Positions 1 through 57,521 of a stretch of 57,521 nucleotides of DNA are shown one piece after another; position 1 is the stretch's first letter, and each line of letters opens with the position of its first letter. The notes beneath the pieces were generated by a model. The model made no database searches, was not told the DNA's origin, and was given only the letters and a program-made list of their open reading frames with translations. Source of the stretch: Candidatus Aenigmatarchaeota archaeon (GTDB taxonomy: Archaea > Aenigmatarchaeota > Aenigmatarchaeia > JACPZZ01); NCBI GenBank assembly GCA_016202815.1, contig JACQNZ010000004.1, positions 1-57,521 on the forward strand. Direction: 5' to 3'. Position numbers and translations under genes: made by a program.

Positions 1-2
1 AC

Positions 3-545
3 GAGGCTCATGTTCACATCTGGCAGTGGACAGAGACAGGCTTGCGAGTCCCGAAAGGCCGCGACCCTCGCAAATATGAAACAAACGGCCAAGGTGAAAA
101 ATATTGGGTTAGGGAACTTTTAATTGGAAGTGATACGGTTGGAGAAATTCTTGTCCCAGAAGGAAACGGAAGAGTCGTTGTTGAATGGGACGAAGTTTCC
201 GGATTGCCGCGCGTTACGGAAGATATCGCTTTCCCGCACAAGCCTTACACAACGCATTTCTGGTTTAACGTGAATCCCGGCAAAGACGGGGTGTCAGGCT
301 ACCAGGATGTTGCTGTCGAGCGCAGGAGCGGCTGGCTTCACGATGTGGCCGAGTGGTGCTTGGACGTCGATGCGAGCTATGCGCGTTCGGATGCGGACTC
401 GGATGGCGGCTTCCGTCCCGTTCGGGGTTCGTTGGTGAAAATTGAAAAGACAATCACACAAATTAATCCGACCGATCCAAATGAGATGGAAAAGGATTAC
501 GGAAAATTGCCTCTTGCGGATTTCAGACAAAAATATAATCTATAA
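3..545 (+). CDS. DGR target (variable) protein, 5'-truncated by window edge
   Basis: The reading frame is open from the first bases of the window to a stop at 545, so the true N-terminus lies outside; 180 residues are visible. The C-terminal part holds a segment VERRSGW ... GFRPVRG that resembles the C-type-lectin/formylglycine-enzyme fold used by known DGR target proteins (paired Arg, Trp, then a GFR motif near the end). The DNA for that segment is the variable repeat matching the template downstream. Unlike many DGR targets, about 37 residues follow the variable segment. DGR targets are usually displayed ligand-binding proteins; that role is inferred. A TTG at 42 is in frame but is not the start, because the frame continues upstream. 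Confidence 0.8.
   Translation, partial: EAHVHIWQWTETGLRVPKGRDPRKYETNGQGEKYWVRELLIGSDTVGEILVPEGNGRVVVEWDEVSGLPRVTEDIAFPHKPYTTHFWFNVNPGKDGVSGYQDVAVERRSGWLHDVAEWCLDVDASYARSDADSDGGFRPVRGSLVKIEKTITQINPTDPNEMEKDYGKLPLADFRQKYNL
312..428 (+). repeat. DGR variable repeat (VR)
   Basis: This 117-base segment of the target gene aligns with the template repeat at 918-1127. Thirteen substitutions separate the two, and every one lies opposite an adenine in the template (seen: A to G, T or C). No C, G or T of the template core is altered before the final ggc/ggt codon. That is the signature of adenine-specific mutagenic retrohoming. The VR lacks four in-frame segments (30, 39, 21 and 3 bases) that the template has. 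It ends near a short G-rich stretch at 423-428 where an initiation-of-mutagenic-homing site would be expected. Confidence 0.85.
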
Positions 546-917
546 ATACCGCTTCTTTGCATATTTTTTATGATGTCTGTTAGATCTGTTCTGTTTGGGG
601 GGGGGAACAAAAATTCTGAAGCCTCTCAAAAATGTAAATTTCTTATCAGTTCTTCTTTAAAATCATCAAATACGATTTCTGGTGATTCGACTTTTCCATT
701 AGTTTACGGTCTTGGCCATCGCCGACTGCACATCATCAGAGCGGCCAAAACAATCTACAAATCAGCTTCGTGCGGTTGGCGGAACCCCGAACTACATGCC
801 TGTCCATAGACGAAGCTACGCTTTCCGCAAGCTGATGACATGAAATACAGCAACGATAGCGAGTAAGCAATGAAAGTTAAAGTTGCGGTGCGGGTTTGGT
901 GGACAGGCTACACGGCT
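546..917 (+). other. Gap between DGR target and template repeat
   Basis: I see no convincing gene here. A 79-codon open frame (570-809) has no family resemblance and is unlike an Avd accessory protein. The interval holds a run of nine G at 597-605 and partly complementary segments AGCTTCGT (about 763) and ACGAAGCT (about 811), with AAGCTGAT further on, so the RNA upstream of the template may fold. A short stretch near 735 (TCAGAGCGGCCAAAACA) resembles the sequence just after the template repeat (TCAGGGCGGCCAAGACA). In known DGRs the template RNA carries structured flanks needed for cDNA priming; that role here is inferred. Confidence 0.4.
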
Positions 918-1127
918 GCTGTCGAGCGCAGGAGCAACTGGCATCACGATGAGGATAGTTTTTGCAAAGCAAACGCTAGCATATACGAGAGGTGCTTGGA
1001 CGTCAATCTGCATAAGAACCATAAAAATTCTTTGCGGAGCGCAAATGCGAACTATGCGCGTTCGGATGCGAAATCTTCCAGCAAAGACGCAAACTCGAAT
1101 GACGGCTTCCGTCCAATAGTTCAGGGC
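918..1127 (+). repeat. DGR template repeat (TR)
   Basis: This 210-base repeat lies 18 bases before the reverse transcriptase start. It matches the VR at 312-428 except at adenines and at four insertions of 30, 39, 21 and 3 bases, each a whole number of codons. Weaker similarity (caggctac) continues about 15 bases upstream of the core. The inserts can fold: the first contains TTTGC-AAA-GCAAA, the second ends in TTTGCG-GAG-CGCAAA, and the third can pair TCTT with AAGA between GCG and CGC. The TR also lies in an open frame running into the RT gene, but it is expected to act as RNA, not as protein. Confidence 0.85.
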
Positions 1128-1145
1128 GGCCAAGACATATTAATA

Positions 1146-2228
1146 ATGAAATCTTACGGGAACTTATACGGTAAATTGTATTCGATGGAAAATCTCCAGA
1201 TTGCTTATCGGAAAGCCAAAAAAGGCAAAAGCAAGAAGTGGTATGTAAAAGAATTCGGGTTAGAGCTAGATAAAAACTTGTTGCAGTTACAAAAAGAACT
1301 GTTCACAACGACTTATGAACCCAAGCCGTTGAAGCAGTTCATAATCAGAGACCCAAAGACGCGTGTCATTTCAGCTTCCAATTTCCGCGACAGGGTTGTA
1401 CATCACGCCTTATGCAACATCATTGAACCGATTTTTGAGAAGATATTTATTTATGATTCGTACGCAAACAGGAAAAACAAAGGCACGCACGCGGCGTTAA
1501 AGAGATTCGACCAGTTCAAAAGAAAAGTTTCTCACAATGGAAAATTGCTTCCAAGCGCCAAAGACAATAACATGGTTTATGGCTATGTTTTGAAAGCTGA
1601 CATAAAGCATTATTTTGATTCTGTTGACCACGAGGTTATGATGCACATAATTAGCAAGAAAATCAGGGACGAAAAAGTGCTTTGGTTGACCGAGAAAATT
1701 CTCGATAATCATTACTGCAAGATAACTGGCAAAGGAATGCCCATTGGAAACCTAACAAGCCAGTTCTTTGCAAACGTATACCTGAACGAGCTGGATTATT
1801 TCATAAAACACGAATTAAAGGCAAAATATTACATCAGGTACGTTGACGACTTTGTGATATTGCACAAATCTAAAGAAACGCTTGAATTCTACAAAACGCA
1901 GATAAACGAATTTCTGAAGACTATAAATCTGGAATTGCATCCGCAGAAATCGAAAGTCATACCGTTGCATAAAGGTGTTAACCTGCTTGGGTTTATGGTC
2001 TTCTACAGGTACAAATTGCCCAAGAAAAATAACATCAGGCGAATTGAACACAAGATTAATAGTTTTATCAGGATGCACAGGGAAGGCGTCATCAAGGAAG
2101 AAATCCTGGAAAAGATCAACGGTTGGGAGGCTTATGCTATCCATGCCGATACGTTCAACATCAGAAGGCGAATGATGAAAAGATTAAGAAAATCAATGAG
2201 AAGTGCCCCATTGTTGCCTTTTATTTGA
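1146..2228 (+). CDS. DGR-type reverse transcriptase
   Basis: A 360-residue reverse transcriptase that would copy the template RNA with adenine-directed errors into target-gene cDNA. The catalytic YVDD box is at residues 232-235, with an upstream metal-binding Asp in KADIKHYFDSVDHE. Residues 200-206 read IGNLTSQ, the form typical of DGR reverse transcriptases, where group II intron and retroviral-type enzymes have QGxxxSP. There is no maturase or endonuclease domain, which fits a DGR. The ATG at 1146 was chosen because the frame upstream of it (to 870) is the template repeat itself. A hairpin terminator follows the gene. Confidence 0.92.
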   Translation: MKSYGNLYGKLYSMENLQIAYRKAKKGKSKKWYVKEFGLELDKNLLQLQKELFTTTYEPKPLKQFIIRDPKTRVISASNFRDRVVHHALCNIIEPIFEKIFIYDSYANRKNKGTHAALKRFDQFKRKVSHNGKLLPSAKDNNMVYGYVLKADIKHYFDSVDHEVMMHIISKKIRDEKVLWLTEKILDNHYCKITGKGMPIGNLTSQFFANVYLNELDYFIKHELKAKYYIRYVDDFVILHKSKETLEFYKTQINEFLKTINLELHPQKSKVIPLHKGVNLLGFMVFYRYKLPKKNNIRRIEHKINSFIRMHREGVIKEEILEKINGWEAYAIHADTFNIRRRMMKRLRKSMRSAPLLPFI

Positions 2229-2243
2229 TATAAGTTGACCATA

Positions 2244-2264
2244 GAAAGGTCGTTTTGACCTTTC
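2244..2264 (+). terminator. Hairpin after RT gene
   Basis: A perfect 8-bp stem (GAAAGGTC/GACCTTTC) with a 5-base loop, followed by a T-rich run, 15 bases after the RT stop. It probably ends the DGR transcript and separates it from the ribosomal cluster. Confidence 0.6.
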
Positions 2265-2289
2265 GTATTTATTGTTATTTTGATTTATT

Positions 2290-2544
2290 ATGGTTGGTAA
2301 GGATATCGTGAAAAACCTGATAAAGCTGATAAAGGGCGAAAAGCCGGAACTTAGCGAAGCGGTGGAAGAAGGCCTGACAGGCACGCTGGTTCTCGGCACC
2401 GTACTTTTAACCACGGGGATAGTGTTATCCGCAGTTGCCCCGAGAGGGTTGGCACCGCTGATGGCGATGTCCGGGGCTTTATTAAGCTTCCTTTCATTAA
2501 TTTCTATGGTCGTGCTTTGGTTTGCCAAGGACGGCTTCAGGTAG
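2290..2544 (+). CDS. Small two-TM membrane protein, unknown
   Basis: 84 residues with a charged N-terminal amphipathic stretch (residues 1-25), then two hydrophobic segments at about residues 29-48 and 54-78. It is not recognised as a family member. It sits between the DGR terminator and uS5 on the same strand, with 48 bases before uS5. The ATG at 2290 is the only plausible start. It could be a small membrane component linked to the SecY-bearing cluster, but nothing in the sequence shows a function. Confidence 0.6.
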   Translation: MVGKDIVKNLIKLIKGEKPELSEAVEEGLTGTLVLGTVLLTTGIVLSAVAPRGLAPLMAMSGALLSFLSLISMVVLWFAKDGFR

Positions 2545-2592
2545 CTGTCGGAAAGGTTAAAAAGAATAAACTGTTATAATAGGGAGACTGTT

Positions 2593-3525
2593 ATGGAAGA
2601 CAAGAATAAAGAAGTCATGGAAAAGGGAAAAGAAGCTGTTATTGAAAGCGTTGCAACCCCTGCCGAAACTGTTGAAACCGCAGCGGTTGTTGCAGAGCCT
2701 GTCATACCTCCGGAAGCCGCAAAGGAAGAGATCACACCCGAAGAGGTCAAAAACCTGCTTCCATCGCTGGACGGCTGGAAACCGGTAACAAAACTGGGCA
2801 AGGAAGTCATGGAAAACAAGTGGGACTTAAAAAGCATTCTGGAAGCTGGAATAAAGATCAAGGAATTCCAGATCGTTGACAAATTAATGCCTGAACTGGG
2901 CCATGAAATAATATACATAGGCGGTTCGCCGGGAAAAGGAGGAGGCAGCCAGCGCACGATAACGAAGAAAACCGCGAGAATGCACAAGTCCGGGCGCCGT
3001 TTCAGGATATCATCCCTGGTAGTCGTGGGCAACGGTGATGGAATCATAGGAGTCGGCCAGGGCACGGGCAAGGAGCATCGCAACGCCATAGAAAAAGCTG
3101 TGGAACATGCGAAGCTCAACATGGTCTTCATAAAAAGAGGGTGCGGGTCGTGGCAGTGCGCGTGCGGACAGCCGCATTCGCTGCCGCTGAGAGGCGTGGG
3201 AAGAGCGGGTTCGGTTAAAGTCGAACTAAAACCCGCGCCAAGAGGCACGGGACTTGCGGTGAGCGACGACTTGAAAAAGATTTTGAAAGCGGCCGGAGTA
3301 AAGGATGCGTGGTGCAGGACAAGCGGAAACACATCCGCAAGGACAAACCTGATCAAGGCGGGGTTTAATGCGCTAAAAAGCATGAACAACATGAAGCAAC
3401 CAAACTTTTTGGAAAAAAGTTTGATCAAAAATGCCGACCAAAATTTGGAAAGAAGTTTGATCAAAAATACTGACCAAAATTTAGAAAAAACGGTTGATCA
3501 GAAAATATCGGAAAAGAGCGAGTGA
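2593..3525 (+). CDS. rps5: Ribosomal protein uS5
   Basis: Small-subunit protein uS5, involved in decoding accuracy. The S5 N-terminal double-stranded-RNA-binding fold lies at about residues 90-165 (SGRRFRISSLVVVGNGDG, then GVGQGTGKEH), and the C-terminal S5 domain follows (LKPAPRGTGL, CRTSGNTSARTN). At 310 residues it is longer than the usual archaeal protein (about 210-240). It has an acidic N-terminal extension of about 50 residues and a C-terminal tail of about 43 residues built from a repeated unit of the type DQNLERSLIKNT. A purine-rich AGGGAG lies just before the ATG. The stop overlaps the uL30 GTG (GTGA). Confidence 0.95.
   Translation: MEDKNKEVMEKGKEAVIESVATPAETVETAAVVAEPVIPPEAAKEEITPEEVKNLLPSLDGWKPVTKLGKEVMENKWDLKSILEAGIKIKEFQIVDKLMPELGHEIIYIGGSPGKGGGSQRTITKKTARMHKSGRRFRISSLVVVGNGDGIIGVGQGTGKEHRNAIEKAVEHAKLNMVFIKRGCGSWQCACGQPHSLPLRGVGRAGSVKVELKPAPRGTGLAVSDDLKKILKAAGVKDAWCRTSGNTSARTNLIKAGFNALKSMNNMKQPNFLEKSLIKNADQNLERSLIKNTDQNLEKTVDQKISEKSE
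3397..3507 (+). repeat. Three imperfect 36-39 base tandem units in the uS5 tail
   Basis: Units at 3397-3435, 3436-3471 and 3472-3507 encode related peptides ending the uS5 protein. The first contains a near-perfect palindrome (CAAACTTTTT-GG-AAAAAAGTTTG) followed by GATCAAAAAT. The same palindrome plus GATCAAA recurs at the 3' end of the next gene, uL30. Confidence 0.7.
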
Positions 3526-3887
3526 TTTTTGTGTACATTGCAATAAGATTGCGCGGACATGCCGGAGTAAAAGGCGATATCGAAGAGACGATGATGCTGC
3601 TCGGACTAAAAGCGCCGAACACGTGCGTCGTAATACCGGAGAATGCCGTCAACAAGGGAATGCTGGCAAAGGTAAAGGATTATGTTGCGTGGGGAGAGGC
3701 AGACGAAAAAACCATCTCTGGATTAAAAATTACGGACAAGGATTCGAAAGTCGCAATCAGGTTCAACCCGCCTTCGAAGGGCTTTAGAAGCCTAAAAATG
3801 CATTACCCGAAAGGCGATTTGGGCTATCGGGGAAAGGCAATTAACGAATTTTTACAAACTTTTGGAAAGTTTGATCAAATCAGGTGA
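3522..3887 (+). CDS. rpl30: Ribosomal protein uL30
   Basis: Large-subunit protein uL30 (121 residues). Visible hallmarks are IAIRLRGHAGVKGDIEETM at the N-terminus and the archaeal-length C-terminal domain (RFNPPSKGFRSLKMHYPKG). The GTG at 3522 overlaps the uS5 stop by four bases. A second GTG at 3531 would give the more typical VYIAIRLRG start. The last residues (FLQTFGKFDQIR) are encoded by the same palindromic element found in the uS5 tail and look like a late extension. uL15 follows after 4 bases. Confidence 0.93.
   Translation: MIFVYIAIRLRGHAGVKGDIEETMMLLGLKAPNTCVVIPENAVNKGMLAKVKDYVAWGEADEKTISGLKITDKDSKVAIRFNPPSKGFRSLKMHYPKGDLGYRGKAINEFLQTFGKFDQIR
3855..3880 (+). repeat. Palindromic element at the 3' end of uL30
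   Basis: CAAACTTTTGGAAAGTTTG followed by GATCAAAT. It matches, with small length changes, the first unit of the uS5 tail at 3401-3430. It is read in frame and supplies the last residues of uL30. Confidence 0.65.
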
Positions 3888-3891
3888 TTAA

Positions 3892-4284
3892 ATGGTAAGA
3901 AAGGAAAAAAAGACAAAATTCATGCGCGGCCTGCACACCCACGGTCATGGGAACAAGAAAAAATGGAGAGGCGGCGGTTCAAGGGGCGGGCGCGGCGATT
4001 CCGGGAAATACCACCACAAAAAAACATGGGCTATGAGGTGGGGCGAGGTAAACATCAAGAAAGGCTTCACATCCATAGGCAGGACGGATAAAAAAATAAT
4101 CAATGTCGGCGAACTGGAAGAGCTTGTAAAAGAAAACAGCGCGGTAAACTTGGCTGAACTTGGCTATGACAAGGTCCTCGGGTCGGGCGTGATAACAAAG
4201 GCGATCAAAGTTGAAGCCGCCGAATTTTCAAAAGCAGCCAGGGAAAAAATAGAAAAGGCAGGCGGACAGGCCATCCAGTTGTGA
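3892..4284 (+). CDS. rpl15: Ribosomal protein uL15
   Basis: 130-residue uL15 of the archaeal/eukaryotic type. The N-terminal Gly/Arg/His-rich extension that threads into rRNA is clear (LHTHGHGNKKKWRGGGSRGG), followed by the globular domain with VNIKKGFTSIGR and a C-terminal VLGSGVITKAIKVEAAEFSK motif. The ATG at 3892 follows the uL30 stop by 4 bases, consistent with one operon. A hairpin with T-run separates it from secY. Confidence 0.95.
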   Translation: MVRKEKKTKFMRGLHTHGHGNKKKWRGGGSRGGRGDSGKYHHKKTWAMRWGEVNIKKGFTSIGRTDKKIINVGELEELVKENSAVNLAELGYDKVLGSGVITKAIKVEAAEFSKAAREKIEKAGGQAIQL

Positions 4285-4294
4285 GTAAGCTTTC

Positions 4295-4321
4295 ATAGGA
4301 AATCTACGGTTTCCTATTTTT
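4295..4321 (+). terminator. Hairpin between uL15 and secY
   Basis: An 8-bp stem ATAGGAAA/TTTCCTAT with a 7-base loop, followed by five T. It may attenuate or end the ribosomal protein transcript before secY. Its GGAAA/TTTCC stem resembles the hairpins in the arrays near 38.5 and 50.6 kb. Confidence 0.5.
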
Positions 4322-4357
4322 CATTGTCTATCAAAGGAAATTCATGGAGCACGTAAA

Positions 4358-5914
4358 ATGATTCTCGAACCACTGTTCAGATTTCTGCCTTCTGTGCGCA
4401 AACCCGCGGAAAAACAGACGTTAAAAAAGAAATTGACGTGGACAGGCATAATGCTGCTTCTTTATTTTGCAATGTCCCATGTCACGGTTTACGGGGTTTC
4501 GGAAACCGCGTTGCAGCGGTTTGCTTTTCTTGAACTTATCCTAGGTTCGCGCTTCGGTTCGCTGATGACGCTTGGTATCGGGCCAATCGTCACGGCGTCA
4601 ATAATTTTGCAGCTGATGGTAGGCTCGAAGATAATAAACTGGGACCTGTCCAAGCGGGACCAGAAGTTAAGGTTTGAGAGCACGCAAAAATTGCTGGCTA
4701 TCGTGATCACTGTCGTTGAGGCCGTGGCTTATGTTTCGTTCGGGGCTGTGCCGCCAAGGGAGGGCGCTTCGGCGATGCTCGTTTTCCTGCTTATATTCCA
4801 GCTTTCGCTGGGAGGATGGTTGGTCATACTGATGGACGAGATTGTGACGAAATGGGGATTCGGCTCCGGCATAAGCTTGTTCATTGCCGCGGGCGTTTCG
4901 AGCCAGATAATAATAAATATGATCAACCCGCTCGCGCCGTGCATCGACAATGCGCTGAAGCTTTGCATTCCCGACGAGACTAACAAGCCGGCGGGCTTAT
5001 TGCCGAACGCGCTGTTGGGCCTGCTTTCCGGCAACCTTGCCGACGCGTCAACAAGCCTGATACCGATCTTTTCAACGCTTATAGTTTTCCTGATTGTTAT
5101 CTACGCGCAGGCGATCCGTGTCGAAATTCCGCTGGCGTTCGGCTATTTCCGGGGCTTCGGCAGGAGCTGGCCGCTGAAATTCATTTACACAAGCAACATA
5201 CCCGTGATATTGACCGCGGCGCTGATCGCAAACGTGCAAGTTGTTGGGGCTTTATTGGCGTCGAAAGGATTTCCAATACTCGGCACGTTTGACGCGAACA
5301 ACTCACCTACGAGCGGGCTTGTTTTCTTTTTGTCCGTGCCCAGGGAACTTCCGATACAAACCATGATGCTCACGATCGGCGTGTTTACGGTACTCGGTAC
5401 TTTGTTGTCCGTGTATTACCTGAGAAAATACCTGCTCGAGACTGCGTTGTTGTCGGCGTTCGCAGGCGTGCTGGTCTGGTATTTCGGGTTCCAGGCCATG
5501 GGCTTTACTGCCGCGACTGCGCTGTCTGTGGAAAGCCTTGCCAGGCTTTTCGTTTACACCGCGTTTCTTACATCAGGATCCGTTCTGTTTTCAGTTTTCT
5601 GGGTGAATACCGCTAACATGAATGCGGAAAGCGTTGCGAAACAAATCCAATCCATCGGGATGCAGATACCCGGGTTCCGGCGCGACCCGCGTATAATCGA
5701 ATCCGTTTTGGACAAGTACATACCCAATCTTGCTGTTCTTGGCGGTTTGTTCATAGGAATACTGGCGGCGTTCGCTGACTCTGTAAATGCGTTAGGAACG
5801 GGCACTGGTATTTTGCTCACCGTAATGATCATCTACACGATGTACGAGCAGCTCGGCGCGCAACAGATGGAAGACATGCATCCGGCAATCAGGAAGATGT
5901 TCGGGAAGGAATAA
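4358..5914 (+). CDS. secY: Preprotein translocase subunit SecY
   Basis: 518-residue channel subunit of the Sec translocon in the cytoplasmic membrane, with about ten hydrophobic segments. Recognisable SecY features are the plug region near MSHVTVYGVSETALQ, the segment GIGPIVTASIILQLMVGSKI after TM2, the WGFGSGISLFIAAG helix, and a cytoplasmic loop with basic residues (YFRGFGRSWPLKFIY). The length suits archaeal SecY with enlarged outer loops. It follows uL15, its conserved neighbour in archaea, and precedes adkA. Confidence 0.96.
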   Translation: MILEPLFRFLPSVRKPAEKQTLKKKLTWTGIMLLLYFAMSHVTVYGVSETALQRFAFLELILGSRFGSLMTLGIGPIVTASIILQLMVGSKIINWDLSKRDQKLRFESTQKLLAIVITVVEAVAYVSFGAVPPREGASAMLVFLLIFQLSLGGWLVILMDEIVTKWGFGSGISLFIAAGVSSQIIINMINPLAPCIDNALKLCIPDETNKPAGLLPNALLGLLSGNLADASTSLIPIFSTLIVFLIVIYAQAIRVEIPLAFGYFRGFGRSWPLKFIYTSNIPVILTAALIANVQVVGALLASKGFPILGTFDANNSPTSGLVFFLSVPRELPIQTMMLTIGVFTVLGTLLSVYYLRKYLLETALLSAFAGVLVWYFGFQAMGFTAATALSVESLARLFVYTAFLTSGSVLFSVFWVNTANMNAESVAKQIQSIGMQIPGFRRDPRIIESVLDKYIPNLAVLGGLFIGILAAFADSVNALGTGTGILLTVMIIYTMYEQLGAQQMEDMHPAIRKMFGKE

Positions 5915-5953
5915 AATACAAAAGCTTTAATTGAAGAAAAATCATGTGATTTC

Positions 5954-6538
5954 ATGCCGTTGATAATACTCGCAGGGGCGCCGGGCGTCGGAAAGAGCAC
6001 AGTGCAAAACGTGGCTTTAGAGCAATTGCAGACTGTCAAGCCGGTCAAAGTCGCGACATTTGGGGACTACATGTTTGAAATGGCCCAGCGTGCTAAACTC
6101 GTGCAAAACAGGGACGAGATGCGGTCAAAAATACCGAGGGAGAAGTACAAGGAGCTGCAACAAAAAGCCGCGGAGCAGATAGCGAAGGATGCGAAAGACC
6201 GGAATATCATAGTCAATACGCACCTGTCCATGGTAACGGCATCCGGATTAATACCCGGCCTGCCGCTTGACATCCTGAAGCTTTTGAATCCCAAACTTAT
6301 CGTTATCGTCGAGGCGGACCCGGAAGAGATAGAGCTGCGCCAGCAGGAAGACAAGGCCCGCGAGCGGTCTGATTTCGGCGATGCCAGGAAATTGTCCGAT
6401 TTCCAGAATTATTCGCGATCCTGCGCGGCCGCGTATTCGGTGATACAGAACGTGCCTGTCAAGATAATACTGAACAAACAGGGCAAGATACGGGACGCGG
6501 CAGGCGAGTTGGTCGAGGCTTTGAAAAATGCTTTTTGA
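5954..6538 (+). CDS. adkA: Archaeal-type adenylate kinase AdkA
   Basis: 194-residue P-loop kinase converting AMP + ATP to 2 ADP. The Walker A loop GAPGVGKST is at residues 9-17. The TFGDYMFEMA segment and the lid region ADPEEIELRQQEDKARERSD match the archaeal trimeric AdkA family, not bacterial Adk. Position between secY and the DUF106 gene is the standard archaeal order. The next gene starts inside its 3' end (11-base overlap), which suggests translational coupling. Confidence 0.93.
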   Translation: MPLIILAGAPGVGKSTVQNVALEQLQTVKPVKVATFGDYMFEMAQRAKLVQNRDEMRSKIPREKYKELQQKAAEQIAKDAKDRNIIVNTHLSMVTASGLIPGLPLDILKLLNPKLIVIVEADPEEIELRQQEDKARERSDFGDARKLSDFQNYSRSCAAAYSVIQNVPVKIILNKQGKIRDAAGELVEALKNAF

Positions 6539-6995
6539 GAGCCAGATGGATGCGTTTTTCGCCCCGTTAATAGCGGGAGGCATGTTTGCAGGCCTTACTT
6601 TTGTTTCCATGGCAATGTCTTCCCTGACCACGTTTTTTTACAAATTCCTGGTTGACCAGGCTTCCATGAAAGAGGTCCGCAAGAATATGGAATTTCACCG
6701 CGACGCTGCGAATATTGCGCAGAAGGAAAAAAATATACAGAAGATGAACGAGAGCGTGGCCAAGATGATGGAGCTGAACAAAAAATACTTCTCGTTGTCA
6801 ACGAAGCCGCTGCTCGTTTCCCTGCTGGTTTTTTCGGTTGTGTTCCCGTGGATGACGCAGAAATTTGCCAATGTGGTTGTCAGCCTTCCGTTTTCCCTAC
6901 CGTTCATCGGAAACAGCCTGGGATGGTTCGGCTGGTATTTCCTTTTGGCGGTGCCGTCGAGCGTGATAACAAGGAAGCTTCTGGACATACAGTAA
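6528..6995 (+). CDS. DUF106 membrane insertase (EMC3/Ylp-like)
   Basis: 155 residues with a first TM at about residues 12-38, a charged coiled-coil loop (KNMEFHRDAANIAQKEKNIQKM at residues 46-67), and two C-terminal TM segments. This is the layout of the archaeal DUF106 family related to YidC/Oxa1 and EMC3, which helps insert membrane proteins. Its place directly after secY-adkA supports this. The ATG at 6528 overlaps adkA. A terminator-like hairpin follows. Confidence 0.88.
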   Translation: MLFESQMDAFFAPLIAGGMFAGLTFVSMAMSSLTTFFYKFLVDQASMKEVRKNMEFHRDAANIAQKEKNIQKMNESVAKMMELNKKYFSLSTKPLLVSLLVFSVVFPWMTQKFANVVVSLPFSLPFIGNSLGWFGWYFLLAVPSSVITRKLLDIQ

Positions 6996-7004
6996 GGCGG
7001 TTAG

Positions 7005-7030
7005 TAGCCTGCTGAAGCAGGCTATTTTGT
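7005..7030 (+). terminator. Hairpin after DUF106 gene
   Basis: Perfect 8-bp stem TAGCCTGC/GCAGGCTA with a TGAA loop, followed by TTTTGTTTTG. It lies between the DUF106 and cbf5 genes. Confidence 0.5.
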
Positions 7031-7048
7031 TTTGCAGAAGGCGGTTTT

Positions 7049-8002
7049 GTGATAACAAAAGAAGACGCAAATACCAATGACAGTTACGGAACGCGCCCGG
7101 AAAAACGGACTGTTGGGCAGCTTCTCGAATACGGGCTGATAAACCTTGACAAGCCGCAAGGCCCGACCAGCCACCAGACCGTTGCGTGGATAAAAAATAT
7201 GCTCGACTTGCACAAAGTCTCGCACACAGGCACAATAGACCCGATGGTAAGCGGCGTGCTTGTTGTCATGCTGAATGAATCGGTGAAGGCGACGGAACTG
7301 GTAGGCCATGAGGAAAAGGAATACATAGCATTGATGCATGTCCACCAGCAGCTTCCGAAAGAAGCAGTAGAAAAGTCCATAAGAAAATTCATAGGAAAAA
7401 TAAAACAGATACCGCCTTTGAAGTCGGCTGTGGCGCGGCGCGAAAGGACGCGCGAGATAATGGACATCCAAATACTCGAGATAAGCGGGAAGGACGTTTT
7501 GTTTCGTGTCATGTGCGAGGCAGGCACGTACATACGGCGATTGGTCGATGACATAGGGAAAGATTTGAAATGCGGGGCGCATATGGCCGAGTTACGAAGA
7601 ACGCGCGCCGGCATTTTTCGCGAAAGCGGTTCGTTCACGATGCACGAGCTGAAAGACGCGTGGGAGATCTACAGGGAAAGCGGGGATGAAACAAAATTGA
7701 GAAAAATCATCATTCCGCTGGAAGATGTTTTGCGATCGCTGAGAATCAGGAGGATAATTGTCAAAGATTCTGCGGTCAACAAAATCTGCAACGGCGCCGC
7801 GGTCGGCGTAAACGGAATTGCAAGACTTGACGAGAACATAAAAAAGGGGGAGCGTGTCGTTGTGCTAACGTTAAAAGGCGAGATCGTCGCGGTAGCAACG
7901 GCGCTGATGGATTCTGCGGAGGTCAAGAAGGCCGAACAGGGCTTGTCGGCGAAGACGGACAGGGTCTTGATGAAGTTGAATACGTACCCGTATATGAGCT
8001 GA
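7049..8002 (+). CDS. cbf5: tRNA/rRNA pseudouridine synthase Cbf5 (TruB family)
   Basis: 317 residues. The TruB catalytic motif HTGTIDPMVSGVL, with its nucleophilic Asp, is at about residues 61-73, preceded by GLINLDKPQGPTSHQTV. CEAGTYIRRLVDDIG is the second conserved TruB/Cbf5 motif. A C-terminal PUA domain (residues about 235-310, DSAVNKICNGAAVGVNGI ... GERVVVLTLKGEIVAVA) is typical of archaeal Cbf5, which works in H/ACA guide RNPs and on tRNA U55. The start is GTG at 7049. cbf5 normally follows the adkA-DUF106 group in archaea; eL34, cmk and eL14, often found between, are absent here. Confidence 0.94.
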   Translation: MITKEDANTNDSYGTRPEKRTVGQLLEYGLINLDKPQGPTSHQTVAWIKNMLDLHKVSHTGTIDPMVSGVLVVMLNESVKATELVGHEEKEYIALMHVHQQLPKEAVEKSIRKFIGKIKQIPPLKSAVARRERTREIMDIQILEISGKDVLFRVMCEAGTYIRRLVDDIGKDLKCGAHMAELRRTRAGIFRESGSFTMHELKDAWEIYRESGDETKLRKIIIPLEDVLRSLRIRRIIVKDSAVNKICNGAAVGVNGIARLDENIKKGERVVVLTLKGEIVAVATALMDSAEVKKAEQGLSAKTDRVLMKLNTYPYMS

Positions 8003-8013
8003 AAAAAAATAAG

Positions 8014-8370
8014 CGCCGAGGAAGGGATTTGAACCCTTACGGGGCAAATGCCGACTGAAGCAGTTTCAGACCAAAGCATACCGATACAGTATACGGTATG
8101 CTTCTGTTTACCTCTGCTTCTAGCTGTTTACGCCCCACCGGATTTCTAAAGCTCCAAACTTAAAGGATTCCTCATTCGCAGACTGGCACATATCATATGA
8201 TACGTGTCTAATTCTCCGCCGTCAGAATCAAGCCTTGTTGTCATAGCTTCTCAAGTATCGCCTATTTCACAGACTTTTTAGGGTCTCAAAATATCCGGCG
8301 CATTTAACCTGGTTCTGCCTTCGAACAGACTGACGCACACCTGCTGTGCGTCGAGTTACAGTACCTCGGC
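8014..8370 (-). tRNA. Probable type II tRNA (Ser-like) with several introns
   Basis: Minus strand. The ends form a perfect 7-bp acceptor stem (GCCGAGG at 8370-8364, CCTCGGC at 8021-8015) with discriminator G, as in archaeal tRNA-Ser. The T-arm AAGGG-TTCAAAT-CCCTT (8038-8022) is contiguous with it. Nested inside are CCGGAT (8298-8293) with ATCCGG (8143-8138), placed as an anticodon stem, and GGGGC (8136-8132) with GCCCC (8045-8041), placed as a long variable arm. A mature serine tRNA needs about 85-90 bases, so roughly 270 bases are extra: a large block in the anticodon loop, about 85 bases in the variable loop, and additional bases around the D-arm. I could not place the bulge-helix-bulge splice sites or fix the anticodon. 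A tmRNA-like RNA is the main alternative. Confidence 0.55.
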
Positions 8371-8457
8371 TTTCCTCGGCATATTCTAATTGCGATGAAA
8401 GGTTAATAAACTCCTGACTTTATCCGGCTTTTTTATACCGGAGCACAAAATTAGATC

Positions 8458-8574
8458 ATGCAATGGGATGAGGAAGGTCTGCATATCGGCGGCTATGTCA
8501 TAAACAAGAAGATATTTCCCATCCTGCTGGTAATTCTTGGGATAGTTGCGCTTGTTTCCAGCATGCTGAAGTGA
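8458..8574 (+). CDS. 38-residue single-TM peptide
   Basis: A short open frame: an acidic N-terminus with MQWDEEGLHIGGYVINKK, then one hydrophobic segment (IFPILLVILGIVALVSSML). It is unrecognised. It stands alone between the tRNA-like gene and a DUF4389 gene on the same strand, with a T-rich pyrimidine stretch and TTTTTATACC upstream. Coding status rests on the clean N-charged/TM architecture only. Confidence 0.4.
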   Translation: MQWDEEGLHIGGYVINKKIFPILLVILGIVALVSSMLK

Positions 8575-8609
8575 CAATTATTTATTAACAAGGAAAATGA
8601 AACTATTTT

Positions 8610-8903
8610 ATGACCTTTCCAAGGAAAAGGGCGAATGAGCGCCGGGAAGCGGTTTTGCGCATTCCGATAGGCTTCGTTTCCGGCATAATACTGGGATTCT
8701 GGAAGATGCTTGTGGAAGTCGTTTTGATTATCCACTGGTTTCTGGCCATAATAACCGGAAAAAGAAATTTGAACCTTGCGAACTTCGCAAATGCGTGGAT
8801 AACCGAATATTACGGGTTCACAAGGTACATGAATTTTACAACAAACGAAAGGCCGTTCCCGTTCACGCCACTGCACAAGCCAGTCCGGCCTGTCGTGGCG
8901 TGA
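8610..8903 (+). CDS. DUF4389-like membrane protein
   Basis: 97 residues. The pattern (basic N-terminus, one or two hydrophobic helices with IHWFLAIITGKRNLNLANF, an amphipathic YYGFTRYMNFTTNERPFPF segment, then a proline-rich end) resembles DUF4389 proteins, small membrane proteins of unknown function. The gene ends 1 base from the stop of the convergent YHS gene. Confidence 0.6.
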   Translation: MTFPRKRANERREAVLRIPIGFVSGIILGFWKMLVEVVLIIHWFLAIITGKRNLNLANFANAWITEYYGFTRYMNFTTNERPFPFTPLHKPVRPVVA

Positions 8904-8904
8904 T

Positions 8905-9048
8905 TTAAGCGCTTCGGGCGAATTTTTCCGGGTTCTTGTCAAACGCTTGCGCGCAATTTTTGCTGCAGAAAAAATAGGTTTTTCCTTTGTTGTCCCTTCT
9001 TATCGCGGTTTTCTCATCTACCTGCATGCCGCACACGACGTCTTTCAT
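8905..9048 (-). CDS. Stand-alone YHS-domain protein, 47 residues
   Basis: Minus-strand frame from ATG at 9048. The sequence is a complete YHS domain: DVVCGMQVDEKTAIRR, then KTYFFCSKNCAQAFDKNPEKF. The Cys residues of VCGM and CSKNC are the presumed metal (copper) ligands. YHS domains occur in copper ATPases and heavy-metal proteins, and the same domain fronts the CopA ATPase in this window (14077). It is the last gene of a three-gene minus-strand set with the DUF5676 and Met-rich genes, all pointing away from the PadR-TRASH regulator. Confidence 0.8.
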   Translation of the reverse strand: MKDVVCGMQVDEKTAIRRDNKGKTYFFCSKNCAQAFDKNPEKFARSA

Positions 9049-9057
9049 CACAACAAC

Positions 9058-9327
9058 CTATCTCATGTTCTTTAGGGTCCAGTTGTAGACTACTGCGAAC
9101 AGCCAGCCGTAGAACGCGCCGAGGATGAAGCCGCCTGCCAGAGCTACAGGATAGTTCATCATGCTGCCCCAGAAATTCGGGTACATCAGGTTCATCATCG
9201 ACGGCTGCCTCATCACGCCGTGCCATAATATGCCGGTCAATGATGCGACTGAGCCGAACAGGCCCGTTGCCGTTGCGACGATTCTCTCGTCAAGCTTATG
9301 CATCAATTTTGCTTTAATCGCTGCCAT
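9058..9327 (-). CDS. DUF5676-like membrane protein
   Basis: 89 residues from ATG 9327, which has an AGGTGG purine-rich site just upstream; longer in-frame starts would run into a TATA-like stretch. Two TM segments (about residues 16-35 and 56-80) and the family-like end GAFYGWLFAVVYNWTLKN. DUF5676 proteins accompany heavy-metal and copper genes in many genomes; function unknown. A second member is at 13735-14025 beside the copper ATPase, also divergently transcribed. Confidence 0.7.
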   Translation of the reverse strand: MAAIKAKLMHKLDERIVATATGLFGSVASLTGILWHGVMRQPSMMNLMYPNFWGSMMNYPVALAGGFILGAFYGWLFAVVYNWTLKNMR

Positions 9328-9374
9328 CCAAAAACCACCTAAATATATTTTGAATTCTTGTTGTATAAATATTG

Positions 9375-9713
9375 TCAGCACCGGTAGTACATCCTTCCCA
9401 TGACAAGATTCATCATGTCCGAAGTCTCCGCGCTCAGGCCTTGTTCGAACTTTTCGTCGAACTCCCTGCCCATCATGTTTTCCATGAACAGTTCGCCGGC
9501 TTCCTTCAATTGTGCCGCATCAAGCCTGGAGCAGTCGCTTTTTTGCCCGTACATCCCGTAGCCCATCATGCCATTCATCATGCCCGGCATCATGTAAGCG
9601 TACTTTGGGTAAGAGTTGACGGCTATGAAATTCCACGCCAGCGTGACCACCAGGGCGGCTATAAAACCCAGCATAAAGCCTGTCACGAACCGGCTGCCAT
9701 TTCTTTTCGGCAT
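9375..9713 (-). CDS. Met-rich single-TM protein, possible copper binder
   Basis: 112 residues from ATG 9713. After a basic start there is one TM (residues about 9-33), then an outer-facing segment with 14 Met, including MMPGMMNGMMGYGMYG, and a C-terminal MGRMYYRC. Met clusters of this kind bind Cu(I) in known periplasmic copper proteins; a role in copper handling is inferred from that and from the neighbours. It is the first gene of the minus-strand set and lies directly next to the shared 20-bp promoter motif. Confidence 0.65.
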   Translation of the reverse strand: MPKRNGSRFVTGFMLGFIAALVVTLAWNFIAVNSYPKYAYMMPGMMNGMMGYGMYGQKSDCSRLDAAQLKEAGELFMENMMGREFDEKFEQGLSAETSDMMNLVMGRMYYRC

Positions 9714-9729
9714 GCAATCCTTTAATATG

Positions 9730-9749
9730 TCATAAATTAGATATATAAA
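9730..9749 (+). promoter_or_regulatory. Shared promoter/operator motif, copy 1
   Basis: TCATAAATTAGATATATAAA, identical over 20 bases to 14035-14054. It includes a TATA-like ATATATAAA about 22 bp before the PadR-TRASH ATG (9771), the spacing of a leaderless promoter, and it lies 16 bp upstream of the minus-strand Met-rich gene. A shared operator for the region's metal regulator is inferred. Confidence 0.7.
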
Positions 9750-9770
9750 CCTCATGCCCTCATTACTCTT

Positions 9771-10193
9771 ATGAAAATCCGAAGGCCGTTGACGGATATC
9801 AGGTTAAACACACTCCTTCTTTTGAACGCCAGGCCAAGGCACGGATATGAATTGATAAAGGATCTGGAAGCGTTTACCGGGAAAAGGATAAGTTCGGGGC
9901 AGATTTATCCGCTGTTAAAGGACCTGCAGAAAAGCGGGTTGGTGAAAATAGCTTCGAGGGGGCGCAGGGACAAGAAGACATTTTCCATGACAACGAACGG
10001 CCGCCGGACAGTTTCCAGCGCCATATCCCGGATCGGCGGGCTGCTCGATTCCTTTGTTTCATCCAAGTTGAGGAAATGTGCGCATTGCGGGTGCGAGGTG
10101 TACAAAGGCGGGTGCAAGGCAGTTGTCAGATCCAAGACGATGTATTTTTGCTGCGGGAACTGCGCGGATGCGTGCAGGCGGTGGAAGGCATGA
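9771..10193 (+). CDS. PadR-type regulator with C-terminal TRASH-like metal domain
   Basis: 140 residues. Residues 1-95 are a PadR winged helix: LNTLLLLNARPRHGYELIKD, SSGQIYPLLKDLQKSGLV, and a RGRRDKKTFSMTTNGRRTV wing. Residues about 101-140 carry CAHCGCEVYKGG ... YFCCGNCADACRRW, a Cys cluster like the TRASH metal-binding domain. The fusion suggests a DNA-binding protein whose activity follows a soft metal such as copper. The gene opens a plus-strand operon running to 13748 and faces the Met-rich/DUF5676/YHS genes across the shared motif. Its stop overlaps the next ATG (ATGA). Confidence 0.8.
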   Translation: MKIRRPLTDIRLNTLLLLNARPRHGYELIKDLEAFTGKRISSGQIYPLLKDLQKSGLVKIASRGRRDKKTFSMTTNGRRTVSSAISRIGGLLDSFVSSKLRKCAHCGCEVYKGGCKAVVRSKTMYFCCGNCADACRRWKA

Positions 10194-10678
10194 GGACCAA
10201 ACACGTGGGAGTTTTCCTGGCCGGCATAGCTATCGCCCTGTTTTTTGTGACAGTTTCTTTTACAGAGACTCTGGTGGAAGCGAACAAGATACTCCATAAA
10301 AGCTGCACCTTGCCGCAGGGAATATGCCCGTATACAGGCTTTCCGTTGCAATCAGCAGCGGCGTTTTTGATAGATATAATAATTTTTGCGTCCGGCACGT
10401 TCCTTATACTCAATTCGAAGAAAGACGAGAAAATTTCCGCAGAAAACAGGAAAACCTTTGAAACGACCCTAAAATCGCTGGCGGGCGACGAAAAGAAGCT
10501 GTATGAGATAATAACAGGTGAGGGTGCAATTTTCCAAAGCGACTTGGTCGAAAAAAGCGGCTTTCCCAAGGCCAAAGTTACGAGGATCCTTGACAAGATG
10601 GAAGGCAAATCGCTGGTGGAGCGCAGAAGGCGCGGGCTGACGAACATGATTGTTCCAAAAAAACCTTTACAGGCCTGA
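10190..10678 (+). CDS. Membrane-anchored winged-helix regulator
   Basis: 162 residues from ATG 10190, which overlaps the PadR stop. A TM segment (about residues 6-26), a short outer loop with two Cys (KSCTLPQGIC), a second TM (about 60-80), then a cytoplasmic winged helix (EITGEGAIFQSDLVEKSGF ... VERRRRG). This architecture is common in archaea for one-component sensors in which an outside signal is passed to a tethered DNA-binding domain. The outer Cys pair could be redox- or metal-sensitive. A longer in-frame start at 10076 lies inside padR and is rejected. Confidence 0.75.
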   Translation: MRTKHVGVFLAGIAIALFFVTVSFTETLVEANKILHKSCTLPQGICPYTGFPLQSAAAFLIDIIIFASGTFLILNSKKDEKISAENRKTFETTLKSLAGDEKKLYEIITGEGAIFQSDLVEKSGFPKAKVTRILDKMEGKSLVERRRRGLTNMIVPKKPLQA

Positions 10679-10727
10679 AACTGGTTTCATACCAACCAAT
10701 ATCCTTTGTTTCACTCATTTACTAACC

Positions 10728-11306
10728 ATGAAAAAAGAAAAAAGGCTGTTAGCTTCTTATGCGCTGGTAGCGGCAATGCTTTTCGTTCTTGCGTTTAACC
10801 AGTACATGATACAGTCCATTAACGGCGGTTTAGCCGTTGATCGGATGTCGGCAGCGCAGGAAAATTCCGGTTTTGAACTTCCGAAGGGACCGCCCGCGAT
10901 TTACGGCGCAGAGCTTGGCGTGAGCTTTGACAAGGTTGTTGAATCCTTAAACGTGCTGTCAGCGCTGGACGGCGACCTGTACCCTGACGGAAAGCTGAAG
11001 TTCGCGGATTTGAACAATGTGCAGCAGGGAAGATATTTAAAAATTGGGTCTATGATAGCCTGTGAGTTTTGCTGCGGCGCGAGCACCCTTGTGTTCAGCG
11101 ACGGCCAGCCGGCTTGCGGCTGTTCGCATTCCGCGGCAATGCGAGGACTGGCAAAATACCTGCTTATCAACCACGGCGATGAGTACACGGACCAGCAGAT
11201 ACTTGACGAATTGACAAAATGGAAGACTATGTTCTTCCCGAAACAGATGGCAGCAAAATATGCGTCCGACACAAAAAACGTACCGGACATGGTTGGAGGG
11301 TGCTGA
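10728..11306 (+). CDS. Secreted or anchored Cys-rich protein ending in PDMVGGC
   Basis: 192 residues from ATG 10728. Residues about 5-28 form a signal/anchor. The body has ACEFCCGASTLVF and ACGCSHSAAMRG, a dense Cys/His set suited to metal or disulfide chemistry, followed by a helical segment (NHGDEYTDQQILDELTKWK). The C-terminus is PDMVGGC, shared with the next gene. No family name is assigned with confidence. It lies in the operon with a redoxin and a CcdA-like protein, suggesting an extracytoplasmic thiol or metal role. Confidence 0.7.
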   Translation: MKKEKRLLASYALVAAMLFVLAFNQYMIQSINGGLAVDRMSAAQENSGFELPKGPPAIYGAELGVSFDKVVESLNVLSALDGDLYPDGKLKFADLNNVQQGRYLKIGSMIACEFCCGASTLVFSDGQPACGCSHSAAMRGLAKYLLINHGDEYTDQQILDELTKWKTMFFPKQMAAKYASDTKNVPDMVGGC

Positions 11307-11307
11307 A

Positions 11308-11502
11308 ATGAACAACGAGACAATGTTTTTAATCATCCTGGGAGTCATGCTTTTAATTTCGGGCGTACAGTCTGTAGAGCTGATAAAAATCAGTGAAAAG
11401 ATCAGCGCAGGCACTCTTGTCAATGGAGACAGCCCTGCCAATGCGGTTGACGCGGCCTCATTTGGGATGGACAGCGTTCCGGACATGGTAGGGGGATGTT
11501 AA
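11308..11502 (+). CDS. Small single-TM protein ending in PDMVGGC
   Basis: 64 residues from ATG 11308, one base after the previous stop. The N-terminal TM (MFLIILGVMLLISGVQSVEL) is followed by a short outer segment whose last eight residues, VPDMVGGC, repeat the end of the preceding protein. The first protein reads KNVPDMVGGC and this one SVPDMVGGC. The shared tail, with its single terminal Cys, looks like a recognised or modified motif. The next gene's ATG overlaps the stop codon region by 7 bases. Confidence 0.65.
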   Translation: MNNETMFLIILGVMLLISGVQSVELIKISEKISAGTLVNGDSPANAVDAASFGMDSVPDMVGGC

Positions 11503-12113
11503 CGGTGGCCAATTTGATGATCAAGAAAAGTTATGCGTACGTGGCGGTTCTGATTCTTTTGGCGTTCTTTGCCGGTAGTTTTTTGGCTAATACAGCAGGA
11601 AGCAAAGACAACGGAATTACGGGAAAAGCCACGGGCAGCGTTGTTTTTGAGCAGGCTGTGGGAAAGAAAGCTCCCGATTTTGTCCTTGACGGGATTGACG
11701 ACAAAAAAACCAAATTGAGCGATTACGCGGGAAAGGTTGTGATTTTGTTTTTCAATGAAGGCGAAATGTGTTACCCTGCGTGCTGGCAGCAGATTGCTGC
11801 ACTTGGAAGCGACGGGAGATTTAATACCGGCGATGTCGCGGCGTTTTCCATTGTTGTGGATTCGAAAAGCATGTGGAAAAAAATCGTAGGACAGGTGCCG
11901 CAGCTTTCGGAAGCAAAAATTTTATTCGATACCAGTAAGGCTGTTTCATCGGCTTATGACGTGTTGTCGCTGGAGTCATCGATGCATCCCGGAAGCTATC
12001 CGGGCCACACGTACGTTGTCATAGACAAAGGCGGCGTAATACGCTATGTTTTGGACGACCCGAAGATGGCGATAAGGAACGACCAGTTGGCGCTGGAAAT
12101 AGAAAAATTATAA
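11496..12113 (+). CDS. Membrane-anchored redoxin (AhpC/TSA-like thioredoxin fold)
   Basis: 205 residues from ATG 11496; an alternative ATG at 11517 would trim seven residues. A TM anchor (about residues 12-30) precedes a redoxin domain: APDFVLDGIDDKKTKLSDY, VVILFFNEGEMCYPACWQQ with two Cys separated by PA, then a CcdA-neighbour-like C-terminal HTYVVIDKGGVIRYVLDDP. The Cys pair sits where peroxiredoxins and ResA-type proteins have their active site. It probably passes electrons from the CcdA-like protein that follows to extracytoplasmic partners. Confidence 0.8.
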   Translation: MLTVANLMIKKSYAYVAVLILLAFFAGSFLANTAGSKDNGITGKATGSVVFEQAVGKKAPDFVLDGIDDKKTKLSDYAGKVVILFFNEGEMCYPACWQQIAALGSDGRFNTGDVAAFSIVVDSKSMWKKIVGQVPQLSEAKILFDTSKAVSSAYDVLSLESSMHPGSYPGHTYVVIDKGGVIRYVLDDPKMAIRNDQLALEIEKL

Positions 12114-12127
12114 TAAAAGGACAGCTT

Positions 12128-12985
12128 ATGGTAGAACTATTGATCAGTTCATCGCTGGTAACAGCGTTTATCGCTGGCATAGCCGCGCTTTTCGCGCCTT
12201 GCTGTATTTCCGTGCTGCTGCCCGCTTACCTGGGCTCTATTTTCAGGCAGAGGCGCACCGTATTTTTGATGACGTTCGTGTTTTTCCTCGGCCTGTTGCT
12301 GGTGTTTCTGCCGCTCGGCTTTGGTATAGCGGGCGTAGGCCAATTTTTCAGCGGGTACCATAACCAGATATTCATAGCAGGCGGCCTGTTCGTTTCACTC
12401 CTGGGCATATCCATACTTGCAGGAAAGCATTTCTCCCTCCCTTTTTCCGTGAATGTGGGCGGCGTAAAAGCGAATAACGCCGGATCCGTTTTCGTACTTG
12501 GAATTTTCTCCGGCTTTGCCACACTATGCTGCGCGCCGGTGCTCGCGGGCGTGCTGGCTTTATCGGTTTTGCCGGGTTCTGTTTTCTGGGGCGGCGTGTA
12601 TTCTTTCACCTATGTGCTGGGCATGGTGGCCCCGCTTTTTGTCATCGCTTATTACATTGATAAAAAGGACGTGACAGGATTGTTCATGAAGGCCAGAAAA
12701 CAGGTTTCGTACTCTGTCCTGGGCAATAAAATGAAAATCACCATAGCCAACCTGCTGTCAGGCGTGACGTTTTTGTTGATGGGCCTGCTGATTCTGTTCC
12801 TTGCGTCTACTAACAGACTTGCTATGGGAGGCGGGGAATACCAAACCACGATAAACATATTTTTAGCAAGAGTTACCAATCTTATAACACAGTATGCAGG
12901 CCAAATTCCTGTTGCTGTGTGGCTGGCTATGATTGCTGGCGCGGCATTGTTGATATTGAAAATGGCTGTCGGGAGGCGGGGATGA
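12128..12985 (+). CDS. ccdA: CcdA/DsbD-type transmembrane thiol electron carrier
   Basis: 285 residues with about seven hydrophobic segments. The two conserved Cys-Pro-type sites of the family appear as ALFAPCCISVLLPAYLG near residue 25 and FSGFATLCCAPVLAG near residue 140, each with doubled Cys. CcdA proteins carry reducing equivalents from cytoplasmic thioredoxin across the membrane. Placement right after the anchored redoxin (14 bases) supports a redox pair. The stop overlaps the next ATG (ATGA). Confidence 0.85.
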   Translation: MVELLISSSLVTAFIAGIAALFAPCCISVLLPAYLGSIFRQRRTVFLMTFVFFLGLLLVFLPLGFGIAGVGQFFSGYHNQIFIAGGLFVSLLGISILAGKHFSLPFSVNVGGVKANNAGSVFVLGIFSGFATLCCAPVLAGVLALSVLPGSVFWGGVYSFTYVLGMVAPLFVIAYYIDKKDVTGLFMKARKQVSYSVLGNKMKITIANLLSGVTFLLMGLLILFLASTNRLAMGGGEYQTTINIFLARVTNLITQYAGQIPVAVWLAMIAGAALLILKMAVGRRG

Positions 12986-13224
12986 ATATGAAACAAAGCA
13001 GGAAGCATTTGGATTACGCGATGCTGTTTTTCGGGTTGGTCGTCTTTTTCTGGTCGTTTTTGTCATTGTTCAACAGCGACGGGGACTCTTACGCGGGAAA
13101 AAGCGGGGACTACACAAGCAGCGGGCAGCCGGACAAATGCAAAACGCCTTCCGGTTATACTGACGATGAGTGGCGGGAACACATGGGCCATCATCCGGCC
13201 GTTTACGCGGAATGTCTAAAATGA
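12982..13224 (+). CDS. Small anchored protein with EWREHMGHHPAVYAECL motif
   Basis: 80 residues from ATG 12982, overlapping the ccdA stop. One TM (about residues 13-29), then a polar domain with a single Cys (KCKTP), and a His/Met-rich end EHMGHHPAVYAECLK. The cluster of His, Met and Cys suggests metal binding; the family is not identified. Overlapping start and stop codons on both sides (ATGA) show tight translational coupling with ccdA and the next gene. Confidence 0.7.
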   Translation: MNMKQSRKHLDYAMLFFGLVVFFWSFLSLFNSDGDSYAGKSGDYTSSGQPDKCKTPSGYTDDEWREHMGHHPAVYAECLK

Positions 13225-13748
13225 AACCACAATTATACGGTATCGCAGCAAGCGTGCTAATGCTGGTTATGTACACGGTTGTTGTCAGTTATTTCAATTC
13301 TTTTGGCCATGCAGTTGCCCAGTTCGTGTCCCTGTGGCCTTTGATGATTTTGCTGGTCGCCGGTTTCGGAGGCCAGGTCGGGCTGTTTTTCTATTTTAAA
13401 GAGAAGGCCGGGCAATTGTCTGGTGTTGCGGTCGCATCGTCCGGAACAATGTCGACAGGCTCCATGGTCGCATGCTGCGCCCACCACATCAGCGACGTGC
13501 TGCCATTGATGGGACTTCCTTTCCTTGCCGCGTTTGCTGTCAGATATCAGGTTTTTTTCATCTCATTAGGCGCCGTGTCCAATGTCCTTGGGATGTTGTT
13601 CTTATTGAAAATGATGCACAGCCATAAGTTGAGGTTCGGAAGAAAATCTGTCTTAGGAAAATTAATGCGGTACGATATGGACAGGACGTTCAAAATATCG
13701 CTAGCGGCGGGCGCGGTACTGCTATTGTCAATTTTTATCGTTTCTTAG
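13221..13748 (+). CDS. Polytopic membrane protein with ACCAHH motif
   Basis: 175 residues from ATG 13221, overlapping the previous stop. About five TM segments; the central one carries STGSMVACCAHHISDVLPLMG, a vicinal Cys pair plus two His within a membrane helix, a likely metal- or heme-interacting site. Proteins with this motif are, to my knowledge, uncharacterised. Last gene of the plus-strand operon; its 3' end overlaps the convergent DUF5676-like gene by 14 bases. Confidence 0.7.
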   Translation: MKPQLYGIAASVLMLVMYTVVVSYFNSFGHAVAQFVSLWPLMILLVAGFGGQVGLFFYFKEKAGQLSGVAVASSGTMSTGSMVACCAHHISDVLPLMGLPFLAAFAVRYQVFFISLGAVSNVLGMLFLLKMMHSHKLRFGRKSVLGKLMRYDMDRTFKISLAAGAVLLLSIFIVS

Positions 13749-14025
13749 CACGTCCGTAATTCCTGGCGAAATGATTGTAGATTAGAACGAAAAGAGCGCC
13801 GTAAAAAGCGCCTATGAAAAACATGTCAGCCAGACCTATTAAAAAACTCGCGGGGCTGACCCATTTGAACCATGGAAGAAGCTCGAACAACTGGTGATGC
13901 AATGCGTTGGCCTTAAGCAACCCGTAAACCAGGCACGTCACATAAGCCGCGGCGGAAAAAACGCCCGCTGATAAGCTGGCGATTTTCAGGTTCAATTCGC
14001 GGCTTGCTGCCATCCGGCTTTTCAT
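13735..14025 (-). CDS. Second DUF5676-like membrane protein
   Basis: 96 residues, two to three TM segments (about 15-37, 55-70, 71-88) and the ending FFIGAFYGALFVLIYNHFARN, which parallels GAFYGWLFAVVYNWTLKN of the gene at 9058-9327. It is transcribed divergently from the copper ATPase across the second copy of the 20-bp motif. An internal ATG (residue 5) is an alternative start. Confidence 0.65.
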   Translation of the reverse strand: MKSRMAASRELNLKIASLSAGVFSAAAYVTCLVYGLLKANALHHQLFELLPWFKWVSPASFLIGLADMFFIGAFYGALFVLIYNHFARNYGRAKKR

Positions 14026-14034
14026 AAAAATATA

Positions 14035-14054
14035 TCATAAATTAGATATATAAA
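14035..14054 (+). promoter_or_regulatory. Shared promoter/operator motif, copy 2
   Basis: Identical 20 bases to 9730-9749. The TATA-like ATATATAAA lies about 23 bp before the CopA ATG (14077), and 9 bp separate the motif from the divergent DUF5676-like ATG. It links the copper ATPase to the same control as the PadR-TRASH operon. Confidence 0.7.
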
Positions 14055-14076
14055 TAAACGAGCTTAATCATCAGTG

Positions 14077-16143
14077 ATGGCGACAGATCCTGTTTGCGGC
14101 ATGCACGTAGATGAAAAGAACGCCGTCTTCAGAAAGGAAAAAAATGGCGAGACGTTTTATTTCTGCAGTGAAAAATGCCTGAAGGAATTTGAACAGCCTG
14201 AGATAGAATATAAGAACTTGAAGCGAATCACGCTGTTCAGCGTCGTGCTGGCCAGCGTAACACTGGTCCTTACGTATTTTCCCGCACTTCCGACTCTTCC
14301 CAATAACGTTTGGCTGTTTATCTTCGCGACGCCTGTCCAGTTCATCGGCGGCTGGAAATTCTATAAAGGAGCATGGGACGCATCAAGGGCCAAAACGGCG
14401 AACATGGACACGCTGATAGCGTTGGGCACATCCGCCGCGTGGCTTTACAGCACCCTGGTAATAATTTTGCCGCAAACCTTCAAAGGTGAGGCGTACTTTG
14501 ACACTTCTGCGGTTATTATCGCATTGATACTTGTCGGCAAGCTGCTCGAAGAAATCGCGAAAGGCAGGGCGTCGGAATCGCTGAGGAAGCTTATGGATCT
14601 GCGGCCGAAGACTGCCGTTGTTATTAAAAACGGAAAGGAAATTGAAATTCCGGTGGATGAGATCGGGGTGGGCGACATGATGCTCGTCAAGCCGGGCCAA
14701 TCCATACCAACAGACGGCGTGATAGTCGAGGGCCATACGGAAATAGACGAATCAATGATAACGGGTGAAAGCTTGCCGGTTTCGAGAAAAGAAAATGACA
14801 AGGTCATAGGATCGACGATAAACAAGTCCGGCCTGCTGAAAATCAGGGCGTTGAACGTCGGCGCAGATACGACATTATCGCAGATAATTTCGCTGGTCGA
14901 AAAGGCCCAGCTTTCGAAGGTTCCGATCCAGAGGCTGGCGGACAAAGTTTCAGCATATTTTGTCCCGGTTGTGATTCTCGTTGCGATCGTTTCTTCGTTC
15001 GTCTGGTATGCGATGACAGCAGACTTCGTGTTTGCGTTGACCGTTTCGATAATGGTGCTCATCATAGCGTGCCCGTGCGCGCTTGGGCTGGCGACGCCTA
15101 CCGCCATACTTGTCGGAACAGGCAAGGCTGCGGAAAACGGAATATTGATCAGAAGCGGAGAAGCGCTGGAAACCGCGCATAAAATAAACACGATTGTGTT
15201 TGACAAAACCGGCACGCTTACAAAGGGAAAGCCTTCTGTTACTGACGTAATAGCCGTTAACGGGGATGAGGAAGAGCTTTTGAGGCTGGCCGCGATCTGC
15301 GAGAAAGGTTCGGAACATCCTCTGGGCGAGGCGATAATCAGGAAAGCTGACGAGCAAAGCATCAAGACCGATTACGCAAAGTCTTATCATACTGTTGCGG
15401 GCAAAGGCATAAAATGCGAATACCTGGGCAAGACCCTGGCTGTAGGGAACGAAGAATTAATGAAGGCCGAAAAAATAAGCGCAACCGAACTCGGAGTGTA
15501 TGTCGAAAAACTGCAGAACGAAGGAAAAACCGCGGTAATGGCGGCCTACAACAACAGGCCGATGGGTGTCATAGGGATCGCGGACACGCTGCAGGAATAT
15601 TCCGTTGAGGCAGTGGGCCTGCTTCGAAAAAAAGGAATAGAATCGATAATGATCACAGGCGACAACGAACGCACAGCCAACGCAATCGCAAAGCAGGCGG
15701 GCATAGAGAAAGTGTTTGCGAAGGTTCTGCCGCATAACAAGGCGGACAAAGTCAAGGAGCTGCAGGCTGAAGGAAAGATAGTTGCGTTTGTCGGCGACGG
15801 TATAAACGACGCCCCTGCGCTGGCGCAGGCCGACGTAGGCATTGCGATCGGCTCAGGCACGGATGTTGCCAAGGAAACCGGCAGCATAATCCTGATTAAG
15901 CACGATTTAAGGGACGTTTTCACGTCGATAGACATCAGCGGCTACACCATAAAAAAAATAAAGCAAAACCTGTTTTGGGCATTCTTTTACAATGTTGCCG
16001 GCATACCGATCGCGGCGGGCCTGCTTTATCCGAATTTCGGGCTGTTGTTAACGCCTATGATAGCTGCGGCGGCCATGGCTTTCAGCTCGTTCTTTGTGGT
16101 TGGCAACTCAGTTTTGATGAAAGGTTACAGGCCCAAGATTTAA
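14077..16143 (+). CDS. copA: CopA-type Cu(I)-exporting P1B ATPase with N-terminal YHS domain
   Basis: 688 residues. An N-terminal YHS domain (residues about 3-43: DPVCGMHVDEKNAVF, FYFCSEKCLKEFE) replaces the usual heavy-metal-associated domain. Core ATPase motifs follow: TGES in the actuator domain, the metal-site CPC at residues 332-334, the phosphorylation site DKTGTLT from Asp376, the SEHPLG nucleotide motif, and GDGINDAPALA. The last helices have the Cu(I) signatures YNVAGIP and MAFSSF. It pumps Cu(I) out of the cytoplasm. A GTG at 14074 immediately precedes the chosen ATG. The promoter spacing suggests a leaderless message. Confidence 0.93.
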   Translation: MATDPVCGMHVDEKNAVFRKEKNGETFYFCSEKCLKEFEQPEIEYKNLKRITLFSVVLASVTLVLTYFPALPTLPNNVWLFIFATPVQFIGGWKFYKGAWDASRAKTANMDTLIALGTSAAWLYSTLVIILPQTFKGEAYFDTSAVIIALILVGKLLEEIAKGRASESLRKLMDLRPKTAVVIKNGKEIEIPVDEIGVGDMMLVKPGQSIPTDGVIVEGHTEIDESMITGESLPVSRKENDKVIGSTINKSGLLKIRALNVGADTTLSQIISLVEKAQLSKVPIQRLADKVSAYFVPVVILVAIVSSFVWYAMTADFVFALTVSIMVLIIACPCALGLATPTAILVGTGKAAENGILIRSGEALETAHKINTIVFDKTGTLTKGKPSVTDVIAVNGDEEELLRLAAICEKGSEHPLGEAIIRKADEQSIKTDYAKSYHTVAGKGIKCEYLGKTLAVGNEELMKAEKISATELGVYVEKLQNEGKTAVMAAYNNRPMGVIGIADTLQEYSVEAVGLLRKKGIESIMITGDNERTANAIAKQAGIEKVFAKVLPHNKADKVKELQAEGKIVAFVGDGINDAPALAQADVGIAIGSGTDVAKETGSIILIKHDLRDVFTSIDISGYTIKKIKQNLFWAFFYNVAGIPIAAGLLYPNFGLLLTPMIAAAAMAFSSFFVVGNSVLMKGYRPKI

Positions 16144-16147
16144 CAAC

Positions 16148-16609
16148 TCAGCATCCGTACCGTTTGGCCCATTGCTCGTTCCTGAATTCGCTTGTTTTGC
16201 AGTAAGAGGCGTAAATTTCCCCGAAGCCGCTGTCCAAAAGCAGTTCGTTGAGGCTTTTACCGTTGCAGTAAACTACCGCGACCAGTCTTCCGTAACTTCC
16301 GGATTTTTGGCCGTCGTCCTCGTCTACTAACGCATGCGAACCAGCCGGGCAGGCCTCGGCTGTGAAGCTTTCAGCCCTTTTGCCCGTTTCTTCACTTTTT
16401 TCAGGGGCGTTAACCAGAGCCAGCCGCACGGTCTTATTTTCTATTACCACAGTGTCGCCATCGATTATCCTGTCTACAGCGCCTTCGAAGCACAGCGCAA
16501 AGCCTTTGCATGCAGGGCCGGTTTTTACAGCGTTTTCATAATACGCCAGAGAAGCTAAGGCCAATAACGCCAACAAGGCGGCGGATTTGGCAATTTTTTC
16601 ACGTTTCAT
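16148..16609 (-). CDS. Secreted staphylococcal-nuclease-like protein
   Basis: 153 residues. An N-terminal signal peptide (residues about 8-24) precedes an SNase/thermonuclease domain. Catalytic elements are visible: RIIDGDTVVIENKTVRLALV with Asp and Arg, NAPE for the catalytic Glu, and GSYGRLVAVVYCNG for the second Arg. Several Cys suggest disulfides outside the cell. It may digest extracellular nucleic acid, a useful nucleotide source for a reduced archaeon (inference). It ends 4 bases from the convergent copA stop. Confidence 0.85.
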   Translation of the reverse strand: MKREKIAKSAALLALLALASLAYYENAVKTGPACKGFALCFEGAVDRIIDGDTVVIENKTVRLALVNAPEKSEETGKRAESFTAEACPAGSHALVDEDDGQKSGSYGRLVAVVYCNGKSLNELLLDSGFGEIYASYCKTSEFRNEQWAKRYGC

Positions 16610-16662
16610 TCAAATAGTTTTCTGGAACAAGCTTATTAAAATCTTAGACCAAGGCAAATCGT

Positions 16663-17355
16663 ATGGAAACGATCGAAGGCGTTGTTACAGATTCTTTTGA
16701 AGAAGTGCCGGATGTGCGAATAGTGAGGATAAAGCCGGCGCGATGGCTGGAGTTCAAGCCCGGTCAGTATTTCCTGATATTGATACCGGGCGGCGAGAGC
16801 GTAAAACCTTATTCCGTTTCGTCACCGCCGTTGAACCGCGAATACCTGGAATTTTGCGTTAAGAGGGTAGGGGGCGGCCGCGCATCGAATTTCATGTTCC
16901 ACACCGGTAAAGGCGACAGATTAACGATGCGGGGACCTATGGGACGCTTCGTGCTTCAGGATAAAATCGAGAACGATATAATTTTTGCCGCTACCGGAAC
17001 AGGCATATCCGCAATAAAACCGATGATACAGGCAGTTTTCGAGCGTGGAACAGGCGAACAAATCTGGCTTTTCTTCGGCGTGCGCACGGAGCGGGACATA
17101 ATTTATAGGAAAGAGTTTGATGCTATCGCGTCGAAAAACAGGAATTTTCATTTTATTCCGTGCCTCAGCAGGCCGTCTGGCAGCTGGAGCGGCGAGCGCG
17201 GCTATGTCCAGGGGGCGATAAAAAAACTGGTCGAAGACGCACGAAATAAAGACGTATACATTTGCGGCCTGGCTGCGATGGTCGAACAGATGAAAGTTAT
17301 AGCAGAGCAGCTGGGCTTTTCGAAGGATAGGATACACTTCGAGAAATACGTCTGA
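16663..17355 (+). CDS. Ferredoxin--NAD(P)+ reductase-like flavoprotein
   Basis: 230 residues with an FAD-binding barrel (KPGQYFLILIPGGESVKPYS, the RxYS-type flavin motif appearing as KPYSVSS) and a Rossmann NAD(P) domain (FAATGTGISAIKPM, IWLFFGVRTERDIIY, VYICGLAAMVEQM). No Fe-S domain is fused. It would pass electrons between NAD(P)H and a ferredoxin; the small ferredoxin at 19172 is a candidate partner. It is a single gene with its own promoter after the divergent nuclease gene. Confidence 0.85.
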   Translation: METIEGVVTDSFEEVPDVRIVRIKPARWLEFKPGQYFLILIPGGESVKPYSVSSPPLNREYLEFCVKRVGGGRASNFMFHTGKGDRLTMRGPMGRFVLQDKIENDIIFAATGTGISAIKPMIQAVFERGTGEQIWLFFGVRTERDIIYRKEFDAIASKNRNFHFIPCLSRPSGSWSGERGYVQGAIKKLVEDARNKDVYICGLAAMVEQMKVIAEQLGFSKDRIHFEKYV

Positions 17356-17481
17356 CCATTTGTCCTTTGTTAGAACAGAAACTATTCACTTTTTCCTGGC
17401 CTTTGCCTTGCCCGTGTTGTGGGCGGCGCATGTGTTGCACATAGTTATCAAATAAAAAATGGTGCGCCATGCTAATAAGCG

Positions 17482-17712
17482 TTATTTCAGCTTCAGGAGT
17501 TTTTTTAGCACAGGAACGTCATAGCCGATGACTATGTTGCCGTCTATGTCCGTAACAGGTATTCCAGTTTGCCCGGATTTGTCGAAAGAGTCCTTGGCCC
17601 ATTTCGGTTCGTCCACATTCCTGTCGTCGAATTTTATCTTGTTGGTATTAAGGAAATCCTTTACCTTGTGACACCACGGACACCATTCCGCACCGTATAC
17701 AATAACTTTCAT
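17482..17712 (-). CDS. Glutaredoxin-like protein
   Basis: 76 residues, complete glutaredoxin/NrdH-type fold: strand MKVIVYG, active site CPWC at residues 11-14, and the TGIPVTDIDGN cis-Pro region. It is a thiol-disulfide carrier of the cytoplasm. It lies in the minus-strand redox group with the peroxiredoxin but is separated from the BtuF-like gene by 39 bases. The 126-base interval beyond it (17356-17481) holds no convincing gene, only an 18-codon CxxC frame. Confidence 0.88.
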   Translation of the reverse strand: MKVIVYGAEWCPWCHKVKDFLNTNKIKFDDRNVDEPKWAKDSFDKSGQTGIPVTDIDGNIVIGYDVPVLKKLLKLK

Positions 17713-17751
17713 GAAAACGCCGATAATTATTTGGTGCCGCAGTTAAATAAC

Positions 17752-18504
17752 TTACTTTGAGCCGGCGATAAGCGTGCTTAATAGTCTTGCAGCATCTGCC
17801 AGCCTCGGGCCCGGCCTGTTGAGCAGCGAGTCGTTGATTACGGCGATATTGCCGTTCTTCACTGCGTTGAGGCGTTGCCAGCCCGCCCTTTGGGATACGA
17901 ATTTTTTGTCCGCTTTTTCCCCGAAACCACACAAGGAAACCACAATAAGGCCGGGATCGAATTCTTCAACCTCTTCCAGAGTCGTTTCGCGGCTTATCTG
18001 CCCACTGGTTATCATACTCTTCCCGCCCGCAATCCCGATTATGTCCGGAACCCAGTTGCCCGAAACAGTCGGCGGCCGGTGCCACTCTTCGCAATAAATT
18101 TTTATGCGCCCGCCGGCCGCGGATTTTTTTACTTCGTCGAGCGAGTTCATAATTTTCCTGACCAGGATTTTGGATTCTTCAATCCTGCCGCAGGCTTTGC
18201 CGATGGTTATGACGCTTTCATAGACTTCGTCCAGGCTTTTCGGGTCCGTGTGCACAACATTGAAGCCCCTGCCGCTCAGCGTTTTTGCGATGTTTCCCTG
18301 CAAAAACGTTGAGGTAAAAATCAGGTCCGGATTAAGATTTTCTATCCTGCTGTAATCAACATCTATCCAGCCGCCTACCCGTACAATGTTCCTGGTTTCC
18401 GCGGGATAATCGCAGAACCTTGTCACGCCTACTATTTGCGGCCCCGCGGCCAAAGAAAACAGTATTTCCGTGCTGCTGGGGGCGAGGGAGACGATGCGCA
18501 TCAT
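17752..18504 (-). CDS. BtuF-like periplasmic-binding-fold protein without signal peptide
   Basis: About 250 residues from ATG 18504 (or 18501). Fold motifs: RIVSLAPSSTEILFSL, VGGWIDVDYSRIENLNPDLI, an EEWHRPPTVSGNWVPD segment, and a VSLCGFG strand. These match the BtuF/FepB helical-backbone substrate-binding family for cobalamin or chelated metals. No signal peptide or lipobox is present and no permease genes are adjacent, so it may act inside the cell or with a distant transporter. The start overlaps the peroxiredoxin stop (ATGATG), indicating translational coupling in the minus-strand operon. Confidence 0.8.
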   Translation of the reverse strand: MMRIVSLAPSSTEILFSLAAGPQIVGVTRFCDYPAETRNIVRVGGWIDVDYSRIENLNPDLIFTSTFLQGNIAKTLSGRGFNVVHTDPKSLDEVYESVITIGKACGRIEESKILVRKIMNSLDEVKKSAAGGRIKIYCEEWHRPPTVSGNWVPDIIGIAGGKSMITSGQISRETTLEEVEEFDPGLIVVSLCGFGEKADKKFVSQRAGWQRLNAVKNGNIAVINDSLLNRPGPRLADAARLLSTLIAGSK

Positions 18505-18965
18505 ACAGATTCCAGGCAATTCAGGACATCTATCGAATGACCTTCAGGGTTGACGTGTAGGAATATTTTTTTTATCATGCCATCCTCGTCGATGATGAAT
18601 GTGGTGCGTTCTACGCCCATGAACTCTTTCCCCATGAAATTCTTCTTTTTCCAGACACCGTACGCTTTTGACACCCCGTTTCCTGCGTCGCTAACAAGGG
18701 AAAAGTTCAGGCCGTGTTTTTTCCTGAATTTTTTGTGCGATTCGACGCTGTCCGGGCTTATGCCGACAACAACCGCCCCTTTCGCGGCCAGTTTTCTGAC
18801 ATCGTCCCTGAACGAGCAAGCTTCCTTTACGCAGCCGGGAGTGTCGTCCTTTGGGTAAAAATACAGAACAACCTTCCTGCCCCTGAATCCGCTTAACGAG
18901 ATTTCCTTTCCGGCGTCGTTTTTAGCGGAAAAATCGGGCGCCCTTTGCCCCTGCTCTAAAGCCAT
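18501..18965 (-). CDS. bcp: Peroxiredoxin, Bcp/PrxQ type
   Basis: 154 residues from ATG 18965 (the frame opens further upstream but overlaps the zinc-ribbon gene). The active site DDTPGCVKEACSFRD carries the peroxidatic Cys and a Cys five residues later, the PrxQ arrangement. The ending ILHVNPEGHS-type segment (IKKIFLHVNPEGHSIDVL) is family-typical. It reduces peroxides using thioredoxin or glutaredoxin equivalents; the glutaredoxin-like protein nearby is a possible donor. Its start codon overlaps the upstream stop (TGATG). Confidence 0.9.
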   Translation of the reverse strand: MALEQGQRAPDFSAKNDAGKEISLSGFRGRKVVLYFYPKDDTPGCVKEACSFRDDVRKLAAKGAVVVGISPDSVESHKKFRKKHGLNFSLVSDAGNGVSKAYGVWKKKNFMGKEFMGVERTTFIIDEDGMIKKIFLHVNPEGHSIDVLNCLESV

Positions 18966-19105
18966 CAAAATCCTAATTCCCTGTAACATTTTACACAAAT
19001 ATGGAATTTTTTAATTTCATTATCTTTTGAAGGGGGGCTAAGTAACAATGCACCGAATTCATCAGGCTCGTTTTTACATTTGTCGCACACAGGCTTTATC
19101 GGCAT
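18965..19105 (-). CDS. 46-residue zinc-ribbon protein
   Basis: Minus-strand frame from ATG 19103-19105. Two knuckles, CDKC near the N-terminus and CVKC near the C-terminus, flank an acidic, helical middle: a compact zinc ribbon. The stop TGA shares one base with the bcp ATG (TGATG), so translation of bcp is probably coupled to it. Function unknown; it may bind RNA or act as a redox-sensitive zinc switch for the peroxiredoxin operon (speculative). Confidence 0.65.
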   Translation of the reverse strand: MPIKPVCDKCKNEPDEFGALLLSPPSKDNEIKKFHICVKCYRELGF

Positions 19106-19171
19106 ATTTTTAACTCAGCAGAATGTTATAAATACTTTCGCGCATCTAATATTCTAAGTTTTGGTGTGTGC

Positions 19172-19432
19172 ATGGCGAAAATTTATAAAATAGAGTACGA
19201 CCGCAACAACTGTATCGGAGCAGGCATATGCGCTGCGCTGAACCCGGAGAACTTCAAAATGAATGACGACACCAAGGCGGACCTGATAGGCGCCACGCTT
19301 AACGAAAAAACCGGGATGTGGGAGAAAGAAATCACAGAAGAAGAGTATGAAAAGATGATGGCGGCTGCAGGAGGGTGTCCGGTTTTGGTTATTCATGTTA
19401 TAGACAAAGAGACCGGCGAAAGGCTCACGTAA
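19172..19432 (+). CDS. Single-cluster ferredoxin, probably [3Fe-4S]
   Basis: 86 residues from ATG 19172 (a GTG at 19166 precedes it). The cluster motif reads CIGAGIC near residue 15, with Ala where a [4Fe-4S] ferredoxin has its second Cys (or Asp), plus a distal CPVLVI. Three Cys fit a [3Fe-4S] cluster. It is an acidic electron carrier of the cytoplasm; the flavoprotein reductase at 16663 and Fe-S assembly genes next door give plausible context. Divergent from the peroxiredoxin operon. Confidence 0.85.
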   Translation: MAKIYKIEYDRNNCIGAGICAALNPENFKMNDDTKADLIGATLNEKTGMWEKEITEEEYEKMMAAAGGCPVLVIHVIDKETGERLT

Positions 19433-19492
19433 ATTTACCGAGAAGGAGTCTGTGAAAGGTTACCGTGCGCTGCGGGAGCTTGTCGCGCGCGG

Positions 19493-19858
19493 TTAGCCGG
19501 CTCTTTCCAGAGCCATCATAAGCGCGTGCCATGAGAGCAGGGCGCATTTCAACCTGGCCGGACTTAATGAAACTCCGAGTGCGCTGAGGAACGACCCTTT
19601 CGAAAGCATTTTAACGTCTTTCACGTTTTTCCCTTTCACGGTGTCCAGCAGAATGTCCGCGGCGGCTTGCGAAATGGCGCAGCCGAACCCGTTGAATTTC
19701 GCGCCGGAAATTTTTCCACCTTCGATTTTCAGATAAATATCCAGTGAATCCCCGCACAATGGATTTGTTTCATGCGCCTCGGCTGCGGTATTTTTAATGG
19801 AACCCTTGTTTACGGGGTCTTTGTACCGTTCCAATATTTCTTCTGCATACATGTCGAG
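19493..19858 (-). CDS. sufU: Fe-S scaffold SufU/IscU-like
   Basis: 121 residues from ATG 19858 (GTG 19870 is an alternative overlapping sufS). Three conserved Cys, at about residues 36 (NPLCGD), 61 (GFGCAISQA) and 106 (RLKCALLSW), are the NifU/IscU N-domain ligands. The Asp after the first Cys is also typical. It accepts sulfur from SufS, either as scaffold or as zinc-dependent sulfur carrier. It is the last gene of the SUF operon. Confidence 0.9.
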   Translation of the reverse strand, partial: LDMYAEEILERYKDPVNKGSIKNTAAEAHETNPLCGDSLDIYLKIEGGKISGAKFNGFGCAISQAAADILLDTVKGKNVKDVKMLSKGSFLSALGVSLSPARLKCALLSWHALMMALERAG

Positions 19859-19862
19859 CATT

Positions 19863-21077
19863 TCAAACACCGAATACCCTTTTCACCTTTTTCAACCCTT
19901 CAACCAGGGCGTCGAAGTCGCTTTTGCCGTTGTACAGATAACCGCTTGCACGGGCCACGGCCCCGACACCCAAACGTTTCATCAGAGGCTGGGCGCACGC
20001 GTGGCCAGAACGGATTGCGACGCCTTCCCTGTCCAGCAGGGACGCAACGTCGTGCGGGTGCACCCCCTTTACGTTAAATGAGATCACGCACCCTCTTTTG
20101 TCCGCGTTTTTGGGCCCGTAAATTTCCACGCCGCCAAGCCTTGAGAATTCGTCCAGCGCATGTTCCGTGAGCTCTGCTTCGTGGCGCCTTATTTTTTCGA
20201 GCCCTATTTTTTCCAGATAATCTATTGCAGCATGAAGGCCTACGGCACCGGCAATGTTTGGCGTGCCCGCCTCGAATTTCCATGGGATTCCGTTGAATGT
20301 TGTGCCTTCCAATGAAACTTCTTTGATCATGTCCCCGCCGTACATGAACGGTTCCATGCTTTCCAAATGTTCCTCTTTTGCATAGAGTATTCCTGTGCCT
20401 GTGGGACCCAGCATCTTGTGGCCTGAAAACGCCATAAAATCGCAGCCTGTATCCTGCACATCCACCTGCATGTGCGGCACCGACTGGGCCGCGTCCAACA
20501 TTACCAGCGATCCGTTGTCGTGCGCCATCCCCGATATTTCTTTCGGGTCGTTTACGGTCCCGAGCACGTTGGAGGCGTGCGTAACGGTTACAAGTTTTGT
20601 TTCCGGCGACAGAATCCTGCCTAAATTTTCCGTGTCCAGAGTGAAATCCTTTTTGATACCCAGAAATTCCAGTTCCATGCCGTGTGAATTTATGAATTGC
20701 CACGGGACTATGTTCGAGTGATGTTCCATAACAGTTGAGATTATCTTGCCGCCTGACGGAGCGATAGGCAAGAAATACGAGTACGCCACAAGGTTAATGG
20801 CCTCCGTTGCGTTCCTTACGAAAATAATTTCTTTCTCGCTGTTTGCGTTGATGAGTTTTGCGACGGCTTTTCTGGCGTTTTCATAGGCCTCTGTAGCTTC
20901 CTCGCCGAGCTTGTGCACACTTCTTGCGACGTTCGCGTTTCGGTTCTCGTAATATTCCTTTACAGCTTCGATAACCTGCACAGGCTTCTGTGAAGTGGCT
21001 GCGGAGTCCAGGTACACTAAATCCTTTCCACTGATTTTTCGTTTGAGCAACGGGAAGTCTTTTTTTGTGTCCAACAA
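19863..21077 (-). CDS. sufS: Cysteine desulfurase SufS
   Basis: 404 residues, class V aminotransferase fold. PLP-binding Lys221 sits in FSGHK, and the catalytic Cys361 lies in RSGHACAQPLM, the group II (SufS) form. It removes sulfur from cysteine as an enzyme persulfide for Fe-S assembly. The start is TTG at 21077 (no upstream ATG in frame before the Rieske stop), with GAGGTT a few bases upstream. It overlaps the GTG alternative of sufU and follows the Rieske gene by 2 bases. Confidence 0.95.
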   Translation of the reverse strand: MLDTKKDFPLLKRKISGKDLVYLDSAATSQKPVQVIEAVKEYYENRNANVARSVHKLGEEATEAYENARKAVAKLINANSEKEIIFVRNATEAINLVAYSYFLPIAPSGGKIISTVMEHHSNIVPWQFINSHGMELEFLGIKKDFTLDTENLGRILSPETKLVTVTHASNVLGTVNDPKEISGMAHDNGSLVMLDAAQSVPHMQVDVQDTGCDFMAFSGHKMLGPTGTGILYAKEEHLESMEPFMYGGDMIKEVSLEGTTFNGIPWKFEAGTPNIAGAVGLHAAIDYLEKIGLEKIRRHEAELTEHALDEFSRLGGVEIYGPKNADKRGCVISFNVKGVHPHDVASLLDREGVAIRSGHACAQPLMKRLGVGAVARASGYLYNGKSDFDALVEGLKKVKRVFGV

Positions 21078-21079
21078 GA

Positions 21080-21388
21080 TTACAACCTCAGGAATATCTT
21101 TCCGTTCCGGGTTACGACGTCGTATGTTTTCAGGCTTTCCGTGGCAGGGGGGTTTACGGGCTTTCCGTCAGAAAGATTGAACGATGAGAGGTGCAGGGGA
21201 CAGGTTACGCAACCATCGTTAACGAAGCCGTCTGCCAGGTCAGCCTCGGCGTGAGTGCACATCCTGTCCAGCGCAAAGATGCTGCCGGAACTTTTCACTA
21301 GCATTACCAGCCTGTCCCCTACGTCAAACGCTTTGATGCCGCCTTCGTTAAGGTCGCTCGTTTTGCAGATTTCCACAAGGGCTGTCAT
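21080..21388 (-). CDS. Rieske [2Fe-2S] ferredoxin (NirD-like)
   Basis: 102 residues from ATG 21388. Cluster ligands are CTH (Cys44, His46) and CPLH (Cys63, His66), as in NirD and small Rieske ferredoxins. The frame is open upstream to 21505 but that part is inside sufD and is not family-like. Rieske genes are known inside SUF operons; the protein probably supplies electrons during cluster assembly. It sits 5 bases after sufD and 2 bases before sufS. Confidence 0.9.
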   Translation of the reverse strand: MTALVEICKTSDLNEGGIKAFDVGDRLVMLVKSSGSIFALDRMCTHAEADLADGFVNDGCVTCPLHLSSFNLSDGKPVNPPATESLKTYDVVTRNGKIFLRL

Positions 21389-21393
21389 GACGA

Positions 21394-22737
21394 TTACCTG
21401 TATTTGTAGTGGCCGCCGAACATGTCCTGCCGCTGAACCTGTTCGGCGTCCTCTGAGAGCGATAATAAAATCCCGTGGGGCATAACCACCTTTTCTCCCG
21501 TCCATTTTAAATCCACGATCGCCCTCGTCGTTTCCCGCATGCGGCCGGGCGATATCGCCTGTATCAAAGGCTCGAAGAAGCCGCGGACAAGCATCTTCTT
21601 TGCGTCGCTTTCGCTGAGGCCCCTTGTCATCAAATAGAACATCTGGTCTTCACCGACCTGGGCTACGGAAGCGGAATGCGTGGCCTTGACGTCCTTGTTC
21701 CTTATTTCCAGGCTTGGGATGGCGTCGGCTTTTGCGTCCTTTCCGAGAAGCATTGCGTGTTCGGCCAGGTAAGAGTTCGAGTTTTTCGCGCCTTTGCCGA
21801 TGTCTATCGCGCCTTTCATCACAGCACTCGCCGAGCCTTTCATTACACCCTTTGCCACGGTTTTGCCGGTAGTAGATTCGCCTATGTGCACGAGGCTGGA
21901 CATTGTGTCAAATCTTTGAGTTTCGTTTGCAAAGATCATCTCGTTGTCTGTTGCGGCGGAACCGTCCCCCTTCAGCACGCTGTCCACCTGGGATTTTGTG
22001 AATTTGCCGCCGAACATGGCAATGTTCCATGCTATATGGCTGTCAGCCTCACAAAAGGATTTTTTGATATCCACATTTGTCACGCCGCTTCCCAGGTTCT
22101 GGAGCCCGCCAAAATCGACACGTGCGCCTTCCCCGAGAAATACGCTGGTGAAATTGGTGAATAACGACGGCTGGTTGCGCCCGTTTAACGAAAAATTTTC
22201 TTCCATGAATACGAGGCTGCTCAGGGAATCGGCGATGATTATGCTGCGCGAAGATGCGTTCGTCCCGTTCTCCAGATACAGGCTTCTGAGCGGGTTCGCC
22301 ACTTCCAAACCTTCCGGCACATAAAGGAACGTGCCATTCCCGAAGAATGCGGAGTTGAAGGCCTCCAGCTTGCTCTGGTTTTCCGAATCCGATAAGAGAT
22401 GTTTTTTCACCAACTCCGGATATTTTTCCACGGCAGTCAACATATCGGTGAATATTACCCCGGATTTTTGCAGCTCTTGGCCCGGCGATGACAGGAAAAC
22501 TTCATCACCGCCCCGAACCAGGGCCGCGCCTTCATAACCTTTGAACCGTTCCGGAATGTTTTCCCGTTTTTTTTCCGGCCGCCCGAATTTTTCCAGGTCC
22601 AATGCACCAGCGTCGGCGTATTTAGCAAACAGTCTGGACTGCTCCAGCGGGAGCGTTTTGAAGTTTTCGAAAGATTTTTTCCTGAAACTTTTCAGCCAGC
22701 CGGCTTCGCCGGAAGATTCTAAAACAGGGCCGTCCAT
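21394..22737 (-). CDS. sufD: Fe-S assembly protein SufD
   Basis: 447 residues. The C-terminal SufB/SufD core is clear: a beta-helix with repeated VKGVMKGSASAVMKGAIDIG-type strands (residues about 290-320), KDVKATHSASVAQVGEDQM, and DAKKMLVRGFFEPLI near the end. The N-terminal helical domain starts with LPLEQSRLFAKYADAGALDL. SufD pairs with SufB and SufC to build clusters. The ATG shares one base with the sufB stop (TAATG). No intein is present here, in contrast to sufB. Confidence 0.92.
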   Translation of the reverse strand: MDGPVLESSGEAGWLKSFRKKSFENFKTLPLEQSRLFAKYADAGALDLEKFGRPEKKRENIPERFKGYEGAALVRGGDEVFLSSPGQELQKSGVIFTDMLTAVEKYPELVKKHLLSDSENQSKLEAFNSAFFGNGTFLYVPEGLEVANPLRSLYLENGTNASSRSIIIADSLSSLVFMEENFSLNGRNQPSLFTNFTSVFLGEGARVDFGGLQNLGSGVTNVDIKKSFCEADSHIAWNIAMFGGKFTKSQVDSVLKGDGSAATDNEMIFANETQRFDTMSSLVHIGESTTGKTVAKGVMKGSASAVMKGAIDIGKGAKNSNSYLAEHAMLLGKDAKADAIPSLEIRNKDVKATHSASVAQVGEDQMFYLMTRGLSESDAKKMLVRGFFEPLIQAISPGRMRETTRAIVDLKWTGEKVVMPHGILLSLSEDAEQVQRQDMFGGHYKYR

Positions 22738-25268
22738 TATCCCACAGACCCGGCCATTTCAAGCTGTATCAGCCTGTTGAATTCCAGAGCGTATTCAAGA
22801 GGTATTTCCTTTGCGAAAGGCTCGAAAAATCCCATGACCACCATGTTCAACGCGTCCTGTTCGCCCAGCCCGCGGGACATCAGGTAGAATAACATGTCTT
22901 CGCCTATCTTCCCTACCGTCGCTTCGTGGGTGATCGTTGCGGTGTCGTCGTGTATTTCATTGTACGGATAAGTGTCGGTCCTTGAGTTTTCGTCAATTAG
23001 CAAGGCGTCACAGTTGTGTGTCACAGCGTTTGATACCAAATAGGTATGATCTGTGGTTTCTATATTATAAACTAAACCTTTGTAATATTTCTGTTCTATT
23101 TTTCTTATTGGAACTAAAATAAATTTATCCAGTATCTTAGCTTGTATTTTTTCACTCAGGTTACATCTTACATCATATTTTGTATTTACATTAACTTTTC
23201 TATTCTGTATAAAATTTTGTTTGGCGTCGTAAACTTTAGTGATTCTGAAAAATATACCCAAGCGTGCTCCTAAAATTTGTATTTGTTCGGCTAATAGTTT
23301 CGAAACCGTAACAATATATATGACATTATATTTATTTGAACAATTCCTGGAAAGGGAACCATCCCCTGCTATGTAGCCTTCTAAGAAGGATTTTAAAATT
23401 TTTGGGTCTTTGTGTAGTAGTATGAAATCGGGTATTTTCTTATTCATAGCTTTATGTCCAAACCACTCTCTGAACGCCTTGGATAATATATCTGCATAAA
23501 CGGAAATTTCTACAGCTTTTTCGTTTTTTCTTTGATATTTGTACAAAGAATATCCTAAGTCTTGTATTATAACAGTCGTCTTTTCTAGTAAGGCTTTTTC
23601 TTTTGTACCTAAAGAAAATTTGACATGACCATCGTCAGTACAGCCTTCGGCAACGAAAAGTCCCATTAACCATGAAATATTTTCATTGATAGGCAGGTCT
23701 TTTCTTACTATTTTAGTTATATTTGGGTTCTTTATGAAAGGTGATAAATCCAGAACAGAAATATCTGTATTTCCGATTAATCTAGGTATTGCTACATAGT
23801 GTCCATCGGTAAAAGATTTTTTGGGTGTCAGATTTTCTGCTTTTTCCCAATGGAGTTCGTTTAAAGTGATTTTAATTGAATGTTTATGTTTATTATTTTT
23901 CATTACGCAAGGATAAACGGTTTTAGATTTAGCTACGTAAATTGGATGCTCTTTTGTGACTTCAAAAGGTAACATGCCTGTTGCTGATATTTCTATCATT
24001 TCTCCTTCAAATGGATTTGTAAAGGTTTGTTTCACCTTGTTTAATCCTGTGAGTCCAATCACTTTATCGTCAATTTTATATTCTGCGATTGGTTTATTGT
24101 CCCCTAATAATATTGTATCTGGTTTAACACATCTTATGCTTGATTTGACATTGGACGCACCCTTGCCCACGTACAGCAGCCCGCGGTATGTCGTGCGGCC
24201 GCCGCCTTTGCTCACGGATTTCGCAGTTATCCTGGAGCTTGTGTTCGGCGCCAAATGAATTGCCTTGCCTCCGGTGTCCTGATACTGGCCGTCGCCGGCG
24301 AATGCGACGGACAGGATGTCGGCGCGCGCATTGCGGCCGCGCAGGTATACGGAAGGGAATTTTGTAGTTACGCGAGATCCGATGTTTGCGTCAACCCATT
24401 CGACTGTTGCGTTTTCGTAGGCATGGGCCCGTTTTGTCACAAGGTTGTAAACGTTGTTGCTCCAGTTTTGAAGCGTTGTGTAGCGCACGTGAGAACCGGG
24501 CAGCGCGACAATCTCTACGACCGCTGCGTGAAGTGAGTCTTTGGAGTATGTCGGTGCGCTGCACCCTTCGATGTAATGTAATTTACTTCCTTTATCCACT
24601 ATGATCAATGTGCGTTCAAACTGACCGAATCGTTGTGCATTAATTCTAAAATATGCCTGCAACGGCTGTTCGACATCTACACCGGGCGGGATGTAAATGA
24701 AAGACCCGCCTGAAAACGCTGCGGAATTAAGCGCTGCGAACTTGTTGTCTTCCGGAGGGACTATCGTGCCGAAGTATTTCTTGAAAATTTCCGGATATTT
24801 ACGCAGGCCGGTGTCAGGATCCACGAATATCACGCCTTTCTCTTCGAGCGGCTTTAAAATGCTGTGATACACGTTCTCGGAATCGTACTGCGCGCCTACG
24901 CCCGCCAAAAAACTCCTTTCCGCCTGCGGTATGCCCAGCTTATCAAAAGTTTCCTTTATCTCTTTCGGGACATCTTCCCATTTAGCTTCCGATTTTTCCG
25001 TCGGTTTCATGTAGTAAGTAATTTCATCAAAATTAATCTTGCTGAAATCAGCCCCCCAAGCAGGCATTTTTTTCTTAAAAAAGACTTCAAGCGCGCGTAA
25101 TCTAAATTTATTTATCCAGCCGTTTTCGCCCTTCTCGTTTTTTATTTCCGATATTTCTCTTACTATTTTCTCTGATAAACCGGGTTCTGTTGCATGGACA
25201 TGTTTTTCCGGCATTTTGAAGCCGTATTTTTTTTCGTAATCCGCGTTTATCGACAAAGCTTCAGGCAT
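22737..25268 (-). CDS. sufB: Fe-S assembly protein SufB, interrupted by an intein
   Basis: 843-residue precursor from ATG 25268; removal of the intein (residues 380-752) leaves 470 residues, the normal SufB length. The N-extein has TYYMKPTEKSEAKWEDVP and AALNSAAFSGGSFIYIPPG; the C-extein resumes with CDALLIDENSRTDTYPYNE and ends with the SufB motif ALNMVVMGFFEPFAKEIP. SufB is the core scaffold of the SufBCD complex, and its function requires protein splicing in this organism. A longer frame to 25322 overlaps sufC and is rejected. The start lies inside the 3' end of sufC (8-base overlap). Confidence 0.95.
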   Translation of the reverse strand: MPEALSINADYEKKYGFKMPEKHVHATEPGLSEKIVREISEIKNEKGENGWINKFRLRALEVFFKKKMPAWGADFSKINFDEITYYMKPTEKSEAKWEDVPKEIKETFDKLGIPQAERSFLAGVGAQYDSENVYHSILKPLEEKGVIFVDPDTGLRKYPEIFKKYFGTIVPPEDNKFAALNSAAFSGGSFIYIPPGVDVEQPLQAYFRINAQRFGQFERTLIIVDKGSKLHYIEGCSAPTYSKDSLHAAVVEIVALPGSHVRYTTLQNWSNNVYNLVTKRAHAYENATVEWVDANIGSRVTTKFPSVYLRGRNARADILSVAFAGDGQYQDTGGKAIHLAPNTSSRITAKSVSKGGGRTTYRGLLYVGKGASNVKSSIRCVKPDTILLGDNKPIAEYKIDDKVIGLTGLNKVKQTFTNPFEGEMIEISATGMLPFEVTKEHPIYVAKSKTVYPCVMKNNKHKHSIKITLNELHWEKAENLTPKKSFTDGHYVAIPRLIGNTDISVLDLSPFIKNPNITKIVRKDLPINENISWLMGLFVAEGCTDDGHVKFSLGTKEKALLEKTTVIIQDLGYSLYKYQRKNEKAVEISVYADILSKAFREWFGHKAMNKKIPDFILLHKDPKILKSFLEGYIAGDGSLSRNCSNKYNVIYIVTVSKLLAEQIQILGARLGIFFRITKVYDAKQNFIQNRKVNVNTKYDVRCNLSEKIQAKILDKFILVPIRKIEQKYYKGLVYNIETTDHTYLVSNAVTHNCDALLIDENSRTDTYPYNEIHDDTATITHEATVGKIGEDMLFYLMSRGLGEQDALNMVVMGFFEPFAKEIPLEYALEFNRLIQLEMAGSVG
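23013..24131 (-). mobile_element. Intein in SufB with LAGLIDADG homing endonuclease
   Basis: 373 residues. Block A starts at Cys1 (CVKPDTILLGDNKPIAEY). A block-B-like TKEH is present. The two LAGLIDADG helices are WLMGLFVAEGC and LEGYIAGDGSLSR. The C-terminal blocks are VYNIETTDHTYLVSN and VTHN, with penultimate His, terminal Asn and a Cys at the +1 extein position. All splicing residues are present, so it should splice. The DNA is visibly AT-richer than the sufB exteins around it, consistent with horizontal spread. The insertion site SSIR/CDALL is in a conserved part of the SufB core. Confidence 0.93.
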
Positions 25269-26043
25269 GTTGTCCGTCCTCCAGAAATTCGCTGTAACCC
25301 GCGCTTTCCACGTAATCGGCAAGCGAGTGGCCGCCGGTTTTTACTATTTTTCCGCCTACCAGGATGTGGACGAACTGGGGCCTGATGTTTTTCAGCATCC
25401 TGTTGTAGTGCGTTATCATCAATATGCCGGACTCGTTTTGTTCGTGAATGCTGGTTATCCCCTGTGAAATCGTTTTCATCGCATCCACGTCTGTTCCTGA
25501 ATCGGTTTCATCGAGTATTACGAAGGCCGGCTGCAAAACCAGCGCCTGCAAAACTTCGCTTTTTTTCTTTTCTCCCCCAGAGAGGCCTTCGTTGAGGTAC
25601 CTTTTGGAAAAGGAGTCGTCGACCCTGAGCATGTTCATCATCTCCTTAAGCATTTTCCTGAAGTCGGCTACGGACTCCAGCTCTTTTTGCCTGTCCTTTT
25701 CTTCTGCCTGCTTTTTCACGGTCTTGTATGCGGTACGCAGGAAACTGGACAGCGGCACCCCGGAAACCTCGACGGGATGCTGGAAGGCCATGAATAGGCC
25801 GTGTTTTGCGCGCTCATTGGCGGGCATTGGAAGCATGCTTTCCCGGTTGAGAAGTATGTCGCCGCCGGTCACTTTGTATTTAGGGTGGCCCATGATCACG
25901 TTTGCGAGCGTTGATTTTCCGGAGCCATTCGGCCCCATTATGGCGTGTATTTCACCCTGCTTTATCGTGAGATCCAGACCATTCAATATGCCTTTGCCTT
26001 CTATAGAAGCGTGGAGGTTTTTGATTTCGAGCACAGAACCCAT
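25261..26043 (-). CDS. sufC: Fe-S assembly ATPase SufC
   Basis: 260-residue ABC-type ATPase of the SufBCD complex. Walker A GPNGSGKST (residues about 36-44), Q-loop AFQHPVEVSG, signature LSGGEKKKSEVLQ, Walker B AFVILDETDSG, and H-loop ITHYNR are all present and match SufC, not a transporter ATPase. It is the first gene of the SUF operon, transcribed from the region shared with the divergent HxlR-type gene. Confidence 0.96.
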   Translation of the reverse strand: MGSVLEIKNLHASIEGKGILNGLDLTIKQGEIHAIMGPNGSGKSTLANVIMGHPKYKVTGGDILLNRESMLPMPANERAKHGLFMAFQHPVEVSGVPLSSFLRTAYKTVKKQAEEKDRQKELESVADFRKMLKEMMNMLRVDDSFSKRYLNEGLSGGEKKKSEVLQALVLQPAFVILDETDSGTDVDAMKTISQGITSIHEQNESGILMITHYNRMLKNIRPQFVHILVGGKIVKTGGHSLADYVESAGYSEFLEDGQHA

Positions 26044-26137
26044 AACACCAGCGATTTCCCGATAGTATATATTCTATAGTCAATAGAGGCACAATCTATA
26101 TAAGCCTTAGACAACGCAGTTGTTTTAGCGGGTGCGA
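26044..26137. promoter_or_regulatory. Divergent suf / HxlR promoter region
   Basis: 94 bases with two TATA-like elements: TATATAAG near 26096-26103 facing the HxlR gene, and TATATACTA on the minus strand near 26062-26070 facing sufC. Between them is the inverted repeat TCTAT-AGTCA-ATAGA (26073-26087), a candidate operator for the HxlR protein. Confidence 0.6.
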
Positions 26138-26467
26138 ATGAAAAGAAAACCGTTGTCGTGCGAAGCCAACATGGCCTCCTGTCCTCTCATACCTTATTTG
26201 GAACTGGTCAGCAAGAAATGGTCTTTGCAGGTTCTGAAATCGCTTGCTGCCGGAGACAGCAGGCGTTTCAACGAAATGATCAAGTCTGTCAGGGGAATAA
26301 CGCCCAGGGTATTGTCCCAACGGTTGGCCGAGCTGGAAGAACTGGGCATAGTTTCAAAAGAAAAATTCAGGGAAGCGCCCCCGCGGGTCGAGTATTTTCT
26401 TACTGAACGGGGCAAAGAGTTGACACGATGCTACAGGCCGGGCGTTACGCACATTATCAAAAGCTGA
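26138..26467 (+). CDS. HxlR-family winged-helix regulator, candidate suf regulator
   Basis: 109 residues from ATG 26138. The HxlR pattern is plain: CPLIPYLELVSKKWSLQVL, RRFNEMIKSVRGITPRVLSQ, RLAELEELGIVSKE. Two Cys near the N-terminus (residues 8 and 15) and one near the C-terminus could sense redox state or bind a cluster. Its divergent position to the SUF operon with a palindrome between suggests it controls that operon; not proven by sequence. The TIM-barrel gene follows after 4 bases. Confidence 0.85.
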   Translation: MKRKPLSCEANMASCPLIPYLELVSKKWSLQVLKSLAAGDSRRFNEMIKSVRGITPRVLSQRLAELEELGIVSKEKFREAPPRVEYFLTERGKELTRCYRPGVTHIIKS

Positions 26468-26471
26468 TCCT

Positions 26472-27446
26472 ATGAAACTCGGGTTTGTGGCGAGCCTTGT
26501 CGACGCGGAAGAAGGTTGGATCCTGAACACCGCGAAAAAATTTTCGGAGCACACGGACCATGTTGTTTTTGAACTGCACCAGGAGCATGGCTGGCTGAAG
26601 AAAGCGGGCTTACAGGCAAAAAGGAAAAAGGCGGTTTCTAAAACGCTTAACGAATTCTGCGAGCCGGCGTTCGGTTTGCATATTCCATGGGAGCCGAAAA
26701 AGAGCTACCGCGCAATAGACAAGGGTTTCACGGACAAGCACGTTATTTCCTGGTTGCGTTTTTGCGCAGACAACGGGATAGAGTTCGCGAACATGCACAT
26801 AGAATGGGGGGACGGCGTGCCGGCTGATGAATGGAAAAACGATCCTGCTGTGCGGTCAGGGTATGTTGAGACTGCCGCCGACAACCTGGAAAACGTTTTT
26901 TCCTTTGCCGAGTCAAACGATATAAAATTGTCCCTTGAGATAATCACGTCCTGCCTGTACGTGGAAAAATACGGGAAAGAGTTCGTGCATTTTCCGGCGT
27001 TTCCTGCGGACTATTTAAAACTGCAAAAAATTTCGGGCTTTAAGTTCGGCATAAACCCGGACGTTTGTCACGCCTCGATAACCTGGTGGAACATGCGCAA
27101 TGGCATTAAAGCCGGCATTTATGACGAGGACCTTGTGTGGCAGAATATGGGAATGGAAGAATTTTTGGAAAAGATGGTCAAGGCGTCGCAGCCTATGCAC
27201 CAGATACATTTAGCGGATTTCGGCGGTTACAGAAGCACGTCGGAGCATGCCATCGCGCTTGGGACCGGGCTGCTAACAGACAATGCCATTAAAACCGTCT
27301 TGGACAGCATTGGAAAAAAGACGGCTTTGATACTCGAGATAAAGGAAGACTGGAAAACCAAGGAAAACATTAGGAAATGCGGCTATTTGCCTGAGACAAT
27401 ACGATCGTTGGAGAAACTTTCGGGGTTTGGAAAGTTATTTAAATAG
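26472..27446 (+). CDS. Xylose-isomerase-like TIM-barrel protein
   Basis: 324 residues with features of the sugar isomerase/AP-endonuclease-2 superfamily: VVFELHQEHGWL, HIPWEPKKSYRAI, a metal-ligand-like LSLEIITSC, GFKFGINPDVCHASI, and QIHLADFGGYRS, with the final ALILEIKED. Glu, Asp and His at these strand ends are the usual divalent-metal ligands. It could be a sugar epimerase/isomerase or a nuclease; the substrate cannot be told. It appears co-transcribed with the HxlR-type regulator. Confidence 0.75.
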   Translation: MKLGFVASLVDAEEGWILNTAKKFSEHTDHVVFELHQEHGWLKKAGLQAKRKKAVSKTLNEFCEPAFGLHIPWEPKKSYRAIDKGFTDKHVISWLRFCADNGIEFANMHIEWGDGVPADEWKNDPAVRSGYVETAADNLENVFSFAESNDIKLSLEIITSCLYVEKYGKEFVHFPAFPADYLKLQKISGFKFGINPDVCHASITWWNMRNGIKAGIYDEDLVWQNMGMEEFLEKMVKASQPMHQIHLADFGGYRSTSEHAIALGTGLLTDNAIKTVLDSIGKKTALILEIKEDWKTKENIRKCGYLPETIRSLEKLSGFGKLFK

Positions 27447-27533
27447 CAGCCTCGAGAGTTATAGAGCGGTAAACCAAAAATACGCCTTTGGCGAGCTTGG
27501 TCTACATAAACTCTATTATATTACAGTGGTTTG

Positions 27534-28199
27534 ATGGCTGAAAGAAGATTTGAAGAAATAGTGCGTCTGATGGACACGGACTTAGACGGATCTAAATCCC
27601 TTGAAATGGCGTTGAGGGAAATTAAAGGATTACATTTCCGCTTAAGCAGGTCTGTTATTGCTGTGGCGGGGCTGGAACCGAAGAAAAAGTTGAAGGAAAT
27701 TTCTGAAGATGACATAAAGAAAATCGAAGGCATCATACGGGATCCTATAAAATCCGGTATTCCTTTGTGGATGATAAACAGGAGAAAGGACGTGGAAACG
27801 GGTGCGGACATGCATCTGGTTTCAAACGATCTCGATTTTGCGAGAAAATCCGACATAGACAGGATGAAAAAAATAAGGACATGGAAAGGCGCGCGGCACA
27901 TACTAGGCCAGCCTGTGCGCGGGCAAAGCACGCGCTCGTCATTCCGCGTTTCCGGAATGGTGATAGGCGTTTCGAGAAAGGCTGCAAAAGCGGCCGCGGC
28001 GCCTGCACCAGCAGCGGCAGAAGCGGCAACTGCGCCAGCCGCGGCTGGAGCAAAGCCAGTTGCAGGAGCGAAACCGGCAACACCAGCAGCGGCTAAACCC
28101 GTAGCTGGAGCGAAGCCTGTAGCGGGAGCGAAACCGGCAGCGCCAGCACCGGCAGCAGCGAAACCGGCGGCAAAGCCTGCCGAAGCGAAGAAGAAGTGA
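27534..28199 (+). CDS. rps13: Ribosomal protein uS13 with long Ala/Pro/Lys tail
   Basis: 221 residues from ATG 27534 (TTG 27531 precedes it). Residues 1-145 are a standard archaeal uS13: EIKGLHFRLSRSVIAVAGLE, RTWKGARHILGQPVRGQSTR. The remaining 75 residues are a low-complexity tail with repeated KPVAGA and PAAAKPA units ending in KAEAKKK-like basic residues. Archaeal uS13 is normally about 150 residues. The tail may lie at the ribosome surface and contact RNA or protein. Head of the uS13-uS4-uS11-Rpo3 cluster. Confidence 0.94.
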   Translation: MAERRFEEIVRLMDTDLDGSKSLEMALREIKGLHFRLSRSVIAVAGLEPKKKLKEISEDDIKKIEGIIRDPIKSGIPLWMINRRKDVETGADMHLVSNDLDFARKSDIDRMKKIRTWKGARHILGQPVRGQSTRSSFRVSGMVIGVSRKAAKAAAAPAPAAAEAATAPAAAGAKPVAGAKPATPAAAKPVAGAKPVAGAKPAAPAPAAAKPAAKPAEAKKK

Positions 28200-28205
28200 T
28201 GATTT

Positions 28206-28673
28206 ATGAGAAAAATAAGATCCAAGATTAAGCCGGTCATCGACCACTGGAACGAGGAACGCATAGCGTCTGAACGGGCGTTAATGAACAAATATGGGCT
28301 GAGACGAAAAAAGGAGCTCAGGATAGCTGAAGCGATCCTGAGAGGATTCAGGAGCCAGGCCAAACAGCTTTTGACAAAGGCCGACGAGACAAGGAAAAAG
28401 GTCCTGTTCGGGAAGCTTCAATCGCTGAATATGCTCGGCGCTGACCAGACGCTTGATGATGTGCTTGCTTTATCGCTCGAAAATATCCTTGAAAGAAGGC
28501 TGCAAACCGTAGTCAACAAGAAGGGCTTTGCCAAGACCGTTAAACAGTCGCGCCAGATGATAACGCACGGCCGGGTTTACATAAGCTCACGAAAGATGAC
28601 ATTTCCCTCGTATTTGGTCAGAAAGGCGGAAGAAGATACTATCATTGTTAACGGGTTGGGTGAGGCAAAATGA
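28206..28673 (+). CDS. rps4: Ribosomal protein uS4
   Basis: 155 residues of archaeal-length uS4, an early 16S rRNA binder. The N-terminal segment [20 protein letters not shown] and the S4 RNA-binding domain ([28 protein letters not shown]) are clear. It lies 6 bases after uS13, and its stop overlaps the uS11 start (ATGA). Confidence 0.95.
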
Positions 28674-29101
28674 TGCTTCGAAGAGGTCAGGAAAGAGGGC
28701 AAAAATTCACAGGACAAGTCGGCCGCTGGGGCATTGCCTACATATTTGCGTCGCCGAATAATACGATTATCCATGTGACTGATATCACAGGTTCGGAAAC
28801 CGTTGCACGTTTTTCAGCTGGGATGATGACGGACAAGGACCGCGAGGGCGGTTCTCCGTTTCCTGCTATGCTTGCCGCCAGAAAAGCGGCCGAAGAAACC
28901 ATGCAGAAAGGGATAGCGGGCATCCACATCAAGGTGCGCGGTCCGGGCGGCAACAAATCAAAGATGCCTGGGGCGGGTGCACAGCCTGCGATAAGGGCGT
29001 TGGCACGTGCCGGCTTGCGAATCGGAAGGATCGAGGAGATAACGCCTATCAGCCATGACGGCGTCAAGAAGAAAGGCGGGCGCAGAGGCCGCAGAGTTTA
29101 A
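28670..29101 (+). CDS. rps11: Ribosomal protein uS11
   Basis: 143 residues. Typical motifs are [52 protein letters not shown] and [19 protein letters not shown] at the basic end that touches mRNA and rRNA in the platform. The ATG at 28670 overlaps the uS4 stop; a second ATG follows directly. A hairpin terminator separates it from rpo3. Confidence 0.95.
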
Positions 29102-29110
29102 ATTAAGCTG

Positions 29111-29141
29111 AAACAGACTGATACACTATACAGTCTGTTTT
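29111..29141 (+). terminator. Hairpin between uS11 and Rpo3
   Basis: Stem AAACAGACTG/CAGTCTGTTT (10 bp) with a 10-base loop, ending in a short T-run. It may reduce read-through into rpo3. Confidence 0.5.
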
Positions 29142-29162
29142 AATCGCGTTACGAGGAGGATA

Positions 29163-29786
29163 ATGATGAAAGTTAAAATTACGGACCAGAATGAAAGCAG
29201 GATTGCGTTTACGCTGGAAGATGCGGATGTGGCATTCGCGAATGCCATGCGCAGGGTTATGATGGTTGAAGTCCCTACAATGGCTGTCGAGTTCGTCGAT
29301 TTTCACGACAACAATTCTGCTATGTATGACGAGGTCGTCGCCCATCGTTTGGGCTTAATACCCATCTCGTTTGACCCAAAGATGTACAATTTTGCAGAGG
29401 AATGCGTCTGTGAGGGCAAAGGATGCTCCCAGTGCCAGGTTTATTTTGTGCTTGACAAGAAAGGGCCATGCGTAATTTACTCGGGCGACCTGAAATCGAC
29501 TGATGAAACTGTAAAGCCCGTTGATCCGAATTTCCCGATTGTCGAACTGCTTGACGGGCAGAGCCTAAAGCTTGATGCGATCGCGCAACTGGGCAAAGGC
29601 GAGGCGCATGTGAAATGGCAAGCGGCCATCGCGGCGTACAAGTATGCGAAAAACAACGACACCAAGTTCAATTTTACGGTAGAGACTGTTTCCGGTTTGG
29701 AGCCGTCGTATATAGTCCAGAAGGCTGCGGAAGTCATTGGGAAAAAGGCCGAAGAGTTCCGCGAACAACTAAAGGAAGTAAAATAA
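29163..29786 (+). CDS. rpo3: RNA polymerase subunit Rpo3 (RpoD)
   Basis: 207 residues, the archaeal counterpart of bacterial alpha and eukaryotic Rpb3. The dimerisation domain has FANAMRRVMMVEVPTMAVEF and HRLGLIPISFDP. The inserted domain carries CVCEGKGCSQC, four Cys that can hold an Fe-S cluster as described for several archaeal Rpo3 proteins. A ribosome-binding GAGGAGG lies just before the double ATG at 29163. The eL18-uL13-uS9 genes that often follow rpo3 are not here. Confidence 0.95.
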   Translation: MMKVKITDQNESRIAFTLEDADVAFANAMRRVMMVEVPTMAVEFVDFHDNNSAMYDEVVAHRLGLIPISFDPKMYNFAEECVCEGKGCSQCQVYFVLDKKGPCVIYSGDLKSTDETVKPVDPNFPIVELLDGQSLKLDAIAQLGKGEAHVKWQAAIAAYKYAKNNDTKFNFTVETVSGLEPSYIVQKAAEVIGKKAEEFREQLKEVK

Positions 29787-29812
29787 CCGAAAAAAACAAT
29801 TTCAATTAACAG

Positions 29813-30325
29813 TCAGGGTTTATCACGGGCATCTTTTCCTAAGACACCCTTTTTCGGCTTTGGCATTGTGACTTTTAGATAAGTAGCACGATCCTCCAGT
29901 ACATTATTAGGTCTTCCGAGCCAGTCTCTGTCCACCAAACCTTCCCTGATAGCGATATAGTGCACCCTATCGTGCTTTTTATCAGCATCCGAATACGTTG
30001 AATGTTCTACGCGTGTGACATATCTATCTCCAGCTTTTTCGCGTTGTTGTTTGCTTTCCGGGCTCCCGTAAATTTTCTCTAAAAAGCCCACTACGGGCCC
30101 ATAACCAGCATCTTTCCCAGCCCCGCCGGCGTATGTGTGTTTAAACTTTCCCCGCCGGGCGGTTGGATCCAAATTGCTCACACCTTCCCTGTGCTTCACT
30201 TCCACTTTTGTCCCGGGTGGCAAGTTTTCCAGAAAACGTCTCACTTCTTCTAAACTCTCAACCTTTTTTTCTTTAAAACTGTGACCCTTTACCATAAATT
30301 CAAAGAAATTTCGCGGTATTTCCAT
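29813..30325 (-). CDS. Unknown protein, 170 residues
   Basis: Frame from ATG 30325, with AGGGA purines upstream; a TTG at 30343 is a weaker start. No family recognised. The protein is basic and soluble, with KVESLEEVRRFLENLPPGTK (a helical segment) and a Gly-rich stretch HTYAGGAGKDAGYGPVVGFL, ending in a lysine-rich tail. It is alone on the minus strand between rpo3 and the coiled-coil/HTH gene. Confidence 0.6.
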   Translation of the reverse strand: MEIPRNFFEFMVKGHSFKEKKVESLEEVRRFLENLPPGTKVEVKHREGVSNLDPTARRGKFKHTYAGGAGKDAGYGPVVGFLEKIYGSPESKQQREKAGDRYVTRVEHSTYSDADKKHDRVHYIAIREGLVDRDWLGRPNNVLEDRATYLKVTMPKPKKGVLGKDARDKP

Positions 30326-30375
30326 AAATTCCCTATCCCTCAATCTTTATTTAGCGTGCCTGAATATTAATTAAT

Positions 30376-30924
30376 ATGGCGCAGGCCGATTTGGATGCGA
30401 TTCTGAAGGAATTCCTCGATTTTGGCACTGTAAAATCCGATATCAGCGACATTTCAAACAATGTGAAGCTTATTTCGTCCAAAATCGTTGAGATTGAAAA
30501 ACAACTGGATTACCTGGCAAAGCAAGTGCTCGAGCAGAATAACAGGATAGATTCTGTAGCTCAATATATGACCGAGCAAATGGAAATATTTTCCGAGCAA
30601 ATCGGTGATAAGACTGGTATTATTCAGCCAAAAACCGAGCAACCGAGCGTTGATCAGGCGCCGAAACAGAACGAAAAGACGCCTGTGCTGCTGTCCAACG
30701 CGACCGGCCGTTACAGGGAGATCCTTTCATTGCTGATTAACGAGGGCTTTTTCACATATTCCAAGCTTGCTGACAGGCTAAGCATCTCACAGTCGCGGGT
30801 CAGGGCATACATAGCAGACCTTAAACGATACTATTCTGTTCCTATAACCTCTATACGCGACAACGAAGGCGTAAAGGTGGGCATCAGCCCGGAATTTGTC
30901 AACCAGATACTTGGCGTACGCTAA
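30376..30924 (+). CDS. Coiled-coil protein with C-terminal winged helix
   Basis: 182 residues. Residues 1-80 form a long coiled coil (heptads through KLISSKIVEIEKQLDYLAKQ), residues 80-110 a polar linker, and residues 115-160 a winged helix (EILSLLINEGFFTYSKLADR, LSISQSRVRAYIADLKR). It is probably a dimeric DNA-binding protein; targets unknown. It starts about 15 bases after an ATATTAATTAATATGG palindromic promoter-like stretch. Confidence 0.7.
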   Translation: MAQADLDAILKEFLDFGTVKSDISDISNNVKLISSKIVEIEKQLDYLAKQVLEQNNRIDSVAQYMTEQMEIFSEQIGDKTGIIQPKTEQPSVDQAPKQNEKTPVLLSNATGRYREILSLLINEGFFTYSKLADRLSISQSRVRAYIADLKRYYSVPITSIRDNEGVKVGISPEFVNQILGVR

Positions 30925-31204
30925 ACGTGCTGTGATATTGCTAATTATGCTGTAAGTTTAATAGCAGCCGTCTTTGTACTGTTCTTTGTGTGCTCGGTTG
31001 CTCGCAAATTATGCTCGCATATTGCTCGGTATTTGTATGGACACAATGCGAGCCATACCGAGCGCTCGGTTGCTTGCTCAGTCGTGTTCAGTGGGGATCG
31101 ACAATGCTGCGCTTCGTGGAAAACATGGTAGCATAACATCATACTGTACAATATAGCGTACTATACATACATTTATATACCACACAATTACATGTATATT
31201 CTAC
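30925..31204 (+). promoter_or_regulatory. Leader/promoter region of the first surface-protein operon
   Basis: 280 bases without a gene. It contains repeated GCTCGGTTGCT-type words, an inverted pair CGGTAT ... ATACCG, and a perfect palindrome ACCGAGCGCTCGGT (31057-31070). A TATA box TTTATATA at 31172-31179 lies about 25 bp before the ATG at 31205, the spacing for a leaderless transcript. The palindrome TACATGTA (31189-31196) lies between TATA and ATG, where a repressor could act. Confidence 0.6.
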
Positions 31205-31399
31205 ATGGCTTCGGATAACTACATAGCCAAAAAAATATTGAACGAGCTTAGGAAGAAACCGATGTCCGTGGCCAGGCTTTCGGCGGAATTAAAAATGCGG
31301 CGGGAATTCCTGGGCGGCTATCTGGAAGCTTTGAGAAGCGTAGGAAAATTGGAAATGATACAAGTCGGAAAGGCTAAAGTTTATAAACCCAAAAACTGA
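31205..31399 (+). CDS. Small winged-helix protein (64 residues)
   Basis: A complete short winged helix: AKKILNELRKKPMSVARLSA, helix 3 MRREFLGGYLEALRSVGKL, wing EMIQVGKAKVYKPK. It is 11 bases upstream of the 1909-residue surface protein, so the two are almost certainly co-transcribed. A similar arrangement occurs at 48159-48359. It probably regulates its own operon. Confidence 0.75.
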   Translation: MASDNYIAKKILNELRKKPMSVARLSAELKMRREFLGGYLEALRSVGKLEMIQVGKAKVYKPKN

Positions 31400-31410
31400 G
31401 GTTATTATCA

Positions 31411-34400
31411 ATGAATTTAAAAGGTTTTGCTGGCTTTGCGGCGTGGGGATTAATCGCAGCATCAGTTTCCTTGATTCTCGTTTTTGCCTTTTCCACATTG
31501 TTTGGTTTGGCAGAGTCGCTTGTTGTAAACGGCGTTAACGTTTCAGCGTCGCTGCCGAACGGCGACACGTCTGTTCTTGGTTCGATGAACAGCATAGTCG
31601 TCAAAAACAGCACCACAGTATTATACAATTTCACAATCAACGTAACATCCGGAATGAACATATCAACAATTAATATAACATTCCCGGCTTGGCCGTTCGA
31701 TTCCGCTTCCGCAAACATTTCTCTGGTAAATACTTCTGCAGCACCTGCAGTCTTCCAATTAGGCGCGCCTGCGTTAACCGGCTGGTCCACAAGGTTTGTC
31801 CAGAACTATTCGAACGGCGCAATAAAAACCGTAGAATTAAACGGCACATTCGCGCCGCAGACAATCAACGGTACCAACGGCAGCGTAATGGCGTGGTTCG
31901 CATTCAATGCGACATCTAATATCACAGGCGTTGGTAACTTGTCGGATAATCAAACAATGACATGGCATGTGTATGTCGCAAACGGCACCGATGCGCAATT
32001 GACAAAAGTAACAACAATTGTGGACAACAACCCGCCGCGTGTTTTGCTTACGAGGCCGCTCGTTAACTCATCGGGCAATACGTACGTACGCGGTTTATCA
32101 AACGAGGTTTTCCAGCTCAATATAACAGAAACCGCCTTGAACATATCAAGGAGGTCCAGCAACGACGGTTCAACCAACGTGACTTTGTGGTACAAGCAGT
32201 CCGGTGTAAGCACATGGAATGCGAAAACACTCACATGTTACAATGAAACAGGCCTGCCAAACGTTAATGACCCGTCAAAGGCACTGTACATGTGTAACAC
32301 TACACTGGACCTGTCCCAAGGCGGCGCACTGGGCGTTTTGGAAGAAGATGTGATAGATTTCTTCTTCAACGCGTCTGACATGGTCCTTAACACAGGTTAC
32401 AACGGCACGCAGGCTTCGCCGCACAAAGCGCAGGTTGACAGGACGCCTCCGGTCTTCTCAAATGTTGAGTCCAATGTTACTTACATCAACACGCTTAGCG
32501 CGTTGACCTCGAACATGAGCTTGAATGCAAGGTTAACAGACAACTTCGGGCTTGGAAACGCCACACTCGCGACAAATGAAACTAATGTGGCAGCAACCAC
32601 ATTTACGAACTACACGGCCAACAACACATATGCATCGCCGATACGCATGGCGGGAAGCGCGTATGTTCTTAATTTCACATGGAAAAACACCACACTGAAG
32701 ACCGGTTTCATAGTAGGCTGGCGTGTTTCGGCTACAGACGAAGCGGGCAACGAGAACACAACAGCCGTGAATGCGTTTACGATCGACAACGATGCGCCGG
32801 CAACCCACGGCGGATTCATAAACCTGATAAACAACGCCAACGTTTCGAACGTGTTCACAGTAAACGTTTCGGTAAACGACACGCTTTCAGGCATGTCATT
32901 TGTTTATCTTAACATATCGTACGAAGCGCCTGACGCTTCAATAAGAGGCATCAATAACATAACGCTCACGCAAGGCATTACAGGCTATTGGAACGCCACG
33001 ATAAACTCGACATTCAACATGCTTGGCGCTATAGCGGACGGCAATTACACTTTCCGCATTGTCGCGAACGACACGTTGAACAACCTTAACAACAGCCATG
33101 CGATTAAAGTGTGGATCGATAACCAGTTGCCCGTGATTTCTGTCACAAGGCCAACTGCCAGCCAAGTCATTACAGGACAATTCTCAGTCGAGGCTTTGGT
33201 CACAGATTCGGTGCGCGTCAGCAATGTGCAATATTACATAAGCAATGCTACATTCTCGAGCGGCGTGCTGTTCCAAATGACAAATACCTCCGGCGATATA
33301 CAGCTTCTGAATAACAACAGCGGCGTTTACAATTCTACGAACGTAACAAATGCAAACGTGTTTGTCGACGGCGTTTACAATGTAACGATAAGGGCCAATG
33401 ACAGCGCCAACAATTTCACATACGCCAACGTTTCCATAACCATTGACAACGTGCAAAACGCTACGGAACTTGATGCAGCTTCCTATACAAACGGAACCAT
33501 AAGGAAGGCCGGCCAGACTATCAACCTGAACTTCACAACAATAGGCAACCTTTACGGCAACTTCCCGTCAGGTTACGGCTACAACGTTTCCGTTTACATA
33601 GTCAACTCATCAGGAACAGCGATATTTGCAGGCAACGTGTCAAATGTTTCGCAGTTCTGGGCAAACGGGTCCATAACAATTCCGACGAACACAGCCGGCA
33701 ACGTGATCGACGACGGCAACAGGACATTCCAATTCCGCGTCCGGGACAATGCCGGCAACATACTGATAAACGGATCGTCCAATTTCACTGTGAACATTGA
33801 CAATTCGGCTGCCAATTATTCGAACCCGACGCCCCTGAACACAAGCTACATAACAGGCACATCAACACAATTGTTCCAAATCAGTATGACCGAAGTCAAT
33901 ATGAACATAAGCAAGAACGTGACGCTTTACTGGGGCAACGGGCCGGCGATACCGTCAACATGGAACGCAAAAACATTGCTGTGTTCAAACTCGACAGCGT
34001 TATACAGTTCATTGGGGTCGAACCTGGTCTGCAACACAACGCTAGACCTGTCCGGACAGCCGAATAACAGGATAATCTATTACTTCTTCAACAATTCCAA
34101 TGTCACGGATCCAAACGGAGACAAAGCCGGCAACGGCGGCTATTTCGGAAACGAAATCATACCGTTGAACACGACGATAGACAGGACTAACCCGGCTGTT
34201 GGCGTGCTATTGCCATTGGGCCGGGCGAACGTTTCAGGTTCGTTTACGCTGAACATAACCGCAAACAACACGCCTGCTGGTATATCGAATGTCTCGTACA
34301 GGATAACCAATGACACATGGCAATCGGACATGATACTGTTAACGAGAGGAATCGGAACCGCGACAGCAGGCTACTGGAACGGCACCAACACGACTACAGG

Positions 34401-37140
34401 ACTGGCTGCGCTGGGAGACGGCTTGTACAGGATCAGCATCAATGCGACAGACTTCGCAGGAAATGTAAACACCACAGTGAACGTGACGATAACGATAGAC
34501 AACACAAAGCCCAATGTGACTGTAGTCAGGCCGACGACAAAGCAGAACTTCTCCTCAAGTATTTCGATTAACGCAACGGTAAGGGATTCGGGCATATCCC
34601 GGACAATTGCAGACGGCGACATAAAATCAGTCGAGTACATACTTTCGAACGGCACGTGGACAGGTCCAGCCATTCAAATAACAAACACCACCAGTGGGCC
34701 TGCCAATTTCTTTGACATGTACAACGGGACCAATTTCACAAGTGCCACGCTCGCGGACGGCTTGTACAACATAACGGTCAACGCAACGGATTACGCAAAC
34801 AACTTCAACGACACCCAATACGTTTCGGTGAACATAGACCGCAACGCGCCGACCATTTCGATCAGATCGCCTACAGCCAACCAGTTTATCAAAGGCAACA
34901 TGAGCATTGTCGCTGAAGTTAACGACACGGTCTGGGTGTGGTATGTCCAGTACAAAATAGGCAACGGCACGTTTGCGGCGGATGGCATTGATTCGCCGTT
35001 AAGGATGACGAACATTTCAGGATCGACGGCGACCAACAACGGGTATTACAACGCGACCAATGACACGTCTGCCATAACGTCAGCGCTGTACCCGGGCGTT
35101 TACAACATAACTGTGTGGGCCAATGACACTGTGAACAATATAGTGCAGGTTAATTTGAGCGTTACGATAGACAACATAATCCCGGGAGCGCCCGGAGGAA
35201 CGACCGGCAACATAACCTCACCGGCCAGCGGCATACAATATTTCCCGAACAGGGTCTACAAATTCAACAAGACCTTTAACGATTCGGTGGGCGTTGTCAA
35301 CGTAACCCTTGAAATAGGATTGCCCACAGGCGGAAGAAATTACACCGCATTCCTCGCAGACGACACAGCCGTAAAAGGCAACTGGTCTGCTAATGTAACA
35401 GACTTGGCAGCGAACACGACCGGTTATTCGTTGACATGGTATGCAACCGACCAGTCCGGAAACGTGTTGAAAGTGGCCTCACACGATTACGTGGTCAACA
35501 AGAATATCACCCAATCTGTGAGAGTGGAGGTTAACGGCACATTCGCGATCGGAGGCGAAGTGAACACGACAACATGGCAGCGCGGGACCGCGATAAATAT
35601 CACGGCATATTCAAGCACAACAAATGTCAACGTCTCGATATTTGCCAACATAACACAGTTCGCGTTATCGTCGATAACCTATGTCCCGTATCCGGCAGGC
35701 ATACAGAACATCACGATATCGAACTCGAACATGGCTCTCGGAGCGTATAACATAACCGCAAACACGACTGGTAACGACAACTATACAGCCAATGCAACAG
35801 CCGCGGTGATAACGATCACGTTGCAGGACGACGCGCCATGGTCATTGATATTGTCGCCGGCAAACAACTCGAACATATCCAATATGTTTGGCAAGATGCT
35901 GATCAACGTGTCTGCTACAGACCTTAGCGGCGTTTCGGCCGTACTTTACACCATAGGCAACACGACAATGCAAACGGTTACGACCGGCCTGTTAAACAGC
36001 ACAGGCAATATTGCGAGCCATTATAACGTCAGCATAGACACGACGCTGTACGCTGAGGGCAAATACAACCTGACCATATCGATCAACGACACTGTAGGCA
36101 ATGTCAACAGCAGCTACCGGTTCAACATAACGTTTGACAGGACAGGGCCTGTGACGATCTTCAATTACCAGTTGGAAGGCACGAGGCTGGTCGGATTAAC
36201 GCCGGGCAACAACTCGTACAGGTCAGGAACAATAGTAGCCAACGCGACAATATCAGACGATACCTCCGGCGTGCACAGCAGCCACCAGACAATAAGAATC
36301 GGAAACACGACGCACTGGATGGGACCGACGTTCCCGATGTCTACGATATCGGGCGCATTCAACGCTTCGAACGTGACGACCGTCCTAGCTGATGGCCTCT
36401 ACAACATTACCATTACAGCGAACGATACAGCGGGCAATAACAGGACCAATGTGACGTTCTTCTATGTGGACAATACGGCGCCTTCGCTTGTTGGCGCATT
36501 ATCGAACAGCACTGTTGGCACGTACAGGGCTAACACTACAGAGCAGATCAGGGTGCAGATCAATGATGCGTTGCAAACAAACGCCACTATAGACATTTAC
36601 ACAAGGTGGCCTAACGGCACGACAAACCTCTATAACATTAGCTGGGCCGCCCCAGGCACGTCAGGCATATACTCGTGGAGAATAGATACGTCCGATTTGG
36701 TTACGGACCAGATGGTGAAATTCTATGTCGTAGCTACGGACAACGCAAGCAATGCCGCAACAGGCGTAGGAACTTTGGCCTCGCCGCTTTCGAACATAAC
36801 AATAAACACGAACTGCGGGCATGTGGGCAGGGCGTTGAATTGGTGCTCTGACGGCGCGTTAAAGACGACTGCGAACGGCTGGGCGACCGTGAACATGCCT
36901 ACGAAGGGTATCATAGAGCAGTTCAGTTCGCTGCAAGGCAATTATTCGGTCCACAACGTGACATCAAGGTCTGGCATATGGGCCAAATTCAATTACACCT
37001 ACCACTACACAGGGTCTTCATGGCTGTCGTTTGACCCGAACAGCGCGGCTTCGGAGAACACGCTGAAAGAGTTTAACCAGACAAACACTGAATACTGGTT
37101 CAACATCAACACGTCCAACGTGGTATTCAGAATAGAATAA
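31411..37140 (+). CDS. Giant Ig-like cell-surface protein
   Basis: 1909 residues. One N-terminal hydrophobic segment (residues about 8-32) acts as signal/anchor. The rest is a chain of about ten Ig/cadherin-like domains, visible as repeats of DGLYNITVNATD ... VTIDNTKPNVTVVRPT (the DNxxP linker ends each unit). Asn-Xaa-Ser/Thr sites are extremely frequent, so heavy N-glycosylation is likely. There is no C-terminal TM or sorting motif. It may be an adhesin or S-layer-like component. It lies directly before the PGF-pre-PGF protein at 37166. Confidence 0.85.
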   Translation: MNLKGFAGFAAWGLIAASVSLILVFAFSTLFGLAESLVVNGVNVSASLPNGDTSVLGSMNSIVVKNSTTVLYNFTINVTSGMNISTINITFPAWPFDSASANISLVNTSAAPAVFQLGAPALTGWSTRFVQNYSNGAIKTVELNGTFAPQTINGTNGSVMAWFAFNATSNITGVGNLSDNQTMTWHVYVANGTDAQLTKVTTIVDNNPPRVLLTRPLVNSSGNTYVRGLSNEVFQLNITETALNISRRSSNDGSTNVTLWYKQSGVSTWNAKTLTCYNETGLPNVNDPSKALYMCNTTLDLSQGGALGVLEEDVIDFFFNASDMVLNTGYNGTQASPHKAQVDRTPPVFSNVESNVTYINTLSALTSNMSLNARLTDNFGLGNATLATNETNVAATTFTNYTANNTYASPIRMAGSAYVLNFTWKNTTLKTGFIVGWRVSATDEAGNENTTAVNAFTIDNDAPATHGGFINLINNANVSNVFTVNVSVNDTLSGMSFVYLNISYEAPDASIRGINNITLTQGITGYWNATINSTFNMLGAIADGNYTFRIVANDTLNNLNNSHAIKVWIDNQLPVISVTRPTASQVITGQFSVEALVTDSVRVSNVQYYISNATFSSGVLFQMTNTSGDIQLLNNNSGVYNSTNVTNANVFVDGVYNVTIRANDSANNFTYANVSITIDNVQNATELDAASYTNGTIRKAGQTINLNFTTIGNLYGNFPSGYGYNVSVYIVNSSGTAIFAGNVSNVSQFWANGSITIPTNTAGNVIDDGNRTFQFRVRDNAGNILINGSSNFTVNIDNSAANYSNPTPLNTSYITGTSTQLFQISMTEVNMNISKNVTLYWGNGPAIPSTWNAKTLLCSNSTALYSSLGSNLVCNTTLDLSGQPNNRIIYYFFNNSNVTDPNGDKAGNGGYFGNEIIPLNTTIDRTNPAVGVLLPLGRANVSGSFTLNITANNTPAGISNVSYRITNDTWQSDMILLTRGIGTATAGYWNGTNTTTGLAALGDGLYRISINATDFAGNVNTTVNVTITIDNTKPNVTVVRPTTKQNFSSSISINATVRDSGISRTIADGDIKSVEYILSNGTWTGPAIQITNTTSGPANFFDMYNGTNFTSATLADGLYNITVNATDYANNFNDTQYVSVNIDRNAPTISIRSPTANQFIKGNMSIVAEVNDTVWVWYVQYKIGNGTFAADGIDSPLRMTNISGSTATNNGYYNATNDTSAITSALYPGVYNITVWANDTVNNIVQVNLSVTIDNIIPGAPGGTTGNITSPASGIQYFPNRVYKFNKTFNDSVGVVNVTLEIGLPTGGRNYTAFLADDTAVKGNWSANVTDLAANTTGYSLTWYATDQSGNVLKVASHDYVVNKNITQSVRVEVNGTFAIGGEVNTTTWQRGTAINITAYSSTTNVNVSIFANITQFALSSITYVPYPAGIQNITISNSNMALGAYNITANTTGNDNYTANATAAVITITLQDDAPWSLILSPANNSNISNMFGKMLINVSATDLSGVSAVLYTIGNTTMQTVTTGLLNSTGNIASHYNVSIDTTLYAEGKYNLTISINDTVGNVNSSYRFNITFDRTGPVTIFNYQLEGTRLVGLTPGNNSYRSGTIVANATISDDTSGVHSSHQTIRIGNTTHWMGPTFPMSTISGAFNASNVTTVLADGLYNITITANDTAGNNRTNVTFFYVDNTAPSLVGALSNSTVGTYRANTTEQIRVQINDALQTNATIDIYTRWPNGTTNLYNISWAAPGTSGIYSWRIDTSDLVTDQMVKFYVVATDNASNAATGVGTLASPLSNITINTNCGHVGRALNWCSDGALKTTANGWATVNMPTKGIIEQFSSLQGNYSVHNVTSRSGIWAKFNYTYHYTGSSWLSFDPNSAASENTLKEFNQTNTEYWFNINTSNVVFRIE

Positions 37141-37165
37141 GGTTGATAACCCTTGAGGTTTAAAG

Positions 37166-38404
37166 ATGTTCATGGCAAAAATACCCAAACAGGTAGCTTA
37201 TAGCTTTTTAGCCTCCCTGTTCTTTTTTTCCTTTTTTTCCACGTTCATAGCAGCTGTGCCTGGTACATGGAAAGGTTACGCATACGCAAACACGACGCTT
37301 GCAGAAAACAGTTTGCCTGTTTCCGCGTACATACTAGGCTCGTTAAAGGCCAACACAAGCACAACAACAGCGCAGAGCAGGGGCTTTTTCATACTTGAAG
37401 TCGAAGGCGGATCCGGCGATGTTGTCGGATTCCAAATCTGCGGCGTGAACGTCAACCAGGAGAACCAGTCATGGTCTTCAGGCCCGCATTACAACGGCAC
37501 GGAACCGCGCTTTAACCTATCGTTTAGTCGCCAAACCGACAGTACAGCATGCACATACGCCTGCGGATGCACGGGCGGTTATTGCAATTCCGGTTCTTGC
37601 GCGAGCAGCGCGCCTTCGTCAGGAACAACCGGCGGTTCGTCAGGCGGCGGCGGGGGTGGCGGCGGAACGACGACAACTACGACCGTGGCAACGACAACTA
37701 CGACCACGACAGCACCGGCGACTACGACGACAACCACAACAACGACGACCACTACAACGGTCGTAACGCAGACAGTAGACCAGGTCCCTGCCAATGTTCC
37801 TGTTGAAATAAAACTGCCCGCGCCCGAGTCGACATCGGTTGAGTCGATAACGATCAACACAGCGACTGCGGCAAGCAATGTCCAGGTGACTGTGGCGACT
37901 ACATCAGCGCCTTCCACAGCGTCAACGATAATCTCATCTTCGGTGGGCGCAGTTTACAGGTACCTTGACGTAAAGACCGTCAATGTCGAATCAACTGCGG
38001 TAAAAAGCGCTAAATTTAAGTTCAAAGTCGAAAGGTCGTGGTTCACTGCGAATGAAATAGACCAGACCACTGTCAACTTAAACAGGCTGGTTAACGGCGA
38101 TTGGGTCAAACTCGCCACAAACATCGAAGGTGGGGATAACAATTACGTGTTCTACGAGGCGGAGTCGCCCGGCTTCTCAATATTTGCCATAACAGGCGAA
38201 AAGATAAAGCCCGGCGCAACCACAACAACCGTGCCGATCCCGACAACCACGACGCAGCCGTCTTTAACGAGCACCACAACAGCGCCGGCGCAGCCGTCAG
38301 GCACGGGCGTCATCGTTGTTATTTTAGTGCTTATAGTCATAGCCGCGGGTTATTTCTACATGAAAAGCAAGAGCCAGGGAAGGTTCAGCTTTCCGAAAGT
38401 ATAA
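37166..38404 (+). CDS. PGF-pre-PGF surface protein with Thr-rich linkers
   Basis: 412 residues. Signal peptide (residues about 10-34), a small Asn-glycosylation-rich domain with paired Cys (CTYACGCTGGYCNSGSC), a Gly run, a poly-Thr linker, then a domain ending in EAESPGFSIFAITGEK, the PGF-pre-PGF motif found in archaeal surface proteins. A second Thr/Pro linker leads to a C-terminal TM (residues about 378-397) and a short basic tail. ATG 37172 is an alternative start. Probably displayed on the envelope with the giant protein upstream. Confidence 0.85.
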   Translation: MFMAKIPKQVAYSFLASLFFFSFFSTFIAAVPGTWKGYAYANTTLAENSLPVSAYILGSLKANTSTTTAQSRGFFILEVEGGSGDVVGFQICGVNVNQENQSWSSGPHYNGTEPRFNLSFSRQTDSTACTYACGCTGGYCNSGSCASSAPSSGTTGGSSGGGGGGGGTTTTTTVATTTTTTTAPATTTTTTTTTTTTTVVTQTVDQVPANVPVEIKLPAPESTSVESITINTATAASNVQVTVATTSAPSTASTIISSSVGAVYRYLDVKTVNVESTAVKSAKFKFKVERSWFTANEIDQTTVNLNRLVNGDWVKLATNIEGGDNNYVFYEAESPGFSIFAITGEKIKPGATTTTVPIPTTTTQPSLTSTTTAPAQPSGTGVIVVILVLIVIAAGYFYMKSKSQGRFSFPKV

Positions 38405-38424
38405 GCTTTTTCTTTTGACAACGG

Positions 38425-38579
38425 TTTGCAATGCAAGCAAGTTTTGCGATGCAAAACTGCTCCAGTTTGCCTGATGGCAAACTTGGAACCGTGCAAAGGA
38501 AATGATTATTTCCTTTGAAAGAAAAACCCTCAACAACGAAAATCGTTAGATTTTCGTGTGCAGGAAACTAAAGTTTCCT
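38425..38579. repeat. Array of six short palindromes
   Basis: The 240-base gap after the PGF gene holds consecutive hairpins: TTGCA-A-TGCAA (about 38426), AGTTTTGC-GAT-GCAAAACT (38440-38458), AGTTTGCC-TGAT-GGCAAACT (38464-38483), AAAGGAAAT-GATT-ATTTCCTTT (38496-38517), CGAAAATC-GTTA-GATTTTCG (38537-38556) and AGGAAACT-AA-AGTTTCCT (38562-38579). Related hairpins recur at 50593-50693. Confidence 0.8.
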
Positions 38580-38644
38580 ACAGGTAAAAAGAAAAAATGG
38601 AAAAACTCAGGCTTTTATTTCTTTGTTTCCACAATAACCCTTTG

Positions 38645-39583
38645 ATGGCCATGAAAGAGAACAGCGTGGACAAGGTCAGGGGTCTGGACATTTCAAAAGA
38701 TATCACCATAGCAGAATTTCTTAAAAGCGTGAAACACACGGGATTCCAGGCCACCAACCTGGGCAAGGCCGCGGAAATCGTGGAAAAAATGAAGCGCGAC
38801 AAGGCGACAATTTTTTTGGCGTTCACATCAAATATGGTTTCGTCAGGCTTGCGCGATGTTTTCGCTTACCTCGCAAAAAACAAGCTCATCGACGTTATCA
38901 TAACGTCCGTAGGCTCGGTTGAGGAGGATTTGATAAAATCGCAGAAGCCTTTCCTGCTTGGAAGTTTTGACATGAATGATATAGAACTGCACAAAGAGGG
39001 CGTCAACCGGATAGGCAATGTTTTGGTCCCCAATGACCGTTATGAACACCTTGAAAAGGTCTTGCAGCCCTTTTTCGCAAAAATGCACGACAAGCAAAAG
39101 AAGACGGGCAAGATGGTTTCGCCCAGCGAGTTAATACGCGAGCTTGGCGTTCTGGCGGGCGAGGACTCATTTATTTACTGGGCGTCGAAAAACGGCATAC
39201 CGGTATTTTGCCCGGCCATAACTGACGGCGCTTTCGGTTTACAGGCATTTTTCTACAAGCAGGACCACAAAGATTTTGGAATTGATGTTACAGCGGACAT
39301 GCAGCGCTTGGCGGAGATTGTTTTGCAGTCCAAGAAAGCGGGCGCGATAATCTTAGGCGGCGGCGTTGCGAAACACCACACCATCGGCGTTAACATTCTT
39401 CGTGACGGGCTGGATTATGCCGTTTACGTTACAACAGCCGGCGAAGGCGACGGGTCTGTGGCCGGAGCACGCCCGCGCGAAGCGAAGTCGTGGTCGAAAT
39501 TGAAGGAAGAATCGCACTCCGTTTGCGTGGAAGGTGACGCGACCATAGTTTTTAGTTTGCTGGCCTTCGCGCTCAAGGATTGA
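38645..39583 (+). CDS. dys: Deoxyhypusine synthase
   Basis: 312 residues from ATG 38645. The frame opens at 38597, but those 16 residues (MEKLRLLFLC...) are unlike the family; ATG 38651 is also possible. Motifs are LKSVKHTGFQATNLGKA at the N-terminus, NMVSSGLRDVFAYLAKN (NAD-binding), EDSFIYWASKNGIPVFCPAI, and IILGGGVAKHH with the catalytic Lys. It transfers the butylamine of spermidine to aIF5A, a modification of archaea and eukaryotes. Followed after 5 bases by a membrane protein gene. Confidence 0.93.
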   Translation: MAMKENSVDKVRGLDISKDITIAEFLKSVKHTGFQATNLGKAAEIVEKMKRDKATIFLAFTSNMVSSGLRDVFAYLAKNKLIDVIITSVGSVEEDLIKSQKPFLLGSFDMNDIELHKEGVNRIGNVLVPNDRYEHLEKVLQPFFAKMHDKQKKTGKMVSPSELIRELGVLAGEDSFIYWASKNGIPVFCPAITDGAFGLQAFFYKQDHKDFGIDVTADMQRLAEIVLQSKKAGAIILGGGVAKHHTIGVNILRDGLDYAVYVTTAGEGDGSVAGARPREAKSWSKLKEESHSVCVEGDATIVFSLLAFALKD

Positions 39584-39588
39584 TCCTT

Positions 39589-40113
39589 ATGGCGCCTGAA
39601 CTATTCGCGGCCGCTTTTGCGGCAGGAATTGTCGTGAAGCTTGTTGACCAGATAGAGGACGATGGGTTGAAATTAAAAAATACGGCATTGCTTTTTGGCT
39701 TATTTTACGGGTTTTTGCTGGCGTATGTCATGATCAAATCATCTTTGGCCGCGAACCTGTGGATGGCGGCCGTGCTTGCGAACGTGCTTGCCGGGAAAAT
39801 AGACGCGCCCGGACACAGGCTGGGGGTTTTTTCCATGTTGTTTATCCTGTCCATCATAGGATTTCCGAAATTCGATGCCAGCCTGCTGGCATTGTTCGCG
39901 CTTGCGGCGTACGCCGACGAGTTTTTGGAAGGCCTGGGCGAAAGAAAGAAAATAAAAAACAAAAGCTTATCCAAAATAGCAAGGCTGAGAGCCGTACTTG
40001 AAATTACCGCGTTCGCGGTTTCAGTTTACACGGGCCAATGGACGCTGTTCGCCTTGATACTGCTTTTCGACGCAGGTTATATTGCGGCGAGCGTGCGGGC
40101 CGGAAAATATTAA
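39589..40113 (+). CDS. Polytopic membrane protein, unknown
   Basis: 174 residues with five to six hydrophobic segments. Conserved-looking polar features are KLVDQIEDD near residue 20, GKIDAPGHRLG near residue 65 and YADEFLEGLGERKK. Asp-rich DQxxD-like stretches and TM layout recall small prenyl- or phospho-transferase-type membrane enzymes, but I cannot assign a family. The ATG at 39589 follows the deoxyhypusine synthase stop by 5 bases, so the two share a transcript. Confidence 0.6.
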   Translation: MAPELFAAAFAAGIVVKLVDQIEDDGLKLKNTALLFGLFYGFLLAYVMIKSSLAANLWMAAVLANVLAGKIDAPGHRLGVFSMLFILSIIGFPKFDASLLALFALAAYADEFLEGLGERKKIKNKSLSKIARLRAVLEITAFAVSVYTGQWTLFALILLFDAGYIAASVRAGKY

Positions 40114-40144
40114 TAGTATCAGAAGCGAATTATTGAGTGGTCTT

Positions 40145-40600
40145 ATGGCGAATAACCTTTTTTTGCCCGCGTTGCTTGCTTTGGCGGTCCTGGCCAGCGG
40201 CTGCACGTCAGCTACAACAGGCACGACGACTACTACAACCACAGCAACGGCCACAACCCAGGCGACTACAACGACCGCGAGCGCGGTGACAACGACAACA
40301 ACGGCTACGACAACGACGCAGCCGAGCGTAAAAGAAATACAAATGACGGCCAGCCAGTGGAAGTTTGAACCCAGCGAAATAACTGTTAATCAGGGCGATA
40401 CGGTAAGACTGGAAATAAAAAACATAGACGTGGCGCACGGTTTCAGCCTTTCAGAGTTCGGCATCAGCAAACAATTGCCGGCCGGCGCGACAACGACGGT
40501 TGAGTTTGCCGCTAACAAAAAGGGCACGTTCACGTTCTTCTGCTCCGTGTTCTGCGGATCCGGCCACGGCGGGATGACCGGCAAGCTGGTCGTGCAATAA
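40145..40600 (+). CDS. CuA-like cupredoxin lipoprotein
   Basis: 151 residues from ATG 40145. Signal peptide with lipobox LASGC (Cys20), then a Thr-rich linker of about 50 residues, then a cupredoxin domain (WKFEPSEITVNQGDTVRLEI, VAHGFSLSEFG). The end FFCSVFCGSGHGGM has Cys133, Cys137, His141 and Met144, the spacing of the binuclear CuA site of cytochrome oxidase subunit II and nitrous oxide reductase. No oxidase genes are in view, so it may be a free electron carrier or copper-binding protein outside the cell. Confidence 0.88.
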   Translation: MANNLFLPALLALAVLASGCTSATTGTTTTTTTATATTQATTTTASAVTTTTTATTTTQPSVKEIQMTASQWKFEPSEITVNQGDTVRLEIKNIDVAHGFSLSEFGISKQLPAGATTTVEFAANKKGTFTFFCSVFCGSGHGGMTGKLVVQ

Positions 40601-40633
40601 GAATGTTTTAAATCTGCAAATTCAAAATAAAAT

Positions 40634-40867
40634 ATGAGTTGGCTAAAAAGTATTATCGAAAGTGGAGGTACTTGGTATAATTTTAAACAAATAAATAATG
40701 AAAGCGGAACAATAACGAACGTCATTTTTGGTTATTCTGGAATAGGAAGTCCACATGGGCATGATGTATTTGTGAATCAAGATACGATTTACGCAAGACC
40801 ATTTATAGACTTGGCATGCCGACTTTCTGGAACGCAGGTAATTATTCATCGTGCACTAAAGCCGTAA
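40634..40867 (+). CDS. Unknown 77-residue protein
   Basis: A short AT-rich frame with TTTAAATCTGC and AATAAAATATG just upstream. The sequence has GTWYNFKQINNESGTITNVI and GSPHGHDVFVNQDTIYARP; no family recognised. Its base composition differs from the neighbours. Coding status is probable, not certain. Confidence 0.45.
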   Translation: MSWLKSIIESGGTWYNFKQINNESGTITNVIFGYSGIGSPHGHDVFVNQDTIYARPFIDLACRLSGTQVIIHRALKP

Positions 40868-41065
40868 ATCTGCACTTTTAGTCGTTAAAATTGACTACAT
40901 TGGGCGCAAGCTATAGAAACGGCCTTGCTTATAAGTCCCCTATTTAAACCCCGGAACAAGCTTATAAGTCTGCGGCATCATTTTAGTCTAGACATAAAGG
41001 GAGCTTCTTTCTGAAAGGAGTTTTTTCTTTGTGTCGGATATAGGAAAAAAAGGTGAATAAGGAAA
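40868..41065 (+). promoter_or_regulatory. Upstream region of the CxxC zinc-ribbon gene
   Basis: About 200 bases with no gene. Two copies of GCTTATAAGTC (near 40926 and 40962) contain TATA-like elements, one followed by TATTTAAACC. A purine-rich AAGGTGAATAAGGAAAATGG precedes the ATG at 41066. Two promoters or a tandem operator are possible. Confidence 0.45.
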
Positions 41066-41218
41066 ATGGCATTTGGTGGACGCAATTTCGGCGGTCCCAG
41101 AGAGATGCACAAGGTAACTTGCGCAGATTGCGGGAACGAATCTGAAGTCCCTTTCAAGCCGGACGGTAAACGTCCTGTTTATTGCAGGGATTGCTTCAAC
41201 AAGAGACGCGGCGCTTAA
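41066..41218 (+). CDS. CxxC...CxxC zinc-ribbon protein, 50 residues
   Basis: ATG 41066 to TAA 41218. MHKVTCADCGNESEVPFKP then KRPVYCRDCFNKRR: two CxxC knuckles around a PFKPDGKRPVYC core. This small domain is widespread in DPANN archaea and CPR bacteria, often fused to or near RNA helicases, and is thought to bind nucleic acid. It appears here as a free protein with its own promoter. Confidence 0.85.
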   Translation: MAFGGRNFGGPREMHKVTCADCGNESEVPFKPDGKRPVYCRDCFNKRRGA

Positions 41219-41293
41219 ATCTTAAGCGACGGCTTTTAGAAAAGTAAATAAGACGTTATTTGGTTTTGGGCCCTATTGCCCTGATTTTGTTTT

Positions 41294-42109
41294 TTATTGC
41301 CCAGCCTTGGCTTTGTGTTTCGGCGGCAGCCTTTTTTTGAGGCGGGACCTTAATACAGGAATTAACCTCTTTATCTCCAACACCCTTTCCCTGTACTTTT
41401 CCATCTTGATCCCGTAGCCTTCCCTTGTCAGCGTGCGCTTCTGAAAATGGTCGTACTGCGCTTTTTTCATCAGGCCTTTCAGCACGGTTTTTTCAATCGC
41501 GAGATTTTTTATCCTGTTTTTGGTGCGCATTTCTGTTATCCTGGCAAAAACAACAAAAGATGTTAAGGCGGCGATGAAAACGCCGGCGATGATGGTGTTT
41601 TGGTTGTCCTTTACAAAGGAGATTAAGTTCTCCCTTGCGGCTTTTATCCTGATCTGGACAATTGTAGCCTCTGCCCTGACGCTTGTCAGTTCTGCGTAGC
41701 CTTGTTTTATCAGCTTTTCAGCCTCTTCGTAGCGCTCCTGCTGGAATGCGGTCCGGCTTTTACCCAGGACCTCTTCAACGTCTGATGTGTTGAGGCCGTA
41801 CGACCTGACGTCCTCTATGCCCAGAGCCAGCGCCGTGATTGAATCGCTGATGTTGTAAGCCTGCAGTTTCCTGTCTGAAATCAGGCCGGCTTTTTCGGTT
41901 ACGATGGAATAGACCGTTGCATTGAACGCTTTCCTGGCATCCAACAGCGCGTCGCTGACAAATGCAACACCGAAGCCGGCGTCAGACATTTCCTTTATTT
42001 CATTTTCAGCCTGGGCCAGCAGCGCGGTGTAATTGGTTCCGGCCTGGCCGGCTGCGAAGCTGCCGGCGAGTAAAACCATTGCCAATGATATCAGATACGC
42101 CAGTTTCAT
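41294..42109 (-). CDS. Membrane protein with helical ectodomain and cytoplasmic coiled coil
   Basis: 271 residues from ATG 42109 (a TTG lies just before). Signal peptide (about residues 3-21), helical outer domain to about residue 165, TM (about 172-190), then a basic cytoplasmic coiled coil. Its part ending LKGLMKKAQYDHFQKRTLTR is related to two segments in the tail of the giant protein upstream, and its outer domain matches the helical region before that protein's TM. The ATG shares a base with the giant gene's stop (TGATG), so the two are translated together and may form one complex. Confidence 0.75.
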   Translation of the reverse strand: MKLAYLISLAMVLLAGSFAAGQAGTNYTALLAQAENEIKEMSDAGFGVAFVSDALLDARKAFNATVYSIVTEKAGLISDRKLQAYNISDSITALALGIEDVRSYGLNTSDVEEVLGKSRTAFQQERYEEAEKLIKQGYAELTSVRAEATIVQIRIKAARENLISFVKDNQNTIIAGVFIAALTSFVVFARITEMRTKNRIKNLAIEKTVLKGLMKKAQYDHFQKRTLTREGYGIKMEKYRERVLEIKRLIPVLRSRLKKRLPPKHKAKAGQ

Positions 42110-45100
42110 CAACTCACCTTCAGCCTTAACTTAGCGATTAGTTTTTTGGCCTTAAAGAACATTTTATCCGATATGGAAGGTTTGTATACAGAATATTTGT
42201 AGTAATGCCTGGTTTTGTATAACGCCTGCTTAATGGATTCGCTTCTTATCCTGCCGATTTTTCCCCTGATGGACCCCTCCAAATTGGCAACATTTCTCCG
42301 CAGCCATGCGCCGGGTTTTTTTACAAACGTTTTTTCAAACTCTTCCAAAACACGGGTTTGCGGCCTTATTTCAATAATTGTTTTTTCTTCTCCGGCCTCT
42401 TCCGCGGCTTCTTCGCGCACTTCTTCCAGTTCTTCCGGCTCTTCTTGCAGTTTTTCGCCACTTTTCTCAAACGGCTTTTTGATTTTGGAGAAAAACCTGT
42501 TAAAATCCATATTTGGGATTTCTATTTTTTTGTGTTTTTCCCGGCCTGCCCCTTTTTTCAGAAATTTTTTCTTCAGGCTCTTTCTGACCCACTTGCCCAG
42601 CAGCCTGCTTATTCCGGATTTTTTTCGCGCTGCCGGCCTGCTTTTTCTGGCCAGCCTGGTTTCCAGCACGGCGAGCGCCTCCTCTATCTCAGTTTTCCTC
42701 GCCTTGTACGCCTCCATCCTTTGCGAGTAAACCGATTTTTTCATAGAGCGCTTTTCAAAATATTCCCGTTGCAGGGTTTTCATCAGGTTAAGGATCCCGT
42801 CGTCCTCTTTTTTCAGGTTTTCCATCTCTTTCGAGGCTTTGATTATTCCTATTCTCCTGGACCTGAGCCTGGCGCGCTCTTCCCTGATCTCTGACAGCCT
42901 GCTTTCGTATTTGCGAACCGATTTGCGGTAATCTGTCGCGGACATTGTTTTTTCCACGTAAACCTTCCTTTGGGACTGTTTCATCAGCTTTGTTATGTTT
43001 TCCTCTTCCACCGAAAGGTCTTTCAGTTTTTTCGCAATGAGCAGCGCAGCCACGCGCCTGTAGGTTATTGCGCCTACAACACAAGCTGCGGCGGCCAGGG
43101 TGGCAACGGCCCACCAGTAATCCATCAGGAATTTCGCGTAATTTATCCTGCCGCCCGTTTCGATAGCGTAAATCAGCTGCGCGTCCCTGACCCTTTGCGC
43201 GGCTGACGCGTAATCCTCCCGCTCAAACGCGGCGAGCGCAAGGTTGAGAAGGTTCTTTGTCCCGTCGACGCGCAAACCTCTGCTTTCCGCGTCTTTGATG
43301 CTGTGCATGAGCTCTTGTACCGAATTTCTCGCGCTGAAGGCGGTGTCTTTCGCGAGCGTTATCAGGCCGGTTATCTCGTTTACTTTTTCATAATCCCTTT
43401 TTTCGAACGTGGTTTTTGCCTGGTCAAGAAGTTTTTTGATTGCGGCGGCCGGGATGTCTGCGGCCAGCATTTCCTGGTAATATTTGGCCGCCTGTTCCAG
43501 CGTTTCGTTGGCGTCGGCCCTGCTTATTTCATGGACGGACAAAGTCACGAACCTTTGTTCTATGATGTCCCTTTCCGATGCGCCTTCTACCAGCCTCCCT
43601 TTGATCGTGAAATTCAGCGGATGCTCGCCTTTGGTCAGGTAAGCTGGCGCTGTGACAGCTATCCTGAACAGGCCGGTCTCATTGTATGGAATTTCCGTTA
43701 TCCTTTCCGGCGATGTTGATACGTATTGGGCTAAAAAACCTTTCACGTCAAGAACCACGTTTTTCATGACAGAATTCCTGAAGGGGTTGGTAACCTTTAT
43801 TTCAAACGTGTCATTCAATCCCCTCACAAGCTCAAGCGTTTCTTCTGTCTGCAATAGCAGCGCTTTTTGTTCGGGCGTTGCCGCAGAAGTCGCGGGTGCG
43901 GTTATCCCGCCGCCTGACGAGCTGCCGGACGATGGCGATGACGGCGATGAGGCAGAATTGACGGACACGGTTCTGGAATCGCTGCCTGTCGCGGCTTCGT
44001 TAGAACCGGCTACGGCCGATATCGTGTGCGTGCCTGTCGCGGCTGACGAGTTAACAGAGATTGTGATGTTGCTTGTAACCCTGGAGCCTACGCCGAGGAA
44101 TCCTATGAAATCATTTATTGAGCCGGACGTGTTGGCCCACCCGGAAGGAAGCGACCAGTTAAACCACGCGCCTGTCGCCTCGCTTGTGCCGAGGTTTGAC
44201 AAAGTTGCTGTTAAAACAATTCCCGAGTCGCCGTGCGTAACAGTTGCGTCGTAGCTGGTTATCGCAACCTCGAACAGCGGGCCTGCCACGTTCTGTATAA
44301 CAACTGTGCCGTTTATGGTTTGGGAGGAAATCAGCGTCGGGTTTATCGTGTACGCGGCGATTGTTATGCTGTACGCGTATGTGCCGACAGCAAACCCTGT
44401 GGTGTTCGCTGTCACATTGAACGTTGTCTTATTGAAAGTTGAATTGACTATCAATCGCATGGACGTATTGGTCCTGTTGAACAGGATCCAGCTGCTGTCC
44501 GATGTTATTGTGAAGTTCAGGTCGAAGTCGGCGGTGTTGTTTATTGTTATGTTCCCGAGGCTTATTTCCCGCGGATCCGTGCGGATTATTGCCTTTGTTT
44601 CCGCTACTGTTGTCATGTTGAGCCACGTATAATCAAGGCTTACCGTGATATTCGTTACGGGGGTGGCATTCACATTTCCGGAGGTGTCGTTTGCGTATAT
44701 GCGGAAGCTCCAGTTGCCTGCTGCCGGCGTGAAGTTGCCTGAATACATTGCGGTTGTTACAGGGGACATCAGGCGTTCCAGCCAAACGTCCGACGTGTTT
44801 AGCCTGTACTGGACGACGACAGAGCTGACTGAGACATTGTCGGAAACGAACGCGGTCAGGTTTACCATAACGTTCGGATCCAGACTGTCTGTGGTGTTCG
44901 GCAGGTATGTGACATTTTCTATTGCAGGGGAAGTGACATCCGATACGCTTATCGTCCATGTTGTCGTGTTCACCCGGCCGGCCTTGTCAAACGCGTAAGC
45001 CTTGCATTGCACGGTCCCGGGGGTCGTGTTCGCGGAGCTTATGGTGTAATTTATCCAGCTGCTGCCCAAAGAAATCAGGCTGGAGTTTATCGCCGTGCCG

Positions 45101-48100
45101 GTTTCATTGTGCTCCATGTAGCCGTAATCCAACGCGACGTTGTCGCTCCATTGGGAGTAACAGGTTATGTCCGTATTTTCATCCGGGGACAGCGGCGTGT
45201 TGTTTTTCAGGATGTTCTGCGGCGCTGCCGTGTCGATGAAGAAATAAACCAATGACGAATTCCCGGCGTTCTTGTTCGCCGACGTGTCGTTGGCGTAGAA
45301 CATTATTGTGTGCGGGCCGTCTGCCGGCGCAATGGTCGCGTTCCAGCTCGCCAAAGAAATGTTGCTCATGCTTACGTTCGCGGTCCCGTTTATGGAATAA
45401 GAGGCCGAGCTTCCGGATTCGCTGAGCGTTATGTTTGCAAGGACGCTGGCCGAGGAGTAATACGTGCCGTTCACAGGCGACCATACTGTTATAGTGGGCG
45501 GAGACGTGTCCGTAAGCGTCGTGTCCACGGAAAATATCCTGGAACTTGTTCCCATGTTGCCGTATGAATCGTTTGCGTAGAACAGGAGCGTGTGCCCGCT
45601 GTTGGACAGGCCGGATATGGCTGCGCTCCAGAATGTCGGCGTCGAGTTTACCATGGTCACGTTTGCCGCGCCGTCAAGGGAATAACCGGACCAGCTCACT
45701 GCCTCGTCCATGCCCAATTGCGCGGTCACGGAATTTTCCGGGTGCGTCTGGTTGGCCGGGTTTATTACCGTTATAGAAGGTCCGGTCGAATCTGTTGTGT
45801 ATGTGCCTGACGCGTTGAAAGACGCGGTCTCGTTCAGGCTGTCGTAAAGGAACGCGTACCACGTGTGCGCCGCGTCGTTGTTCTCTGAGTTGAAAACGCA
45901 GCTTGCGTTGGGCGAAGTTGTTGCATTCGAACAGTAAGTGTTGTTGCAGCCGGCTGATGAAACGGAAGTTGAATTGCAAACGAAAAAGTTCAGCGTCTGG
46001 CCCGAATCGGCGTCGGATGAGAATGTTGTTACCGTTACGGCGGAGCCGCCTTTGATTGTTGCGGCGTTGTCCGCCGCTGACGTCAACACCGGCAATTGAT
46101 TTATGCTGATTGTCTTGCTTTGGACGGATTGGATGTTGCCTGCAGGGTCAGAGGAATTGTACCTTAAGAAATTGGTTCCCCTGCTTGAGGACGTGAATGT
46201 CACCACGCCGCCCGAATCTATGGCCGTGGAGGGCGTGCACGAGTTTGACGTATCGGTGCAGAATTTTGTCTGGATGTTGGCGAAACCGTATTCGAGGTTG
46301 TCGTTTTCGGTTATTGCTACATAGTACGGAGGGACCTGCACAGATGATGACGAGTTATCAGATGTTGTCGGCGCGGTCCAATCCGTGACTAAAGAAACTA
46401 TGTCAAGGTTCTGGGTCGTGTTTTGCGAGTTGCCGAGCGAGTCCTGGCAGCTTACATAAAAATTGTACGCATCAAGGCCTTGCGTCGTCGTGGTTGCCGG
46501 GCATGTTGCCTGGCTGCCTGATATTGTGCAGTCGTTTGCCATCGAACCGTACACGATGTCCGAAGTCCCCCACCTGCACGCCATGCCGGCCTCGCCGTTG
46601 ATTGTCATGTTGGTCCAGCCGTCGTCGGTTTTGTCATAATATGTGATGTCCGCGTCGCCGGCAACGTCGGCAACAGAAGTGGCAGGAGGCGACGAGTCTG
46701 TGACAAAAGTCGTGTTGACTGCGTAGGAATAGAAATCGTTGTCGAACGCCCTGCAATAGGACGTGTGCAGTGCATCGTCCGCGGTTACGGCGTATGTGCA
46801 TGTCAGTCCATACGGCCGGGTTGTGTCTGTAATCGTCCCGCCTGTGCATATTGTGCTGGCGGCGGTTGGCGTCGACGAAGATTCGGAACAGTACAAATTA
46901 AGCGTCTGGCCGTTCGGGTCGTCTATGCCCGCGCCCGTGATAGTCACGACATTCCCGCCCTTTATCGGGCTTGGCGATGCGGAAACGGAACGCATCACCG
47001 GCGTGGAATTTTCCAGCAAAACCGATATCAACCTCGCCCTTTTGATGCCGAAATTGCTTAGCGTGCCGCCGGTCGCGCTGTGCTCTATCCTGTCAGACTG
47101 GAAAGCTGACGTCAAATTCGCAACGGTTATGAACAGCGGCGCAGCCCAGTCTGTAGTGTCCGTGGCTTCCAATGAGACGTTATAAGATTTTGTGGTGCCG
47201 TTGTAGAAAGTAATTTTGTTCGAGGTTGTCGTGCCGGACTGGTGCTCGGCTGATCCTAAAATCAAATGGCGGCCTGGCGTGGTTGAATAGCTGTTGACAG
47301 TCTTATTGTACCAGTTGTTCGCTGCTGCAGGGCTTGTCTCGGATTCGCTTTCATTGTAATAAGATTTGTTGAACGAATCGAGCCTGACCGCGATCAGGTG
47401 TGCGTTTTTAATGGTCGCTGTGTCGGCTGCGTTGTTCGTTTTGAAGGTCAGGTTAAGCACAACCTCGCTGGCGTTGAGCGTGATGTTTTTTATTGTTGCG
47501 CAGCCGTAGCGGTTTCTTAAGTCGCGCTGTTCAAACCGGCATTCCATGTATTCGGTGCCGTCGATGTACAGGTTGACCGGGGCTGCGCGGCCGGTGGCCG
47601 AGTTCTGTATGTTTGCAGAGGCCATTATAAGATAACTGCCCGCCGATGCCGGGGTGAAGTTTAATCTCGATTTCTCAACAGGCGTTGTGCTGCTCGTGGT
47701 TGTTGCGTCCTCGCTTTCGTTGTATTCAGAATCTATCTGCATTACGGCTATTCTCGCGTTCCTTATGAACCCGGTCGACGTCGCGTTCCACCTTATTGTT
47801 ATGTTGTGCTGGCTTGTGTTCAACGCGATCCTCTTCACAGCTGAAAATGGAAACCAGTCCGTAAGGTCCTTTGGCCTGTATAAAATCTCATGGTGCACTA
47901 TGCCGTCGATGACTAACGCGGCGCCAACGAACTCGCCTGCGCCTCCGCTTGAATGGTTGGCCTCTGCGGCTGCTATTACCGTGTAGTTCGCCGCTGCAGC
48001 GGGCGTGAAGCCTATGCCGACCTTGTCGGTGTATGCGGACGAAGTGATGGATTGTTCGGCTGCGCTTTCATTGAAATAGAACTCCAGGGCGTTTACATCA

Positions 48101-48177
48101 CCTGTCAACAGCCCTGATGAAATTAGTAAAATTGCAATTGTAAAAAGCTGTTTAAAATTCATTTTTTTATTCTCCAC
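42109..48177 (-). CDS. Giant Ig-like surface protein with TM and long cytoplasmic tail
   Basis: 2022 residues (ATG 48177; an internal ATG trims five). Signal peptide (about residues 8-30). Then three related domains of about 130 residues (each with a YNESE-type linker and SAVKRIALNTSQHNITIRWN-like strand), many Ig-like domains with SPPTITVWSP-type joints, and a membrane-proximal domain resembling archaeal alpha-galactosidase-NEW3-like modules. A TM near residue 1680 leads into a basic coiled-coil tail of about 330 residues. The outer part would face the environment while the tail reaches the cytoplasm, suggesting signalling or anchoring. Confidence 0.82.
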   Translation of the reverse strand: MENKKMNFKQLFTIAILLISSGLLTGDVNALEFYFNESAAEQSITSSAYTDKVGIGFTPAAAANYTVIAAAEANHSSGGAGEFVGAALVIDGIVHHEILYRPKDLTDWFPFSAVKRIALNTSQHNITIRWNATSTGFIRNARIAVMQIDSEYNESEDATTTSSTTPVEKSRLNFTPASAGSYLIMASANIQNSATGRAAPVNLYIDGTEYMECRFEQRDLRNRYGCATIKNITLNASEVVLNLTFKTNNAADTATIKNAHLIAVRLDSFNKSYYNESESETSPAAANNWYNKTVNSYSTTPGRHLILGSAEHQSGTTTSNKITFYNGTTKSYNVSLEATDTTDWAAPLFITVANLTSAFQSDRIEHSATGGTLSNFGIKRARLISVLLENSTPVMRSVSASPSPIKGGNVVTITGAGIDDPNGQTLNLYCSESSSTPTAASTICTGGTITDTTRPYGLTCTYAVTADDALHTSYCRAFDNDFYSYAVNTTFVTDSSPPATSVADVAGDADITYYDKTDDGWTNMTINGEAGMACRWGTSDIVYGSMANDCTISGSQATCPATTTTQGLDAYNFYVSCQDSLGNSQNTTQNLDIVSLVTDWTAPTTSDNSSSSVQVPPYYVAITENDNLEYGFANIQTKFCTDTSNSCTPSTAIDSGGVVTFTSSSRGTNFLRYNSSDPAGNIQSVQSKTISINQLPVLTSAADNAATIKGGSAVTVTTFSSDADSGQTLNFFVCNSTSVSSAGCNNTYCSNATTSPNASCVFNSENNDAAHTWYAFLYDSLNETASFNASGTYTTDSTGPSITVINPANQTHPENSVTAQLGMDEAVSWSGYSLDGAANVTMVNSTPTFWSAAISGLSNSGHTLLFYANDSYGNMGTSSRIFSVDTTLTDTSPPTITVWSPVNGTYYSSASVLANITLSESGSSASYSINGTANVSMSNISLASWNATIAPADGPHTIMFYANDTSANKNAGNSSLVYFFIDTAAPQNILKNNTPLSPDENTDITCYSQWSDNVALDYGYMEHNETGTAINSSLISLGSSWINYTISSANTTPGTVQCKAYAFDKAGRVNTTTWTISVSDVTSPAIENVTYLPNTTDSLDPNVMVNLTAFVSDNVSVSSVVVQYRLNTSDVWLERLMSPVTTAMYSGNFTPAAGNWSFRIYANDTSGNVNATPVTNITVSLDYTWLNMTTVAETKAIIRTDPREISLGNITINNTADFDLNFTITSDSSWILFNRTNTSMRLIVNSTFNKTTFNVTANTTGFAVGTYAYSITIAAYTINPTLISSQTINGTVVIQNVAGPLFEVAITSYDATVTHGDSGIVLTATLSNLGTSEATGAWFNWSLPSGWANTSGSINDFIGFLGVGSRVTSNITISVNSSAATGTHTISAVAGSNEAATGSDSRTVSVNSASSPSSPSSGSSSGGGITAPATSAATPEQKALLLQTEETLELVRGLNDTFEIKVTNPFRNSVMKNVVLDVKGFLAQYVSTSPERITEIPYNETGLFRIAVTAPAYLTKGEHPLNFTIKGRLVEGASERDIIEQRFVTLSVHEISRADANETLEQAAKYYQEMLAADIPAAAIKKLLDQAKTTFEKRDYEKVNEITGLITLAKDTAFSARNSVQELMHSIKDAESRGLRVDGTKNLLNLALAAFEREDYASAAQRVRDAQLIYAIETGGRINYAKFLMDYWWAVATLAAAACVVGAITYRRVAALLIAKKLKDLSVEEENITKLMKQSQRKVYVEKTMSATDYRKSVRKYESRLSEIREERARLRSRRIGIIKASKEMENLKKEDDGILNLMKTLQREYFEKRSMKKSVYSQRMEAYKARKTEIEEALAVLETRLARKSRPAARKKSGISRLLGKWVRKSLKKKFLKKGAGREKHKKIEIPNMDFNRFFSKIKKPFEKSGEKLQEEPEELEEVREEAAEEAGEEKTIIEIRPQTRVLEEFEKTFVKKPGAWLRRNVANLEGSIRGKIGRIRSESIKQALYKTRHYYKYSVYKPSISDKMFFKAKKLIAKLRLKVS

Positions 48178-48359
48178 AGGTTAAGGTTGCTGATCTTCAG
48201 CCTTTCTAATTTTCCTTCGAGCTGCAGTTGCATGCAATGTGTATTGACAGAATGCCACGCCCTGTTGATTTTGATGGCAATTTCTCTGGTAGAAACAGGA
48301 TTTTCAGACCCCCTCAAAATTTTCAAGACAGCTACGTCTATGGACTTGTCTACGTTCAT
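48159..48359 (-). CDS. Small winged-helix protein before the second giant gene
   Basis: 66 residues: VDKSIDVAVLKILRGSENPV, helix REIAIKINRAWHSVNTHCMQ, wing GKLERLKISNLNLWRIKK. It overlaps the giant gene's start by 19 bases, so they are read from one message. The arrangement mirrors 31205-31399 before the first giant gene. A perfect palindrome lies between its TATA-like box and start. Confidence 0.75.
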   Translation of the reverse strand: MNVDKSIDVAVLKILRGSENPVSTREIAIKINRAWHSVNTHCMQLQLEGKLERLKISNLNLWRIKK

Positions 48360-48370
48360 ATCAACGATTA

Positions 48371-48384
48371 TGCGAACGTTCGCA
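48371..48384 (-). promoter_or_regulatory. Palindromic operator candidate
   Basis: TGCGAACGTTCGCA, a perfect 14-bp palindrome, 11 bp upstream of the winged-helix ATG (48359) and just downstream of the TATA-like TTTAAG (48384-48390, minus strand). The position suits an autorepressor. Confidence 0.6.
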
Positions 48385-48424
48385 CTTAAAGCTTGTAGCC
48401 AGCCGCGAAGTTATGCAAAAAAAT

Positions 48425-49396
48425 TCAGCCTTTCTCTTCTACCCCGCCGAACACTTCCTGCTCCGGATAGACGATTATGCCCTTGTCCGTGATCTGGAAG
48501 GCGACGATCTTTTTCTGGTGCTTTGCCCCGCGCATCTTAAGGATCTCGATTGCGTTTTCCCTGATTGTCCCTCTCCGGATGTTGTAAAGGACTATCACGC
48601 CGTCGGCCAGAAATTCCTCTATGCCGTTCTCGCTGAACTTTGTCGGCAATTGCTCGGTCTCGGATATTAAAAACGACAGGACACCTTTCCTTTCAAAATA
48701 CCTGAACAGCTGTTCTATGTATATCCTGTACGTCTCCTCCCTGTTGCTGAATGCGGCGGCCAGTGCGGACAATGAATCCAGCACGACCCTGTCCGGTTTG
48801 AAGCCTTCGGGTATCAGGCCCGGAATCTCGTCCAGCTCTATAAGCAGTTCGCCCTTGGCCTTGGCCAATAAGGCTTCGACGGACGTGGATATGTCGAATG
48901 CGTCGGCCTGCTTTATTTTCAGCAGGCCTTTCCTTTCCAATGCGTCCGGGTCCCAGCCGAAATCCTTCATGTGTTTTTTCAGGTTCTTTTCAGACTCCTC
49001 GAATGATATGTAAAGGCATTTTTCGCTGTTGGCCGCGGCGTAGTTCAGTGTCTGGAGCGCAAATATGGTCTTTCCCGAGCCTGCGCCGCCAGACAACAGT
49101 ATCGCGGAGCCTTTTGGTATCCCGTTTTCAAGCAGCTCGTCGAAACCGGTTATGCCTGTCTTGATCCAGCCTGCGGCAGGCGGTTTTTTCAGGGCTTTTC
49201 CCTTTACCCTGCTGGCAGGCTTCGGCCTTTTGGTTATCTCGCTTCGCGTGGGGTAATTTTTTATCCTGTGTTTTTGCGGGATTCGCCGCTCCTTCTTTTT
49301 CCTGCTTATAAAAGCCTTAAGCGCATCTTTTTTTAAGGTTTCCAGAAGGCTGCCAAGCATATTTCCTTTGACTTTCGTTTTTTTTATCCGAGCCAT
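48425..49396 (-). CDS. KaiC-like RecA-superfamily ATPase
   Basis: 323 residues from ATG 49396. A lysine-rich N-terminal extension of about 65 residues precedes a single KaiC domain: GITGFDELLENGIPKGSAIL, Walker A GGAGSGKT, YISFEESEKNLKKHM with the paired catalytic Glu, Walker B RVVLDSLSALAAAF. Archaeal single-domain KaiC proteins act in signalling, surface-structure control or DNA repair. Placed upstream of the giant surface operon with a second KaiC-like gene. Confidence 0.85.
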   Translation of the reverse strand: MARIKKTKVKGNMLGSLLETLKKDALKAFISRKKKERRIPQKHRIKNYPTRSEITKRPKPASRVKGKALKKPPAAGWIKTGITGFDELLENGIPKGSAILLSGGAGSGKTIFALQTLNYAAANSEKCLYISFEESEKNLKKHMKDFGWDPDALERKGLLKIKQADAFDISTSVEALLAKAKGELLIELDEIPGLIPEGFKPDRVVLDSLSALAAAFSNREETYRIYIEQLFRYFERKGVLSFLISETEQLPTKFSENGIEEFLADGVIVLYNIRRGTIRENAIEILKMRGAKHQKKIVAFQITDKGIIVYPEQEVFGGVEEKG

Positions 49397-49422
49397 GGTA
49401 ATCCGCACCGCCCAACCCCGGA

Positions 49423-49737
49423 TTATTTCTGCCTGCCGGACGGCTTGTCGAATTTTATCTTTGAGTTATACGACCTTAAAAGCTGGACAACGGCCACGAA
49501 GACAAGGAGGTATCCGACCAGCCTCAGGCCGGATAAAAACACGAGCTGGCCTGCGAACTGCGCCGAGGCCTGCAATATTCCGTGCGAGGCAACGAAAACA
49601 AAACCGAACATCAGGTAGAGCCAAAACGGGGGTTTTTCCATGCCTTTGAAGTAGACTGTTATTGTGTATACAAAACCTACCGTTATCCCTATCAACAAAG
49701 CTATTGACAAACCGTCCAGTATAGTTTCCAGCGCCAT
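49423..49737 (-). CDS. Small three-TM membrane protein
   Basis: 104 residues with TM segments at about 8-28, 38-58 and 65-88 and a basic cytoplasmic end (KIKFDKPSGRQK). No family name. It lies between two KaiC-like ATPase genes (26 and 4 bases away), so a membrane partner for them is a fair guess. Confidence 0.65.
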   Translation of the reverse strand: MALETILDGLSIALLIGITVGFVYTITVYFKGMEKPPFWLYLMFGFVFVASHGILQASAQFAGQLVFLSGLRLVGYLLVFVAVVQLLRSYNSKIKFDKPSGRQK

Positions 49738-49741
49738 GTTA

Positions 49742-50428
49742 TCAACCGATTACTATTTTGTTGTCCCTTATTGAATAGTTTACGCTTTTTTCCACACCCA
49801 GACCGTCCGTTTCGATAGCCCAGCCGGAGCCGCTTTTTTTCATGTGTATCAATGAATCCAGGATAGAATTTAACGCGGTCACGTCCTTTTCGTCGTGCAT
49901 GCCTTCCTCGACAATGAACATGCTGCTTGCGCCGCTGGCCTTTATCTTGCTGTTCATCTGCTGCACGAAAATTTCTATTGTGCGCGGGTTGTTGTACAGC
50001 AATAACGTAGACACGGAATCAAAGACAACCCTTACGTTGTTTTTTTTCGGAATCCTTTTCACGACCTCGGAATAAGCTATGCCTATTTCAGTCAGCGCGG
50101 TCGGCCCGTCCACCCTGATAATGAAAGCCGTGTTGCCCTTGTGCACGCCCGCGTGCACGGAGTAGCAGTCCACGAACCTCAGCAAGCCGTTTTCTAGCAT
50201 CTTGTCCACGAGGCCTATGTCCTCCATTTTTTTCACAACGTCTTCCGGGAAGCTGTTGGTGACAATGTAAATGCCGGACTCGTTGCTTTTCAGGCCTTCG
50301 AGCAGGAAGTGCAGCCCGAACAAAGACTTGCCGGCCTTTGGCGGACCCAGTATCATCACAGACGATTTGTTCGGGATTCCGCCCTTTAGCAGGGAATCGA
50401 ACTTGTTCAATCCTGTCTTGACGGGCAT
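49742..50428 (-). CDS. Second KaiC-like ATPase, shorter
   Basis: 228 residues from ATG 50428 (longer frames start at 50527 and 50554 but lack family features). KTGLNKFDSLLKGGIPN opens the domain. Walker A is GPPKAGKS and Walker B VRVVFDSVSTLLLY. The paired Glu of KaiC is replaced by TNSFPED, so ATP hydrolysis may be altered. It probably works with the neighbouring KaiC protein and the small membrane protein. Confidence 0.8.
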   Translation of the reverse strand: MPVKTGLNKFDSLLKGGIPNKSSVMILGPPKAGKSLFGLHFLLEGLKSNESGIYIVTNSFPEDVVKKMEDIGLVDKMLENGLLRFVDCYSVHAGVHKGNTAFIIRVDGPTALTEIGIAYSEVVKRIPKKNNVRVVFDSVSTLLLYNNPRTIEIFVQQMNSKIKASGASSMFIVEEGMHDEKDVTALNSILDSLIHMKKSGSGWAIETDGLGVEKSVNYSIRDNKIVIG

Positions 50429-50592
50429 GGATAATATTTTCTCGGGTTGCAGGAATATATACGCGGTCCGGCTATCGTAACGCCTGCTTTGCCTATTTTT
50501 AAATTCCTGCCCGATATTTTTGTGCATGGTAAACGAAATCCGCGCGAGCCACATACTTGTTAAGACGGAGTCCGGTTGGCATTTGATAACAT

Positions 50593-50693
50593 AGGAAATA
50601 TAAATTTCCTAATTGAGAAAACTGATGTTTTCCCAATGCACGATTGCAAGTTTGCCCGAAGGCAAACTGCAGCAGTTTTGCCCAAGCAAAACT
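50593..50693. repeat. Second array of short palindromes
   Basis: The gap 50429-50735 holds AGGAAAT-ATAA-ATTTCCT (50593-50610), an imperfect TTGAGAAAAC-TGAT-GTTTTCCCAA (50613-50636), AGTTTGCC-CGAA-GGCAAACT (50649-50668) and AGTTTTGC-CCAA-GCAAAACT (50674-50693). The last two stems are identical to those at 38464 and 38440, in reversed order. The rest of the gap shows no gene. Confidence 0.8.
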
Positions 50694-50735
50694 TGCTTGA
50701 TATGCAAATCGTTGAAGTTACGGACAAGAAATAAA

Positions 50736-51093
50736 TCAGAATGACTGTGATGCGATCCCGTTTACCCTGAAGAAATCCTTTGTGACCCCGATTGCTGTTT
50801 TTTCATCGAATTTTTTGCATGTGTAAATTATCAGCGACAGGAATTTAGAACCGCCCCATGATATACAAGGAGATACCCGAATCAACCAGGGGTATAAATG
50901 CGTCATAACCCTGGTTTTCCTCTTTTCCCAACCCATTCGGAGAAAAGATAGTGGGTTTTCCATAAGCTTTCAGGTTTAACGATTTTGTGATTTTTTCGAA
51001 ATATTCTTCTATAGTTTTTTTGTCTACCCTGATGCCGTAGAAGCCTTCTATCAGCAATCTTTGCCTGACAATATTCGGAGCCAAATTTTTCAT
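50736..51093 (-). pseudogene. Frameshifted SpeD-like (S-adenosylmethionine decarboxylase-like) gene
   Basis: Two overlapping minus-strand frames give one sensible protein of about 118 residues. The first runs from ATG 51093 (APNIVRQRLLIEGFYGIRVD ... GYDAFIPLVDSGISLYIM). The second continues GGSKFLSLIIYTCKKFDEKT to 50736. The shift is +1 at a G4 run (plus-strand 50854-50857); dropping one G joins them. The pattern recalls small SpeD-like proteins, but this is tentative. A real frameshift, sequencing error or programmed shift cannot be told apart here. The start overlaps the previous gene's stop region. Confidence 0.55.
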
Positions 51094-51098
51094 CGTAA

Positions 51099-51884
51099 TC
51101 ACTTAATAAATTTCTCTATCGGCTGTACCAAAATGTTGCTTATCAAAAGCCCGCCCGTGATTGCGTATTTCGGGACAAGCAGGCCGAGAGCGAAAATTAT
51201 TACCGCGCTGGTTATCCCATATGCGATGCGCGCGTTTTTCGTAATCGGCGCTGTCTTAGGTTCCAAAATCATGAAGAACGCCGAAAAATAAACCACGCCG
51301 CCAAATACGTCGTGGTAAACCGGGTGCGTATTGTAATACAATTTGTGAAGAATGGAAAGCGAGGCGTGCGTTGCGATGAACGGAACCACGAGATGGAAAC
51401 GCCTGTATTTTTGCGCGACCAATAAACCCAGGATTAAAACAGGCAAAAGCTGCGAAGCGCCGAGCCAGGCGTCTCCGGAGCCTGTAAACAACACCGCAGC
51501 AAGCACCCCGGCCATTGCCGGATTAAAGATATGTCTGCTGTTTAATTTTATCAGTTTAGATAAAACGGCGGCAAGCGAGGCGATAACCAAGGCGTAGGGG
51601 CTGTTTGGCACAAGTATGAGCGCGACCAGCAGGCCCGTTATTGCCGCAGATTCGTAGGATATTTGCGCTTTGTTCCGCAATTTGCTGACAGCGTAATGGA
51701 AGATGAATACGCTTGCGAGCGCGGCCGGCGCACTGGCCAACAGTTGCGGGTAGTTAAAAGAATTTACGGCCACAAGCAGCGAAAGCGATATTATCATCAG
51801 CTGGTATATTGTGACGCGGCTGTAGCGCGCCTTAATATCGGATAAAAAACCCCTGCTTTGTCCAGCCTCGGATAGCGGGCCCAT
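51099..51884 (-). CDS. RnfD/NqrB-like membrane protein
   Basis: 261 residues, about eight to nine TM segments. SRHIFNPAMAGVLAAVLFTG and the closing FMILEPKTAPITKNARIAYG match the NqrB/RnfD family, ion-translocating flavoprotein subunits. No other Rnf or Nqr genes are nearby, and the FMN-attachment motif is not evident, so its role may differ from respiration. It is followed by the SpeD-like frame, whose GTG alternative start overlaps its stop. Confidence 0.75.
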   Translation of the reverse strand: MGPLSEAGQSRGFLSDIKARYSRVTIYQLMIISLSLLVAVNSFNYPQLLASAPAALASVFIFHYAVSKLRNKAQISYESAAITGLLVALILVPNSPYALVIASLAAVLSKLIKLNSRHIFNPAMAGVLAAVLFTGSGDAWLGASQLLPVLILGLLVAQKYRRFHLVVPFIATHASLSILHKLYYNTHPVYHDVFGGVVYFSAFFMILEPKTAPITKNARIAYGITSAVIIFALGLLVPKYAITGGLLISNILVQPIEKFIK

Positions 51885-51927
51885 AAACTATCATTGCGCT
51901 TTAATATTTAATTTCACAGTTAATTTC

Positions 51928-52602
51928 ATGGTGCTGGCGACCAGGCGCATCAAACCAAACATTTTTTCGCTTCCCGTTCTTGCGCCAACCGTTCCGACAC
52001 AAACGTCTGGAGCACCGGATTTTTTCGGCCAGCCGGATTTTCCGGAAGAAGTTTACGAGCCTACTGCGGAGGGAGAAGATTTCATTTCGGAAGAGTTGAA
52101 CGCAGCTTACGAGGCTGAAGAAACTTATCAGGCTTCGCTAATTCCAACGAGCGGCCACCACAGCAACGGCTATCCGGAGCTTACGCAGGAAGAGGCTGAT
52201 GAAATGAGGCTGATTGAAGCGAAATTTACAGCCGAATACATACTGGAGCGGGTTGGCGGCCTTTCGCACCTGAGATATGTCAGTTTTGTGTCAAAATCGA
52301 AAGGGCGCTACCGTTCCGGCAATAAAGCGGGCCAGAAAAAACCCAGGCGTGGCTGGATTGAAGTTGAGTTAGTCAGCCGCGGCGTTGAACCGACGTATTT
52401 CATAGGCGGCGGTTATCGGCACCGCGTCTTCTGGCCGTCTAGTAAATTTCCGTGGGACGAAGCCGCGGACGGGATGGGAATTACGGAACGCGGGCTGATG
52501 TCGTTACTGCCAACGCTTGCGCAGAACGCAAAAGAGGCGCGACGGTATTTGCTTACAGGCAAACAGCCCGATTACAGGAAACCGGGCGTTGTAAATTATT
52601 GA
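51928..52602 (+). CDS. Unknown 224-residue protein
   Basis: The N-terminal 85 residues are Pro- and Glu-rich and likely disordered. From about residue 88 there is a folded part: EADEMRLIEAKFTAEYILER, HLRYVSFVSKSKGRYRSGNK, GWIEVELVSRGVEPTYFIGG. No family is recognised. It is divergent from the RnfD-like gene and 61 bases upstream of the exporter gene. Confidence 0.55.
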   Translation: MVLATRRIKPNIFSLPVLAPTVPTQTSGAPDFFGQPDFPEEVYEPTAEGEDFISEELNAAYEAEETYQASLIPTSGHHSNGYPELTQEEADEMRLIEAKFTAEYILERVGGLSHLRYVSFVSKSKGRYRSGNKAGQKKPRRGWIEVELVSRGVEPTYFIGGGYRHRVFWPSSKFPWDEAADGMGITERGLMSLLPTLAQNAKEARRYLLTGKQPDYRKPGVVNY

Positions 52603-52663
52603 TATTTCCGGTCCTGCGCCGCTTATTTAAGCCTGCTGCTGACTAATTACGTCTTGTCGAAAT

Positions 52664-54211
52664 ATGCCATCCATTGCGCCAGCGAAGGCGGAGAATAAAG
52701 CAATCATAATGTTCAGCGTGCTTTCGGGCCTGTTTTTGGCAGCGCTGGACCAGACAATTGTTTCGACAGCATTGCCGAAGATCGCATCATCGCTGGGCGG
52801 GATAAACCTGTTAAGCTGGGTTGTTTCGGCTTATTTGCTGTCGTCGACTGCTTCTGTGATAGTTTACGGCAAGCTTTCCGACATGTACGGGAGGAAAAAA
52901 TTATTCATTATAGGGATATTGATATTCCTCGCAGGTTCCGTGCTGTGCGGGCTGTCAAACAGCATCGAGTCGCTGATAATTTTCCGCCTTGTCCAGGGTA
53001 TCGGGGGCGGCGCGATTTTCGCGAATTCGATGGCCATTATCGGCGATTTGTTCCCTCCTGTTGAACGAGGCAAATGGCAAGGCGCAATAGGCGCGACGTT
53101 CGGGCTGGCGTCCATAGCCGGGCCGCTGCTCGGCGGATTCCTAACGGACACGATCAGCTGGCATTGGATTTTCTTCATCAATGTGCCTATCGGCATGGTT
53201 TCGATCGCAATATTGCACAAATTTTTGCCGCGCACGCAGGCGCACCCAAACAGGCCGATAGATTACAGGGGCGCGTTTTTGCTGATGGCAGGTATAACGG
53301 CGTTTATGCTCGGCCTGCTGACTGATGGCGTTTTAAATCACACCAGAACAGCGATATTGTTCGCATTTTCAGCCGCCACACTCGCGGCTTTCGTAAAAGC
53401 CGAGAAAAACGCAGAGGAGCCTGTTATGCCGCTTGAAATTTTCCGCAACAGGATATTTTTGGTTTCGATTTCAGTCATATTCATAACAACGATGGGATTT
53501 TTCGGCACTATAACGTACATACCGCTTTTCGTGCAGGGCGTGCTCGGTAAAACGGCCACAAGCTCCGGATTAATAATGACGCCCATGGTTTTGGCAATGG
53601 TAGCGTCGAACATAACGTCAGGCCAAATCGTCTCGCGCACAGGAAAATACAAGGTTGTTGCGGTCTTGGGCATGGGCATGTTAACTGCGGGGATTTTATT
53701 GCTCTCGTCAATAGGTGTGGATACATCCGATTCGGAGCTATTCCGTGACATGGTGCTGGTCGGCGCCGGTCTCGGCACAACATTCCCGATAATCATGCTG
53801 GCCGCGCAAAACGCGTTCGACCATTCGAAGATAGGCGTTGTTACGGCGTCGCTCCAGTTTTTCAGGAGCATAGGCGGCCTGATCGGCGTGACAATGTTCG
53901 GGTCGATAATGGTTTCGTCCCTTAACGCGAATTTAACCGGGCTGGCAATCGCTGATCCGAGCGTGCTTATTGAAGGCGGTTTATCAGGGTTTAGCGCAGA
54001 ACAGTTGACGCAATTGAAATCCGCTTTGTCTTTGTCGATAAGCAAAATCTATTCGATAGCGTCCGTTGTCGCGATCGTGGGTTTTTTAATTTCATTGTTC
54101 CTTAAGGAAATCCCGTTAAGGAAAACGCACAAGCCCGCAGCGGAAGAGGCGGGCATAGAGCTTGCCGAAGACGAAGGTTTTTTTGACCCGAAGGACGAGC
54201 CGAAGAGATAA
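52664..54211 (+). CDS. DHA2-family (14-TM) drug/proton antiporter
   Basis: 515 residues of the major facilitator superfamily, EmrB/QacA subgroup. The family signatures [19 protein letters not shown], the motif A loop [13 protein letters not shown] and the antiporter motif C region [16 protein letters not shown] are clear. About 14 TM segments and an acidic cytoplasmic end. It exports hydrophobic compounds using the proton gradient; substrate unknown. Confidence 0.9.
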
Positions 54212-54329
54212 ATTTATTGGGGGGATATAGATATCTCCAAATTATTGAACAAAGGTAGGATATCGTAATACTTATCAATTGAGAATATGAAGAATTATGA
54301 TACCTTAAGACCCTGTTGAATAATGCTGG

Positions 54330-55259
54330 TTGGGTGTTATAGTGGAAATAAAAGATTTGGACAACAAAGATCAGAAACTGATTATCGAAGATTGTGAATT
54401 AAATTCTTTTCGATTAACACCTAAGTACACCAAAGAAGATATGAGAAACGACATTGAAAGTAAAAAACTAAATTTTGTGACTACTGGTGGTGCGGTTGGG
54501 GCTTTTGGCAAGAAAGCCTTCAGTTTTATTAAGGGCGAAAAGGATGATGGCAACGATGTTAAAGTAGAATTTATCGAAGAGCTTTCCCCAATCTTTTGGT
54601 TGGTCTCTGGCGTATATGGATGTAAATTTTATAGAAAAGGCAGTGAAATTAAATATACAATTCCTGTGGAAAAAAATGTACAGAAAATATGGGTAGATGG
54701 TAAGGAAGTACCCTTTTCGAGTAAAGACGTAAATTTAAGCGATTTTATGGGGAAGATTATATCAAAGGTTTCTATAGCACATATCAACCTTGATGGCTTA
54801 GAAACTATGTTCAGCGATTCTTCAGAAAAGTTATTATCCACTTTAGGTATGCAGAACAAGAACATAACCAAAGAAGGTAAAGCAATGTTACCTAATGTGA
54901 TAGAGCAAGCTTTTAACATTTGTGAAACTCTACTTTGCATAAATGATGAAAATTCTTCTAAAACGGACGGTAAACTGAAGAAAGATATAATCACTTCTTT
55001 TAAAGACGTTGTTAAGAAAACTGAGCATAAAACTAAAGCTAGACTAAACAACGATAAAATCGTAGATATTGTAAAAACCGAAATTGTCAAGGAACCGAAT
55101 GATAGTCCCAGAAAGATAGAGGAGCAAAAATTGCATATTAATGAGTTAGTTTGCATCACAATTCCATTTTATCATTTTAAAGTTAAAGGAAAAGATAAGA
55201 CAAAAAATGTTTTTATTAACTCGGTCACAAAGTCTTTTTACGAAGATGCGATAAAATAA
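54330..55259 (+). CDS. Unknown AT-rich 309-residue protein
   Basis: The frame opens at TTG 54330; GTG 54342 is another start. The protein is lysine-rich and soluble. It has TGGAVGAFGKKAFSFIKGEK near residue 52 and a patterned beta region (SGVYGCKFYRKGSEIKYTIP), then helical segments. No family recognised. Codon usage is much AT-richer than genes to its left, as in the rest of this right-hand block. 118 bases upstream hold no gene, only a GATATAGATATC near-palindrome. Confidence 0.55.
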   Translation: MGVIVEIKDLDNKDQKLIIEDCELNSFRLTPKYTKEDMRNDIESKKLNFVTTGGAVGAFGKKAFSFIKGEKDDGNDVKVEFIEELSPIFWLVSGVYGCKFYRKGSEIKYTIPVEKNVQKIWVDGKEVPFSSKDVNLSDFMGKIISKVSIAHINLDGLETMFSDSSEKLLSTLGMQNKNITKEGKAMLPNVIEQAFNICETLLCINDENSSKTDGKLKKDIITSFKDVVKKTEHKTKARLNNDKIVDIVKTEIVKEPNDSPRKIEEQKLHINELVCITIPFYHFKVKGKDKTKNVFINSVTKSFYEDAIK

Positions 55260-55260
55260 A

Positions 55261-55530
55261 TTATTTCTCCAACTCTTTAGCCTTCTCCAACACTTCTTTA
55301 CCAACTCTGGTTATTCCGTACACTCTGCTCTTTCTTAAGTCGGGTGTCAGAGATTCGACTAATCCCGAATTAACCAACTCTCTTATCGTTCTGCTTATAT
55401 GAGACATTTTTATATCAAGCTCTTTTGAAAGTTGCGTAGGCATTCTGGGCGTTTCGGCTAACCTTGAAAGAACCTTCACTCTGTAGGAACTGGCATGAAC
55501 CTTACCAGCTAATTCCCACTTATTTACCAT
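55261..55530 (-). CDS. Winged-helix regulator (ArsR/MarR-like)
   Basis: 89 residues. GKVHASSYRVKVLSRLAETP, QLSKELDIKMSHISRTIREL and VESLTPDLRKSRVYGITRVG form a complete archaeal-type winged helix. It starts one base after the stop of the convergent gene and faces the gene at 55612, whose promoter (TTTATATA at 55583-55590) it may control. Confidence 0.8.
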   Translation of the reverse strand: MVNKWELAGKVHASSYRVKVLSRLAETPRMPTQLSKELDIKMSHISRTIRELVNSGLVESLTPDLRKSRVYGITRVGKEVLEKAKELEK

Positions 55531-55611
55531 AATAATTTGTTCTAGAAGCTTAAAGAGTTCGTTAGTTCCCAGTTAATTACCATTTATATACCCAACATGA
55601 AAAGTAATTTC

Positions 55612-56434
55612 ATGGTAAAAAACAGGAAGAAACCGTGGCTGGCCGGTTTACTATCCTTTCTCTTAGGGGACATTGCTCTTTATCTCTGGAATTAGTCTTT
55701 TATGGGCTGGAGGCAAGTATTCTTCTACGGATCTCAGTCTCATTGGCGTCATCATATGGTTATTCTCAGTAATAGACGCCTACCTAAAAGCTGATAAAAC
55801 TATCAACGAAGAACCAGACAAACGTGCTATCTGGTGTGTGGTCTTTGTATTTGTTTTGATTTTCATTGCCGGCTTATTGGCTACTTGGTCGACACAATAT
55901 ATGAGCCAGCAAACTGGAAATTATACAACCATACAAAGTTCAACAAATTTACAAAAATACTCTGAAATGAATGAGAAAACCCAGAAGGAATTACAACAAT
56001 TCTCCAATAAACTAACCGAATCTTCTCTTTCTTTATCGGCTGGAGATACGCTTACATCTAGAACCAAGATTAGCGAAGCTAGAAATTTATTAATAAACAT
56101 TAAGAGTGGCCTTGGAGTTGTTTGTGATTTCCAAGAAAATAACAAAGGGTTGTTTGGTAGTGGGATAGAAAATACGATACAAACATGCAAAGGCTTCTTG
56201 GACTTATCCAATCTCTGCTGGTCAAAATATCTTGATTCATTATACAGCGTAACTTATTTAGAGGAACAAAGAAAACAAGTAAATAATCAGACCAGCTTGC
56301 AAAATTATCAGAACTCATGTAATTCTTGGTTAAATGACTACAACGTTGTTAGAGGTGGCTGCAATACGATCTCACAAAAATACAGCCTAGATTTCAAGAT
56401 TGAGGATATATCTAGCATGTGTAAAACGGTATAA
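55612..56434 (+). pseudogene. Membrane protein split by a frameshift
   Basis: An ATG at 55612 (or 55597) begins NRKKPWLAGLLSFLLG, a common start of small membrane proteins, but the frame stops at 55695. The next frame from 55673 continues TLLFISGISLLWAGG, IIWLFSVIDAYLKA, a further TM (AIWCVVFVFVLIFIAGLLAT) and a Cys-containing outer helical domain of about 150 residues. Removing one G from the G4 run at 55666-55669 joins them. A sequencing error or a genuine frameshift are both possible. Function unknown. Confidence 0.55.
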
Positions 56435-56445
56435 TTTATATTCTC

Positions 56446-56646
56446 TTATTCTACCAGTATACAATCACACTCGCTCTTTAACTTTCCACATCTTTTACAC
56501 GGTTTCTGATATCTGTATTCATCTACATTTGCAGTTAAGCACTTATCTATAACGAAGGCCATGCGACAAAAGTTACAGTTGAAGTAGATCTTGCCTCTTG
56601 TGTTGGACTCTCTCTGACACTTAGGACATTTAACAACTTTATACAT
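56446..56646 (-). CDS. Double zinc-ribbon protein, 66 residues
   Basis: Four CxxC-type knuckles: CPKC, CNFC, CKRC and CDC. Two zinc sites in tandem, in an otherwise basic protein: a typical small nucleic-acid-binding or adaptor protein. It follows the partial gene at 56681 on the same strand after 34 bases. Confidence 0.7.
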   Translation of the reverse strand: MYKVVKCPKCQRESNTRGKIYFNCNFCRMAFVIDKCLTANVDEYRYQKPCKRCGKLKSECDCILVE

Positions 56647-56680
56647 CAGATCATCTCGCTTTCATTCATTTCATGTAAAT

Positions 56681-57521
56681 TCATGTAGCTTCATATTCGT
56701 TTCTATCGATTTCTAACGCTTTCTGCAGAAATCTATAGGTTTTCTTAGATAATCGCAGAGATTCGCATGACTTCGCACGTTTCTTTATGTAGAACCATGT
56801 ACTTCGATGTATTCCCATGCGTTTGGCTTCGTTTGTTGTCATTTGTAACAATTTGTCTATGAATGCTTTAGGATCGTTGTAAATGTTATAATCTGGTTGT
56901 CTAAGTATGCCAACGCTTTCAAGTTCATCCGTTTCTTTACCAATGTAGACAACTTTATCAACAAAAATATGTTTTCTTCTAAGAACGCCTTTATCACCAT
57001 CAAACTTATTCTCTTTGTGGTCAACATAATCAAAAAAGACTTGATCTAATGGTTTCCAGTATTCGAGACCGTTTAATGTTTTACCAGTGTTGTAATCCAC
57101 AAAATCTTGATAAACTGCTTCTTGAGGATTCTTTGTGAACGGTACTATAGGTTTGACGTCCTTCGAATTTCCGATTCCAATTAAAATAAAATTGAATGGT
57201 CTGAGCGTCTTGAATCTATCAGCTAATCTTGAAGTTGTTATAGCAAATCTAACTATAGCGTATAGACTAGAGTATTTTTCTCGAAGTTGTTGTTCTGAAG
57301 TTTTCTTGTAATGCAGTTTGAGTACATCTTCCCAAAACAGTGTCTGCCAATCTACTTTAGAATTGAAAGGGTTGGTGAGGTGTCCTAATCCATGCAAAGA
57401 CTTCTTGATTATATCAAAATTACCATTTTCAATCTTGTAAAGCACGTATCGTTTTGCGCTTATACCATAGAACCATACGTCCTCTTTTTCTACTTTGAAG
57501 AGTGGCGTTTCGAATGAATAC
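56681..57521 (-). CDS. Unknown large protein, C-terminal part (cut by window edge)
   Basis: The minus-strand frame is open from the last base of the window; 279 residues are visible, so the N-terminus lies outside. It opens with VWFYGISAKRYVLYKIENGN followed by KSLHGLGHLTNP. An AKRY segment followed by a HGLGH motif recalls the region after the catalytic Asp motif in family-B-polymerase-like proteins of mobile elements, a weak and tentative comparison. The C-terminal part is helical and basic (TTNEAKRMGIHRSTWFYIKK), like a DNA-binding end. Confidence 0.6.
   Translation of the reverse strand, partial: YSFETPLFKVEKEDVWFYGISAKRYVLYKIENGNFDIIKKSLHGLGHLTNPFNSKVDWQTLFWEDVLKLHYKKTSEQQLREKYSSLYAIVRFAITTSRLADRFKTLRPFNFILIGIGNSKDVKPIVPFTKNPQEAVYQDFVDYNTGKTLNGLEYWKPLDQVFFDYVDHKENKFDGDKGVLRRKHIFVDKVVYIGKETDELESVGILRQPDYNIYNDPKAFIDKLLQMTTNEAKRMGIHRSTWFYIKKRAKSCESLRLSKKTYRFLQKALEIDRNEYEAT

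Follow-up and report, generated by a model that had tools for sequence, protein, structure and literature searches.

Guo et al. 2008 reportedly engineered a self-splicing td intron into the template repeat (TR) of the diversity-generating retroelement (DGR) of Bordetella phage BPP-1 and found it missing from the variable repeat (VR) after homing, a loss that is said to demonstrate an RNA intermediate. The DGRs described from DPANN archaea have the layout that is also found here, with the VR in a target gene, the TR just upstream of the reverse transcriptase (RT) and adenine-specific change, and inserts, gaps or deletions are not mentioned in the main text of that description (Paul et al. 2015, PMC4372165). 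Archaeal introns of the bulge-helix-bulge (BHB) type occur in tRNA, rRNA and the Cbf5 pre-mRNA and are removed by the tRNA-splicing endonuclease (PMC4090602; PMC2738675). In the BHB motif a helix of 4 bp has a 3-nt bulge on either side, with the splice sites inside the bulges, and tRNA introns measure 11–129 nt according to a review (PMC4090602). At the archaeal locus described here, the TR carries three large inserts that are very probably BHB micro-introns, the TR RNA being cut by the tRNA-splicing endonuclease, ligated and then reverse-transcribed.

The window analysed spans 57,521 bases from the start of contig C3, one of nine contigs in a draft genome of 0.95 Mb that is 91% complete, and the DGR lies at its start, in the order target gene with VR1, TR and RT (Table 1). 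The locus is a DGR in that its TR and VR differ almost only at TR adenines and a DGR-type RT lies beside the TR; this RT is intact, carries the MPIGNLTSQFFAN motif, can be aligned with other DPANN DGR RTs and was placed in the RT tree. The target gene gave no Pfam match over the cut-off. With the inserts removed, VR1 aligns to the TR without gaps, with changes at 13 of 26 adenines and at none of 85 other positions; every aligned core mismatch thus falls on a TR adenine, and VR1 is a clean, recent, adenine-only copy. A second target gene is present on contig C7 (G000:C7:56497-57225), and its VR2 (about C7:57085-57195) is missing precisely the three inserts that VR1 is missing and is changed at 18/26 adenines and 6/85 other positions. 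Equal length of TR and VR, a usual property of DGRs that is not treated here as defining, is attained once the inserts are removed, the TR otherwise being 90 nt longer. The VR paralogues on C1 and C2 have the length of the other short VRs; the C1 VR was discarded as a recent copy of the window TR, being too diverged (25 of 80 non-adenine positions changed). The C3 and C7 target genes share a nearly identical stretch (window 1–200 and L009:6796-6980), which may be the cause of the assembly break at the first base of the window. Downstream of the target gene stand nine or ten consecutive G (window 598–607), which are also present at the matching place in the congener G002 (L022/L039), and L041 has a comparable G run upstream of its TR.

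Table 1. Features of the DGR at the start of the window (window positions; introns in BHB-consistent placement)
Feature	Position	Strand	Description	Basis
Target gene	3–545	+	5′ end cut by contig start; VR1 in 3′ part	ORF list; paralogues on C7, C1, C2
Variable repeat VR1	311–421	+	same length as TR with introns removed	
RT-16 RNA	767–916	+	ends one base before TR; full-length model match	Rfam RF03019; 74.8 bits vs gathering score 50
Template repeat TR	917–1127	+	four predicted exons, three candidate introns	gapped TR/VR alignments
Predicted TR exons	917–954, 985–1005, 1045–1072, 1094–1127	+		
Candidate intron 1, 30 nt	955–984	+	ATGA GG^A [TAGTTTTTGCAAAGCAAACGCTA] GCAT AT^A	helix pairs 3/4
Candidate intron 2, 39 nt	1006–1044	+	ACGT CA^A [TCTGCATAAGAACCATAAAAATTCTTTGCGGA] GCGC AA^A	helix pairs 3/4
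Candidate intron 3, 21 nt	1073–1093	+	TGCG AA^A [TCTTCCAGCAAAGA] CGCA AA^C	helix pairs 4/4
DGR-type reverse transcriptase	1147–2228	+	motif MPIGNLTSQFFAN, YVDD	RVT_1 8.4e-23; alignment; tree

The TR/VR mismatch reported in the preliminary description is real as regards the 30-, 39- and 21-nt inserts, which are absent from both VRs of the genome. The fourth insert that it listed, of 3 nt, lies where homology runs out on the 3′ side and instead reflects a target-gene length that differs by one codon, as the relative G002 has no gap there (TR CCAATAGTCCGG, VR CCAGTGGTTCGG). Its hairpins likewise hold for insert 1 (TTTGC-AAA-GCAAA) and insert 3 (GCG..TCTT/AAGA..CGC), whereas for insert 2 the fold TCTGC..AAGAA/TTCTT..GCGGA is better than the proposed TTTGCG-GAG-CGCAAA. 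Differences of 3 or 6 nt between TR and VR, in either direction and in AAC-rich stretches, were also seen in other DPANN pairs (L042, L047, L050, L055, L058, L064, L073, L093); these are codon-sized length changes unrelated to BHB introns.

DGR loci were gathered by RT similarity from species genomes, viral contigs and the whole phylum, and each TR was aligned to its VR with scoring that made substitutions cheap at TR adenines alone, an insert being counted if at least 12 nt long in the TR. Such inserts are present in 18 of the 19 Aenigmatarchaeota DGRs whose TR and VR could be paired (phylum membership being as defined by the phylum-wide search, from which some public record titles differ), and elsewhere in two of 42 other archaeal MAG pairs (L046, L080), one of 13 bacterial pairs and none of 39 viral pairs. 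The archaeal inserts number 41 in 20 TRs, are 15–58 nt long and occur up to three within about 210 nt. As inserts stand at homologous sites in many independent MAGs, they are not the assembly artefacts that had initially been considered. Gaps in L118 and one of 89 nt in L079 were judged to be artefacts of the alignment and left out. In G002, which carries a related cassette, TR inserts of 30 and 42 nt stand where the window has inserts 2 and 3 but differ from these in sequence, and the VR of G002 is without inserts. In the sister-clade locus L233 (G107 contig C136), introns 1 and 3 are present, with a compensatory change in the inner stem of intron 1, and intron 2 is precisely absent from the TR, perhaps a natural presence/absence difference that arose by recombination with spliced cDNA. 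Mapped on the RT tree, the presence or absence of inserts has to change about four times, supported branches forcing three or more of these changes, and L080 falls among insert-free relatives; insert gain or loss has therefore recurred.

Strong evidence for BHB introns comes from the geometry of the junctions that the VRs define. At these junctions all four helix pairs together with an inner stem are found in 30/41 inserts and at least three of four pairs in 40/41, whereas equal-length placements elsewhere in the same TR reach the four-pair criterion at 0–7% of positions. In intron 3 of the window the full layout is TGCG AA^A TCTT(CCAGCA)AAGA CGCA AA^C. In 30 introns both cuts stand at the BHB spacing from the helix, 2 (or 3) nt, two values that can mostly not be told apart since a TR adenine matches any VR base; the two spacings are unequal in seven introns at most. 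Helices at homologous sites in several families differ in sequence and remain complementary, as in L033, which has CGTG/CACG where L040 has CACG/CGTG, and full pairing is found in 17 of 24 distinct helix types, where 20,000 reshuffles gave 2.2 on average and never more than 10. A BHB scan of the TR that makes no use of the VR, with two adenine rules learned from the same TR set, recovered 21 inserts exactly among its 24 hits in insert-bearing TRs and gave five hits in 90 insert-free TRs. The first intron base is A in 41/41 cases. As homologous introns are not independent, the product of the per-intron null fractions is an index only, and weight is placed on the counts, the covariation and the TR-only scan. 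The genome encodes both a splicing endonuclease (PF01974, 3.0e-27) and an RtcB ligase (PF01139, 1.5e-165). The preliminary description had raised excision of the inserts from the RNA by the tRNA-splicing endonuclease, together with a possible BHB motif at the insert edges; the junction geometry strongly supports such excision.

Several observations count against the BHB reading. One helix mismatch is present in 11 of the 41 introns, including introns 1 and 2 of the window, the first intron of L231 has almost no inner stem, and folding z-scores in the window are weak and unremarkable. Many tRNA genes of the genome seem to carry introns, half of the 20 tRNA matches spanning 100–161 nt (G000 loci L264, L266-L274); ARAGORN reported no intron-bearing tRNAs in this genome, and a strict BHB scan of the ten long Rfam tRNA matches gave one clear intron at the usual place, which also weighs against the reading.

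The main rival is skipping by the RT, in which the nascent cDNA would jump the base of a hairpin, aided by short direct repeats (e.g. GAA) at the insert edges. All inserts can form a hairpin and many junctions show an ambiguity or microhomology of 1–6 nt, as such jumping would have it, and in a Chloroflexi DGR (L100:11781-11950) a 57-nt TR insert that forms a long perfect hairpin is absent from the VR and lacks BHB geometry, so that another route to a TR-only hairpin does exist. The archaeal junctions are, however, asymmetric in the manner of BHB splicing, the exon keeping the 5′ helix strand and two bulge bases and losing the 3′ strand; neither this helix-and-bulge geometry nor the rarity of unequal helix-to-cut spacings is predicted by skipping. 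In addition, some junctions have almost no microhomology (the 33-nt insert of L041, the 39-nt insert of L046), and nothing alike is seen in viral and nearly all bacterial DGRs. Skipping is on these grounds improbable.

The lengths of the inserts bear on whether splicing would be obligatory. Multiples of three account for 33 of the 41 (naive binomial p about 8e-10), and the VR frame is poorer in stops than the other two frames (6/413 codons compared with 45/769, p about 2e-4), both p-values being optimistic in that introns related by descent are counted separately; length differences between homologous introns come mostly in steps of three. This excess is not predicted by obligatory splicing and counts against the BHB reading. 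Selection on the TR inserts to keep the target frame, as had been suggested from the window, agrees with these figures but not with the eight inserts that break the frame (17, 17, 22, 23, 23, 28, 32 and 58 nt), whose VRs are still in frame; since these eight are not multiples of three, their in-frame VRs require removal rather than tolerance. A TR–RT fusion ORF was rejected as the cause of frame keeping, as the TR reads in frame into the RT in only some of the intron-bearing loci checked (L039, L228 and the window, where the ATG at 870 falls inside the RT-16 RNA). The length excess and the stop depletion would both be accounted for by optional splicing, in which the RT would also copy TR RNA that keeps some or all of its introns, such template then having to stay readable in the VR, and three introns could give up to eight VR lengths. 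We regard this as a doubtful though not negligible possibility; among the VRs examined (113 pairs) none keeps an intron. Optional splicing, if it occurs, would add loop-length diversity to adenine diversity.

That the TR serves a longer VR, elsewhere or lost from the assembly, with the short VRs being old or decaying, had also been put forward, and the draft state of the genome and the six non-adenine differences between VR2 and the TR would allow it. It is nevertheless most unlikely, as an insert-bearing VR is found neither in the genome nor in any other pair, the VR is short in those target paralogues of the genus that were read, VR1 is a clean copy, and the same pattern is seen in nearly every DGR of the phylum; moreover, in-frame stops lie within or result from two of the inserts (L048, L051), and eight inserts break the frame. 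Equally remote is the addition of inserts to the TR after the last VR exchange, whether as mobile hairpins or through drift in a DGR that is dying out, for which the fast change of insert sequences between relatives speaks and against which stand the intact RT, the clean adenine-only pattern of VR1, the homologous sites with different but complementary helices in several families and the presence of inserts in nearly all DGRs of the phylum.

Removal by BHB splicing can be set in the context of the template RNA. Of 17 other intron-bearing loci, 14 have an RT-16 RNA directly before the TR, as the window does (L033, L043, L228-L232, L235, L238-L240, L249, L250, L253), which suggests that the template RNAs of DPANN DGRs, this window included, have RT-16 as their 5′ domain. 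In Rfam (RF03019) RT-16 is entered simply as an sRNA with a name taken from reverse transcriptases; the match in the window is full-length and directly 5′ of the TR. A similar block (GGGCTACACGCC...ATGAAATACA...) precedes the TR in many intron-free DPANN DGRs. In the proposed mechanism, a template RNA made up of the RT-16 5′ domain and the TR would be transcribed, the host tRNA-splicing endonuclease would cut each intron inside the two 3-nt bulges, and the exons would be joined, probably by RtcB, with predicted exon–exon joins in the spliced TR RNA of the window at CACGATGAGG/ACGAGAGG, GGACGTCA/ATGCGAAC and GATGCGAA/CTCGAATG. The DGR RT would copy the spliced TR with adenine-directed errors and the cDNA would replace the VR, which would then be the spliced template in genomic copy, free of introns and mutated at adenines. 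We infer from DNA copies that excision takes place on the RNA, by the tRNA-splicing endonuclease and before reverse transcription, the VR being indirect evidence of the ligated product.

Such a mechanism would join archaeal tRNA-type splicing to a diversity-generating retroelement, two systems not known to meet. In the open full-text literature, to which this search was confined, no paper was found that contains both ‘diversity-generating retroelement’ and ‘bulge-helix-bulge’, so that priority is not certain; for DGR and ‘splicing endonuclease’, the open full texts yielded one co-mention, in a paper whose title and abstract deal with protein family variability. The intron-free VRs would be natural evidence for an RNA intermediate in archaeal DGRs, and since VRs would record the splice junctions, they may provide a large, self-documenting set of BHB substrates beyond tRNA and rRNA. 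Intron-bearing DGRs could be missed by TR/VR finders that are averse to gaps, and whether splicing gates, protects or diversifies the template becomes testable.

The candidate introns resemble the known archaeal BHB introns in their helix of about 4 bp, two 3-nt bulges and canonical exon/intron strand order, in their lengths of tens of nucleotides (15–58 nt) and in the presence of the host endonuclease and RtcB. They differ in that the host transcript is a retroelement template RNA, most lengths are multiples of three, and as many as three introns are crowded into a single short repeat. The locus is also unlike most non-Aenigmatarchaeota DGRs compared here, which are without inserts. Finally, whereas the td intron of BPP-1 was an artificial group I reporter, the introns described here are natural, tiny and apparently of the protein-spliced BHB type.
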